Source: Sistotremastrum niveocremeum HHB9708 | Taxonomy: Eukaryota > Basidiomycota > Agaricomycetes > Sistotremastrales > Sistotremastraceae | Assembly (NCBI GenBank): GCA_001630475.1 | Contig: KV419401.1 | Span: 748,468 to 811,602 of the forward strand | DNA length: 63,135 bases | Direction: 5' to 3' | In this document: positions 1-63,135 of the stretch, in pieces | Layout of the letters: every line of letters begins with the position of its first letter | Position numbering within the stretch: position 1 is the stretch's first letter | Position numbers and translations under genes: made by a program | Notes under the pieces: generated by a model | What the model saw: only the letters and a program-made list of their open reading frames with translations | The model's database searches: none | What the model was told of the DNA's origin: nothing

Positions 1-311
1 GGGCAATGTACTGGTATTTTCCTCATGTATGGTCATGTATTCATGGTATATGATATATATACAGTATATATATGATCAATAGACACCAATAGACTATATA
101 TAAGAGGGTAAAACAATATATTAATCATTAAAATATTACATTTATAGGGCAGGCAACTGGTCGTGACTGGTCATTTGATGACTGGTTGCCGGACCGTGAC
201 TGCAGTTGCAGTTGCCAGTCACAGCAAATTTGGAATTTGGCAACCGGTCGCAGTTGCCAGTCACGGGGAATTTTGGAAAAAGTCCAGTCGTGACTGGACT
301 TTGGAACTCTA
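1..311 (-). mobile_element. hAT-like MITE, partial (cut by window start)
   Basis: This is the reverse complement of bases 7753-8063 with a single visible mismatch, so it is a second copy of the 506-bp element described there, in opposite orientation. Its terminal inverted repeat ends at 311 (TTGGAACTCTA). The flanking bases 312-319 (ATGCCGTT) should be the 8-bp target duplication, but the partner lies outside the window. The interior is full of short CTGGCAACTG / CCAGTCACGA-type repeats and an AT-rich core. No transposase is encoded. Confidence 0.85.
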
Positions 312-1440
312 ATGCCGTTGCAGATCCCATTGAAAGGAGACAAGGTGTATCATCAGTTTACGCATTGTGTAAGTTCTTATATTGCTTCTTTTGGTGAAAT
401 GCACTCACAAAATTGTCTCAGCCATCCATCAGAGTCACCTCAACGCAGACTACGAAGACTTGACAAGCAATCTTCGGTGACGCGCTGACTCCTGCACCGC
501 GACTCCATACGCGCAAACTGTTTGTCTCCATGACAAAGTCGAAGCAAAAGCTCCCAAGAATGCAACAAAGATGAGAGGGAGTGGAAGCAGGCCATCAAGT
601 CACTGCTCGCTGGCGCACGACGTGAGAAGCCGATTCATGCTTCTTCCCGCGACCCTGCACAAGGGAATTTTGAGTTAAACACAGGTGCATAGCTATGACG
701 TCTTTGCCCATCTGAGCGCATCATTGATATTTGCGTCGCCTTGAAAAAAAGGTCGCACATCTGCCAACCCTCCGTAAGACCTTCATGGTCTTCTTGATGT
801 GCGTGGTTTCTTACATAATAATTAAATGTTCTGACCGTATCCGCATTATCAGCCATGCACGCTTGTTATAGTCCGAGCAATCGGTTCCTACTCCCCATCA
901 ACCCCGTCATCGTCTTCGCCGATAATCTGGACAAACAGCTTGTGTGCCACATCAATACCAGAATTCTTCTTTGCATCATCTGTGTCGCTGTGCTTGTTAT
1001 TCGAAGCTCTCTCGACAAATACTATTTACTAATCAATGTGAGCAATTAGCAGTTACTCTTCAGTGTGTGATCATTGATACACTTTCTTGATATGTTCAAC
1101 CATTCCAGACTACTGACCTGTTCACTTCCATCCCTGCTCCATTGTCTCATGTCGCCGCCCCCTTCTTAGCGTTCTCAATCCTCTTGTTCTGGCATACCAT
1201 GCTGGATAACACTCCGCACTGATCGTGGTCGATCTTTCCGTATGTCCCAAGTGAGTAATCAACATTGTTTATTCGCTTCAGCTACGGACGTCAAACGTGC
1301 TCCTCCAGATGTTCTCTCACAGTCTCCCACACGTGCCATCACTTATTCAATCGAGCGACTCGTTCCGCTGTATCATGAGCCAACATTCCTGATCTAGCAT
1401 GATCTTGAACATGGAAGTTTTACAAGGAAAACAAGCAAAA
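312..1440. other. intergenic, no gene recognised
   Basis: Only short open frames without conserved motifs or convincing splice structure occur here. The DNA is of mixed composition and holds no repeat that I can link to the elements on either side. Confidence 0.5.
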
Positions 1441-1469
1441 AATGCAGCAGTCTAGCCGCCTGCTGCATT
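1441..1469. repeat. short hairpin
   Basis: A 10-bp perfect inverted repeat (AATGCAGCAG and its complement CTGCTGCATT) surrounds a 9-nt loop, just before the two much longer fold-backs at 1482 and 1679. Confidence 0.6.
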
Positions 1470-1481
1470 ATGGTGATCTGT

Positions 1482-1569
1482 CTTCAGAAAAAAATAGACC
1501 AGCTAATTCAGCTCCTGAGCGCTCAGGAGTACTCAGGAGCTGAATTAGCTGGTCTATTTTTTTCTGAAG
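1482..1569. repeat. 88-bp fold-back hairpin 1
   Basis: The arms 1482-1519 and 1532-1569 form a perfect 38-bp stem around a 12-nt loop. The arm begins CTTCAGAAAAAAATAGACC. The apex carries the palindromic core TGAGCGCTCAGGAGTACT, which recurs in the second hairpin at 1679-1778; its TGAGCGCTCA part also occurs near 2117-2131. This is probably a fold-back transposable element or a small-RNA-producing inverted repeat; no protein is implied. Confidence 0.8.
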
Positions 1570-1678
1570 GTGGGCTTCACATCTGGTGGATCAACGGTGG
1601 TTACATACAGGACGCTACTGCCAAGTGTGATATTGGATTGACTGATGATAACAGCTGTGACTTTGATAGTGGGGCTCA

Positions 1679-1778
1679 TCTTCTGAAAAAATTAGACCTA
1701 CTAATTGTACTTTTGAGCGCTCAGGAGTACTAAAAAGTACTCAAAAGTACAATTAGTAGGTCTAATTTTTTCAGAAGA
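1679..1778. repeat. 100-bp fold-back hairpin 2
   Basis: The arms 1679-1717 and 1740-1778 form a perfect 39-bp stem with a 22-nt loop. The outer arm sequence (TCTTCTGAAAAAATTAGACC) resembles that of hairpin 1, and the apex repeats the GAGCGCTCAGGAGTACT core. The inner stem sequences differ, so the two hairpins diverged while each kept its own self-complementarity. Confidence 0.8.
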
Positions 1779-2395
1779 TAGAGCAAAGGATTTGTCAGAG
1801 AATCAGCTTTGGTGGATTGGAACCTATAGGTAGTCTGTAGGTATTGATCATACTTAGTGTGCTACCTATTGTCAAGATCTAGCTTGGATTCAAGTAGGAA
1901 TTATAGGACGTTCCAAAATTATAGGTGTGGATTTAGTGCCAATGCCATCTTGAAGTGCAATTGCCTTGTGAAACAAAATTTCAAGATACACGCACGCACA
2001 GGCTCATGAATGGATCAAAGTAATGCATACACAAAACTCATGCGCGCACAGTATGAAGCATCATACACAAGCATTCCCCTGCTTCAGCGTCAGAAAGAAT
2101 TACACCTCCTAATTTGACTCCTGAGCGCTCAGGCAACACACCTTGAGGTGATTTTTTTTGTGATCCCAAGTCAACCCCGCAAGAAGATCCAATTTGACAG
2201 TCAATGTGGTGCACAATGCAAGAAGAATTTGACAATCAATATGTGGTGCGCAAGGCAAGAATGGGGGATCACGGGGAATGGCAGGTGCTGAATACACACA
2301 CGGAAAGCTCATTGTGCATGCATCTCTGCACTCAAATGCTTCCATATAAGGTAATTTTCTGTCTGCCGATTTATGTCCACTACGGTCCTTCATAC
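1779..2395. other. intergenic with a third copy of the hairpin core
   Basis: No gene is recognised. Around 2106-2131 the sequence CTCCTGAGCGCTCAGG repeats the apex motif of the two upstream hairpins, but it has no long stem. Confidence 0.45.
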
Positions 2396-2433
2396 AATAC
2401 GACCAGTCACGTGGACTGGACCTTGGAACTCTA
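2396..2433 (+). mobile_element. right-end fragment of a hAT-like MITE
   Basis: These bases match 8221-8258, the right terminus of the 506-bp element, nearly base for base and end in TTGGAACTCTA. I found no matching left terminus within the window upstream, so the left end is either deleted or lies before base 1. The next base begins an open frame related to the small protein family at 7221 and 41065, which suggests the element inserted into, or was joined to, such a gene. Confidence 0.65.
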
Positions 2434-2589
2434 ACGAGAGCTGAGTTGGATCTTTTTCCGCATGACCCGACGAAGAGCCCGGGAAGGTATGAGGGAGATG
2501 GGATACAGAAGGGGTTGGATGATCATTATGAAGGGAGGTATGGGCCTGCGTCGGAACCCCACGATGTTGGTGCTAGTGTTAGCGCGTAG
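2434..2589 (+). pseudogene. 3' remnant of a small orphan-family gene
   Basis: Read in frame from 2434, this gives a 51-residue tail (start RAELDLFPHD, then GDGIQKGLDDHYEGRYG) ending in TAG. It aligns with the C-terminal third of the proteins at 7221-7581 (DHKGLSGNYEGKY) and 41065-41456 (QQHGLDGHYNGGY). The 5' part is missing: a transposon terminus lies immediately upstream. A gene truncated by a transposon is the simplest reading. I do not recognise the family's function. Confidence 0.65.
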
Positions 2590-2900
2590 GATTTGATGGA
2601 GTGAGATTGAATGCTGTCTTTCAATTCTGAATTTCTGAGTAGTAGGGGTTTGTGTTTCCGTATAGTGAGGGATGATGATTGGTCGTCAGTGCCAGTGAAT
2701 TATAAGATTGGGCCAATGGAAATTATGCGGGAAATGACGTGGGAACCTCCAGAAGGATTTCTTTGTGAATTTACCGGTCTTGAAATATAGAAGATATTTC
2801 TGAGGGAAGTCGATTGCAGGATCTGATACGGCGCTAGCGGCCCGAACCTCCGCACCGAGTCTCCCACGTTCGCCGCGGCAAACAGGTTCAACGTTCAGCT

Positions 2901-3531
2901 TAAGGTTGCACACGAGTATATACTCGTGAGTATGGGTACCCTACAGGCAGGTACCCTAGCCCGCAGGGCCCTGTACTCGGACCTGTAAAAATTTTTGGCA
3001 ACATGATTTTGAAGGACTCAGGTACCTTGGCAGGTTACCCAGGTCACCCGTGAGTCCATGGATACTCAGTGGAATTGAGTAAAATGGGTATCCATATTGG
3101 AGTCAAGTACCTGTACCTGAGTACCAATGTGTGGTAGAAATATCCATTTGAACACCCATACTCAAGTACCTACATGCTTTTAGGTATCCAGATTGGACCC
3201 AAGTACTACAACTCAAGTCCAAATAGATGCTCAATGGGTACTAGGAACTCAAGTGAGACTTCAATACTCATGGAATAGGTGGTATCAAAGTGAGTTTTCA
3301 ACATGTATTCCTGGATATAGAGGTGGGTCCAAGTCTCAGAGGAGACCTGCCCTCTAGACAGGTACCTCCATGAGGTACCTGAGTAAATGGAATTTCAAGA
3401 TTTCCAATACCTGTACCTGTGAAATTTTTGGCAGATGGTGTACCTGTACCTGTGAAACCTCCAAAAGACAGGTACCTGGGTAGGTATATCCATGGGTACC
3501 AATTTTTTTGCTATACTCGTGTGCATCCTTA
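2901..3531. mobile_element. 631-bp hAT-like MITE rich in GGTACC
   Basis: The terminal inverted repeat starts TAAGGTTGCACACGAGTATA on the left and is matched by TATACTCGTGTGCATCCTTA on the right. Perfect 8-bp direct repeats GTTCAGCT flank it at 2893-2900 and 3532-3539, the target-duplication length of hAT elements. The interior consists largely of GGTACCTG/CAGGTACC-type repeats and encodes no protein. It shares its termini and interior style with the element at 6664-7032. Confidence 0.9.
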
Positions 3532-3539
3532 GTTCAGCT

Positions 3540-4662
3540 TCAGATATACTGCTACATTGTACTGGTTGCAGCTCTGGTTGTCGCAGTTCAACTCAATTGT
3601 GGTCATAATCTTGAAGTCCTCGGCGAGCTTTCTTACAGCTCAACTCCTGTGAGAAGAAAAGCTACAATATGCATCAGTTCTTCCACCGAGTTCCAACGAA
3701 TCATCGCTCCATGACATTCTATAGCTACTCATCAAGATCCAGCAAAGCCTTATATCACTCTGGCCTTCTATTGTCGATACATGAGATTGTTCTCGGTACC
3801 GCTTCAGGTTACGTGGTCATTCTGTCTCTTGGGGCCGTGTCCTGCCAGTGATGTCAATGGCCTGGGCGGCGGGCGCCTAAAAGCTTCAATAGTCGACTTC
3901 AACGGCTCCCTGCCAAACATCGATGCTTCCACTCTTTCAACCCAAACTAGAAGTCCCATTCCTCGTGCCAAGTCCATTCTGGCCGTATTTACTCACTTTG
4001 AATACCGTACTTGTCCTGGTGACCCCGCACTCCATGATTTTCAACAGACGGAGATCATCCAGGGAAGCGAGCTGTCAACTACCGGTACCATGCCAGTGGG
4101 CGTCAAGCGCGCATTATTCCCACTTTTCTAACCATCTTCAGCTTTGTTGATCCTTCTTACATGTGCGTTCGTTCGGGAACTTGTCATGCGCCTGGCCATT
4201 GCGCAAGCCTTTATTCACTGACGCTGACGTATTTGATCCCGGGCGCGAGTTCCACACAACGTGATAATATCACACATGCGCAAAATATGAATCGACTCCA
4301 GTGGATTCAAACAACAGCTTAGCTCTCATGTCGCTCAACGGATCCGAACGTCCTCCGAGTGTTTGCTACGTAAGTTCTCCCGCCAGTGCTTATTGTTTGA
4401 AACATATCTCACTTCTTGGGTTACCAGCGCTCCCAAAATATAATGGATACAATAACTGATGAACTTGGAGGCCATGAAGTTGGCATGAACAGACTTGGCA
4501 GGGATGTGTATCCTGCTGAGCATTCCAATTAATTCAGGCGACGATACCTCAATCAAGGCAGAAAAGGAGCTGTGGACTCCCCATGCATGCAAAAGGGTCC
4601 AATTGTAATTGCGCGAACTAGGGCAGTGCGCATGCAACACGAGTTACACGACGGCTCCTAAT
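3540..4662. other. no gene recognised
   Basis: Several open frames of 60-116 codons overlap here (for example one on the plus strand at 3781-4131), but none shows a known motif or a supportable exon structure. An unrecognised short gene cannot be excluded. Confidence 0.4.
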
Positions 4663-4670
4663 GCTATGAC

Positions 4671-6358
4671 TAGTGTTCTGAGGTCCAGTCACGACTGGAC
4701 TTTTGACCTCCGGAGGGTGCGACTGGCAACTGCCGGTCCGGTTGCCATCCAAAATTTGGTGTGACTGGCAACTGCGACTGCGGTTTATAGCGGTGGATTT
4801 CCACAAATAATAAAATGCGCACACAGTGCAATAAAATATACACGCAGAGCGGTTAAGTACCCTTATTAAGTACTTAAGTCCTGGTGCGTTGCGTGACAAT
4901 AACTCAGAGTTGTGTGCGTAAAATTTCTCCTTGTGTGTGTGTGTGACTTTTACGGAATTATAAAATCCGCACGCACACGGTCACTGTGCGTGTAAATTTT
5001 GACAGGAGCAAAAACACGCACAGTGTCTAACAATATTAACACGTGCAGTCGTGCACGTGGGAAAAAAAGCGAATTTGAAAAATGCGCACACAAGCACTTG
5101 TTTCCCTATAAAAAAAAGGCAGAAAAAAATGAGCCTAAGTCGCCCATATATAATAATTTATTGCTAAGAAGGATATAAGGGGCCTTAGTGTGAAATAGAA
5201 TGCTTATGTAAGCAGAAAATCGAACTCCTTAACCATGAATTGAACCCAGGACTTGCTGAAACCATGTCACGCTTTATCCATTCCACCAAGAGCCCTTTGA
5301 AAGCCTTGGGATTTTAGTGATTTTGAGTACCCTCCCATATTGGGAACACTCCTTAAAGTCTAAATTATCTCTGATTGAGCATATATATCATCAACCAATC
5401 TGAATTCTGGAATATAACCAATTGAAAGGCAAAACTGGAAGTCAGAGACAGACTTGTAGCTTGGATTGCCAGAGATCCTGCCATGCTACTAGTAACTGGG
5501 TTCAACCAATTATATTGGATGCAGAATTTGAAGAGCTTTCTGTAGCACTTTGTCCCATCTCAGTAGCATGGTTTCTCATGGAGATTTTATATGATCTTTG
5601 AAAATCATCCTCTGAATTTCACTGAAACCATCACTTTGGAGAATGTCTGGGGCATCCCACCAAGTCAAGAGTTAATTTTTCATAAGAATAGGTGAAGAAG
5701 CCATAGTATCTGATGGATATATGGCTAGAAAAACCCTTTGGGTCCAGATTCTGGACTGAACACCAAGCAGGAATGGATGAAAAGCTCAGTCATGGGCTCA
5801 AATTCCAAAGTAATACTTCGCTTTTCTGCTTATGTAAGCCTTCCTTTTATCTCTGTGCGTGCATAAAATTGGGACTGTGTGTGCGGTTTTTGTGCACCTA
5901 CTTGCGTGCGTCTTTTGTGAGGCCATGTCTTTGCGTGTAAAACTAAAAGTCAAATACGCACGCACAAACCTTGATCAGAAAAAACTCGCACAAGCAGTGT
6001 TGTGCGCACACACATCCGATTTTTTATGATTTTTGCGCACACTGTTTATTTGATTTATTTGAAAAACTGATGTGCGCATTGAAAATTTCAAAAAAAGCTG
6101 TTGCGTGTAGTGAAAAATGGTAGTGTGTGCGCAAATTTGATTTTTTGTGGAAATCCACCTTCATAGATATGTCACCATAAACACCCATTTGAGACCCAAA
6201 ATACCCTCTGGGTCCCCAACCAGGGTACCCTTAAGGGTCCTCAGTTGCGACCACGGTCACAACCGGTCATGACTGTGGTTGCCGGTTGCCTGATTTTCCA
6301 AGAACCTAGGCAACCGGCAACTGCGGTCCGGTCACGGCAACTGGACCTTGGAACACTA
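4671..6358. mobile_element. 1688-bp non-autonomous hAT-like element
   Basis: It starts TAGTGTTCTGAGGTCCAG and ends CTGGACCTTGGAACACTA. Perfect 8-bp target duplications GCTATGAC flank it at 4663-4670 and 6359-6366. The subterminal zones repeat the CAACTGCGAC/GGTTGCCGG motifs of the smaller 506-bp MITE, so the two belong to one superfamily. Both flanks of the middle are rich in GTGCG/CGCAC runs, and a central block is bracketed by an inverted repeat (GCTTATGTAAGCAGAAAA near 5202-5219 and its complement near 5820-5839), suggesting nested insertion. No transposase frame is present. Confidence 0.88.
5222..5300 (-). repeat. tRNA-like (SINE-type) fragment
   Basis: On the minus strand the sequence reads CTCTTGGTGGAATGGATAA, resembling a pol III A box, followed about 35-40 nt later by GGGTTCAATTC, resembling a B box. 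This spacing and order is typical of tRNA-derived SINEs. No folded, intact tRNA is evident, so I call it a tRNA-like relic inside the large hAT element. Confidence 0.4.
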
Positions 6359-6663
6359 GCTATGACATTGGTGACAAATTTCAAACGCCCATGGATTGTT
6401 GATTGCGACATTCCAAGCAACAATTGCGGTAGACACTTGACTCCAATACAGGCATCGAGGCTCCTAGCAACCTCTCAGGCTTTACTTGGTTCCGTCGTTT
6501 GTTCAAGAGAGCGGTTGATGAGCGGGCTATTGAATGATCTGCGCATGGGTCTTCTCATTCATTCAGTCTTGTGATCCTGTCCTGATTTCGAAGTCTACTA
6601 TTGGAGCATTGCATTGACGTATCGTGGAATGCTAGAGGAAGGCCGCGAGTCCGATGTGTAATT

Positions 6664-7032
6664 TAAGGATGTTAAACAAGTATACCTTGCGGGTATGGGT
6701 ACCTGCACAAAATCTCAGAATCCATACCTGCATCTGCCGGGTATTTTGAAGCGGGTACCCAATACCTGTGCAGGTATACCTACAGGTATTATAATATATT
6801 TCCTATTTTTAAAACATTTTTTTCAGGTTGTTTGAGCAGTTTGGAGTCACAAATAATTTTGGGTTTCTTAAAACCTGTGGGTAAGACAGGTACCTGCCAT
6901 GAAAATTTGCCCAAAACCAATACCCGCATCTGCCAGGTATTGGTAAAGGCAGGTATGATGGGTATGGGTACCTGTTCTTGGCGGGTACCTGCGGCAGGTA
7001 CCCGGGTATACAATACTCATCTAACATCCTTA
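6664..7032. mobile_element. 369-bp hAT-like MITE rich in GGTACC
   Basis: The left end TAAGGATGTTAAACAAGTAT is matched by a right end ...ATCTAACATCCTTA. Perfect 8-bp duplications GTGTAATT lie at 6656-6663 and 7033-7040. The interior is a patchwork of GGTACCTG/CAGGTACC and GGGTATGGGTACC words, as in the 631-bp element at 2901-3531, making this a shorter member of the same family. Confidence 0.9.
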
Positions 7033-7220
7033 GTGTAATTGAGGGCCTCTCTGGAATAGTTATAAGGCGCAACAATGCAAGGTAGATTCCTCAGTTCACT
7101 ACCTTCCTGTGCACGTAAGTCATCTACCTGACATACGAGCAAGACAGTCACTCATCGCTCGCAACCTCCTAGTACTATCGCTCAAAGCACCACTAAACAC
7201 ACTTTATCAAACCAAGCATC

Positions 7221-7581
7221 ATGTCTACTATCCGTAAGCTATTCATATCTTCAACAGAAAATACGACGCTCACCATAACCCCCCACAGACGTTCACGGAC
7301 CCCTCAAAATCGAGTCCGACGGTACAATTCTCCGCTGGACCCTCCAACATCTCATCGCCCTAGGCGACGGAAACGGCCACGACGGTCACGGCACCTTCGA
7401 AAGCCTTGGAAGTCCTGCTTCTGCTTTCTCAGTCGGTACCTATGAGATTAGGATTTCTGGAAATAACGCTACGTTGACTATTACTGATGATAATGGGAAG
7501 ACTGGGAAGTTCCAGGGGCATGGGGATCATAAAGGCCTTAGTGGGAATTATGAGGGTAAATATACCTCTACTTCGTTCTGA
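7221..7581 (+). CDS. small orphan-family protein (two exons)
   Basis: Exons 7221-7233 and 7289-7581 are joined across a 55-bp GT..AG intron and encode 101 residues starting MSTIHVHGPLKIESDG. The protein has no signal peptide or membrane segment. It is rich in Gly and alternating hydrophobic residues, with a repeated G-D-G-x-G-H-D-G-H-G stretch near residues 30-40 and a C-terminal DHKGLSGNYEGKY block. A paralog at 41065-41456 has the same architecture, with the intron at the equivalent position, and a third, truncated copy is at 2434-2589. The alternating pattern suggests a small beta-structured protein, but no function can be assigned. It lies between two transposable elements. Confidence 0.7.
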
Positions 7582-7752
7582 GCCTGATATGAGTGAGGCA
7601 ACGTATGTGCTCACTCCCGCTGCGGATCCTGAGAATGCTGCCTTGTATGAAATTGTTGTATGAGATTGTATTTTTCTGAAAATCAAAATATGAATGAGAG
7701 TAAAATGACATTGAAGGACCTACATGTACCCTTGAATGAATTGCGTGTAGAG

Positions 7753-8258
7753 TAGAGTTCCAAAGTCCAGTCACGACTGGACTTTTTCCAAAATTCCCCG
7801 TGACTGGCAACTGCGACCGGTTGCCAAATTCCAAATTTGCTGTGACTGGCAACTGCAACTGCAGTCACGGTCCGGCAACCAGTCATCAAATGACCAGTCA
7901 CGACCAGTTGCCTGCCCTATAAATGTAATATTTTAATGATTAATATATTGTTTTACCCTCTTATATATAGTCTATTGGTGTCTATTGATCATGTATATAC
8001 TGTATATATATCATATACCATGAATACATGACCATACATGAGGAAAATACCAGTACATTGCCCTCTGGGCACCCTGGTTGGGGACCCTTAAGGGTCCTCC
8101 CTGAGCATCGGTCACAACCGTGGTCATGACTGGTCATGACTGCAGTTGCCGGTTGCCTGATTTTCAGAAACCGAGGCAACTGGCAACTGCAGTCCAGTCG
8201 CGACTTCGGTCCGGTTGCCCAATACGACCAGTCACATGGACTGGACCTTGGAACTCTA
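7753..8258 (+). mobile_element. 506-bp hAT-like MITE with 8-bp target duplication
   Basis: The termini TAGAGTTCCAAAGTCCAGTC and GACTGGACCTTGGAACTCTA are imperfect inverted repeats. Perfect 8-bp direct repeats GTGTAGAG flank the element at 7745-7752 and 8259-8266. The subterminal regions carry many short CTGGCAACTG, CCGGTTGCC and CCAGTCACGA words, likely transposase-binding repeats, around an AT-rich core. It has no coding capacity. Its first 311 bp are almost identical to bases 1-311 (inverted), indicating recent mobility. Confidence 0.92.
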
Positions 8259-8266
8259 GTGTAGAG

Positions 8267-8807
8267 ATCAAACAGAACAGCGTCAGAAACTCAGAAGGGG
8301 CCGACCAAGAGGGTGACAGAGATAGGCAACAAATTGAAGGTGAAGGCAAGCTCTCAAGTCTAGACCCCTGCTGACGGCATCGGCATTTCCGCCGCTGACT
8401 CGGCTGAGGGCGAAGAGCTGGGCATCCCTTCGGCACTTGTTCTTGTTCTTGAGTCTTGACCCGTATACAGTACCGACTCTATGCTGAGTCTCTGCGCAAG
8501 CCTATCAATTATACATAACACCACAGTCACAGTGGCAGTCGATACACCAAATGAAATGCAATGGTTTGAGAACATTGATTTGAAATGGATTACAGTCAGC
8601 CTGAGTCAGGAGACACGGAAAAGCGAGCAGAAAAGAATACACTCGAGAGAATGGCAGGGGCATGGTGAGCGACAGGAGATGTGCTCGACGCAGACGGAGC
8701 TCACTACGCAATCAGGGAATTATGTGTGACTGCCTATACATGGTCTTAACTTCCAGTAGGACTCATGCGCTAAAACGAAAGGAACACTTACAAGTTCACC
8801 GGTCATG
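8267..8807. other. intergenic between MITE and 8808 gene
   Basis: No gene recognised; short overlapping open frames only. The right part is probably the 3' flank of the minus-strand gene ending at 8808. Confidence 0.4.
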
Positions 8808-9242
8808 TTACTCATGTATCTCAGCCTTCAAATGTGCAACACCTGCCGCCGCATCTTCTACTTCGCCGTTTTGTGAGACAGGGCTACCAGTCTGTCTGTT
8901 AACAGTTCCAGTAACTTTGACACTGTCACTCAGGTGGAGAGTGATGTCATTGCCAAATAACTTGGCCCTGAAAGTTCGTTTCTCGTGTCCCAAAGACTCG
9001 AGATCCTCGGTGATTTGATAGTATACTTTAGCGTTATCCGTGTTAGTCTTTGTTTCCGAGAGACTGTATCTCATGATGTCTTTCACGCTCCCCTTCAAGT
9101 TGAACGTGAACCTCTTGGTGTCGGATTCCCTGTCTGTCGGTGGGCGGAAACGAAAAGTGCCTGAAATGGTTGTGTCCCCTTCGACGACGACGACTTGGAG
9201 CGTTCCCTCAAGTAGTTTTTGTTCTTCGTTGTCCTTTTCCAT
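8808..9242 (-). CDS. orphan protein of 144 residues
   Basis: A single uninterrupted frame runs from MEKDNEEQKLLEG to a TAA stop. The protein is hydrophilic, without signal peptide or membrane segment, and alternates short beta-prone stretches (LQVVVVEGDTTISGTFRF, KVYYQITEDL, ITLHLSDSVKVTGTV) with charged loops. This resembles a compact all-beta protein. A CCACACAG acceptor just upstream of the ATG suggests a spliced 5' leader. A distant relationship to the small family at 7221 and 41065 is possible (similar ITLHLSD versus ELVLSDH block) but weak. No function is assigned. Confidence 0.5.
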   Translation of the reverse strand: MEKDNEEQKLLEGTLQVVVVEGDTTISGTFRFRPPTDRESDTKRFTFNLKGSVKDIMRYSLSETKTNTDNAKVYYQITEDLESLGHEKRTFRAKLFGNDITLHLSDSVKVTGTVNRQTGSPVSQNGEVEDAAAGVAHLKAEIHE

Positions 9243-9671
9243 GTCGAAGTTCTCTGTGTGGTTGAAAGTCTATGAAAACCAACTGCGAAGAAGGCAATAT
9301 TCAAACATACTGGTGATAAGGTAGGGGGCCGGGCTGAAAAATGTGTGTTGATCGGTGAGGTATATCGTATGAGGCAGTGGCCGCCGCTGCTAGCTTTATC
9401 GATTTCTTTGTCTGCTATAAGTAAAATTGAGGGATGAGCGCGTTCTATTTGGGTGTGACAATGTGGTCCCTCAGTTGATGCATTTCGGAAGCATGTCAGG
9501 TCCGTCTGATGAAACGAGTCAAGTATTCAATATTCAATCCGGAGATGAAATTTCTCCTTGCTCTCACACAGACCGCTCTTCATTTCGTGCTCCTGGTGCT
9601 GAGACTTGCGCCGGGATGTCGGAAGTGGCATTTGGGGCGGTGTAACTCCGCTGCCGGTGCTTCCTTAGTAC
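9243..9671. other. no gene recognised
   Basis: Contains the likely promoter and spliced leader of the 8808-9242 gene and then unassigned DNA up to the TA-flanked element. Confidence 0.4.
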
Positions 9672-9673
9672 TA

Positions 9674-10342
9674 CTATGGTAGGCGCAATCTGCAATCGGG
9701 CCCTAATCTGCAATTGGCCCTCTGGCAACCGCAATTTTTGTCCGGAAGGGACTGGATTTTTTTCTAGATGAGACAAGGGTTGCACCAAATGATGACAGAA
9801 AGCCGGAGACTTTTTGAGAGCTTGTGGACGAGTTGGCACGCGTTCATTGCGGCACGACCAAATTTCGCCCTCCGAAGAAGCGCGTCACACCCCTCTAGCA
9901 TTTACCACAGGGAGCGGATTTTTTTGAGATTCCGTACTTACTATCGTATGATGCTGTTTCAAATTATCATGCAATTACCCTGTTCATTTTGCTTCTGTGT
10001 GTCTCGAGCCATGAATGCCAGGCCCGAGCGTGACAGTATGGGCTTGTTGCAACTCCGCTCCCGCGGGTCGGCAGCCGAGCTCTGTGACGTGCCGCCCGCG
10101 TTGTGAATTTTTCTGGCTTTTTGTCACGCGTGACGAAGAATTGCAGATTGCTGTTTTCGCGACACCCCCTCACTTGCACGCGTCTTTCGCGCCCTCTCTT
10201 CCCCTTAAAAATCAGATAAATTCATATTCCTCTATTTGAGAGTGAATTGCATACATCCCGCGAAAGTCCGAGAAATAAAGTGAGGAAATCATGCCACAGT
10301 TGGCGGAATGCTGAAAACGATTGCAGATTGCGCCTACCATAG
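9674..10342. mobile_element. 669-bp TA-flanked MITE (Tc1/mariner-like)
   Basis: A 25-bp inverted terminal repeat (CTATGGTAGGCGCAATCTGC at the left, its complement GCAGATTGCGCCTACCATAG at the right) is flanked by TA dinucleotides at 9672-9673 and 10343-10344. A TA target duplication is the hallmark of Tc1/mariner-type elements. Near the left end the CAATCTGCAAT word is repeated (AATCTGCAATTGGCC). Open frames inside are short and do not resemble a DDE transposase. Confidence 0.75.
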
Positions 10343-10344
10343 TA

Positions 10345-12269
10345 CCAAGTTTGTCACAACACAACATGTCGATTTTTTCGCTTTACCTCATTCAATGAGG
10401 CGATGTGGTGATACTGGGATATAAGTTCACAATCTTACATGTGCATCATGCCGTTCTGTTCGTCTCTCGCCATCCCTGAGGGAGTGAATGTGGTCTGCAC
10501 AGTTTCTCAACTTGAACATCGAGACCAGTGATTGACGGCGCTGTCGCAATCACTGGCCTTGAAAACCCGTGGGCCAGCAAATCATTAGGTCGCTCAAGTA
10601 TCCTTCCATCCCTGCTTGGAAGAAAGGGAGGAAATGATATCTAGAGGTTACAAGGACTGCGCGCGAGATGCAAGGCGGGAAGTGATCAGCGCAAGGATCA
10701 GCGCAGCGCTTCCGAAATTCGGATCCGACCTCTTTCCTGCTCTTCACGCACACCCAAACACGCTATCGCCGGTACTACCTTCAAGCTCTCGCATGCTGCT
10801 AGACGTGTTCACAAATGGGAATCTACGTAAGTTTTTTTCCAAGATCTGATAGATTCCCGAAGCCACATCCCCTTGCATGCCACCAGTACTGAGTGAAAGG
10901 GAAAGGGAGAGAGCACCGCGACGAAGATGATATCGCGCACTGGCACTGGCAGGATGACGACAAGAAAGTCTTGTACAGTTTCTTCCTGTACCGCTTAGAC
11001 GGAGGTCGGGGCAGGTGCAGGATTAGACGTGGCAAGGGCGGCGGGACATTTTCTTTGTTAGATTCGAGTTGAAGTTGGTATGGGGTGTCTGTTGGGTGGG
11101 TGGGTTAGTGGTGCGTTGCTGATGAGGAGAGGTGAGAGATAGGTTACAATGAGAACCGTGTGCTGTCTGCGGTTGAGGTGAGTAGTTTTCGAATCTTTGT
11201 CTTTTATCTCATCGCTTTCAGGACTCGAAATCTCGAATATCCAGAACCCATGTCGTCTATCTGTCTATCTGTCCACCTGACTCAATCTCTTACCTCAAAG
11301 CACCAATTTCCACTTGAACTCAAGTCGAAGCGAGCCGAATAAGAAGACACAAAGGAGAGGAAGACAGTCGCAACAATAGCTTGTGGTCTGGTGGTCTGGC
11401 ATTCTAGCTGTCTCTCTCGCTTTCTGGGCTCGCGTCTTCATGGTCTCCGTGACGATATCTTGCGTCTTCAAGACCTTTCTTTGCGTTATACTGTGCACCT
11501 TCCCGAGCGTTCCAGTTCCTCGCGTCTCTGCTCGTCTCTGCTCTGCCTCGGTACCCGCGTCTACAGCAACACGCTCATTCCCTAGACCATAGAATCTCAA
11601 TTTATTCCGTCAATCTCATCAACCTCGATCCCACGTCGTTGACATATAGGAGCTTATCCGACGTCAATCTCAAAATCACCTCGAGCTAGAATCAACGCAA
11701 AAGCGACAACGTAATGCATCAATTATGATCTACCACTTTTACTGTCAATTCTTCCATGCGGGACGTGTAGCCACAGCGGACCTCGACTTTGTCTTTGGAC
11801 TCTTTACCGACCTCAGAGTAGGACCTAGAAGACCTGGCATGCCATCGCTTATGAGACAGTACGTGTTGATTGTATGAGAACCGGAGGGACCTCATCCCCC
11901 CGCGGCTTCTCATACTAGTGCCAGTACTAGCACTACTACCAATATTGAAGCGATGTCAATGTCACCCGCCTCCGAGGATTTGCAAACGACACTAGAATAA
12001 CCACGCCTACAGTAGAAAATAGAAGTCCATCACTATTTCTTTAGATATTCAGATATTCATGAATCACTAGTCACTAGTACATTTTCACAATACTTCTCAC
12101 ATGTATCTATACCTATCGCTATTTATTTAGTATTCATCCTTCTTCCTGATCTTCCTCCCTGAATTTGACTTTATTCTTCTTCGCCCTTTGCTTTGCTTTG
12201 CTTTGTCTCATTTATATCACCCCGAAACCGAAACGTATCACCCGAGTCCGTATCACCGAAACGAAACAA
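10345..12269. other. 1.9 kb without recognisable gene
   Basis: Open frames of up to about 100 codons on both strands overlap one another and show no known domain. Some pyrimidine-rich and ACTAG-type repeats occur near 11900-12090. An undetected multi-exon gene is possible. Confidence 0.4.
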
Positions 12270-14926
12270 TTAGTTAGAGAGGGAACGGATCTTCTGGATG
12301 ATAGCTGGAATGAAAGAGGAAAGTCAGTAAAAGCGCGAAGGGATGAACGTGCGAAGGAGTGTAGGCGTGAAAGCGCGAATAAAAGGATAGAGGAATATCA
12401 TAACCGACGAAGTCACGGTCAAAGAGTAGAGGACAAAGAGAAAAGGGGCGAAAGCAGGGTAGATGAACACAGGAAAGGAGACAAGAACCGAGAAAGTGAA
12501 GAAGAAAAACGTACATTGAGGATCCAAATGCTGATGCGGAATCTGTTCCGTGAGCCCTCCACATCCTTCATGTATAACGCCCATATAGGCATATTTGGGA
12601 GTGAGCTGACGTTCGAGGAGCCATGTGCCGAATTTGGAGCCCAACTATATTGGTTCATTTTTAGTTATGACTGGAAAAGGGTGGAGGAAGAAGGGACTTA
12701 CGCCTGTCTTTTGGTTGAATGATTCGACGACGATGACGAATGGTGATGTTCCGACTTTGCGGATTGTCTGCACAGACACGTATCAGTATCCATTCCCACG
12801 GACGAAGAACAAATATAGGAAGACGAAGGCGGAAGTAGGAGGGGGGAAGGGGAGGAGGGAGAGAGAATAACGGGAAGGAGAGAAAGAGGAGAATAGAACG
12901 CACCTGCTCATCGACCAAATTAAGCGTACTCTTATTAACCAACCCAACATCCAACCCCTCCTGCCTAACCCTCAAAACCGCATCATGTGCCCTATACACC
13001 ATATCCCCAAAAGCAACCACATATCCCTTGCTTCCCTCAAGAATAACATCATCCTTCCCCGGCTCGAATTTATACCCATCCCCAAAGAATTTAGATCCGT
13101 CAGGTTTAAGGATCCAGGGGACTTTGGCACGGGTTGAGAATATGAATCGGAGGCCTTTTTCGAAGAATATGCGCGCGATTATGGCGTCCATTTGGGCGGC
13201 GTCGGCGGGGAAGTAGAGCCATGATTGGACGTCGGAGAGGCCGTTGTCTGCGAAGAAGGACTATTCCCTTTCAGTAACCATCCTCCCAATCCAAGACCAA
13301 ATACTCACGTTGATACTGCAACCAAATCAGCACGAGAAGAAAAGAAAAAGAGGAAGAGGAACGCACCCAAAATGACAAGTATTATCCGCCATCTCATCCA
13401 CCCCCGAATGCGAAAAATGACAAAGCACATTACAATAATTCAATCTCGCCATCGTCACTTCCGAAATGATCATCTCCAAGAACGCGGAGAAAGTAGAAAA
13501 GACGCCGAATTTATCTTTATCGAAGCCGAAGCCTGCGGCTGCGGAGAAGTTGCCTCGTTCCATTATTCCGGAGGGGAGGAATACTTCGGGGTGTTTTTGG
13601 TGGATTACTTTGAGGCCTGTTGAGCCTTCTAGATCGCCTGTTCATTTGTTAGTTAGGATGGGAAGGGGGAGAATATGGGAGGAGGGGGGACGTACTGTCG
13701 ATGACGAGGACTTTCTTGGCGGCTTCTTCCTTTGAAAGACCATCCAAGACTCTCGATACAGCTTCACCGAACTCAACACGATTAGCAGCCAACTCCTTCG
13801 TCGAGCCAATATAGAGATAAGGATTCGGATCCGGCTTGATATTCGTCAGAATATCAACGACGGATTGAGGATATCCTTTTCCGCGGAGATATTCCACAGC
13901 GATCTTGACAGGAATCGCATCGTGTCCATGAGAGCTCCCCTCGAGACCTTTAATACCCGGACACATCGGCCTCTTGTTAATAAGTGCCGCAGGTCCTTCA
14001 TAATTCAAAATCTCCACAAATCCACTCCAAAGCGAATCGAGATCTTCTCCATCCGCACGAACGACTTTCAATCCATGTCCTTCCAGCGTCTTGCCTACAT
14101 CGTATCCTTTAAGATATTCAGAAGGATGGCCGGCGATAGTGACGTCGTTATCGTCTATTATGAGTTTGACGTTGAGAGATTGGGCGACGGCGAGACGGGC
14201 GGCTTCGGCGTCGTTGCCTTCTTGTTGGGAACCGTCTGAGCCGAGACAGAATATTACTTTGGACTTGTTGGCGAGGGCGACGCCGTTGACGAGAGGCCAC
14301 ATGTGTCCTAGACGCCCTGAACTGAATTTCACACCGGGTGTGAGACCCAACTACAAACGTGCGTCATCGCCCCATCCCACCCAAATATTTTGAAAAGAAA
14401 AAGAAATACCTCGGGGTGTCCGGGGAGCTTAGAATTGGCTTGACGATAATGCAAGAGATGTTCGGCGGGGAGATCACCGGAGAGAGCTGAGAGGAGGTAT
14501 TGAGTTGCGACTCTGTGTCCTGCTTCGTCGAATACGACCGGATGGAATTTCTCGGAATGCTCGAATAGAGCTAACAAGATTGCGAGTTCGGGGACGGTAT
14601 CGTAGGGACCGCCTGTGTGGCCTGATACACCGCGCGCTGCGCCTGTTGCTGTGAAGAGGACTATGGCATCGCGGAAGAGGTTGATGTTGGCTATTCCAAT
14701 CCGATTTAATACGCATTGTTCCCGGTATACACTATGGTAAAGGTACGGACCTGTAAGAGCAGATTTTTGCTCAGAAGTAAGCTGTGTCTTAGTCGGATCA
14801 AGCGCGATCCTAGAGAGAGATAATAGAGATAAAGATAACAATCAGTAAGTACGCTTCGTGATCCAAACCCTCTAGCACTCACTTTTTATATTTCTTAAGA
14901 TCAATCGGGAACTCCTCCAAACTCAT
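12270..14926 (-). CDS. transketolase-family thiamine-diphosphate enzyme
   Basis: Ten exons (14883-14926, 14751-14809, 14410-14690, 13696-14350, 13367-13637, 13309-13315, 12904-13260, 12702-12767, 12515-12644, 12270-12304) total 1905 nt and encode 634 residues from MSLEEFPIDLKKYKK to KIRSLSN. The N-terminal domain has the conserved GHTGGPYDTVPE block. The diphosphate-binding motif runs from GSDGSQQEGNDAEAARLA (about residue 165) to LIIDDND (about 197). A pyrimidine domain follows (VLVIDSDLEGSTG, HSGVDEMADNTCHFG), then a C-terminal domain (VGTSPFVIVVESFNQKTG). Family members transfer two-carbon ketol units between sugar phosphates in the cytosol. Whether this one is a pentose-phosphate transketolase or a dihydroxyacetone-synthase-like enzyme cannot be told from the sequence. 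One exon is only 7 nt long. Confidence 0.9.
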
Positions 14927-15263
14927 CGTTGTCGTTGTTGGTAGTGAGGAGTAAAGATCAAAGGTGGGGACACGGATGACGAGGCGCCGCGTAGATTCGA
15001 AAACTTATATGTAAATCCACGACTCAGGGTCCATTTCCGGACCCTCCGATCTTTGCCGAGGATTCTATATCGGGAAGGTTTGTCACGCGGAGTTCAGAGC
15101 GATCATCTCCTTGGAGAAAGGAGCGGATAGGGAAAGTATCTGAGTTAGTCACTCTCTGCATTCTGAGTCGCTAGGTGGGCTGAGGAGGACGGTTGGATCT
15201 TTCATTGTATCCCGATATTCGGCGATTTTATTATTACATTACATTATGAGTCTTACTACTAGC
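14927..15263. promoter_or_regulatory. upstream region of the transketolase gene
   Basis: This 337-bp interval separates the transketolase start from the stop of the next minus-strand gene, so it must hold the transketolase promoter and the 3' end of the mannosidase gene. I see no clear TATA box or known operator. Confidence 0.4.
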
Positions 15264-18200
15264 TCAAGTGGAGAGGAACTTGCGCACGTCGACGGTGACC
15301 CAACTGTCCCTGCTCGACCTGCATCAAATCACATCAGCATCTTCCACACAATAATAGCAAGAAAGGAAAGTCTCACCGGTCACTCGACTCCGTAGTCCCA
15401 CTACTAGTAGAAGAAGTATCAACGATCAATTTAACAGTAACCACCTGGAACCCTCTGAACGGAATCTCATACACAGCATCTCCACTTCCACTTCCATCAT
15501 AATCGACACTATCTCCATCCGTCCCCCTTGTCCTTCCTTCCCTCCTTCCTTCCGCCCCTGCACCCGATCCCTGTCCAATCGAGCTTCCTCCTGCGGAAGA
15601 AGCGAGTAATCGAACTCCCTCACCCTCCTCATCTTCCAAAAGACCCGTCACGAACACCTTCTTCACTCCAACCCTTCCCGACACGCGCAACCGCGCACTC
15701 GCATGTCCTCCATACGCTTCATAAAGCCTCAATACCACCGACTTCTCTCCTCCTTTCTCTTGGAGGGAATAAGTATCAAAGTCGTCGTCTCCGCGCTTAA
15801 TGGTTTCGAGTATGACATTCGGTGCACCTTCCACCTTGAATGGAACGTTCTTCGCATTCATGCTTTGAGTGTTGGGGGTGGTCGTTGCGGGGATGAATCG
15901 TACTATATGCTGTTGTGTAAGCGAGAGTTACCCCGATGTGAAGGATATTACCGTGAAGAGGAGAATTGAAGAAATGAGCAGCGATAGGAACGTCGGATTC
16001 AAGGAACGATCCAACATGCGGCATAACAGCCCATGCGAATTCGTGTTTCCCTGGTAATGCAAGGTGTTAGATCTTCATATCGTTGTTCGTTGACGAGAAT
16101 CGGAGAGAAGGGAGAGGAAGAAGGAAAGCAAAGCAAAGTAAGAGGCGCATATACGATGATGAAAACGACGCTGAAGAACGAAACGACGAAATCAAGTCGA
16201 AGAAAACGGAATGGGATGGAATAAGTGTGTAAACCGATGGACGACGAAGAGAACGAAGATTAACAAGAGTCAGCGTCAGAGTTAGACACAGGTAAACATC
16301 CGAGGCGAAGAATATGAATGTGATACAAGGCAGGGCAAGGGTTGGTAAGAGATAAGCAAGGAAAAGTAAAGTAAGAAACGCATATACAACGACGAACGAT
16401 GAATAAACCGACGCGCACGAACGAAACCAAGAGATAAGTCGAAGAAAAGGAAATGGAACGAGCATGCGCGACGATGAACGATGAAAGATGAAGAGAACGA
16501 AGATTGACAAGAATCGGAGGCGGGGGAAGATGCAAACGCAAGGCGAAGCCGAGACCAGAAACGACAAGACAGACGACCGAGCGAGCAGGAGAGTGCGCAA
16601 CGATCGACGGCGAAGAAAATGAGAAGCGGGAGCGAGGAAGACGCCAGACGAAGCAAAGACAAAAGAAGACAAGGTAGGGCAAGGTAAGGTAGGAGAAGCA
16701 TGTGCGTCCACGAACGATGAAGGAAAAAGAGGCGCAACGAGAATCAGATGCGAAACCAAGGGGAGAGGCGAAAAGATAAGACCAGGAAAGCTAAGACAGG
16801 AAAAGACGATGCGGGCAAGAAAGAGAGGTGCGGAACGATAAATGATGAAGAAAAAGACGCGCAACGAGAATCGAAAGCCGAAGTGTAAACCCGACACGAA
16901 AAAGCAAGTCGGGGAGAAAGAAAAGAAAAAGCAAGACGAAGAAAATGTAATGCATTAGGGTGCGTAACGATGAATGATGACGATTCAGAATACGAAGATC
17001 GACGAGAATCGCAAATGGAAGCAGATAGACGCGACGATAAGAGAAGAAAAGAAAAGGCAAGAAAGGACGGTGCGTAGCGCTTGGCGATGATGCATGATGC
17101 ATGATGAAGAAACGAAGGGTCGACGAGAATCGACAAGAATCGGGCGGAAGGATAGGTAGATGCGAGGTGATAAGGGCAAGGCAGGGTAAACTAAAGGAAG
17201 GGTAAAAGAAGCAAGTGCGATCATCAACAACGAAGTAACTGATGAACGCCAAACATAAAGGGCAGAAGCGCAAGAACGACGTGACGAAGCAAGTCGAAGA
17301 GACGGGATAGCAAGGCAAGGCAAGGGAGGAGAATGGTGCGCAACGACGCACGATGAAGATTACGAAATCGGCGAAAATCGACGAGAGTCGAACGCGAAGG
17401 AGAAGAGGCGAATCGGAGGCAAAAGAAGGAAGCCAAACGATGAACGATCAAAAAAAGAGAATTGAGAACGAGATTCGGAAGCGCAAGCCAAAGAACAACA
17501 CAAGAACGGAGTCGAAAAAGCAACTCGTCGAAAATAGAAGCCAGAAAAAAATGACAAGGTAAGGAATAAAATGAAGAAAGTAACGCACCCTGATCCTGCT
17601 CCGCATCCGGCGCAGTAGCACCCCTCAACAACGACATACTCAATACATTCCCATGACACGCAAATCCATATTTCGATTCCGAAAGTAAAGCTACGCCGTA
17701 CCCGTATTCGCTCAGATCTGCGTACTGTTATGTGTCAGTTTTGATTTTGTCGACTAGGAGAGGCGAGGATGTAAGGAAGAATGGATTCGGTTGAGAAAAG
17801 AAGACGGAGGAGGAGGGGGAGGGGGAGGAGTGGGGAGGGGAGAGGGAGGAGGAAATACCTTGTGTCCGCAAACTTCGAACTTGGCCATATCAAGCGCCGT
17901 ATTCTTATGCGTAGGTCTGGAGACGTGACCCCATGGTACTTCGTACGTTGCATTGTCGTTATGGATATTCAGGGGAATTTCAACTGTCGTTTAGCGTCAG
18001 TATCGGCGTTCGGGGCGATTTAGCATGAGCATAACGAGTGACGAAGAAAGCGGTACGAGTGGAGATGAGGGGAGGAAGGGGAAAGAACGGAAAAAGAGGG
18101 AGGGAATGAGGGAATGGGACGTACATTTCAGACACTCATGACGCTGATGCCAATCTACTTTCGCATCAAAAGTAAAGAAAGACCTCGAGTTCTCCTTCAA

Positions 18201-21200
18201 CGTCGCTACCAACACCGAGGCCAATCAGTGTCTCATCTTCCGCCTAAAGCTTTGAACACACCGGTTATCGCGTCCAACGAGATCTACGAAATTCATCATG
18301 AGCTTAAGCGAATGAGGAGACGAGAATGAGGGGAGGGGGAGAATGGGGAGGAAGGGAGGAAGGGAGGAAGGGAGGAAGGGATAGGGGGAGGACGCACAGT
18401 AATACTAATAGTCGTACCCCCATAACTAGCCTCAGCGATCAACGATGCCCTAACAGGCCCATTTTCAGCGATTGAGATGTTCGAGAATGCAATTGGGTGA
18501 GGCGTCTCAAGGTGGTGGATCTCGATATCTAGTCACTTGAGTGAGTATTTCTTGTTCATATGGAAGAGAGGCATGGAAGGGGACGTACCCCATGCATCCC
18601 AGTAATTAGGTCGATCATTGTACCAGATCAATCCACCTGATTCACCATCAGGAATGAGCTCCCTCCTACACAACACGAACAAACTTTAGTGAGCGAACGA
18701 AGAAAGCCGCAAAGATGGAGTAGACTGACCCAAGGACGACATCGATCAGACTCGTAATCCTCCCCTCCTCAATGGTCAACTGCACGTTCGAATTCCCTAA
18801 CACGAATTTATCGCCTTCGGTCCATGCTACCCCTCTCACATCAGCTTCCCTCAAAACAATTAAGGGACAAGAAATGTACCAGATGCAGGTTTGATATCGG
18901 CGAACAAGCCTCTCGGTGCGACGACTCCTGCGCCTTCAGAAGCGGAAGAATCCATCAAATAATACCCCACATTCCCATCCTTAGAAATCTGCACTGCTTC
19001 GCCTCTCATCCCATTTCCTTTGACACCAGTACCGAGAGGAAGACCAATAACAGCACGCCGAGCGAAAGGGAGAGTATTGTACCCTATTATCGAACCTTTA
19101 TCCGAGGACTCGGGGAGAGATGAGGAGGAAGGGGAGAAGGGGAGGGAGATGGAAGAAGGGAAGAGAGCTTGGAATGCTTCTTCGAGAATTTGATGGCCTG
19201 CTTTTGATACTTCCGCGTAGAGCTTTTCAGCGTCGTCGTAGACCATTCCACTATCATATGGTCAGATGCGTCGGTCGAGTGATGAGGGATGACGTACATT
19301 GCTGATCCGGGGAGGACTGAGTTCATAGCTATGATTAGCGACGATTAAAGATTACCGGAGAGGTAGCATACCATCATGGACTACGCATTTGATTAGATCG
19401 AAGACACAATATGATAGACGAAAGCTCACATTGATTCAACAACACCTTCTCCCACGCATCATCAATCTTGCTCTTCGGATATATATACCCTTCTTTCCCG
19501 AATAACGAAGCCAGAGTCGCAACATGCTACATCCGAGACCAACCTTCAGAATCAACACGTAACAGAAGGCGAAGTGGGAGAACGAACCTCGACGTCACGG
19601 AGGAGGATCTCGGATTTCCTGTTACCTTTCTTGATCGAGCCTGGTACCAGTCAGTACTTTGATCTGAGTTGGAAGAGGCGAGGGTTCAAACCATGCGAAG
19701 TGTACGTGCCACGATGGAACTAGTGAATAACCTTACGTAAGCCGGAGCACTGGACGAACGTGAACACTGCGTACCTCGAGATAGAGTTCGCCGTGCCTAT
19801 TCAACACACGTCAAAAGTGGAAGCTTGGGAAAGAATAGCGAGGACGTACCAATTGGGCAGAACTTTACCTGCCTTACTACTCTCATCCAAATGGTCGAAG
19901 AAATCGTCTACTGAGTATCCCATATTCACAACTGGCAATTCACGCGATTCATTTGTCGCTGCGCGGATACGACGGAGCTATCCAGTCTCATGAGCATCGG
20001 CGAAATGAGGGCGGAGAGGGGTACGAACGTTCTCTAACATCTTGGAGAGAGGGCCGCCTCCGCCGTCGCCGTTTCCGAATACGAGAAGGGAGGTTTGGCT
20101 TGATTCGAGGTTCTAAATATATATTGTCAGCTGAGAATATAATAGAGGGAGGGTTAAGAAGACCTTATGGTTGTGAATTCCTTTTTGGATATCTCCGACT
20201 GTTGCTTGAGCCGTATATGTATCTGCCGTCATCGTAAATCCTTCGATAGAACCAAAGAGATAACAATGACGAACCGACTGGAGTCATGTGGCATAGTATT
20301 TGAGTTCCGTCGATACCGACCCAGTTGAATGTTGAATGTGGGAAGACGTTGCTAGTGTATTGTTAGATATATGAACTTGGTTGAGGGCGGCAGATTCCTA
20401 CATGTTATTCCTAGGGAGTGTTAGACTAGGATTATGATAGGAAAGATGTGACGTACCATGAGAGCTTCTGGGTGAAGAAATGTTTCATTCCAGCGCTTCG
20501 GATGATCTGAGGGAGAGCACCGTTAAGGCCAAATGAGTCGGGCAGCCTGCACCGCATGACGAACTTCAGTACGGACGCGTATACGAAGAAGAATGGAATC
20601 ATACCATGCCGTTTCGCATCTCTTTCCAAACCGACTCTCGAAATACCTTTGACCGAAAATCATCTGTCTCGCAAAAGCCTCTCCAGAAGGCATATTTCCA
20701 TCATGTTCGACCCACGCTCCACCAACAGGTTGAAATTGTCCCGAGATAATCTTCTCCTTCACCTTCTCGAATAGTTTCGGATAGAGCTGTTCGAGCCATT
20801 TGAATTGCTGAGCCGAGCTACATGTAAAGCGATGCTCGGGATAGCGTTCCATGAGATCGACTTGGGTAGACCATGATCGGGCGACTTTTTGTTGGGTGGA
20901 GCTGTAGGGCCAAAGCCAGGCCGTGTCGATGTGACAATGACCAATTCCCCAAACTTGCGCCGTCTTCTCTCCCTCATCATACACCTTCGCACCCTTCTCC
21001 GCCCACCCCTCCCCAAACACCTGTTCCGCAGCCTTCCTCGCCTTCCCAACACTCTTCAAATCCCCCGAATCAAAGATATTCAATATCTCATTAGCAACTT
21101 TGAGCGCTTTATTCTGAATGATGGAGTTGCCGGGAAGACTCTGAGTAAGTTCTTTAAGAGTTTGAAAGTCCCAGAGAAGATGCCATGCTTCTTGATTAGG

Positions 21201-21988
21201 GACGACAAGGTCGGCTGAATCGAGAGTGTAGTATCTGTTCATGTCGGGAGGTTCGATCGTGTCGCCGTTCCAGGGGACACCGAACATTCCGTTACAGCTT
21301 GATTCGATGACGAATTCGTGAGTGCCTTTCTTGCGGTCGGAGAGGGGGATGATGTATTCGACGCGACGATCGCCTCCGTATCCTCCTGTTATGCCTTGGA
21401 GAGGTGTTCCTTCGGTTGAGAATATCATTGCTTCGCATCCCGGGTCAAACTCGACTGAATGGCCATTAGATATCGTTTGCATGAGGAGACTAGTCGACGT
21501 ACATTGAACGCGTTCGTATTTGGTCCAGTCTGATGGGATGTGCACGGTCACTTTCCACCAATGATTCGACTATGAACAAAATCAGCTGGGTAAGTCCTTA
21601 CGTTAAACCAAAGTACTGACCCCTAGAGTCCATGTCAGCCCCAATTTGAAATGTGCTGGATAGTAAATGACTCACAGGAAGGTCCAAACCTATCTCCCTT
21701 CTTAGCAGGTTTGAACTTCTGCTTCACGGCCTCATCAAACGAAGGCTTCGTCAATCCAGGCGCACTCCAGACTTGAAGCTTAACATGCTTCTCATCATCA
21801 AGTCGATGCGTGAACAAAGCCGAAGACAAATTAACAGAGGAGTAATGTCCTCCAACGAACTGATCAAGACGACCTTGAGTCAATGACTTGACCCATTTGG
21901 CGCCTGGTTTCAAATTGAGCTCTGCATAGGATGCAGCTGTCTGGACTGTTTCCGGAGGTGGATGGTGGTGATGGTGGTGATGAGCCAT
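15264..21988 (-). CDS. GH38 alpha-mannosidase (Ams1-type, cytosol/vacuole)
   Basis: Twenty-seven exons, from 21676-21988 to 15264-15318, sum to 3645 nt and encode 1214 residues. The protein starts MAHHHHHHH, and the early part reads LNLKPGAKWVKSLTQGRLDQF. The GH38 catalytic core contains GIGHCHIDTAWLWPYSS near residue 300 (the Asp is the nucleophile region of the family), then FGLNGALPQIIRSAGMKHFF and FNWVGIDGTQILCHMTPVDTY. The C-terminal beta domains include GFACHGNV and APDAEQDQGKHEF. There is no signal peptide, as expected for the Ams1 type, which degrades free oligomannosides in cytosol or vacuole. Unusual points are a probable 2-nt exon (21621-21622), two 9-nt exons (20402-20410, 19372-19380) and a 1538-bp intron. 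An upstream in-frame start at 22084 would add 32 residues. Confidence 0.92.
16051..17588. repeat. 1538-bp intron filled with degenerate purine-rich tandem repeat
   Basis: This intron of the mannosidase gene splits the codons of APDAEQDQ|GKHEF and has normal GT and AG borders on the minus strand. It is about 25-30 times longer than most other introns in the window. The plus strand is highly purine-rich. The word GAAGATTGACGAGAATCG and close variants recur about eight times (near 16093, 16254, 16499, 16737, 16867, 16997, 17112 and 17355), interleaved with AACGATGAACGATGAAGA-type words. Long Leu/Ser/Phe-rich minus-strand open frames here result from the low-complexity composition. Confidence 0.8.
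18346..18381. repeat. GGAAGGGA microsatellite in an intron
   Basis: About four tandem copies of an 8-bp GGGAGGAA unit lie in an intron of the mannosidase gene, between the exons 18262-18283 and 18398-18528. Confidence 0.75.
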
Positions 21989-22237
21989 CGCTGGTGAACT
22001 GACGAGTTCAAGTTGAAGCTCCTGACGTGGGAAGGCGCTGGTCGATAGCTGCCCCGAGCCCCTGACTCCTGATCGTGGGAACATCTATATCGGGATGCTT
22101 ATGCAATGCCGAATGCCGAAACTCAACCCTAACCCTAACCTTCAACTTCGCTCTCACCAGGTGTCAAAGACCTTCATACCTGAGCAGACTCAAACTGACG
22201 TGTTGAACGTGCCTGCAGGCTCTAAATTCCATATCCA
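21989..22237. promoter_or_regulatory. divergent promoter region with telomere-like repeats
   Basis: This 249-bp interval lies between the starts of the minus-strand mannosidase and the plus-strand F-box gene, so it must serve both. Bases 22124-22142 contain three CCCTAA-type units, the fungal telomere motif. Such short interstitial copies are often binding sites for Myb/telobox or Rap1-like factors, but that role is only a possibility here. Confidence 0.45.
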
Positions 22238-23910
22238 ATGAGTATGCCATCCAATATCGAGAAAGCTGGCCTCGATACCTTGCCTCTGGAGCTCTACCTC
22301 AAAATCATGTTTGGTGCACACGTTGAAGACATTCTTGCTTTCTCCAGAGTTCGTAAATTAGATTATCTCACAGGGTGAAAAATCTATATGATCTAACGTT
22401 ATAATTGTCATAGGTTTGTCGCCATCTTCGGTTTATAGCTTCAAACGCTCGGGATCTCTGGTTGAACGCGTGCGATGCATGCGATCTTCCGTTTCTGTCT
22501 GGCCAGACCGCGCACTCGATTCCAGTAGACCAATTCATCAAGTTATCAGCTCGCACAAAGAGCTTGGCAACAAATTTGACAAGGCCAGGCGGAGCGCTGC
22601 CGAAGCACTGGACCGTGGCTACCGAAGACATATTGATTGAGCAAGAAGCCATGAGCACCTCACCACATACTCAGACAATTATGTCAAGGATGTACCATGT
22701 ACTTCCCGGGAATGAGTGGGCCGTGGTGTCTGAGACGCGAGACCGTGGTGATATGTTTCTATGGAAAGTCGGATCCATCCCACCTACACTCGTGAACCTT
22801 CACATTCCGGACAATGCCTACGTTTTCGCCTCAGAAATCGATGAGAAGAACGGCGTCGTGACTCTGGCAGCCATGAGCAATAGTTTTAGATGGAGGTAAG
22901 TTATGTCACGCAGTAGGATACGTTTGTATTAACCTTCTCCGCTTAGAAAGAGTTATATATTGGAAATCGGGAAATCCTCTAATCCCGACAGTACACCTGA
23001 AATTCTATCGACCACGATAATAGTGAACTCAAAAGCAGTAGCGGAAGTGACCATAAGGGGACCACTATTGGCGTGCACTCCCCCATACTCTGATCATTTC
23101 CTCACCATCATAAACTGGAGAGCAAGAACGGGAATTCGTCTTAATTGCCTGTTCGAAACGGGGGAAATTGATGATGGTTATCAGTTTACGGTTCGTCTGT
23201 TTTTGACCCCCCGACAGAGATTGATCATATTCTTCTAGACTTTTGCAAGCATGACTTGTCCACGTTTTCATCCCGAATTACCGGTGGTTTTTGCACTGGA
23301 CAAATCTCGTCATATGCCAGGAATGGAAGACACATCCATCCTTTGTGTTGACTTACCCGATACTCTTCCTACGATCAGTCAAGCAACATCGGACGATGAC
23401 TGGCAGTGGACCACAGAAATCGTATATCCTATTCGGATACACCATTTATGGGCTCCCAAAGCCATCTATTTCCATCACGACCACTCGAAATCACGGCGCT
23501 CGCGACTCTGTAGCGTCATATCAGTTATAAATCGCAACTCCTATGTCCACCCCGTGTCGCTGATCCATTCCTCCCTCACCATAAGCAGTCCTATACGTGT
23601 CCTTGAATCCAACGAGTCCTCTCTTATAAGCTTCCTGGACCCTCCGGAGGATGTTCACAGATATAGCGACGCAAACTTCTCATATCTTGCCGATGGATTG
23701 GTGTTCTGGAACTTGGTGGTGTATCACACCTGTCGTCAGTTTATGTTCCCGTGGATCAGAGTCAATCTCGAGAACACAGAACTTGTCAGAATTCAATGTA
23801 ATATTCCTTCAGAAATATCGGCACTGAAAACGTTCGCGATGCATTTTAATGCATCGTATGGCACACTTTACGGACATACAGACAAAGGCATTTTCGTCAT
23901 CCAATATTAA
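22238..23910 (+). CDS. F-box-like protein
   Basis: Exons 22238-22348, 22414-22895, 22947-23190 and 23239-23910 total 1509 nt and encode 502 residues. The N terminus (MSMPSNIEKAGLDTLPLELY, then VCRHLRFIASNARDLWLNAC) matches the F-box pattern of basidiomycete proteins, with an LP-x-E-x-x helix start and an L-x-x-C-x-x-W-x-like end. The rest has no recognised repeat and looks like a beta-rich substrate-binding region; agaricomycete genomes carry many such F-box proteins. F-box proteins normally recruit targets to SCF ubiquitin ligases through Skp1. The target is unknown. Confidence 0.8.
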
Positions 23911-24849
23911 TTCACAGACTGAGATCTCTGGCTGGATAATCGGTAAGATCTATACTTTGCAACTGGGCACTTCTGATATATATCACAGAGAGTTGGGAAC
24001 CGCACATTGTAATATCATCTGGCGCTGTCATTCCTAGTGCCCAAAGTCGTGCGAAAGCAGTGATGAGGATGAAAGGCCTTTTATTGAATTACGCTTGCGC
24101 GTAGTATTACTAATGGTTAACGTTGTATCATACCATGCGGGACTCGATAGTGATAAAGTCTAAACAATGAGCCGATCGTAGTATACCACGGAGATATGTT
24201 TTTCGTATCCCGTTATCTAAACTTCCGTCAGGTAGACCCGGTCGAATTTATTGCTACAGTAAATTTAGTGAAGTGGAAGCTGAAGCCTTCCGAACTTCCG
24301 AATTTCCGATGCTATCGAAATTCTTGTCGATAACTGACAATCCAGACTATCATGGGGACCTATGCTCGCCATGAGACAACGTTTACTACCCATGAAATCA
24401 AGACGGTTCTATTATCACAGCTCACGCGCTTCTGAGACCAATCATTCGTTCCGGCCATAGTGCTCTTCAGCGCTACGCTCTCCAACTCCCGGTGGATCCC
24501 TTACCCAGATCAGGAACGGCTCTAGGTCTAGCTGCTATCCGCGACCATCAACTGAATAACGATCCTCATTTTACATGTGCAGAATGGGCCGATATGGTAG
24601 CTGTGCGTGCCCGTGCTCTCGTTAGGAGATCAGCTGGCTCTGTTCGGTTCCGATTTGTTCCTCAGCGATAGTTTCAGGTTCGAGAACCTCAATTTGTTCG
24701 CACGAACGCGATTCATTGACTGAAAGGACCAATAGCAAGCTCTGCAGGAACAATTGAATGGAGGCTACAATATATAGCATCCTTCGAGGGAGCTCGAGAA
24801 TAGCATCGGCGTCCTCTCTTTACCAAGAACCCTCAGAAATTGACCACCG
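23911..24849. other. intergenic, upstream of the oxidase gene
   Basis: No gene recognised. It contains the 3' flank of the F-box gene and the likely promoter of the gene starting at 24850. Open frames are short. Confidence 0.5.
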
Positions 24850-26808
24850 ATGTCTGTTCGTCTCCCAGTTTTCTCTTCGCCTTTAGGTTCACTGTGCTAA
24901 CACTTTAATACCTGCTAGATTTCCGCTCGTGACCATGTGGCCCGTCATCTTCTTCGAGACGCTGCTCGCTCCTACAGAGGGCGCCCAACCAAACACACCG
25001 CCGTCCAAGCTACCCAAGGCAGGATCGGCATCATCGGTGCCGGACTGGCTGGTCTCTATGCTGGGCTTATCCTTCAAGACCTAGGATATCAGTTCGAGAT
25101 CATTGAAGCCAATCCAGAACGAATCGGCGGTCGGATCTACACATACTACTTCTCCAAAACCCCATCTGTGCCTGGGTATGGGTTCGATTACTACGATGTC
25201 GGAGCTATGCGATTCCCCAATATCCCTTGGATGAAGCGCGTATTCGACCTCTTCGACCTTCTCCAAGTTCCCCAAATTCCCTACTACTTATCAGCCGATA
25301 ACACCGTTCTGTACCTCAATAGCCAACGCTATCCGGCCACAGAGACTCAAGTCGGCAAAGGAGACATATTCAAGGTCTCTGTCAGCTCAGGCGGAACTGT
25401 CCCCGACGCGTTCCTCAACCCTCCTTATCCCGATCCTACCCAATCGTCATCCCCCGATCAATACTGGTGGAGCGCTGCTCTCGCTACACTCCGCGATCCA
25501 TTCAAAGCCTTGAACGATGTCGACCCAGAGCACATCCAGGAAGCCGAAGCGAAAGCCTGGGCCAACCTCGTAACCTACGACACTCAGTCCACTCGCGGAT
25601 ATCTATTGAATTTTGGATATCCCGAGTCAGTCGTTGAGTGGCTTGAGACCAATCAGAGTGCCACGGGACTGTACGACGAAGCGATCACCGAAACAGTCAT
25701 CGACTCGTTGGATTTCGATTGGCCTGCTGGAAGTCCACAACGCGCCGCTGGTTTCCCGGCAGCTCATCCTCCATCCGCTCGCTCAGGCAACGCGGATGAC
25801 ACTCCTCCTTGGGTCTGCATCGAAGGCGGATCGAGCGTCGTAACTGACGCTTTGGCTAAGAAAATCACCCCCAATAATCCAATCTTACTCGGTCAACGTG
25901 CCTTCAAAGTATCCCTCGCCGACTCCACTACGGGACAACTCGATGTCTCCTACGCTAGTCCTGGCGGACAAACTCTTACTCGCTCTTACTCCCAAGTAAT
26001 CTGTACCGTCCCTCTGGGATGTCTCGATGCCATTGATACGTCCAGCATTGGACTCGGCTACGAACAGAACGCTGCGATCCGCTCTCTGCAGTACGATTCG
26101 TCCTGTAAAGTGGGCATCAAGTTCGCCAAAAGGTGGTGGGAATATCTGCCCAAGCCTGTCTTCGGAGGCGTGTCCAGTACGGATTTGCCCATCCGCACCG
26201 TCGTATATCCCTCCTACGGCTTGAAGAGCGAGTCCGGACCTCCCGTCGAAGGTCAACCGGGCATACTCATTGCATCTTACACATGGGCACAAGATGCTCG
26301 CCGTCTCGGATCCTTAGCAAAGGACGGAGCGAGACTAAAATATCCCAAAGACGACCCGCTCATTCAAGTCACTCTCGATAACCTGGCAGCGATGCACGGA
26401 ATCTCACGAGAGGATATGGGCCCTGTTCTCGACGCGTATTCGTACAGCTGGTACGATGATATCAATACTCGTGGAGCCTTCGCATTGTTCGGCCCGGGTC
26501 AATTCTCTCAACAGGCGGTTGGTGGACAAGGTCTGTTCGCCGCGCTCAAGGTCCCGAATAATACCGGGACCTTCCACATTGCCGGCGAAGCCACGTCGAT
26601 TCATCATGCGTGGTTCTTGGGCGCGTTGAATTCTGCTTGGAGGGCTGTTTATAACGTTCTCATGACTCTCGGGGACGCCCAAGGCCTAGCGAAACTCCAG
26701 AAGAATTGGGGTGTTCCTGATGAATTCGAAGTCGAGACGCTCAACACACTCCATGGCATCGTCACAGGATTACCTCCACTGTCGCACCGAACCAAGACCG
26801 ACTTGTGA
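24850..26808 (+). CDS. FAD-dependent L-amino-acid-oxidase-like enzyme
   Basis: A 6-nt first exon (ATG TCT, 24850-24855), a 63-bp intron and one long exon (24919-26808) give 631 residues starting MSISARDHVARHLLRD. If splicing is wrong, an in-frame ATG at 24937 gives 623 residues. The dinucleotide-binding motif GIIGAGLAGLYAG is at about residues 39-51, with the follow-on EANPERIGGRIYTYY. Near the C terminus the amine-oxidase signature FHIAGEATSIHHAWFLGAL binds FAD. These features match flavin amine oxidases, in particular fungal L-amino-acid oxidases, which turn amino acids into keto acids, ammonia and H2O2. There is no signal peptide. Exact substrate preference cannot be read from sequence. 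Confidence 0.88.
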
Positions 26809-27227
26809 TCTTGCAGCTGCTTCCTGCGAGATATGTTTCGAGTTTGATGAAAAGACATTCTAATGTCTGCTATCGATATATCTGCGAACCTCTGAGGGCA
26901 CGTTAAATAATCGACATTCGCTGTGCACATGTGTCTTTCAAGTGATAATAATTCTCTAGCGATCTTGTACCAACTTGACCCTTCTGAATTGATACCAAGT
27001 ACCTATAGTGCGAGCAGCTCAAACAGAAAAGAGCTTGACCGGCGGACCCAGCCGGAATACCGAATAACGGCTGGGTCACCCAACAACAATGACACCACAA
27101 TTTCCAATCCCAAAGCCCACACGAAACACTACCTTCCAATTCCCCAATCCACCGATACATATAAATTAAAACTGTATAATTCTAGACTACACTCCCAGGC
27201 CCGGTCTCACGACCGGGCCCCCGCTAC
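26809..27227. other. intergenic
   Basis: 3' flank of the oxidase gene and unassigned DNA up to the Harbinger-like element. A CCCGGTC..GACCGGG hairpin lies just before it (about 27196-27219). Confidence 0.45.
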
Positions 27228-27230
27228 TTA

Positions 27231-28235
27231 GAGCCCGTTCGGCACCTGACGCGGAATGACCCAACGCCGACGCCGACCGGCAACGCCAAACTTTGGCAAA
27301 CTTTCGCGTTGGGAAAAACGACGTGGCGTCGAACGCGGGGGTGATGTACTGTTCGGCTGGTCGCCATCTGGCGTTGTATCTGCTGGTTGACTTTATTACT
27401 TGCTTGACTACTTGGCTATTATCACTCTCAATACACTTGTTTTACGCCCTCCATGTCGGCCAAATTTAAAGAGGAGCATTAACTGAAGAAGTTTCAAGAA
27501 ACAACTATTCGTTACATCACGCACATCCACTCCCCTGCGATTCAACCGTTCCAACACCCGCCAGCACTCAACAGCACGATCAGTCACTTCCGATATAAAC
27601 ATGTACAACATGAATACAACGTGATATGTTCAGCACAAAGGATTGAGAGGGCCAGATTGTATGAACGGTGGGCAGACTGAGAGAGATGGCTTGGGTTGAA
27701 TGGAGGTTCGGAGGATGGGATAGCAGGAACATCGAGGACGGGTCGTTCAGGTATGAAGATTCTCGCTGCTTTCGTTGTCGTTCTCTCTCTGACTTCTGTC
27801 CACCGACTCGGTACCAATCTTCTACCAGTCGTCTCGTCAGTTCCCTTCCCTTGATTTCAACCCAGGACAAGATCTTCTTCAACAGACCATTTGTACTTTA
27901 TATGAATTCCAAACAGTGAATATTGAAGTAGCATCCATGTATTTGTAGTCAAAATCCATAATCTACAGTTTGCAATAGCAATTATGTAACTATGAAAATT
28001 TTTGTGATGTTCAAAATTTGTGCGAGCCTGACGCGGCCGCGAACACCTCGCGAGGTATACGCAGAATTTCATAGAGATGACGCCAAATGAGGGCAACGCT
28101 GCATCACGCGAAAGGTGTTCCCGAACGGTACCCTAACGCGAAACGAGTGCAACGCCAACGCAGAAATCTGGCGTCGACGCGCGTCGTCAATTTGGCGGGG
28201 CGTTGGGCGTTTCGCGTCAGGTGCCGAACGGGCTC
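27231..28235. mobile_element. 1005-bp PIF/Harbinger-like MITE
   Basis: A perfect 23-bp terminal inverted repeat (starting GAGCCCGTTCGGCACCTGAC) is flanked by TTA at 27228-27230 and 28236-28238. A 3-bp TTA/TWA duplication and a GAGCCCGTTCGG-like terminus are characteristic of PIF/Harbinger elements and their Tourist-type MITEs. The subterminal regions repeat CAACGCC/GGCGTTG words. Internal open frames are short and show no DDE transposase or Myb motif. Confidence 0.87.
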
Positions 28236-28238
28236 TTA

Positions 28239-28738
28239 GCACTCGTTTGCTTAACGCGGGTTACAAATACAAACAACTACTACTACTGCTACCCAACAAC
28301 AATGTCTTGCAACCTACGAATCAACTGCTCCTCACAGTATCGCTATCTCTGCCAACTCCAACGTCAACCATCATGGATTTGCGGTTCTGAAGTACAACAG
28401 TTGCATCCCCGCCGCCGTTGTACCTCATGATGAACTCGACCAGATTGAACGGCTCAACAGAAAGGCTCCTTTTGGTTATTTTGATCAGGACTAGCATCAT
28501 CCAGCTGGCCATCATGATGCGCAGTACCCTTATCGTCTCGACTGCGGGGGGAGGATGTGTTTCGCAGTACAACGATTGATCAATACCTGTGGACGTCGAC
28601 GTGGCCGGGTGTGTCTGAGCATGATCTTCCATACTCGAAGGTCAGAAACGATATATCGATTCTCACCCACATTGGGAGTAGTGATGGCCACATGACTCAA
28701 AAGCACGTTCGACATCTCCTTCTTTTGTCATCCATACC
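28239..28738. promoter_or_regulatory. upstream region of flavoprotein copy 1
   Basis: 500 bp between the Harbinger-like element and the first flavoprotein gene. No separate gene is recognised. The region presumably carries the promoter of copy 1. Confidence 0.4.
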
Positions 28739-30870
28739 ATGATCACCCTCAGTGTCACCCGTTGGGCGTCGATTTCACTGCAGGCTCTGTGCATCGCTTT
28801 GATAGCACTTCTTATTCGAGTCTTATTGGGCCCGTTTTCGACATGGTGTCCAATTGCATTTGGTTATCGCAGGTATCAGGCCATAAAGCTCACCGCACTC
28901 CACGACCTTCCCAGCTTGGGCAAGCGCAGGGCCAAGGATAAGCTCATCGAGGGGACAGCCGTGATCGCAGGCGGAAGGTAAGCGACAGTGAATGAATTTG
29001 AAGGAACTTGAATGGCTGAATTGTTACTCCAGCGTTGCTGGCCTCTTAACAGCAAGAGTTTGTTCGGCACACTTCACTCGCGTTCTCGTGGTTGAGCCCG
29101 AAGAGTGGACCTCAACACCAGCCGCCCTTTCTCATGAATCTCAGCACCCCAAGGGAGGCTCGCAGAAGAGCTTCAACCCGCGCCCGCGAGTCCAGCAGTA
29201 CAACTCCGTACACAATTATCAAATCTTCACTTATCTTGCTCTGAAAGAGATGTTCCCTGATATAGAGGCTGAAGCTCGCACCATCGATCCCATAACTGTT
29301 GCGTCTTGCGATCTCCACGTCTATCCGCTGGGCAGATATCTGAGGCCCCCCATTGCTTTTTATAAAGGCTCTCTCCCGAAGTTCCTCTCCATTACTCGCC
29401 ATGGATATGAAACACTATTACGTAAGCTAGTGAAGAACACCTGCAGTAACGTTGAATTCGTCACTGGTACCGTCACCGGTCTTAATACCGAGCCTGTTGG
29501 TTTCAACGGGATCGACGACAGCAAACCCGCACGGCATATTGTACGCAGTGTGACAATTCGCTCTAAGCAGGGCCTGAAAAGCAACGAGCCCACGCTTTTT
29601 GTGATCGGTTAGTGTTCTTCGATCTCTCGGCTTCGACTATTGCTGAACTCTGTTTAGATTGTACCGGGCCTACAATGGCAGCTCTGAAATGGATTTCTGC
29701 TCGGGATGCGCCCGTGGAAATACCGAGACAAGTGTATGACCACAAGTTGTACTACGTCAATCGCGAGTACCATGTGGACCCTTCTGCCATGGAAGCAGTA
29801 TGTATTCCTGGAGGGTATGCCAACGCCAGCATAGTCTACATCTTCTATCCCGACTCCCGTCTGGACCATCGCATCTTGATGATCATGAGGCGAGAAAACA
29901 ATAAACGTAAACTTTTTGTTGTGTTCTTCGCGTTTGATTTATTAATCTGATCTTCAGTTCAATTCGTCTGCGGTGGATGGGACATGGCCGACCGCCCCCG
30001 ATCTGCTGCGGATATCCGTGCATTCGCCTCTGACATCAAAAGCGCGTGCCTCATACCGGACTATGTGTTCCAGATCTTGGACGTTCTTGAAAAGAATAAT
30101 TGTGATAAGTCCGCCACTTTCAACGACATAAGAGTTCGTAAGTATGATTTCATTTTCGCTCAGCGTTGATGGTGTTTGTCTCTTATGTACTTCCCTAGCC
30201 CCTGCTTATTTCAATCAATATCATAAGGTCATAGATCAAATTCCTAGCAACCTAATCGCCGTTGGGGATTCTGTTATGAGAGTCAACCCTGTCCGAGGGT
30301 TTGTATTGTTCATGCATCCGTCGGTCACCACCTTACTGAAACCCATTCGGTCAAACCAGTCATGGTTGTACGAAAGCAATGATAGGAGCTGCTACCCTTT
30401 CCGGCATCCTGCACGAGTGTCGGCCTGTCAACGCTGCAGATTCATCTCTTCAAGATCTTCCGCATGATTTTGCGAGAACATTCTGGACGCGTCAGAACAA
30501 TCGAACCCAGCCCATCTGGGAACAGCTCAAGAGTGAAGATTACGGATGGAGCACTACGATTCCAGTAGAAGGAGAGATTCTGGATCACGGTGCACCTGTT
30601 CGTTGGTACACGCGGAACCTCTTCTGTGCTGCTTCCCAGGTCTGTATTCCTCTTGACCAGCTTCATTCCTATTCACATCCGTCACTCAAACTCAGGACGA
30701 AAGTATCGCTGCTGCTGTGTACAGCAGCGCTATGTTCATTGCTCCCAACTCCGATGTCACGACTCCGAGTATTGCTTTCTGTGTCGCATTGGCCGGTGTC
30801 AAGGTACGCACGCCGCAAGTGTAATTTACAACACTCATTACGTCTTCAGGAATACTTCGGGTTCTGCTGA
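28739..30870 (+). CDS. membrane-anchored FAD monooxygenase-like protein, copy 1
   Basis: Eight exons (28739-28977, 29033-29607, 29658-29906, 29958-30137, 30199-30298, 30360-30639, 30696-30803, 30850-30870) total 1752 nt and encode 583 residues. A hydrophobic helix at about residues 12-32 anchors the N terminus. The Rossmann motif AVIAGGSVAGLLTARVC follows (about 74-90), then YETLLRKLV, DCTGP and the flavin-contact motif AVGDSVMRVNPVRG. This pattern fits group-A flavoprotein monooxygenases and is especially like bacterial FAD-dependent oxidoreductases with an IGGSxAGLL start. Five further copies follow on the minus strand, and copy 1 is the only one on the plus strand. The reaction is probably hydroxylation or epoxidation of a hydrophobic substrate, but that is inferred from the fold. 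Confidence 0.85.
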
Positions 30871-31028
30871 GTAAATATCTTCCAGAATGTCCATTTCTCG
30901 TCCGCTTCTTTGTATACGATTAAATATGCCAATACATCGCTTTCGATTTACAACTCGAATCTGAGTGAGACCGGATGCGATCTGACGTCCTGCGTCAATG
31001 AATATTGTGCATCAACACTTCCACCAGA

Positions 31029-33111
31029 TCAATTATGAAATCCCAGATATTCCTGAAGTGAGATTGTCAGGTTTTCGAAGGACCAAAGTCTCGCAGCAAC
31101 ATACTTTGAGTCCAGCCCAAGCAACCATCAAAGCGATTCTCGGACTGATGACGTCAGAGGCAGGTGCGATGAACATAGAGCTATTAAAGAGGACAGCCGC
31201 GGCATATTCGTTCTAAGACTATAATTCAAAGACTGTTCAAAAGGCATAGCAAAAACCACTCACTTTCGTAGTAAGGTCAACGAAATGCCGAGCATACCAT
31301 CGAAGGAAAGCGCCGTCTTTCAATGTTTCGCCTTCAACGGGTACGGTTGTATCCCACCCATAGTCATCTGCTTTAGTCTCTATCCAAAGGGATTCGATAC
31401 GTTTGAACTGTGTCTTGTAGAAAGTTTTCGCGAAGTTATGAGGAAGGACTTGGGTTGCCGTGTGAATGTCGAGGAGGGGCTGGCATTGGTGGAGAAGACC
31501 GGAGAGAGTGGCAGCGCCGAGCATGGCCTTGGTGCAGCCTTGTCTAGATCATGTGAACTTTAATTCGGTTCTCGAAAGGCGAGAGCGAGGATGTATGACG
31601 TACCCTCGGACCGGATTGAGACGCATCACAGAGTCACCGAGCGAGATCAGATTCGTAGGAAGTCTATCAGCAACTTCATGATACTTGACAAAATAGCATG
31701 GAGCTAAAACACGAAACGCAAGGATTGGTCAACGGGAAAATGAATCAGGGGTAGAATATTCTGACGGCATCTGTCATCATGAAAAGTAGCTGACGCGTCA
31801 CAGCCGTTATCTTCGAGCGCATCCAGGATTTGGAAGATATATGTAGGAATGGGCTCGGCTCCTTTGATCTGTTTCAGGAACGTCCGAATATCATCGACGG
31901 ATCTCGGACGATCAGTAACGTCCCAACCGCCACAAGAGATCTGCACTACAAAGCACAATCAGCACAGCTTCAAAATTTACAAGATAGAGCTTACGGGTGC
32001 TATTTTCACGCCTGAACATCAACATCGTCCGACGTTCAATCCGTGAATCCGGAAGGCCGACATAAAAAGCCCGAGCGTTTATATATCCGCCTGGAAATTC
32101 GACTTTTTCCATGATAGCTGGGTCGACTTCGAATTCACAGGTGGTGTAGTGCATTTGGGGATCATAGACGTCTTTCGGGACTTGAAGAGATTTATCGGGC
32201 GCATTAATCCATTTTAGGCCTGCCATGGTGGGACCCGTGCAATCTGACGTGCTGACTGTCAGCAGTAATTCTTGACATAGAACCTAACAACTCACCAACA
32301 ACAAGTAGTACAGGTTCAGTCGTCTCGACGCCATCTTTGGAGCGTATATTTACGCTTCGAACGCGCCGGCCGAAGCCATCAGCTTGATGACTGGGATCCG
32401 AGTTGATGCCGGTGACAGTTCCCACAATAAACTCGACGTTTTCGCACTCCTTCCTTACGAACTTCCTCAATAGAGTCTCATAAGAAGGACGGGCTACGCT
32501 CAGGAGCTTTGGAAGATTCCCCTTATAGAATTCAAGAGGCGCTTTCATTGGTTTACCATTGAAATGGAACTTGACATCGCCTGAGATGATGGCGTCGGGA
32601 TCGATTTTGCGAGATTCAGCTTCAAAGGAGGGGAACATTTGGTTAAGTCCCAGGAGGGTGAGGACATGGTAATTGTGTAGGGATATGTACTGCTGCACGC
32701 GGGTTCGAGGATTGGGTTTCTTTCCGTTTCCTTCTTTTGTGAAATAAGTATCGTCAACTGTACCAGCCGCTGTCGAAAGCCAGCCTTCGGGCTCGACGAC
32801 GAGAACGCGGGAGAAGTGGTTCGAGCAAACTTTTGCAGTTAAAAGCCCAGCGATACTAGGATGCGTGGCGCGTCAGCACATGCACGCTCATGCTCAACCT
32901 CAGCCACGTACCTTCCACCAGCAACCACCACAGTTCCAGCTATACGTTTGCCATCAACTCTCTGCGTTCCTAAACCACCTAGCTCGTTCAGAACAGTGGT
33001 TTCTGCGATCTGCTTATTGCGATACCATCGCCCAAAGAGCAAGGTAGTGGCCGTGATCAGACCTATGACGGAAGCGATGAAGGGCAAGGTGGTTCCAGTG
33101 AGGAGGGGCAT
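31029..33111 (-). CDS. membrane-anchored FAD monooxygenase-like protein, copy 2
   Basis: The gene starts MPLLTGTTLPFIASVIGLIT (the membrane helix) and ends EYLGFHN. All conserved blocks of copy 1 are present in order: VVVAGG at the end of exon 1, RVQQYISLHNY, LSVARPSYETLLRKFV, DCTGPTMAGLKWI, CGGWDVTDRPRS, SLGDSVMRLNPVRGQGCTKA, and a last long exon with VPVEGETLKDGAFLRWY. Introns fall at the same positions as in copy 1. No frameshift or stop was seen, so this copy looks functional. It converges tail-to-tail on copy 1, with only 158 bp between the stops. Confidence 0.82.
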
Positions 33112-34102
33112 GGTGCGAACGGGGGAAATATGAAGCCGAGGCTGTCACTGAACGATCAAGGCTCCTGAGTCCTGATATGTGAGAGCGATAGGCTGGACGC
33201 TTCATCATCTCTCTTTATATTATGTATGCCTAGTGCCCAGAAGGACTCGGCGAAGCGGCTTCTGGGAACGTTGACATTGGCGTCGAGCTGTCGACGTAAC
33301 TGAGCCCACGGCTTGCCTCGTTTCATTTGCCGGCTGAAACATTCATGACACTGGCCGCATTCGATAGACTGAGGACCGGTACTTGTCGGGCCCATGTATC
33401 AAACTTCTTTTCCGGTTAGCCAGAGCTCGAGAGTAAGACGAAAAAGGATATGTACTCCTTAATTTCCTGCACTGACGCTGGAACAGGATTCGACGATAAG
33501 CACAATGCACATGAAAGAGCACATACCCCTACCAAAAAGCTCTCCTTTCACACTGAAGGAAAGATGGGCTTCAAACCTCGTAGGCGCTGCGTGATCCAAT
33601 TTCAGGCGTGAATACGTGAACTCGGGAGGGGTAGTACGGCTTCAGGCCTCCCATGCACACCGAGTCGGCCAAGGAAGTCAAGAAGCACTGATATTGTGGT
33701 TGTGCAAGTTAAGCCCAATGACTGTGTTACGCAAGCGTGCCGCATAGCTTGAGACGCTGAGACAATGCTCAAAGATGCCGGTCATGATGCATGATAGCTG
33801 CAAGATGGGTTCTGTCGGACTTCTCGGAATATCCGAGTCGCTCAAGCCGACAGCGCCGGCGACCAAACTGTCACGAGTATTAGATATTTACACAACAGGC
33901 AGTACGTGCTGTATTCTACAAAGCAGATATACTGTGATAAGTGCAGACGGACCCCGAAGCGTAAATCAGATGTCCCATACAGCTCTGAAACAACAACGAA
34001 GAGGGCCGGCAGCTCCGGCCGAGGAGATAAAGTGTTTCAAGAGCAACTTCACTATTCAGCGCGCGAAACAACGCAGTCAATCCGGAGGTGCCAAGGAGGA
34101 CC
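33112..34102. promoter_or_regulatory. upstream region of flavoprotein copy 2
   Basis: Nearly 1 kb with no recognisable gene, between the start of copy 2 and the stop of copy 3. Short open frames only. Confidence 0.4.
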
Positions 34103-36225
34103 TTACAGACCGAATGGACCGAACGGACCGAAGCCTAGATATTCCTAGAAAAGAAAGAAAACTGTTATTAGGCATAGGAGATACCAGACGACGAAAAGAT
34201 CATACCTTCAATCCGGCCCAAAGCACTCGGATCGCGATTCCAGGACGGATGGCATAACAACCAGGAGTAATGAGCATGGATATGTCGTAAAGGACAACAG
34301 CCACATTTTCATTCTTCGGCATCGGTCAGCAAAGAAGTATATCTCAATATAGTCGCTTACTTTGGACGCGACATCGAGAAGGTTTCTTTGGTACCATCTA
34401 AGGAAAGCGCCGTCCTTCAAGCTTTCTCCTTCGACAGGGATAGTGGTATCCCAGCTGTAATCGCTTGCCTTTCCATCCGTCCAAAATGAGGAAGTGCGCT
34501 TATGCTGGCTTGCCCAAAATTTGCTTCCAAAGTCCTCAGGAAGAACTTCACCGGAGGCTTGTGCGCGTGATATGTGCTGGCAATCCTGCAGAATGCCGTT
34601 GAGTGTAACGGCACCGATCATCGCTTTCGTGCATCCTTGGCTATATAGCATGAATACGAGACAGTTAGCTTGGCAATGGTCAAGAAGCCGAAAAGGTGAA
34701 ACTGACCCCCGGACAGGATTCAAAGTCATCACAGAATCGCCAATGGCGATGAAGTTGTTCGGAAGCTGTTCTGAAACTTCATGATACTTGACGAAAGAGA
34801 ACGGCGCTAGAATACGCAATGCAGAGTTAGACTCTTCGATAATTGTAGTCGGAAAAGCGTAACACTTACCGCATTTGGCATCGATGTATTCGGCAGAGGC
34901 TTCACACTTGTCTTCAAGGATATCCAACAATTGGAACACATAAGCAGGAACAGAACCCCCGCTCGCAAAGTTAGAGAACACAGCGCGAACGTCGTCGATA
35001 GACCTGGGACGATCGAAGATATCGAATCCTCCGCAGGAAATGTGGACTGAAGTGCAGATGAACAACGGTACGAATGTCAACGGGTTGTAGACGAACCCAT
35101 ATTGTGCTCGCGCTTCAATATATAAAGACCACGGGGATCCTGCTGAAGTCGAGCATCCGATACGCCGGTAAAGATCGTTCGAGCATTGGCGTAACCTCCA
35201 GGTATTTGAAGTTTGTCCATGATATCTGGATCGACTTCATATACGCAATTGGTAACACATATCTTGGGGTCGTAGACTTCCTTCGGAATCTTGAGGGATT
35301 TTGTAGCGGATGAAAGCCATTTGAAGCCGGCTTGAGCGGAGCCCGTGCAGTCTAGCAAGGGTTGTCAGAGATTCTGCCTAGCGATCGCTACAAATTTACT
35401 CACCGACGAGAAGGAGTGCAGGCTCTGTGATCTCAGAACCATCATTTGAGCGAATTGTGACGCTTCGAATTCGATTCAGCCCTATCAACTCAGGGCTTGC
35501 CGGGTCTTCAGTCTTAATCCCCGTAACAAGACCAGACAAGAATTCGACATTATGACACTTCCGTTTCACCAGTTTCCGAAGTAGGGTTTCGTACGTCGCA
35601 CGTCCAAGTGCTTTGGCAAAGCACCCTTATAATGAGCTAAAGGCGCTTTCAGATGTCTGTTACCGATGTACAAGTTCCTATCAGAGGGGACAATGGCTTG
35701 AGGGTCGATTTTGAGCACTTCGGCTTCAAATTCGGGGAAGAGTTCTCTGAGCGCCCATAGTGTCAAGACGTGGTAATTGTGTGCGGATGTATATTGCATC
35801 ACGCGAGGACGAGGATTGACACGTGTTCTATCGGAGGGCCCTGTAGATGACGAGAGCGAGGCATCGGGTTCCACGACCAGAACACGGGCAAAATGTGTCG
35901 AGCAGACTCTTGCAGTCAGCAATCCGGCGAGACTGGGGATATCAAAGTCAGGATATCACACTTGTACTCGCAAGTATAGTCCCACATACCTGCCTCCCGC
36001 GATCACAACGGTTCCATCGATAAGTCTCCCTCCTTGTCCTGCCTTTCCCAAATCAGCAAGCTCATGGAGAATCGTGATTTGACCGGTTTTCCAATGACGC
36101 CGCCGGAACACGTAGGCGCGGAATAAGAGAACGAATACTGCAGCAATGAACAGGGATAGGAGAATTCGAGGTCGCGGCAACATAGGCTCGAGAGGGACCG
36201 CCATATTGAAGCGATAGAGGCACAT
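34103..36225 (-). pseudogene. membrane-anchored FAD monooxygenase-like copy 3, frameshifted
   Basis: The gene starts MCLYRFNMAVPLEPMLPRPR with a membrane helix and VVIAGG, and its final exons end EYLGFGPFGPFGL. It is the closest relative of copy 4, with which it shares the rare MCLYRF start. Around 35602-35625 the block that reads LNVGRPTYETLLRRLV in copy 4 is 7 nt shorter here, so the frame shifts and a stop follows after FGNW. The downstream frame then continues with intact motifs (YETLLRKLV, DCTGSAQAGFKWL, IAIGDSVMTLNPVRG). Either this is a young pseudogene or the window has a sequencing error at that point. Confidence 0.7.
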
Positions 36226-36239
36226 TTTAGAGCTAGGAC

Positions 36240-36955
36240 GGCAACGGTGCTTCAGGGAGGTTTATGGAGGCCTGGTGACTCGTCTACCGGACGTGAATGA
36301 GGATCCCTTGAGAGGTAGGCCCGGTTAAGGAGAGTCGAGCTGACGCTGGAGGTGCTTCTGAGACGGGTTGACATGTCGGAGGTACTGGCTCGGTCTGTGC
36401 TGCATTTCCGGCTATACCGTTTCTAATGCAAAGTGCTAAATGAGATGAGATGAGAGCATGTGAGGAAGATGCGTTACTAGAAGCTGGATAACGCACTGAA
36501 CTGGCCCAATAGGTAACGCGACAGACGTCTCTAATTAGGGCCAGACCCTGCTGCAACTTCTACTGTATCCCCGCATCTCTCTGATAATCTGATTCCTTGC
36601 TTGTTCAACGGAATGTCTGATGAAATGTCGTATGGATTGCTGATCTGTGATCAGCATTAACTTTCGAAAGGCTGCGAGCATTCCTAGCCTATGCTTACCC
36701 CGGGATACACTGCCAGTACCGCAGGACCATGAAGAATTCACGATGGGTTAAAATTTGCACCATCAAAAAGTCGTCCTATTTGATTCCCTGGCTTACGTCC
36801 GACGGGCCATGATTTGAAAGGAGTCTTGCGTGTTATCGTGGCAACAGCTTGTCTAGATCATGATGAAGCTGCCGGACCAAAGAGATAACCCATGGACGCT
36901 GGTGAATTACTACTAGTACATATCCCTAAGGCCTAAGCCCGATATCTCCGTGATA
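36240..36955. repeat. upstream block duplicated with copy 4
   Basis: This DNA upstream of copy 3 aligns over most of its length with 39310-40035 upstream of copy 4, for example GGCCCAATA, TATTTCCGGCTATA-like, TAATGCAAAGT and GTGGCAACAGCT words in the same order. The two genes were therefore duplicated together with their promoters. It also covers the gene-free interval up to the end of copy 4; no gene of its own is seen. Confidence 0.65.
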
Positions 36956-37177
36956 AGTACTCGAGTATATGAAAGTATCCCGTCGCGCATATCTTTATCG
37001 GGCAACCGAAACGCTATCCCAAGCTTTGTACAATCAGTAGGTTAACCGTGACAGCGATCATACCCTGGGGGTGAGCGCCAGCATGTCCAGTCGGAAACGA
37101 ACCAGTGACTCTGGAATACAAAACGCAGCCAACTGAAGGAGACTGTGCAAGTAAAGGCCGACTTCATTTGGCGTGAT

Positions 37178-39304
37178 TCACACACCAAGACCAAGATAAT
37201 TCTAGAATGAAACCCCGTGAAATTCAGGTTATACCAAGCGACAGTAAGGCCACACCTTCAATCCCGTCCAAAACACTCGGACCGCAATCCCAGGACGGAT
37301 TGCATAACAAGCAGGTGTAATGAGCATCGTGATATCATAAAGAGTAGCTGCCACATCTTCATTCTTGACCATTCATCAGAGACGTACAGGTCGATCTAAG
37401 TAGTCAACTCACTTTAAAAGCAACATCCAAAAGAGTCCTATTATACCACCTCACAAAAGCCCCATCTTTCAAGCTTTCTCCTTCAACAGGTATAGTCGTA
37501 TCCCAATTATAATCAGCTGCTTTCGTAGTAGTCCAAAACGAGTAGGTGCGTTTATTTTGGCTTTCCCAGAATCTCTTGCCGAAGTTCTGAGGGAGGAATA
37601 CTCCGGATGAGAGGAGATTTGATACAGGCTTGCAACTCCGCAGAAGGCCATTGAGTGTAGCAGCCCCTATCATAGCCTTTATACATCCTTGACTGTTTGG
37701 AAGGGATTAGATTTCCCATGATCGAAGCTTTGTAGGTAGAACTCACCCTCGGATGGGATTGAGTATCATCAAGGAATCGCCAATAGCAATGAAATTATTC
37801 GGGAGTTGATCAGCAACCTCATGATACTTGACGAAAGAGAAAGGCGCTACATTTCGCAAAGTAAGATGAGACGCCTCAAGGAGCATGATATAGATACGTA
37901 CCGCATCTCGCATCGAGGTAGGCTGCGGACTCTTCACAATGATCCTCGAGTATATCCAACAACTGATATACATAGGCAGGAACCGGATCAGGACCTGCGA
38001 ACTTGGCGATCACAGTACGAATATCGGCAATGCACTTGGGTCGATCAAAGACATCATATCCACCGCAAGCAACATGGACTGAGATCCCGATCAAAATCAG
38101 CTGAACATCGAGAGGTAATTGACGTACGCGTATTGTGCTCGCGCTTTATAATATACAGACTGCGAGGATCGTGCTTCATCCGAGGATCGGAGTTGCGGGT
38201 GAAGATGGTCCTGGCATTGGCGTAACCCCCGGGTATTTGAAGCTTGTCCATTAGGCTAGGTTCAACGTCGAAAATACAAGTGGTGTAGCATATTTTGGGG
38301 TTATAGACGTCTTTGGCGATTTTGCAGGGGTTGGTAGAATTAGCAATCCATTTGAGGCCCGCTTGAGCAGAGCCCGTACAGTCTAGCAAGGTATCAGTAG
38401 TTGCATGCACCGAAGGCTATAACGCTTCTTACCAACAAGCAGGATTGCAGGCTCTATAGTCTCAAGCCCATCCTTTGAGCGGATCGTGACGCTTTTGATT
38501 TGACTAGCGCCGGTCCCTTGAGGGCCTGCTTTGCCATCGAGCTGATACCCCGTGACGAAACCAGACAGAAATTCGACATTATCACAGTCTCTCTTCACAA
38601 GTCTTCGAAGCAACGTTTCATAAGTCGGCCGTCCGACGTTCAAGTGCTTCGGCAAGTCACCCTTGTAATGTGCAAGGGGTGGTTTCAGGTGTTTATTCCC
38701 GATGTACACTTTGCTATCAGCATGGACGATGGCTTGAGGATCGACCTTTAACGCCTCGACTTCGATATCGGGGAAGAGTTCTTTTAGCGCCCAGAGTGTG
38801 AGGACTTGGAAATTGTGGCCGGATGTATATTGCATAACGCGTGGACGAGGGTTGAATATCTTTCTGTTCTTTCCTTCAGAAGCAGTAGCAGGAGCACCCG
38901 GTTCTTCGAAAGGGGTTGCAGAGGTTGAAAGCATGGTGTCGGGCTCGACGATTAGAACACGAGTGAAGTGAGTTGAACATATTTGTGCAGTCAACAGTCC
39001 GGCGATACTGAAAGACTTAGTATCAGAATGCTACACCCGAGCTCAAAGATAGCGCCACGTACCTGCCTCCCGCAATCACAACCGTTCCATCAATAAGCCT
39101 CCCTCCTTGTCTTGGCTTTCCTAATTTGGGGAGTTCATGAAGAATTGTGATTTGGCCGATTTTCCAATAACGTCGTCTAAAAACGTAGGCGCGGAAGAGG
39201 AGGATAGAGACGAGACTGAAGGATAGGAAGATGATAGTTCGAGATCGCGGCAAGACGGAGTCGAGAGGCACAGTCATAGGACTAGTGAAGCGATAAAGAC
39301 ACAT
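37178..39304 (-). CDS. membrane-anchored FAD monooxygenase-like protein, copy 4
   Basis: The frame starts MCLYRFTSPMTVPLDSVLPR (an alternative start MTVPLDSVL is nine codons later), followed by a strong hydrophobic helix (IIFLSFSLVSILLFRAYVF) and TVVIAGG. The blocks LNVGRPTYETLLRRLV, DCTGSAQAGLKWIANS, CGGYDVFDRPKC and IAIGDSLMILNPIRG are intact, and the last exons end NYLGLGV. The YETLLR region is intact here, in contrast to its sister copy 3. The product should be an integral or membrane-associated flavoenzyme with the catalytic domain on one membrane face; the substrate is unknown. Confidence 0.82.
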
Positions 39305-39309
39305 CTCGT

Positions 39310-40035
39310 ACGAGGTAGGGCGGTAATGATGTCTTTTCGGTCGACAGAGGTATGTGGAGACCCCATGTCTTGTCTATTGAAAGGACTGCAGTTCCCTGAA
39401 GGGTTGGCCCCGGTTTAGGACAACCGAGCGGATGCTGGAAAGGGTGTGCGGAGACCAGTTGAGGACAAGTACTAAGTCGGAGGTACAGACTCGCTCTGTA
39501 CTGTATTTCCGGCTATATTGCTTCTGATGCAAAGTTCTAAATGAGATGGAACGTGAGCTTTCAGAGAAGATGCGTTACTGAAGGTTGGGCAACGCACCGA
39601 AATGGCCCAATATGTATGGACGGCCTCTGTTAGGCACAGACCCTGCGGGCGCCGTCTGATCGATCTCATACATCCCGGCTCCTCCCCAATTCCTTGTTTG
39701 TTGAGCGAAGTATCTGCTTGAATTTCCTCTGTATCCATGGTCAGTATAAATTTTCAAGACGTTACCGAGCACTCCTGAGTCGACGGTATGCTTACATAAA
39801 GAAATAATACCGCAGACCGGGGTGGAGCAAAATATGGACGACCGAAAAATCATCAGTTGCTCCCCAGTTTGATTGCCTAGACGAAGCTGATCAGGATGTC
39901 CGACACCTTAGAAGACCATATGAAGAGTTTGAAAGGTGTTCAGCATGTCATTGTGGCAACAGCTCGCGTTGACGCTGTTGACGCTTGTGAATTACAGTAG
40001 ATGCATCCTTGATATCCGGTATCTCCATACGTATA
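39310..40035. repeat. upstream block duplicated with copy 3
   Basis: This is the partner of 36240-36955. Bases 39474-39720 are particularly well conserved, including TCGGAGGTAC, TTCCGGCTATA and CAGACCCTGC words. The block probably contains the promoter of copy 4. Confidence 0.65.
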
Positions 40036-41064
40036 CGAACTGTAGCCAGTGTACAAGCAAGAATCTGATTTTGTGGTACGCTCCAGGTATTCTCATCTAC
40101 TATTGATATCACCTCTCAGTAGTGGCCTGGCAACCACCTCTCACACCCTTAATCTGTTCACTGTGCGTTGGAGGTACTAAAAATTGGACTTGTCGACAAG
40201 CTTGTCGACGCCACTTGCGATGCAACGGAAATGAAAGCCGCGAAGTGGCGGTGGCGATGATGCGGCAAACCTTTGTCAACGTTCGTGCTACACCGGTTAC
40301 CTGAGAATTCACCGATGGGAAAAGTAAGTTCCATAACAGAAACGGGGTATGAGGGTGTTCTAGACTCGGGAGAATCCACTCATTTCAAGTCATTCAATTT
40401 GCGACCATTTCGAGCGGCTAACCGGTAACTTGAACATTGGGTAAATCAGTGGGTAAATGGTCGTCTTTTGCGTGAGATAAGCTGTGGTCTAGAGGGGATA
40501 TTTCTGGACCAAGGCGATACAATGAACAATGATGGGATTTTTTGAGGAGAAATCTTATCCTGTTCATTTATTGTCTCTCGAAGGATAGTCTGAGACGTCC
40601 CTGCAGCTCTCGGGATGTTGTATATCTTGTGATCTCTTCCAGTCACTTGTAAAAGACGTTCAAGAAACTTCCCATGGCAAGCAGTCCGATGTAGCATATG
40701 ACATCCACGGTCTATACTATCATGAGGTTCCTCCGTATACGCACGCAGCGGAAATGAGACGTCTCCGTTTCTGACGCTCAATAGAAGGGTAAGTCTTGCA
40801 TCGTTCGATCAGCCCCACAAAGTTCGCCATTAATTGTGATCATGGGTTCAGCGGATCGTTCCTCCGATGCATCATGCATGGGAACTGGGTTCATAGACCA
40901 CTCCGAAAACGTTTATAAGTACCTTGCGGTAACAGAAAATGCAGCAGTCCGTTTGGATCTGACCCGCGTGAGCAGTGTCTAGCATGTCTCTGTCTTGCTC
41001 ACCTTCTAACATCCCCTTCGTCTCGCAGTAATTCCCAGAACTCGCATTTTCTTGACAAGCTAAT
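40036..41064. other. intergenic
   Basis: No gene recognised. It includes an 18-bp perfect palindrome at 40192-40209 and the promoter of the small gene at 41065. Confidence 0.45.
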
Positions 41065-41456
41065 ATGTCTTATGGTCCCGAAAGTGAGGCGTGTCCTATT
41101 TGTGTTCATTGATGATCCTCGGATTGAGAATAGTTTCAGACGTGGCGCTCGGAGGCGAGCTGAAGGTTGAAGCCGATGGAAAAACCCTCAAGTGGACTTT
41201 GGGCGACTTGTTCGGCGCGGGGGATGCCCACGGCCACGTAGGAGAAGGGACGTTCATCTCCAACATCGGCACGGCAAATAACAGTCAATTCACGGCGGGA
41301 AGCTTCGAACTTTCCATCAATGGCACACATGCCGAACTAGTGCTGTCTGACCACACAGGGATTGTTGGAACTTACTCCGGCGAAGGACAGCAGCATGGTC
41401 TGGACGGCCATTACAATGGAGGTTACAAGCGTGGAAAAAAGCCCGGGCCATACTAG
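41065..41456 (+). CDS. small orphan-family protein (two exons)
   Basis: Exons 41065-41083 and 41140-41456 are separated by a 56-bp intron and encode 111 residues starting MSYGPENVALGGELKVEADG. The protein parallels the one at 7221 block for block: a G-x-L-K-x-E-x-D-G start, a GDAHGHVGEGTF segment, a beta-prone middle (GSFELSINGTHAELVLSDH) and a GLDGHYNGGY tail, plus a basic KRGKKPG end. The intron lies at the same place. It has no signal peptide or membrane helix. It sits inside the flavoprotein array but is unrelated to it. Function unknown. Confidence 0.75.
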
Positions 41457-42992
41457 GAGGTTTTGAAACAGGGTCCCTAGCATTCGATCGCGAGACTCCC
41501 GAGTGATAACCAGTTCCCGAAATTTGTCGAAAACCCTGTACCACTATAAATGTAAAAATTCAAAGTGAAATTTCAGATCAGACTGTCTGAGTAAATGGGA
41601 TAGTATAGCTTACGAGTCAACGATTCTGTTTGGACTCAAGGCCAATAGAATCACCCTTTCGATTTCAGCTCGAGAAGAAAGAGTTCACACCGATTTCAAA
41701 ATCCAGGACGAGCACCGCAGAACCAATCCATTGTCGTGTTCACGCATTCCGTCTCTCCGCGTCTCGCATGAATCATGAATTTCCCGAGCTCCTGAACCAC
41801 CCTCTTGTTCGGAGGCTGACTGTCAATGAAACCAAATCCAGGCAAAATGTGGCACACTTATCTCATAGGTACTTGCATTCATGCTAAATATGAAGCTTAA
41901 ATGAATACCGTCTCGAGGCCGAGATGTCTAGGTTGATTCGAGGGTCGACCTTGATGCATGAATGGTAGATAAAGAACGTTCGAACCGAGACTCGAGACAA
42001 GAATTCCCTGGCATGCGACGTAACACGAAACTGCTGCCTAGTGCTGCAGAGAGTCGATGTCATTCTATACCAGTCGTTGAGCTAGGTCTCTTGAATTTCA
42101 TATTATTCAACCGCGCTGGTCATATTGTATCAACTCTTGATGACAAAACGGATGCCGAGAAGCAAATCAGAAAACCTAGAATTTTTTGAAGAGTTTGAGC
42201 GCTAATGGATGGACCGGGATAGAAAAGGTGCGTAACGTATCGTAACATATTCTTGCAGTCTACCACCTTTATGACGAGATCAGATGCACGCAGAAAATTT
42301 CCATCTCGCTCTCCCTTTCCATCACCGCCTAGGACAGCCCGATGACGACCTCGATAATATGAACGTTTCCAGTTCGGCCTCTTGACGAGTGACCGATGTG
42401 AAATTGCTCCTTCCGTTAGAAAGAGGGGTGCACTGGTCCTGGATCCCATGATCTACACTCAGTGCAGGCAAACTTTCTCCCACGAGAATAAAGACACGGT
42501 CACAAGCGGCTCGAATATCAAGCCATCGTAGTTTGTCTGTTGGACGACGTTTGGCGTTCTACAGCCTCAGGGATCATGGATTGTCATTACGCTTTCACGA
42601 CTGTATAGTAGGGACCTGACCTAGACTCCCATTAGCTGAAGGCCAAAGATCAACGTACACATCAACAAGAATGGCCAGTCGCAGTATAGCTTCTGTTAAG
42701 GACAGACCCTGCGGCGACTTCTGATCTGATGCATCCCAGGGCTAAGGCCGCCTGGAGCACAATCTAGCACAATTTATTCGGATGTCATTTCCGATATCTC
42801 CGTAACAACCCTGGGAATGCATCCCGCAACCCATATATTTAATGCGCGGTGTGTTCAATGCCAAATGGGTTGGGTAAACTATTGATAAAAATGCACTTGC
42901 GAAATCGATGCTAGAATGAAGGGATATTGGCAAATCTTCTGTATATGAGGATACGGCACGCCGCGAACGCGATCAGAGAAATGCTCGGGGCC
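41457..42992. other. intergenic with a possible solitary promoter relic
   Basis: No gene recognised. Around 42660-42830 the sequence GTTAAGGACAGACCCTGCGG... resembles the upstream blocks of copies 3 and 4 (CAGACCCTGC, CATCCC, GATATCTCCGT), but no flavoprotein gene follows it, so it may be the leftover of a deleted copy. Confidence 0.4.
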
Positions 42993-45162
42993 TCAATTAG
43001 TAAAACCCAGATACTCCTATAACGAGGACTGTTAGTAGCCGTGGTATACAACGAGAAGCCGGCATGCCTTTATTCCAGCCCAAAGAACACGAATAACAAT
43101 ACCAGGGCTGATCGCATCAGAACCAGGGGCAATAAACATCGAACTGTTGTAAAGAACCGTGGCCACGTGCTCATTCTTGGCATAGCGATTAGAACGAGGC
43201 TGGGGAACAATACTTGTGAGAGTCGAAATACCTTGAAAGCAACGCTTAGAAAGTTCCTGCCGTACCATCGAAGGAGAGCGCCGTCCTTCAAGGTCTCTCC
43301 TTCGACGGGTATGGTAGATTCCCAACCGTAGTCACCTGCTTTTGATTCCGTCCATAGCGGTGCAATACGATCGGAGTGACGTTCCCAAAACTTCTTTCCG
43401 AAATCCTTGGGAAGGTACACATCGGATGACTCCGTGTCAAAGATAGGCATGGTCTGATTCAGAACACCAGAGAGCGTCGCGGCGCCAATCATGGCTTTGG
43501 TACATCCTTGACTATTTCAGATGACATAGTTAATTTTGACATGACTAGTGGAATGAAGAACAGCGGATGACTTGCCTCCGAGCAGGGTTCAATCTCATTA
43601 CAGAATCGCCGATAGCAATGAAATTGGTGGGGACCTTATCGAGGACATCATGATATTTGGTAAAATAGCACGGTGCTAGTATTCACGACGTAAAGTCAGG
43701 AATGTATACTGCCGGAGAAGTGGAATAAGATACTCACCACATTTGGCGTCGGTATACGTAGCAGATTCACCACATTTATTGAGCTCGAGTACGTCCAGGA
43801 TTTGAAACACGTATCCGGGAACAGGCTCGGCTTCAGAACTCTTAAATCCGGAGATGAAAGTGCGGAGGTCATCAATAGATCTAGGACGATCAGAGATATC
43901 CCAGCCGCCGCATGCGATCTGGACTTCATACACCAAGTGATACGCTTGAATGACTAGCGAAGGATGACGGATGACAGACTTACGAGTGTTGTGTTCACGT
44001 TTAAATATATAAAGCGTACGGCGATCAGTACGTGGGTCCGGGATGTAGAGAAGAATGCCCCGCGCATTGCCATAACCTTCGGAAACTTCGACCTTGTCCA
44101 TCATGGAGGGTTGGACCTCGAATTCACAAGTGGTATAAAACATCTTCGGATCGTAAATGTCTTTCGCCACTTTAAGTGGATGTGAAGGACTGGAAACCCA
44201 TTTCAAGCCGGCTTGCGTTGGACCTGTGCAGTCTGAAAGGCAAGTTAGCATGATGCTCGAAAGCGGAAATTGGAAACTTACCGATGAGAAGAAGAGCTGG
44301 CTCAGTAGTCTCTGCGCCGTCTTTTGAACGGATAGTGACACTCCGAACACGCTGACGGGTGCTATCGGGGCCTTGTTTTCCGGCAACTTGGAAACCCGTT
44401 ACGATGCCTGTGGCAAATTCGACGTTATCGCAGTTGCGTCGCACGAGCTTTCTCAACAGTGTCTCATATGTCGGCCGCCCAATGCTCAAGTGCATTGACG
44501 AAGCACCCTGATAACAGCTGTCAGGGACACTCAAGCGTCGACCTCCGACGAGAACGTTGATATCAGGGCGAGCGATGGCATCTGGGTCAATCTTGCGGAC
44601 TTCGTCTTCGAAATCCGGGAACATCTCTTTGAGTGCAAGATAGGTATAGATGTGATAGTTGTGCATCGAGTTGTATTGCATAACACGAGTTCGAGGGTTC
44701 GGCTTCATTCCGTCAACTCCCTCGCCGACGCGCGGATCGTGAGCAAGACCGGCGGTGGTCGAGAGCCATGCCTCGGGCTCGACGATGACAACACGGGTGA
44801 AGTGATTCGAGCAGACCCTTGCAGCCAGTAATCCGGCGATGCTGAGGGGCACATATACATATAAATGTTTGGCTTCGCTGAGATCGATAGATCACATACC
44901 TTCCTCCAGCAACCACAGCTGTTCCATCAATCCGCCTTTCACCATATCTACGCTTTCCCAAGTTCGGCAGTTCTCGTAAGATGCTCGGTTCTCCGACCGT
45001 CTCCCTGTGCCACCTGGCAACATAGCACACCAAAGAACCGAAAGCTAAGCTACAGATGATGTAAATGGCTTGGGGCTGGGGAATGAAGTGGTCCATGAGC
45101 GAGGCCACGATAGGATTGATGGCCGGCATTGCGTGCGGTACAAAATGATCCTCAAAGATCAA
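42993..45162 (-). CDS. membrane-anchored FAD monooxygenase-like protein, copy 5
   Basis: The frame starts MIFEDHFVPHAMPAINPIVA; later in-frame starts at 45129 and 45099 are also possible. The membrane helix is AIYIICSLAFGSLVCYVA. The conserved blocks AVVAGG, LSIGRPTYETLLRKLV, DCTGPTQAGLKWVSS, CGGWDISDRPRS and IAIGDSVMRLNPAR follow, ending EYLGFTN. Two introns appear to start with GC instead of GT: after NPAR (giving SQGCTKA) and before the last exon (donor GCATGC near 43064). The glycine that normally follows NPVR is replaced by serine. Otherwise it is intact. Confidence 0.8.
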
Positions 45163-45948
45163 GGAGTAGAGAGGGATTTGCGCCCGGCGTTGACTCGATC
45201 AACAATCGCTTCAAGCTTCCAGAACTGATTCCACTATGATTTATCGTCGGGTGCAAACGGACGGACGGTGAGAGTCAGGTACCTCGAAGGTGCCAACGAA
45301 GAGGAGGTGACAGCGCTCTAGAGGTCCACGGGTGTCTTCGGACATGCCACTTTGAGTTGACCAGCAGTAGAGGCGATATAGTGGGTGATCACCCAGGGTA
45401 AGCGGTTCGGACGAGACCAATGGTGCTAGATAGGCGACCTAGATGATGCAATAAGTGATCATGGATGGGGCAGGCGAAAGATGGGAGATAAACATACCAC
45501 ATGGTCAACCGCCGGATTTCAGGGACGAAGCCAGTATTCGGAATTCTCTCTGTTCTCCTCTTACTTCCTAAAACAAGGGTGTGGTTCGGCTTGTCATAGT
45601 TGTTGACCAGGTCTATTGACTTGAGACGTGCAGTTTTCAGGCCGACTTCAAAGACTTGAAGTGTGAGTTTTCGTAGTATTTATTTTCGGAGGTCATGAAC
45701 TGACTCGGAGATGAATGGAGGATATACAGTAGCGTTGACCAAGTTTCCCATCATGATTACCAGTGCAGGAAGGACGCATACGTAGTGGGATAAAGCTGAT
45801 GTGTAGGAGGTGGCCGATTTTTTCTTCCAGGAACAAGGATTTTCGGCAACTGCCGCGTGCCCGATTTACTTTGAAGTGCTTACGAAGTGCATTACAACAG
45901 TATAGTAGTAAAGTAAACCTGGTTGCAAGGGGGCGTTCAACATCCCAG
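45163..45948. promoter_or_regulatory. upstream region of flavoprotein copy 5
   Basis: About 790 bp with no recognised gene, ending at the target duplication of the next mobile element. Confidence 0.4.
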
Positions 45949-45956
45949 GGTGGCAA

Positions 45957-46395
45957 AGGACCCCCGTTTATTCTGATAGAGGTCGGTGGCGGTTTCGGAC
46001 AACCCGGAAGCCTTTGGGACGAAAATGTCGGGGGCAGATTCGGACAAAATGGCTCACCAACCTCATGAGGTCGGAGGCATCCTCGGACATGGCGAGGTGC
46101 GTCGGGACGGAGGTCAGTGGCACTTTTCGGACACCCAGGCATACCAAAGGTTGGTCTCATATATAACGAATATATAAATGATTTAAATATTAGATTATAT
46201 AATGCTCGGCTAGCGTCGGGTCACCTCCCGTGAGAATCGTTGGCGAGCTTTTTTGCGAGGTCGGGGGCAACTTTCGGACATACCAGGCCAAAATCCAGAT
46301 GTCGGGGGCAAATTCGGACATCAAGGTGAGAATTTCATTCGGACATGTCACCCTAAGGTCCGCCACCGACCTCTATAGGGATAAACGGGGGTCCT
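45957..46395. mobile_element. 439-bp hAT-like MITE
   Basis: The termini AGGACCCCCGTTTAT and ATAAACGGGGGTCCT are inverted repeats that continue imperfectly into GATAGAGGTCGGTGGCGG. Perfect 8-bp duplications GGTGGCAA lie at 45949-45956 and 46396-46403. The inside contains at least four copies of a GTCGGGGGCA...TTCGGACA unit spaced irregularly. It does not share its ends with the families near the window start. It has no coding capacity. Confidence 0.87.
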
Positions 46396-46611
46396 GGTGG
46401 CAACTGTGCCGCCGCAGCATTCGACTATGTAAACCAAGAGAAAAATTGATACAAAGGAGTATACTAGTAGACCAATAACCAGAATAAAATGGATAAATCA
46501 GAACAGCGATCTGCTCCGTAATGGTGGACTGTGGACATAAAAAGAAGATAAGTACGTATATCATCGGAGAAGCCTTGATCATGAACTGATTGCGCTGAGA
46601 CTTGCATTTTC

Positions 46612-48725
46612 TTAGACTCTGGAGGCGAATAGTTCCTGTATCTGCATGAGTCATGCGCTGATAATGAAACTAAGGCACATACCTTGAAACCTTGCCAAAT
46701 TACTTGGACAGCGATACCGGGACTAATGACATCTGTAGGCGGAGCAAGGAACATGGCACTATTGTATCCGACGGCAGCGACATCCTTGTTCTATATTGCG
46801 ATGTCAGATACACATTATCCAGGTAGACGTGAAACCACTCACTCTGCACGAAACCTTGAAGAAATTTCTCGTATACCAACGGATGAAAGCACCCTTCTCC
46901 AAAGTCTCTCCTTCGACCGGAACAGTAGTCTTCCATCCATAATCTGCAGTCTTGGTCTGATTCCAGATCGACTTCGTCCGGGGCGTATGACGTTCCCAGA
47001 ATATTTTGCCGAATTCGTCGGGAAGGACTTCACGGGATGTGTTGGAGTGGAAGACGGGATTGCAGCTTTGTAGGATGCCGGAGAGAGTGACGGCGCCTAT
47101 CATGGCTTTTGTGCACCCTTGGCTATTTGATGCACTCTCAGTTCATGATCGACGGTTCACGGAGTAAACTTACCCTCGGATAGGATTTACTCGGATGACT
47201 GAATCACCAAGAGCGATCAAATTACTTGGGAGTTTCTCTGCCACTTCATGATACTTGACAAAGGTGGAGGGTGCTGTTTATAGTAATTATTAAGCGCCGT
47301 CGTACGTACACAAAGTCATATTGGGTGGATACTCACGAACTTTCACGTCGGTGTATGTGGCGGAGGCGTCACAATCGTTGGTTTCAAGCGAATCGAGGAG
47401 CTTGAAGACGTAATGGGGGATTGGCTCCAGGCTCTTGATCTGCGAAATGAAAGTGCGGACATCGGCGACCGATCTAGGACGAGCGGCCATAGCCCATCCA
47501 CCACAGACAATCTGTACTTTTAACCCAGAAATCAGAATATAGTCCAAAACCCACTGGCAAAAAGCGAAGGACGTACGTGTATTTTTCTCGCGCTTGAAGA
47601 TCATCATACTCTGATCGCTCACAGCAGGATCAGGAACGAAGACGTAGACAACCGGAATTTTTGAATAGCCTCGTGGGATCTGGATGTTTGCCATGATAGC
47701 AGGATCGACATAGTACTCGCAACTGGTGTAGTACATTTTCGGGTCATAGATATCCCTAGGCACTTTGACGGGTTTAGACGACGCGGAAAGCCACTTGAGG
47801 GAAGCTGAAACTGGACCCGTGCAGTCTGTCGAGCTTTTTGAGTAGATGCCTCGACGCGACGCAGACTTGACTTACCGATGAGAAGGAGGGCAGGTTCCGT
47901 GGTCTCGACACCGTCCTTCGATCGGATAGTAACACTCTGTACACGATGGCCAGTTCCAGCACCCTCTAGACCTTGGCTAGGACCATCCACATCAATGTCC
48001 ATACCCGTGACGGTTCCAATGACGAATTCGACGTTATCGCAGTTCTTCCTGACAAGTTTTCTCAACAAAGTCTCATAAGCCGGACGACTTAGACTGAGGA
48101 AGTTCGGAAGTTTGCCGTCATAGAAGTCATAGGGTGCCTCCATATGTCTTCCGCTCATGTGAAGCTGAAGATCACAAGGAACGATTGAAGCTGGATCGAT
48201 TTTGAGAGCTTCGGTTTCGAGATCGGGGAACATCTCTTTGAGGGCGCGATAGGTGAAAACTTGATAACTGTGGACGGAAGTATACTGCTGGACGCGAGAG
48301 CGTGTGTTAGGCTTTTTTCCATGCTCAGCCTTCGCGAGACGGGCTTCGTCTGAGAGGCCTTCTTCTGTGGAGGTCCATGCTTCGGGTTCGACGATGAGGA
48401 CGCGAGCGAAATGCGTGGAGCAGACTCTAGCCGCCAACAAGCCTGCGACACTGTGAAGGCAAAAATGTCTCAGTGCTCAGCTTATCGAAAATTAATGAGC
48501 GGTCAAAGCGTACCTTCCACCGGCGATGATAGCAGTTCCGTCGATGCGTTTGCCCTCTTTCCTCGGCTTCCCTAATCCGGGGAGATCATTCAAAGCTGTG
48601 AGCTTTTCAACGATACGATCACGACGGCTCTTCAGGAAGGGACGCGAGAAGAAAGAGAGAGTCGCGATGAAACAAAGTAGATACAGAAGCTGAGTCGGCA
48701 GAAATGCCAAAATTTGAGACAGCAT
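46612..48725 (-). CDS. membrane-anchored FAD monooxygenase-like protein, copy 6
   Basis: It starts MLSQILAFLPTQLLYLLCFI with a clear N-terminal membrane helix, then KRIDGTAIIAGG. The blocks RVQQYTSVHSY, LSLSRPAYETLLRKLV, DCTGPVSASLKWLSAS-like, CGGWAMAARPRS, LGDSVIRVNPIRG and VPVEGETLEKGAFIRWY are intact. The last exons end QVIWQGFKELFASRV, a tail unlike the EYLGF ending of the other copies. Introns are at the family positions. It is nearest to the P450 gene downstream, with which it is divergently arranged across about 1.1 kb. Confidence 0.82.
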
Positions 48726-49852
48726 GGGAGGAAGACGTAGTAGGAAGAGGCAGAAGCCACCGACTCAGGCTGGCATATATAATCTAGAGATAAGGGGTAC
48801 AAGGTCCAGATGTTCCGGGGCTGCTAAATCGCCGACATGCAGAACGAGGCACGGCGCACATATTCTTGAAGAGAGCTGATGCCGCCTGCGCTGTAGCAGG
48901 AAAATCTGCATCAGATCGAGCGCTATGTTTAGACCCGGCGCTGAATATAGTCGCAAATTAAATTGGTCCAGTCCCTTTCGCTGCATTTATTGTTTCGGGT
49001 CAGGGGCGTTGTCTAGGTTTCGAGTACGGCATCGGGATCCCCGCAAAATTTCCGGGACAACGTGTAACCTTAAATCCAGGTTCTATGGAAGTTCGCGGTA
49101 TTTGCCTTTTTGATCCTGTTTGGAAGCCCCATGACTCAAACGGAATATATCGGAAGAACTTTTTGTCGATATTCCACAGATCTAGAGTGCCTGAGACAAC
49201 AGATTTTACCCCAGATTTGTGCTCGTGCGCACTGCATCGACCAGGACGGGACTGTGGATACACCGCTGACCAGGTTATAAAGGGCACGGACCCTTTCAAC
49301 GAGAACTTGGACCGTGATGGAGAGCGACGCAAGATATAGCTCGTTCCAGTCTTCGACAAGATGTCATCAAATAGCAGAGGGATTTCAGTAGTAGGTCAGT
49401 TGCGGCGTCTTAATCCGAAAATCAAAGCGATATTCATTCCTGTGGCTTGACTGCGCCTTCCATTGACTGCGACCGTGATCACATCAGTGATCCACCAGTT
49501 ACGCTCACCAAGCCAAGGCAGCTTACGAGTTTACCAAGTGGTTTGTGACCAGCAGAAATTCGAGCGAAAAATATTAGTTATAGAGGTTTGTTTGAATATT
49601 CGTCTCCGAGTATGATCGCTCAATTTCTTTCGTCCAGGTGAGCAGAAACTGGAAATGAAGCTTCAGAGGACAGGTTAGTTTGCCGAGATGCCGTGGGAAC
49701 GTCAGCGCAGTCTGAGAGACGCTAGCGCTCGGGCATCGGGCACCTGATAACATTGCCGACACCCGCTTACGACTGCAGCAGCAGATGGATTCACATCGTA
49801 TATCAGCCCCTTAGTGCTCCTCGCCAGGGTCAGCAACCATCAAGAGCCCACC
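48726..49852. promoter_or_regulatory. divergent intergenic region between copy 6 and the P450
   Basis: About 1.1 kb between two divergently transcribed oxidase genes, so it should hold both promoters. Co-regulation would be plausible. No gene and no obvious operator repeat was seen. Confidence 0.45.
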
Positions 49853-52277
49853 ATGCTACCTGAAGGCATCCCCTACATTTTCAGTCGCCTGCACCATATT
49901 CTATTTCCTCCTCTCTCAGTCTATGCGCTGCTAAGCGTACTGGATACTCAATTTCCTACCTATGTCAATGTACTGCTATATGTCTCATCTCTTGGTGTCT
50001 ATATTGCTCTTCGAAAAATCCGTGTTTCGATCAAGGAGGCTCGCGAGATGAGGCAGCTCAACGCCCAGAGGCCGCCGATGTGGCTTGGGAAGTATCCTGG
50101 AAACGTTGACATTATAGGCAATATGTTGGAGGAGAACAGGACAGGTTATGTGGGCGATCTCATGACCAATGCCACAAAGACTCTGGGCAAGTCTTTCGGC
50201 ATCAGTGTCTTGGGAGACCTTCAGGCAAGTCAGCATCAGCGCCGAATATATTCCATCCAGCTCATTCGTTCGACCTGCAGATGTTCACGACGGACCCTAA
50301 CATTGTAAAGACGATACTCGCTACAGACTTCCCAGGTTATGAGAAAGGGGATCAGTTCAAATTCAACGTTAAATCTGTTCTCGGAGATGGCGTCTTCAAT
50401 TCCGATGGCGAGCTCTGGAAGTAAATCACTGGCTCTTGGTGAAATACACAATCATTTAATGCTTGCAACAGATTCCACCGCTCCATGACGCGTCCTTTCT
50501 TCAGTCGAGAACGAATTTCAGACTTTGAGCTCTTTGGACGCCATGCCGATGATGCCATCTCCAAACTTGCCTCCCGACTCTCAGAAGGCGAAGCCGTCGA
50601 TTTTCAGGATCTCGTATCTCGGTTCACCCTAGACAGTGCAACTGAATTCGTGAGTCCTCTATTCATTGATTCTTTCCTTGTGAGATTGTATTTCTGATGC
50701 CCGATCAGCTCTTCGGTTCAAATGTACATTCCTTAGCGAACGGATTACCCTATCCTTATACATCCCCAAAATCGAGCTCCAACTCACTATCTGCTGACAC
50801 CGATCTCTTCGCCAACTCCTTCAACAACGCTCTCCTCACCATCGCCACCCGTGGTCGTATCGGCCCTATCTGGCCTCTCGGAGAAATATTCAAAGACAAG
50901 ACTGCGGAAGATATGAAGGTTATCACTGCTTTCATCAAGCCGATCGTCAGACAGGCTATTGCTCAAAAGCAGGAGAACGCAAAACTAGGTCGGGACTTGG
51001 GTGGTAATGGCAAAGAGGAAGTGGCTGAGGGTGAAACTATGTTGTCTCACTTGGTCAAGTCTACCGAAGATGAGAAGATTCTAGTTGACGAGATTCTGAA
51101 CATGCTTATTGCAGGTATGATTTTCTTCTTCTGTCCCCCAATTTGTACTGAATTTCAATCGAAGGTCGCGATACCGTGAGTGCAAATCGACTCTGTGATC
51201 CTGTCAATAACCGGTTGCCTTAGACCGCGGCGCTATTGACATTTGTCGTCTATTGTCTCGCCCGTCATCCACACGTCCTCCACAAACTTCGAGAAGAAAT
51301 ATTGACTCAACTCGGTGCAAACCGTAGCCCTACTTATGCCGATATCAGAGAGATGAAGTATCTGCGCGCCGTGATCAACGGTGCGTTTGTCGATATCCTC
51401 GATCTTCCTTTGGGGTTTCTCATTGAGTGACGTCATCAGAAACTCTGCGCTTGTTCCCGTCTGTGTAAGTGTCCTACTTCCTTGCTTCACCATCCGATCT
51501 TAATGTTCTCTTTGCAGTCCTTTTGACCTTCGGTATGTGCAATTTAGGTGCCCGAGTTCTGGACTAGCAGCGCTAATTTCTCTTCAGGTGCACAACACGA
51601 CCCACGACCTGGCCTGCAAATTCTCCAGGCGAAAAACCTTACTATATCCCCACAAATACGATGTAGGTTACCCACCTGTCCCTTCGAACCCATCTAATTC
51701 TGTACCCCCAGTGTGATTTATTCGGTCTACATCATGCAGCGCTCGGAGCAGTACTGGGGTCCAGACGGTAATCTGCTTCAACAAGTCAACTCCCAACACT
51801 GGACTAATCGCTGCCTATAGCACTCGAATTCGACCCCGAGCGTTTCCTCGACGAACGTGTAGCGAAATACCTCACACCCAATCCATTCGTCTTCCTCCCC
51901 TTTAACGCCGGTAAGTCCGAATACCCCTTTCCTTCCTATCCCAACTCATAATCTTTACTCTAGGTCCCCGCATCTGCCTCGGTCAACAATTCGCATACAA
52001 CGAATCATCGTTCTTCTTGATCCGACTTCTTCAGAGCTTCGATGAAATTGATCTTGCGTCGGATGCACAGCCACCTGAGACACTCCCTCCGGCGGAATGG
52101 AAAAATAAGACGGGACGGGCGGCTACTGAGCAATTTGTGCCGGCAGCTCATTTGACTATGTATGCCAAGGTATGTGTTGGTTCGAGCTGAGGCTGTGTTT
52201 CTGATTGCTGACGACGTCGTGCTTAGGGTGGCCTCTGGGTTCGCATGAAGACAGCGAGCGTCACTGAGGATGTATAG
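49853..52277 (+). CDS. cytochrome P450, CYP63-like
   Basis: Thirteen exons (49853-50224, 50281-50420, 50472-50649, 50709-51114, 51165-51175, 51224-51380, 51440-51464, 51518-51532, 51588-51662, 51712-51767, 51821-51910, 51964-52169, 52227-52277) sum to 1782 nt and encode 593 residues. An N-terminal membrane segment ([17 protein letters not shown]) anchors it in the ER. It shows the I-helix motif AGRDTT, the ETLR motif (as [11 protein letters not shown]) and the heme-thiolate motif [11 protein letters not shown]. The segment [20 protein letters not shown] resembles basidiomycete CYP63 enzymes, many of which hydroxylate alkanes, fatty acids and aromatics. The first intron uses a GC donor (GCAAGT). 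Exons of 11, 15 and 25 nt are present. Confidence 0.9.
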
Positions 52278-52545
52278 TAAAATGGTTTATGTCAGGATAC
52301 AAGGTCGGAATCAAATTCTGGTGTATAGGCATTAATGTAAAAATAGATCTAATTGAGTTTCATCTCGCTGCTATTTACTGATCGTGCTTGATGAGGCCGC
52401 TGAGCCTATGTTCCGACTCTTGACTGTTGTTACACAGAACGATAAATTACCGTACAATATTTTTAGGGATCAGATACGCGTGGAAGACAGTAACAATATT
52501 CTGTCAGGATTTAGATAATCAATAAAAATGGGGAGACTCGAGAGT

Positions 52546-53601
52546 CTAGTCTCGGGCGCGAGTGCCTATGTTGGGACACGGCACATAGTTTCCTCTGACG
52601 ATGCTGAACGTGAACCTTCCGCCTTTCGGAGGCTCTTCCATAGCATCCAGAATTGGCTCCAGGCATTCATAGACTGCAAAAGCTATTGCGGCTCCATTGC
52701 CAAGGTCTGATAGCGAGTCAATTGAGTACTCTGAAAAGAATCATAATAAGCTGCTCACATTCGAGATCTTTCTCGTACAAGTTATCCTCCTCCCAATCAG
52801 TGTACCCACGATTATCGCGAGGCAGACGGACATCCAGATACGTAGGGCCCAGTTCATCCCATGTGAGCGCTTGGCGCGCACGCAGATGCGCCCACTGTGG
52901 GTCTACTAGTTTAGCCATGACAGAGAGGTCTCTGCACGTTTTGACGTATGTACCATCCGTCGAGAGCAGCTTCGCATGGTCTATCATTACATCAAGTCAG
53001 AGCTTAGACCTTATCGGTAAGACACGGGACCCACTCGCCTCTGATACCTAACCCGACCTTGAGGATACTGGTGTCCTCGAGAAATCGGCTGAGTTCTATC
53101 GGCTTAGCGGTTGAATATGAGACATAACCGCGCTCATCACGCTCCGATTCAGTCCACATCGCACGCAAGTCGATAACCACTACATATTCCTCGTTGGCAA
53201 ACTGAAGAACTGCGGCATTGGGTGCCTCATTGCCTGTTATTGTTACGTCAAAAATCATATGACAGGGAACAGATCCAGGTATACGAACGTCGAGGAGTCC
53301 ATTCGACCTTCATGCCCACGATTTCCGGCTTCCATTGAGACATGAAAGCATTAGTTTCAAGCTCGGTCTTCAGGTATTCGAAACGGGCGTTTGGGAAATA
53401 TTCTTTATAGGAAAACCATGGAAGTGCCCCTGGATCAACTGGTGTGGTGAAACGGTTCATTCTGGTTTTAGCAGTTGGGTGGATAGAACCGTCGGAGGGC
53501 TCCGAAACTTCCGAACGAGAGAAGCTCAGAGAAGCTTTTGGACGGAGATGCCGAATGCCGGATTGGAAGTCACAATAACAGCAACAAAGGGAAGACGTCA
53601 T
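52546..53601 (-). CDS. RNase D/WRN-type 3'-5' exonuclease paralog with degenerate active site
   Basis: Exons 53289-53601, 53039-53233, 52759-52980 and 52546-52706 give 296 residues. The second intron uses a GC donor (GCGAGT). The fold is recognisable by comparison with its neighbour at 55372-56302: VGMKVEWTPRRNEAPNAAVL, LKVGLGIRDHAKLL and a final LEYLGNGAAIAFAVY. In DEDDy exonucleases the first motif is DxE and the last YxxxD. Here the first Asp is Lys (K98) and the last Asp is Gly, so two metal ligands are missing while the middle Asp remains. The protein is probably not an active nuclease. Start could also be at an internal Met (MNRFTTPVDP). Confidence 0.72.
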
Positions 53602-53763
53602 TCAGAATTCATTTAGTAAGCGCCCATGATCTCGCAGTTCGAACTCAAAAGTACATGCATATAGACTACTCATGTATCGATAGACATCGGTGATGAACGA
53701 ATTTTCTTTGATAGTATCAGTAGCGATTTCGTAGACAACCGTCCCCTGATATCTGTGCAGTCT

Positions 53764-54445
53764 TTAGTTTTGGGCTATCGCCTCTGCATATCTCCTCTCA
53801 GCCTCGAACCAGTTGATAACATTCCATATTTCCTTGAGATACTACGTCCAGAGTTTCAGCAGGCTCAAATGTCCGATTAAATCAAGACCTCACCTTTCTT
53901 TTGTCGTTAAGATATTTAAGATAGTATGCGTGTTCCCAAATATCCACGCCAATCAATGGAGAGGAACCCGACAACGGATCCTGATTCGCAGTTGTGGCGA
54001 TCTCCAATCTCCCTGATCTGTCTGAACCGAGCCATCCCCAGCCACTGCCTTGAATGCGGCTAGTGGTAAGGTTGAACTCCTCTTTGAACTGTTCAACAGA
54101 TCCCCAATGTTCGACGATGGCGGTCTTCAATTTCCCGTCAACGAGGACCCCACCGACGTCCTGCTGTACATCGGTTGTAGAGGGATGGCCGGCAGAGTGA
54201 GATGGGGCGAGATTCTTCCAGAAGAGAGAGTGATTGATGTGACCCCCTTCATTGAAAGCCTTCACCCGGATGGCATCGTCGCGTTCGGGTCCAGGAGGAA
54301 GGGTTTGTAGAGAAAGCTCCGCTTTGTTGAATGAATCAACGTAAGTCTGATGGTGTACCAAGTGGTGAAGCAGCATGATCTGCTCAGTGATGTGAGGCTC
54401 GAGAGCATCATGCGAATATGGGAGATCGGGGAGAGTATAGACCAT
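53764..54445 (-). CDS. manganese superoxide dismutase
   Basis: Exons 53894-54445 and 53764-53841 encode 209 residues starting [20 protein letters not shown]. The Fe/Mn SOD metal ligands are visible: His27 in [12 protein letters not shown], His72 in [13 protein letters not shown], and Asp168 and His172 in [11 protein letters not shown]. Gly-rich GSGWGWLG and the C-terminal [12 protein letters not shown] fit the family. It converts superoxide to H2O2 and O2. No mitochondrial presequence is visible, so it is probably the cytosolic type. It lies between the two exonuclease paralogs, all three on the minus strand. Confidence 0.95.
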
Positions 54446-55371
54446 GTTCAGTGCGCGTCAACAAGAGAAGAGGTGTCGAGGTATACGATGCTTGGGAGTC
54501 GGAACTCAAGGGCTGTTCACACAGGACGAGAACTTATAAAGCCGTTCACACTTCCCCCACCTTTTTTTTGTGTCGTGACATCGAAACCCTAGACCTAAGA
54601 GTGTGCGTCGATGACCATTCAACCGAGAGGATCATGAAGTCAACTGTATACACATACGTCATGAGGAAGTTAGACTAGAAGCCAGCGTGAGATCGGGGTC
54701 AGATATTTCGTAAAGCAAGGGGCATTGGTCTAAATGTGCAGAACCCCAGAACTTTACACATAGGCCTTGAAAAAGGGTAGCTTGCGAGAAGTGTGTTAAT
54801 TTACTTCAGTCGTGCGCCCAAACTTTGAAAGCGAACGTGACCTTCAACGTTCTGAGAAAATATTCAGTCCGCTAATCAACATATCGATGAAGCTTTGCAT
54901 TGTCAAGCATACAGAGCACTGGCTGCAATGAATTCAGCTCGCATACAATCCAATACTTTGACGAGAAAGCAGAAAAGCATTTCGTTAGAGGGTCATCCGA
55001 AGCTCGAACGTTCAAAGTCATCTCGTCAGGGAGAAGAAATATATCGTTCGCGATTGCATTCATCTTACATCGGTAGATCGACTGAGATTTAACAAACAAA
55101 GGAGCTTTGTCGCACACAAGCTGATCACCTGTCCCATGGACTCCCAAGGAACGAAGCCTGGCGATGGCAACATTGCTCCAAGAGACACGGAGATGAAGTA
55201 GAGGTGACTGTAAACGATCGGAAGCTCTCGAACAAACCCTTGAACTCGTCAGTATCATGTAGCTTTTGGGAGGTTCCTTCGATATGACCAGGATTGAAAG
55301 TCCGCGATCGCAGCCGGAAGCTCAAGCGCCAGAGAGTCTAGATCTTTACCATTGATATTGTGGGTTGTGTC
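54446..55371. other. intergenic
   Basis: Promoter of the SOD gene and about 800 bp of further DNA. Minus-strand open frames at 54872-55258 and 55125-55325 show no motif and overlap each other in different frames, so I do not call them genes. Confidence 0.45.
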
Positions 55372-56302
55372 TCAAGATCTTTGTCCTTGGAATACATCGA
55401 ATTTATATAACGAGAGGCGTGGACGACGGTCACGAGCCAGGGCATTTAAGAGCAAGTCCAATTTGGAATAGATCGCTACTGCGACTGCTGCATCATTCGC
55501 GGCATCTGCAGACTAGTTAGCTACGCGATAATAGATAAAGGCATTGATATTACATTCAATCTGACGCTGCGTCAAGACTTTCTCCCAATTGCTTCTCGAA
55601 GTCTTGTCTTTCACAAGCTGGAGGCTCAGATATTCCTGCGCCAATCTTGCGAGACCAATGACCCGAATGTTACTTTGACTTGACCATGTCGAGTCAACGA
55701 GTTTCGCCAGAGCTGACAGATCAATGCAGGATTTGACATCCAAATTGTAGTCTTCATACAGTCGCTTCGCATCGTCTGAGAGTGAGAGTTAGTATCTCAG
55801 ACAGAGTGAGAAGTAAGAATCGTACCTTGAATTCCAACCCCTAACTTCGAGAAATTCCGATCTTCCAGTATTCGAGTCAGTTCAGAGGGCACATGTACGG
55901 TCCTTCGCCCAAACCGGTCTTTCTTCCACATGCAACTGAGATGTATCAAAGCGACGCATTCTGACGTTGCAAGCTGAACGAGCGCAACCATGTTGGGCGG
56001 TTCCCCTACAATTGAAACGTGAGTCACAGGGGAAGTCCATTCAAAAGGTAAGTTCACACACCCTTCCTATAATTCGGTCTCCATTCAACATCCAGACCAA
56101 GCGCACATGGCTCCCAACCGCTCAGAAGATCATTCGCCTCATCGATAGTACGCGCAACGACGCATTTCACCCCAGGGAAATATTCTGAATATGAGAAGCG
56201 AGGCCAGGGTGGCGCCGTCATTGATGTGGGTGTGGTCGTTGAAGTAGATGGTTGAGGAGCGCTCGACGTGTTATAAGGGTGTGTGCCACGATTTTTGACC
56301 AT
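55372..56302 (-). CDS. RNase D/WRN-type 3'-5' exonuclease
   Basis: Exons 56062-56302, 55826-56005, 55554-55775 and 55372-55505 encode 258 residues. The DEDDy residues are all present: D71 and E73 in LGLDVEWRPNY, the middle Asp in VGIQDDAKRLYEDY, and the last motif Tyr-Ala-Ala-Asn-Asp (IEYAANDAAVAVAIY). The family removes nucleotides from 3' ends of DNA or RNA using two metal ions. This stand-alone form resembles plant and fungal WRN-exonuclease-like proteins. It is a duplicate of the gene at 52546-53601, with identical intron positions. Confidence 0.88.
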
Positions 56303-58472
56303 TTGAACCCCTAAACTTTGAAGTCTAGTTCTGGTGACGCCCGAAAGTCGATAAAAGCGAAGGTTTCGCAGGGAGATGAATGCAATGAAGAACCCCAGGA
56401 TATTTCCACCGGATCGTGTTCGAAGGGGGAGATGTATCTAAACGCACAATTTGAGGACCTCTCCATTTCCATTGCCTTGGTATAGAGAATGAGGCGTACC
56501 GTATTTGCCCTGACCTTGCCTTTGCTGAATCCTTGCCGCAAATGCCTGCGCTTCGTAAGCCAAAAGTGAATTCGCGAGATTCTTGACCCACTTCAGAGTT
56601 AGAGGGATGTAGATAGAAATGTATCCCTGCGGAAATGAAGGGCGTGCCCTGAGACTGTGGATGAACAAATGCGTTGAGACGGATCATTTTCCTCAGAAAG
56701 CGGTGCGCAAATAGGACCAAAGAGCTGACAAAGGCGCTGCAGCTTTATCTTCGAAGTCCGCTCATCTGGTCTCTTAGAACGCAACACTGTTTCGACTTGG
56801 TTCAAATTCAATATTTTATCAATATGGTATGTTCTGGGCCTGAAACGCAATCCATAACGCTTCGTGTGATTATTTTGAACATCTACGAACTGACACCCAG
56901 AAGAACAATAAGTTCGTGCATTGGTCGGCGACTCGGCGGTGCCACGGTGAGTCGATGGGGAAAAGGATCGTGAAGTATCTTTTCAACTGCCAACACTGAT
57001 ATTACATCCATATATACGTCTTTGAGTCCCAAGGAAAGGTAAATTCAGAAGCTTTCATCTATTAAGCTCGATCGGGTACAACTTGCATGTCTCCTTGCTT
57101 GAATCCCTTGAATCACCTAGGCTGGCCGCATCAGACACGTTTGCACTCTTTTCAGGAGCGGCTATGATTTGATAACAGGAAGAAGCGCGGTCTCTAAAAT
57201 GTCCTGAATTCTGACAAAGATAACGCCTTGAGATGTTCCGATCACACCCTGGCGTACCATGAACGTGTGTCAATCACATTTTTTCAGGCTCGCTGCCTTC
57301 AAAGAATCTGATACTGAGTGTAGAGATAGAATCGGATTTCTCCTTCCAGTTGCCTCGAGTGTCGACACCAGTTCCGCACCACGCCATATTCATACACTTC
57401 GTGTAGAAGGGAGTCGATCAGGGTCTTTCTGATCGTATTCGAGGCAATTTCTCGGGCGTACGTGCTCTCATGACCCTCTGCGATGGATCTTCAGATGTAT
57501 GGGCTTGCGCTTCGATTTTAACTTCACGTTTGAGAGATAACCAACGCAAGAGCCAACGAGCCTCGAAAATCTGCGAGGAAAGTCGGGAATCTCACTCAGA
57601 ACACCGAGCGTCTCAGATTTAGTACTTGATGGTTGAGACTCATATTTTCAATGTCGCGAGATCGTCGTCAGCGTAAATCAACAAAGCTTGAAAACATAGC
57701 TGAGATTGAAACGAGCAAACCTCGTTTCAATCTCAGCTGAAGCCGGTTAAATCCGAACGCTGGTCTCGCGTCGACGACGACGGAACGAGAGCTGTTAGCA
57801 GCAATCCGAGAAGGCCTCTTATATCTATCTGACTGACGGGCGTAGCCTCGTGGCCAAGACCGAGACGTCTGTGAATCGAAGGATGAATGCACTGCTAGCG
57901 CTCGCCGCGGCAACACGTGTTCTGGTTGTTCAACTGCCACCCTAACTTGAATCTCGTTTGTGCCGGAAAACAAGGCTTCCGGACAATGAACACCCTGACT
58001 CAAGACCAGGACCGTATGCCTGTCGTACTTGAGGATAAAAATGAGAAATTAGTCTGGCGAGTCGAAGAAGGCGGCGGGAACGATCTAAGTGATGTACATG
58101 TCAGCTTCTTGACCAGTGGATCAACTAGCTAACCTCGTGTTTTCACAGGGTGCTTATCTTGGCCGATCGACAGATTGATATTGTTCAGCTGACCTCATTA
58201 CGGCGACGTCTTCGGCGCGTGCCAGGAACGCTTCATTTCAAAAGATGACGGAACCTTCATCCAGTTTATGGTTGGCTCGAAGTGGATTATCGATCCTTGA
58301 ATGAATTGTGATGAGACTTCTGCTCAGATCTTCTCCCTGAGTCTCACTCGGTTCCAGCTTTCGGATATGCGGCGCTCCCGAGTATCTAGTTGATTGGGTG
58401 TCAGCAAATCCCCTCGCTCTTCGCAACTCTTCCAGCGAACTCAACTGCTACTACTGTGCTTTCCTGTATTCC
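56303..58472. other. 2.2 kb without a firm gene
   Basis: Minus-strand open frames at 56325-56850 overlap in three frames and could hide exons of a short gene (a stretch reading KWVKNLANSLLAYEAQAFAA is protein-like), but I cannot build a supported model. A short plus-strand frame at 57987 (MNTLTQDQDRMPVVLEDKNE) may be a 5' exon of the kinase gene, yet no splice path joins them convincingly. A hairpin lies at 57698-57738. Confidence 0.4.
57698..57738. repeat. perfect 18-bp hairpin
   Basis: AGCTGAGATTGAAACGAG and its exact complement CTCGTTTCAATCTCAGCT flank a 5-nt loop (CAAAC). It lies about 0.7 kb upstream of the kinase gene. It is too short for a transposon and has no run of T after it, so its role is unknown. 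Confidence 0.75.
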
Positions 58473-61400
58473 ATGGGACCTCCCTTCGTACGGCGAACGC
58501 AACCAAAGAGCAATGGCGTTACCCTGCGTCAACTTCTGTCAACGCCTCGGAAACCCGAGGGCCAAGTTCTCGTGCAAGCACTCAACCGAATAATCGAGAA
58601 TGAGGATCAGGAGTTGAAAATTCTGAAAGGACCCGATGCTCAGAAGATGATGGAATTGATACAGGACGTGAGCTCATAACTTCCATCCATTCTATTCACT
58701 GACTTGCGTATTGCGAAGGCGATGGATTATTGCTCGCCCACAGATCCTTTGCGTGACCACTTGTTTAAACGTCTGAAGCAGATATTTCGTAATGCGGATG
58801 TGGACGCACCCGCTTTCCTCAAGCTCTCGAATACGGATCCTAAGGATATGGAATGGCTGCATCATGCAAACGGCGGATTTTCTAACATCTACAAGACTCC
58901 ACCGTTATTTCCAGAGGACAAATCGTGGGTTTTGAAAGTCCCGAGGTGTACAGAAAAGAGTCGCGATACCAAAGCCACTCAGAAGGTATCTAAACTGCGT
59001 TTCCCAGTCGAACTCAAGCCGCTAAACTGGGCCCAGGCTATCGAAGAGTTTATACTTTGGCGTCAACTGAAGCACGAAAATATTCTTCCGTTCCTGGGCG
59101 TGTGCGAGTATAATGGAATCTGGGGCGGAGTCTCTCCCTGGATGACCCAGGGAGATCTCTGCAAATACTTGGTAGACAATCCCGAGGTTGATCGGTTGCC
59201 GCTAGTACGTCGTGGATTGATATCTCACAAGCCCAAGGTGCCATACGTCTCTAGATAATTGGCATTATCTCAGCTGTAAAGTACTTACACGTAAGCGTTC
59301 CTCATTGTATTCATCGCGACATCAAACCGGTAAGTAACCTACTTACCCCTCTACGTTTTGCTCGCGGTCCTAACCTTTCTTGGATAGAACAATATATTGA
59401 TTGGTGACGATGGAACCCCTTTGCTAGGCGATTTTGGTCTTTCCTCCGTCAAATACGACTACACGAAGAATATAACGACTGCCACGGCGGGCGGCACAAT
59501 CATGTACATGCCGCCGGAATGGCTGCTAGACACGAACACTTCTGCAACCATGTCGAGCGATGTCTATTCCCTCAGCGTAACAATAGCCGAAGTTCTCACT
59601 GGAAAGGCTCCCTATCACCAACAGCAAGCACATCCCATCATCTTGGCTCACAGAAACATTTCCCCGTTCGAGAAACCATTTCCGCTTTTGAAGTTGACTG
59701 CCCGAGACGATGACGTCAAAGAGTTCTGGAGGTTGATGGAGCGCTGTTGGAATCGTGAAGCTCAGCAAAGACCGCACGTTTCAGATCTTTATTCTTGGTT
59801 CACCAAGTTGCAAGAGACTACATCCTCAGGCGAGAGGGTGCAAGGAAAGGTTGGATACGAAGCCGTCACAATGGTACTTTTTTCTAACGTATCCCAAAAG
59901 CGCTGCATCTTCATCCCAAAGAAGAACTGTGGATATCTCATAGGGAGGAACGGGTCTCGAGTGAAGCACTTACAAGCAAAATACAAAGTTCAGATACGTT
60001 TGGGCTCGAACTCCGATGGCGATACTCGCGAAGCTGAAATTACCGGGAGTCCTCGGAATGTTGCTCTAAGCATCGACCAAATTGAGCAGGTCAGTGATCA
60101 GTTTTCTCCAAAGTCATGGCATCTGTACTGACCGCAGCGAATCGCAGATACTCCGAAATATTCCTCCCAAAAATGCGCCTAATTCGACTAAATCTTTCAA
60201 ATCCCCCAAACCTGCGGCGCAGCTCCGGGTGGCATCGACACCGGTTGTTGCACCTACTTCGAAAAAGCCATCCGTTGGCAGGAAAGTTCGATCGCAGTCT
60301 TCTGTGCCAATAACCGCAGTGGGTCAAAAGATCGTCCTCACTACACAATCCGTGTCGGACTTCGATCATTCTGAACGTATTGGAGGATTGGGATGGGGCC
60401 CTATATATCCCTTTCTACTGCAGTCATCTGCAGCATGGAGTGCCATAATCGAACGGTGGGGTGGCTCGAAGGATGAAGAAATCCAGAGAAGGATGATAGA
60501 CATGTGAATCTTTCCATTCTCGCAACAAACCGTGTTATTCATTCAAACACAGCAATCGCCTGGAACACAGAATTACGATTCATGGGCCGAAGAAGGTCGT
60601 TGAGAAGATCGTCAACGATCTCAAAGCGAAATCGCAAGGATACCAAGTGAAGGGGGTTATCGTCCCCACTTGGTTGATCGCGGAGGTCGAGGGTCTGAAA
60701 GAAGGAGGGCTATTGGCGTGGAAGAAAGAAACAGGAGCCAGTATTCTTCGCCCAGACTCTCCTCACTATATCCACAATGCTGCAAGAAATGCGCCAGACC
60801 TCGAAGCGAAGGCTTCTGAAACAATTCTCAAGATTATTGGGTCCGTTGAAGCCTGTATGTCAGTGTATCGAGACATTAAGGTGCGCCGGTAGTGTCTTCC
60901 GATGCTACTTGAATTGGTGAATTCCTAATCGAGCAACTAGGCATTTGTGTCAAAGCGTCGTGCCGAATGTTGCAGGTTTAATTTTCCTGCCAAACATCAT
61001 CATTATTTGATGCAGCAAATTCGAAAGCTCTGCGCAGCCCACGTTCAATTCCTGGATGTCGATGATATTCCAGCTCATCCCAGCGTACCTTCTAAGCCAG
61101 GTCCTGAACCTTCCCACTTTCCTTGGCGTGGCTTCACAAAAATCTCTCGATATCCTCCTGACAACGAAGCGGGGAATGACCGTGTATTGGATAGCAAAGG
61201 AAAAGACCATTGCATTTGGGAAGTCTGGCCTGGGCCTTCTCAGACCAAGGACGATATCGAATCCAAGGTCAGAAGTTTAGCAGACGACGCCTATGAAGCT
61301 CGCCGGATCGCGTGGATATGGTTGCCCATTGGCCTCAACTGCTCCCTCACTGATGGCCAGGTTCAAGAAGTAGAAGACGAAGCACACTGCGCCATAAAGT

Positions 61401-61600
61401 TGTGCGGACGTGACGTCATAGAGCTCTGTGGTACGTATCAGTCACATTATATGCCCTCTGGCTACATCTCACCTTCACCCGCCGCAGGTAGTAGTCGTGC
61501 TATCGATGATGCGCAAGAATCACTGGCTCAACGTTTGTTTTCAAGTTGGAAGCCACGTAGTCGCTCTATCCCAAGCCGATCGTCAACGCTATCAATCTGA
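58473..61600 (+). CDS. protein kinase fused to KH-like RNA-binding repeats
   Basis: Exons 58473-58667, 58719-59204, 59255-59329, 59388-60089, 60148-60503, 60571-60880 and 60941-61600 total 2784 nt and encode 927 residues. The kinase domain (about 105-370) shows a glycine-rich NGGFSNIYK loop, VLKVP lysine, HRDIKPNN (about 247), DFGLSS (about 267) and a YMPPEW activation-segment end, close to the TKL-like kinases common in mushrooms. After it comes a canonical KH domain (about 415-486) with the GxxG loop GRNG. Further KH-like stretches follow (ITIHGPKKVVEKIVNDLKAK, then VPTWLIAEVEGLKEGGLLAW...ETGASI) without a clean GxxG. A basic linker (SPKPAAQLRVA...KKPSVGRKVRSQSS) joins the first and second. 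An alternative 57-nt intron near 61431 would shorten it by 19 residues. RNA-linked signalling is inferred. Confidence 0.8.
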
Positions 61601-63135
61601 CCTGGATTCAAATACCCACCTAATGCGGACGTTAATGAGCGATATGAGTTTGTGCACAGACAGCCTCCTCCTGTCCGCCCTCTTGGGCCCTAGAAAGTTA
61701 CTACGATGCTCTATCTCTAGCTCGTCGTTGTCTAGACGGGTTCGAAGCCAACTCTTTCAAAATTTCCATGTACCTGTCTACGAAGCCACGAGCTGATCAT
61801 CGGATCGGCCAGGGCACACAGGACATTTCTTGATTCTGCCTCTGAATGGATTCTCTACGTCTTGTGAATATCATGCAAAGGATCTGTCGCATCCAAAACT
61901 AATAATAATAGAAGACCATGATTGGCGAAGCCGTTGGCTTTCTTGATCATTTGAATGACGGTCCCACGTCTGAAGCAACTAATCTTCGGTAATTATATAT
62001 CTTCGCTCCTGATACATGAGGTAGCACAAGCCGGTGTTCTTTAGACTCATCTCAGAGCCCCAGCGGGAGGAGTAGCCTAACCACCGCGTGTTATCCACGC
62101 CGCATCGATCTCCAGTACAACCGAAAGTGATAGTCCTTGCAAGGACCCCTTGCCCCGCTTCGACAGCAGTTCTCTTTGGTAGAAATTCCTTAGGACTGAA
62201 GCCCAATTCCTGTGCGAACGCGTGTTTTACCTCGCAATTCCCTCACCGGCAATTATTCAGTCTACCGAACGCCTTCAATTGACCGGAGTACTAGTAGGGC
62301 CACATGTCTGATCTGTTCCTGTTACACGAGGTCATCGTCGTCCGTGAAGTTTCTTCGCTCAGCCACATCGATAATTTTCAGCAGATTCTCCTTTTACGAC
62401 GACAAGCATGAGAATCCAAAGTGACAGCAATCAGCATCGAGCTGAATCGGCTTGTAGACTCTCCGTCACAAGTCGACCATGCTTCCAGGGAACCTATAGT
62501 CGTGTTCTGATTTCGCACTGTGTTGTTCTTTCTTATCTTTAAGCTGCTCCTGGATCATCCCATCCCCGAAGACCCCGATAGCTATGGATACCCCCAACGG
62601 AGAACAACTTCTCATCTCCTGTCTTGTACTACGGCCTCGAGGCTATCTCAATGGGTCAATGAAAGAGCGCCAAGTCCAGTGAGGCTCGTTGGGTTAACGA
62701 TATCAGTATACGGTCGTAATAGAGCGCCAGGATCAAAAATCGAAACTGATCCGTTGATCGGCATCGGGTAAGAGAGTTCGGCCGTAGCGATCATTAGTCA
62801 TAAGAATAAAGTCATGGTTCGGCGAAACCCCGGCTAGCCTGAATGACATCATAACCCCAAAAGTCAACGTGATCACGTTGACTTTCGCTTGCGGGCGTAT
62901 CTCTCGCGTGCCTGAGGGTCGTATCGAACAAGGACTCAAAGCAAATCAACATTGTGCTCAAGGAGGTGTTTTCATTACAAGACCCTAATAAATCGCAGTC
63001 CTAGAGCTTATGGAAATATAGCAACTGTTAAACCATGCTTTTGTTACCCAACGTGTCATGTATTTAACCAAAAAGGTGTTCCTAATTCTCCTTGTTTGCT
63101 CATCATGTCGCATCGCAGACTGACGTGTACGTGCC
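61601..63135. other. window end, no gene recognised
   Basis: About 1.5 kb containing only short open frames in several overlapping frames. GTCAACGTGATCACGTTGAC at 62862-62881 is a perfect 20-bp palindrome; nothing else stands out. Confidence 0.45.

Follow-up and report, generated by a model that had tools for sequence, protein, structure and literature searches.

Kinases with RNA-binding modules are known; PKR, GCN2, and KIS/UHMK1 combine a kinase domain with a module that binds RNA or the ribosome. We know of no KH domains in these three proteins nor, to our knowledge, of any other kinase that contains them. No kinase-KH or kinase-vigilin fusion was recognized among the papers listed in searches of the open-licence PMC literature.

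Among kinases that act on the ribosome, ZAK-alpha monitors the mRNA exit channel via RACK1, RPS27, 18S rRNA, and the mRNA, and it becomes active on ribosomes that have stalled or collided (PMC13293227; PMC12823453). The FslK lineage of kinases is expanded in Agaricomycetes; extra domains were reported in 16 of its 241 members, and its authors state that the exact functions of these kinases in mushrooms remain to be determined (PMC3937382).

The multi-KH protein Scp160 is found on polysomes and binds over 1000 mRNAs; its KH domains are required, but not sufficient, for the polysome association, and the C-terminus of the yeast protein was crosslinked to eIF1A and Asc1 (PMC6492140). Its ribosome association was repeatedly found to be lowered without Asc1, as noted by PMC6912217, whereas in the own data of that study more, not less, Scp160 was caught near Rps2 when Asc1 was missing. 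The central KH domains of human HDLBP account for most of its binding to coding sequences and 18S rRNA, and the five C-terminal KH domains of human vigilin bound an mRNA region more weakly than the full protein did (PMC9117268).

Here, we describe a gene at 58473–61600 (+) in a window of 63,135 nt, the whole stretch of DNA that was analyzed (positions 748468–811602 of its contig), from the genome of Sistotremastrum niveocremeum HHB9708 (34.7 Mb, 111 contigs). The gene arose, with high probability, by in-frame fusion of a TKL-like kinase with a genomic copy of the 3′ part of Scp160, the part that encodes the KH units K9–K14.

Gene Structure

The gene model was built by hand from the sequence and read from ATG to stop in one open frame of nine exons and 897 aa. 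The start codon was the first in-frame ATG past an upstream stop. All nine exons were open, and every intron was of the GT-AG type. Exons 1 and 2 (58473–58667 and 58719–58985) encoded an N-terminal extension, the glycine loop and Lys138, and exons 3 and 4 (59037–59204 and 59255–59329) the remaining N-lobe and the HRD catalytic loop. They were followed by exon 5 (59388–60089) and by exons 6–9 (60148–60503, 60553–60880, 60941–61430, and 61488–61600). The last intron (61431–61487) was in frame, and its retention would give 916 aa in eight exons; it was taken as real because its position matched that of an Scp160 intron. The seven exons and ~927 aa of the initial annotation were replaced by this model. 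Its junction 60089/60148 was recovered unchanged; from its junction 60503–60571 the donor side (60503) was kept, but the following exon begins at 60553 here. An in-frame AG lying 18 nt downstream of the acceptor before 60553, found by eye, would fit the earlier position 60571.

Exon 5 (702 nt, without a stop) ran from just past the HRD loop, via DFG, PPE and the kinase C-lobe, into KH unit A in a single open frame. Since the C-lobe and unit A occupied one uninterrupted exon, the two are fused whatever the splicing, and the fusion is not an artefact of the gene model. A kinase and a canonical KH domain are encoded by one gene. Splicing past 60089 is predicted from the sequence, and this could be taken to mean that two adjacent genes had been wrongly joined by the model. 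We rejected that explanation as highly improbable, because unit A shares the kinase exon and the introns downstream match those of Scp160.

Unit A (aa 395–469; 59865–60089, +) was the counterpart of K9, and its GRNG loop was intact at 59943 (aa 421). Pfam KH_1 matched aa 409–469 at 5.5e-14 (52.1 bits; cut-off, 21.5), and in a whole-genome profile scan the match had a value of 3.8e-12 and was one of at least 15 KH_1 matches. The score and the shared exon bear out the earlier proposal of a kinase running into a KH domain with a GRNG loop. The KH_1 profile match and the GxxG loop that define a type I KH domain were found together in unit A only, and units B–E did not qualify. The nearest PDB sequences to unit A were binders of ssDNA or RNA, such as FUSE-binding protein and PCBP2. 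When unit A was searched against the whole genome, Scp160 was not among the places listed at E ≤ 1.

Kinase Domain

The kinase half gave Pfam matches to Pkinase (7.4e-33, aa 132–369) and PK_Tyr_Ser-Thr (5.1e-31). The catalytic residues were placed at Lys138 (58935, +), HRD (aa 230; 59312, +), Asn237 (59391, +), DFG (aa 250; 59430, +), and PPE (aa 277; 59511, +). Both the Pkinase match and these residues identify a protein kinase fold with its catalytic Lys, HRD Asp, and DFG. The kinase had been called catalytically complete, and this agreed with the Lys, HRD, DFG, and PPE positions but not with the glycine loop, which read NGGFSNIY and lacked the third Gly of GxGxxG.

A CW(x)6RP motif was present at aa 355. 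The closest PDB sequences were RIPK4 and RIPK1, then plant receptor kinases, ABL1, B-raf, RIPK2/3, and EGFR (among the best 60 of 1845 matches). The kinase appears TKL/RIPK-like by sequence. It resembles the TKL kinases of Agaricomycetes and the FslK lineage in its TKL-like domain, the CW(x)6RP motif, and many genomic relatives, as far as these are described in PMC3937382 and PMC2838846. It differs from FslK in its KH tail, extra domains being reported in just the 16 members given above (PMC3937382), and the kinase may or may not belong to FslK.

In the own genome, the C-lobe query matched 19 places at E ≤ 0.001 (self 6e-97, the next 7.2e-13 at 29%), and the N-lobe query, at E ≤ 0.01, matched 55, including three exons of the gene itself, with the rest 26–50% identical; these scans match exon by exon, and the counts are lower bounds. 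The N-lobe matches sat mostly on the stretch WRQLxHxNxLPFLG. No close paralogue was among the matches listed for the two queries. With the next C-lobe match at only 29% and the N-lobe matches at 26–50%, this kinase stands at the margin of a large family. The genome scans found no second kinase-KH chimera. Searched against prokaryote genomes, exon 5 found one locus (L040), a bacterial match that covered query residues 1–83, the kinase part only.

Across the genome, there were 154 matches to PK_Tyr_Ser-Thr, which are exon pieces and not a gene count. Several were grouped on contigs C50, C42, C6, and C54, and this suggests a local expansion of TKL-like kinases.

The Vigilin Gene of the Same Genome

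The exon 7 query found, at E ≤ 1 in the whole genome, itself and one other place (C2:825338–825658; E 0.119, 26%). That place falls inside a multi-KH gene on the minus strand (L034), whose model comprised 1256 residues with its first exon open. The protein contained 14 KH units as counted by hand. Pfam assigned it KH_1 (1.1e-83, with seven stretches passing individually) and KH_Vigilin (29.6 bits, above the cut-off of 27), the latter scoring 19.9, below the cut-off, on K9–K14 alone. Compared with PDB sequences, the model had 13 KH-protein matches, none of them named vigilin. From its domain content, we take this gene to be the Scp160/vigilin of this genome. The exon 8 query listed two other places (E 0.26 and 0.35), and Scp160 was not listed at E ≤ 1.

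The GxxG loop was present in five of the six Scp160 units K9–K14. The exception, K13 (model residues about 1076–1123), carried a Pro-rich insertion and no GxxG, yet in the kinase tail it was one of the best-conserved segments. Its retention despite the missing loop hints that K13 may have a docking role in vigilins generally.

Homology of the Tail to Scp160

By alignment, the tail (aa 395–881) is a copy of Scp160 units K9–K14, the six at its C-terminal end; it is colinear with them and ~25% identical. A blastp comparison of the two gave one alignment of 393 columns with 22.9% identity and 55.8 bits (tail 13–355 to Scp160 738–1115), and two further pieces of 16.5 bits. The best of 1000 residue shuffles reached 26.9 bits. 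Units B–E without unit A still scored 52.0 bits, against 29.3 for the best of 2000 shuffles, and the kinase half had no blastp match to Scp160. In the MAFFT alignments, identical columns numbered 115 (of 466) to 118 (of 464). Of the individual units, three only just outscored the best of 2000 shuffles (28.9 vs. 28.5 bits for A, 27.3 vs. 26.9 for C, and 30.4 vs. 28.9 for D), two did not (18.9 vs. 25.0 bits for B and 15.8 vs. 24.6 for A2), and E had no match. The signal in these sequences resides in the joint, ordered match.

The order of the units was examined by scoring the hand-cut tail units against each of the 14 units of Scp160 and shuffling every pair 200 times. The local z values were 9.6 for A–K9 (7.7 for K12), 4.8 for B–K11, 9.0 for C–K12, 8.8 for D–K13 (6.4 for K14), 2.9 for E–K14 (3.0 for K11), and −1.6 for A2–K10. 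In global comparisons, B reached 6.3 and C 10.3, and E preferred K1 (2.2) over K14 (0.8). Summed along the diagonal, the order A–E on K9–K14 gave 33.4 locally and 29.0 globally, and the eight other offsets gave at most 4.5. Among the 2162160 free unit assignments, 74 locally and 173 globally scored as high, as is expected because A2 and E hold little signal. Sequence thus places units A, B, C, and D, order together with an intron places E, and A2 has only its position.

The C-terminal units share common descent with those of Scp160/vigilin, and about 14 tandem KH units are not found here; in terms of its sequence, the gene is a chimera with a piece of a vigilin and not a vigilin. The comparison with vigilin made in the initial annotation therefore holds as homology and not as analogy alone. 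Compared with Scp160/vigilin (HDLBP), the gene has the last six units in shared order and with shared introns, but it has a kinase instead of K1–K8 and has lost much from the units that remain.

After unit A, a basic Ser/Pro/Lys-rich linker, A2 (aa 470–526; 60148–60318, +), occupies the place of K10, with all similarity gone. Unit B (aa 527–616; 60319–60503 and 60553–60637, +) and unit C (aa 617–701; 60638–60880 and 60941–60952, +) correspond to K11 and K12 and have lost GxxG. Unit D (aa 702–812; 60953–61285, +), the K13 counterpart, has kept a peptide well, FPAKHHHYLMQQ...DIPAHPSVPSKP in the tail against VPHKYHHFINQQ...SFPTKPAVPSGP in Scp160, with 15 of 43 residues identical in the stretch counted. 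Unit E (aa 813–881; 61286–61430 and 61488–61549, +), without GxxG and with a weak sequence signal, was set on K14 by its order and intron. Four of the five inherited GxxG loops are thus gone, and unit A alone retains its own.

When the four later units were sent to Pfam singly, three had no family, and B had sub-threshold matches to the KH clan only (0.035 and 0.037). With exons 8 and 9 as a joint query, KH_1 matched over unit E but stayed below threshold (0.12). The later repeats had been described as KH-like without GxxG; the loss of the loop and, for the group, the homology to Scp160 KH units were confirmed, but a Pfam KH call above threshold was not obtained. No KH protein was among the five and seven matches of exons 7 and 8 to PDB sequences up to E 10. 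AlphaFold2 on exon 7, with single-sequence input, gave a mean pLDDT of 44.8. Exon 8 had two pattern matches and no relative among viral sequences.

The lost loops and the eroded K10 unit would also fit a tail that has become a protein-protein or autoinhibitory module, with its nucleic-acid and ribosome roles gone. We consider such a module distinctly unlikely, since the GRNG loop was kept in unit A together with its 52.1 bits to KH_1. The strong divergence of the tail, at about 25% identity, might further suggest a decaying gene with little or no expression and a frame left open by chance. However, nine exons remained open and the splice sites intact despite the divergence from Scp160, and decay is very improbable. 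With its frame kept at about 25% identity, the tail is either old or fast-evolving, and the chimera itself is probably old.

Shared Introns

The tail and Scp160 were aligned with MAFFT under three settings that took no account of introns. Three of the four tail introns coincided with Scp160 introns in both column and phase under all three settings: 60504–60552 (+, phase 2), 60881–60940 (+, phase 0), and 61431–61487 (+, phase 1, 57 nt). The fourth, 60090–60147 (+, phase 0), was six columns off in MAFFT and matched the Scp160 site in a gap-free alignment. There, the intron lies exactly 20 residues past the same KH strand in both proteins; this alignment was picked after the offset was seen, and 20 of 20000 shuffles scored as high. 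Of the five introns that Scp160 carries over this region, the one left over, in K14, has no equivalent in the kinase gene.

With uniform placement, the chance of such coincidence was 9e-8 for three of the four introns and 3e-11 for all four; with a restriction to 87 usable sites, these chances rose to 3.7e-4 and 2.2e-6, respectively. The introns of both genes come from our own models from sequence, and their coincidence in turn supports both the Scp160 and the kinase gene models. Since introns are shared, the tail would have been copied with its introns from genomic DNA at the 3′ end of the vigilin gene, and would be neither a retrocopy nor a new array. An array assembled independently of Scp160 might be considered because unit A has a further match in a different KH gene (an ORF at L035, E 4.4e-4; the best Scp160 ORF, 9.7e-5). 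It was rejected, and we regard it as extremely improbable, given that the order, the unit-specific matches, and the introns all track Scp160 K9–K14.

Possible Function of the Chimera

The copied tail may give the kinase a nucleic-acid or ribosome address, for which we consider the chances even. This reading of an RNA-addressed kinase draws on one intact GxxG loop and on the published properties of Scp160/vigilin. Against an address of this kind stand the four lost GxxG loops, the weaker mRNA binding of the C-terminal KH domains of human vigilin (PMC9117268), and the larger Scp160 catch near Rps2 when Asc1 was missing (PMC6912217). Taken jointly, the chimeric origin and an mRNA or ribosome address fall marginally short of an even chance. 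That the address is specifically ribosomal is a more tentative proposal, possible but short of probable.

Under the proposed mechanism, the tail would keep the role of the C-terminal end of Scp160, docking on mRNA under translation. Unit A, with the sole intact GxxG, would contact single-stranded RNA, and the other units, chiefly the counterparts of K13 and K14, would anchor the protein to the head of the 40S subunit close to Asc1/RACK1, the site at which the yeast Scp160 C-terminus reportedly binds. Because the copied part is the C-terminal part, docking by protein contact would be as likely as by RNA contact. The substrates of the docked kinase might then be ribosome-associated proteins or, in trans, another copy of the kinase met on a neighboring ribosome.

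Another explanation is that unit A alone directs the kinase to particular RNAs or ssDNA off the ribosome, with the other units forming a structural or dimerising rod. Unit A is indeed the sole unit with GxxG and the sole one recognized by Pfam, and its nearest PDB sequences bind ssDNA or RNA (FUSE-binding protein, PCBP2). However, units C and D resemble their own Scp160 counterparts as strongly as unit A does, and a mere rod needs no such similarity. We therefore think this explanation somewhat unlikely.

If docking through the whole tail is right, the protein would be analogous to ZAK-alpha (MAP3K20) in having an N-terminal kinase and a C-terminal binder of RNA and of the RACK1 side of the 40S subunit; the likeness is one of analogy only. 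ZAK has a leucine zipper, SAM, YEATS-like, and RNA-binding C-terminal parts, and its ribosome-binding parts differ from those proposed here (PMC12823453; PMC13293227). No SAM domain was among the six Pfam families listed at E ≤ 10 for the present protein. An FPxL motif is named for RACK1 binding (PMC12823453), and by eye FPxL occurs once in this protein, inside the kinase C-lobe. We further speculated that the chimera could be an independently arisen fungal counterpart of ZAK-alpha, in which a TKL kinase on the Asc1/RACK1-binding end of vigilin would sense stalled or collided ribosomes, with unit A reading mRNA and, as the trigger, trans-autophosphorylation from one ribosome to its neighbor. 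By analogy this can be conceived, and we hold it to be doubtful.

If the tail still docks on polysomes, a TKL-like fungal kinase would be linked to translation, and the gene poses the testable question of whether there is a second, convergent route to a ribosome-addressed stress kinase. It could also serve as a natural dissection of vigilin, in which GxxG is mostly lost while the last units retain other segments, and which could separate RNA contact from docking.

Neighboring ORFs

Elsewhere in the window, five ORFs looked alike by eye (28992–29612, +; 32204–32872, −; 38383–39030, −; 44172–44891, −; 47619–48476, −) and appear to form a local array of paralogues with the common start ..AGLLTARVCSxHFxRVLxVEPE.., which we take to resemble the start of a flavoprotein oxidoreductase. 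Pfam, applied to each of the five, gave no family at E ≤ 1e-5. A long ORF of a flavin amine oxidoreductase was located at 24919–26808 (+; Amino_oxidase 1.8e-35). Pfam also identified an ORF of an iron/manganese superoxide dismutase at 53882–54457 (−) and an exon of a glycosyl hydrolase of family 38 (alpha-mannosidase, Ams1-like) at 20523–21569 (−).
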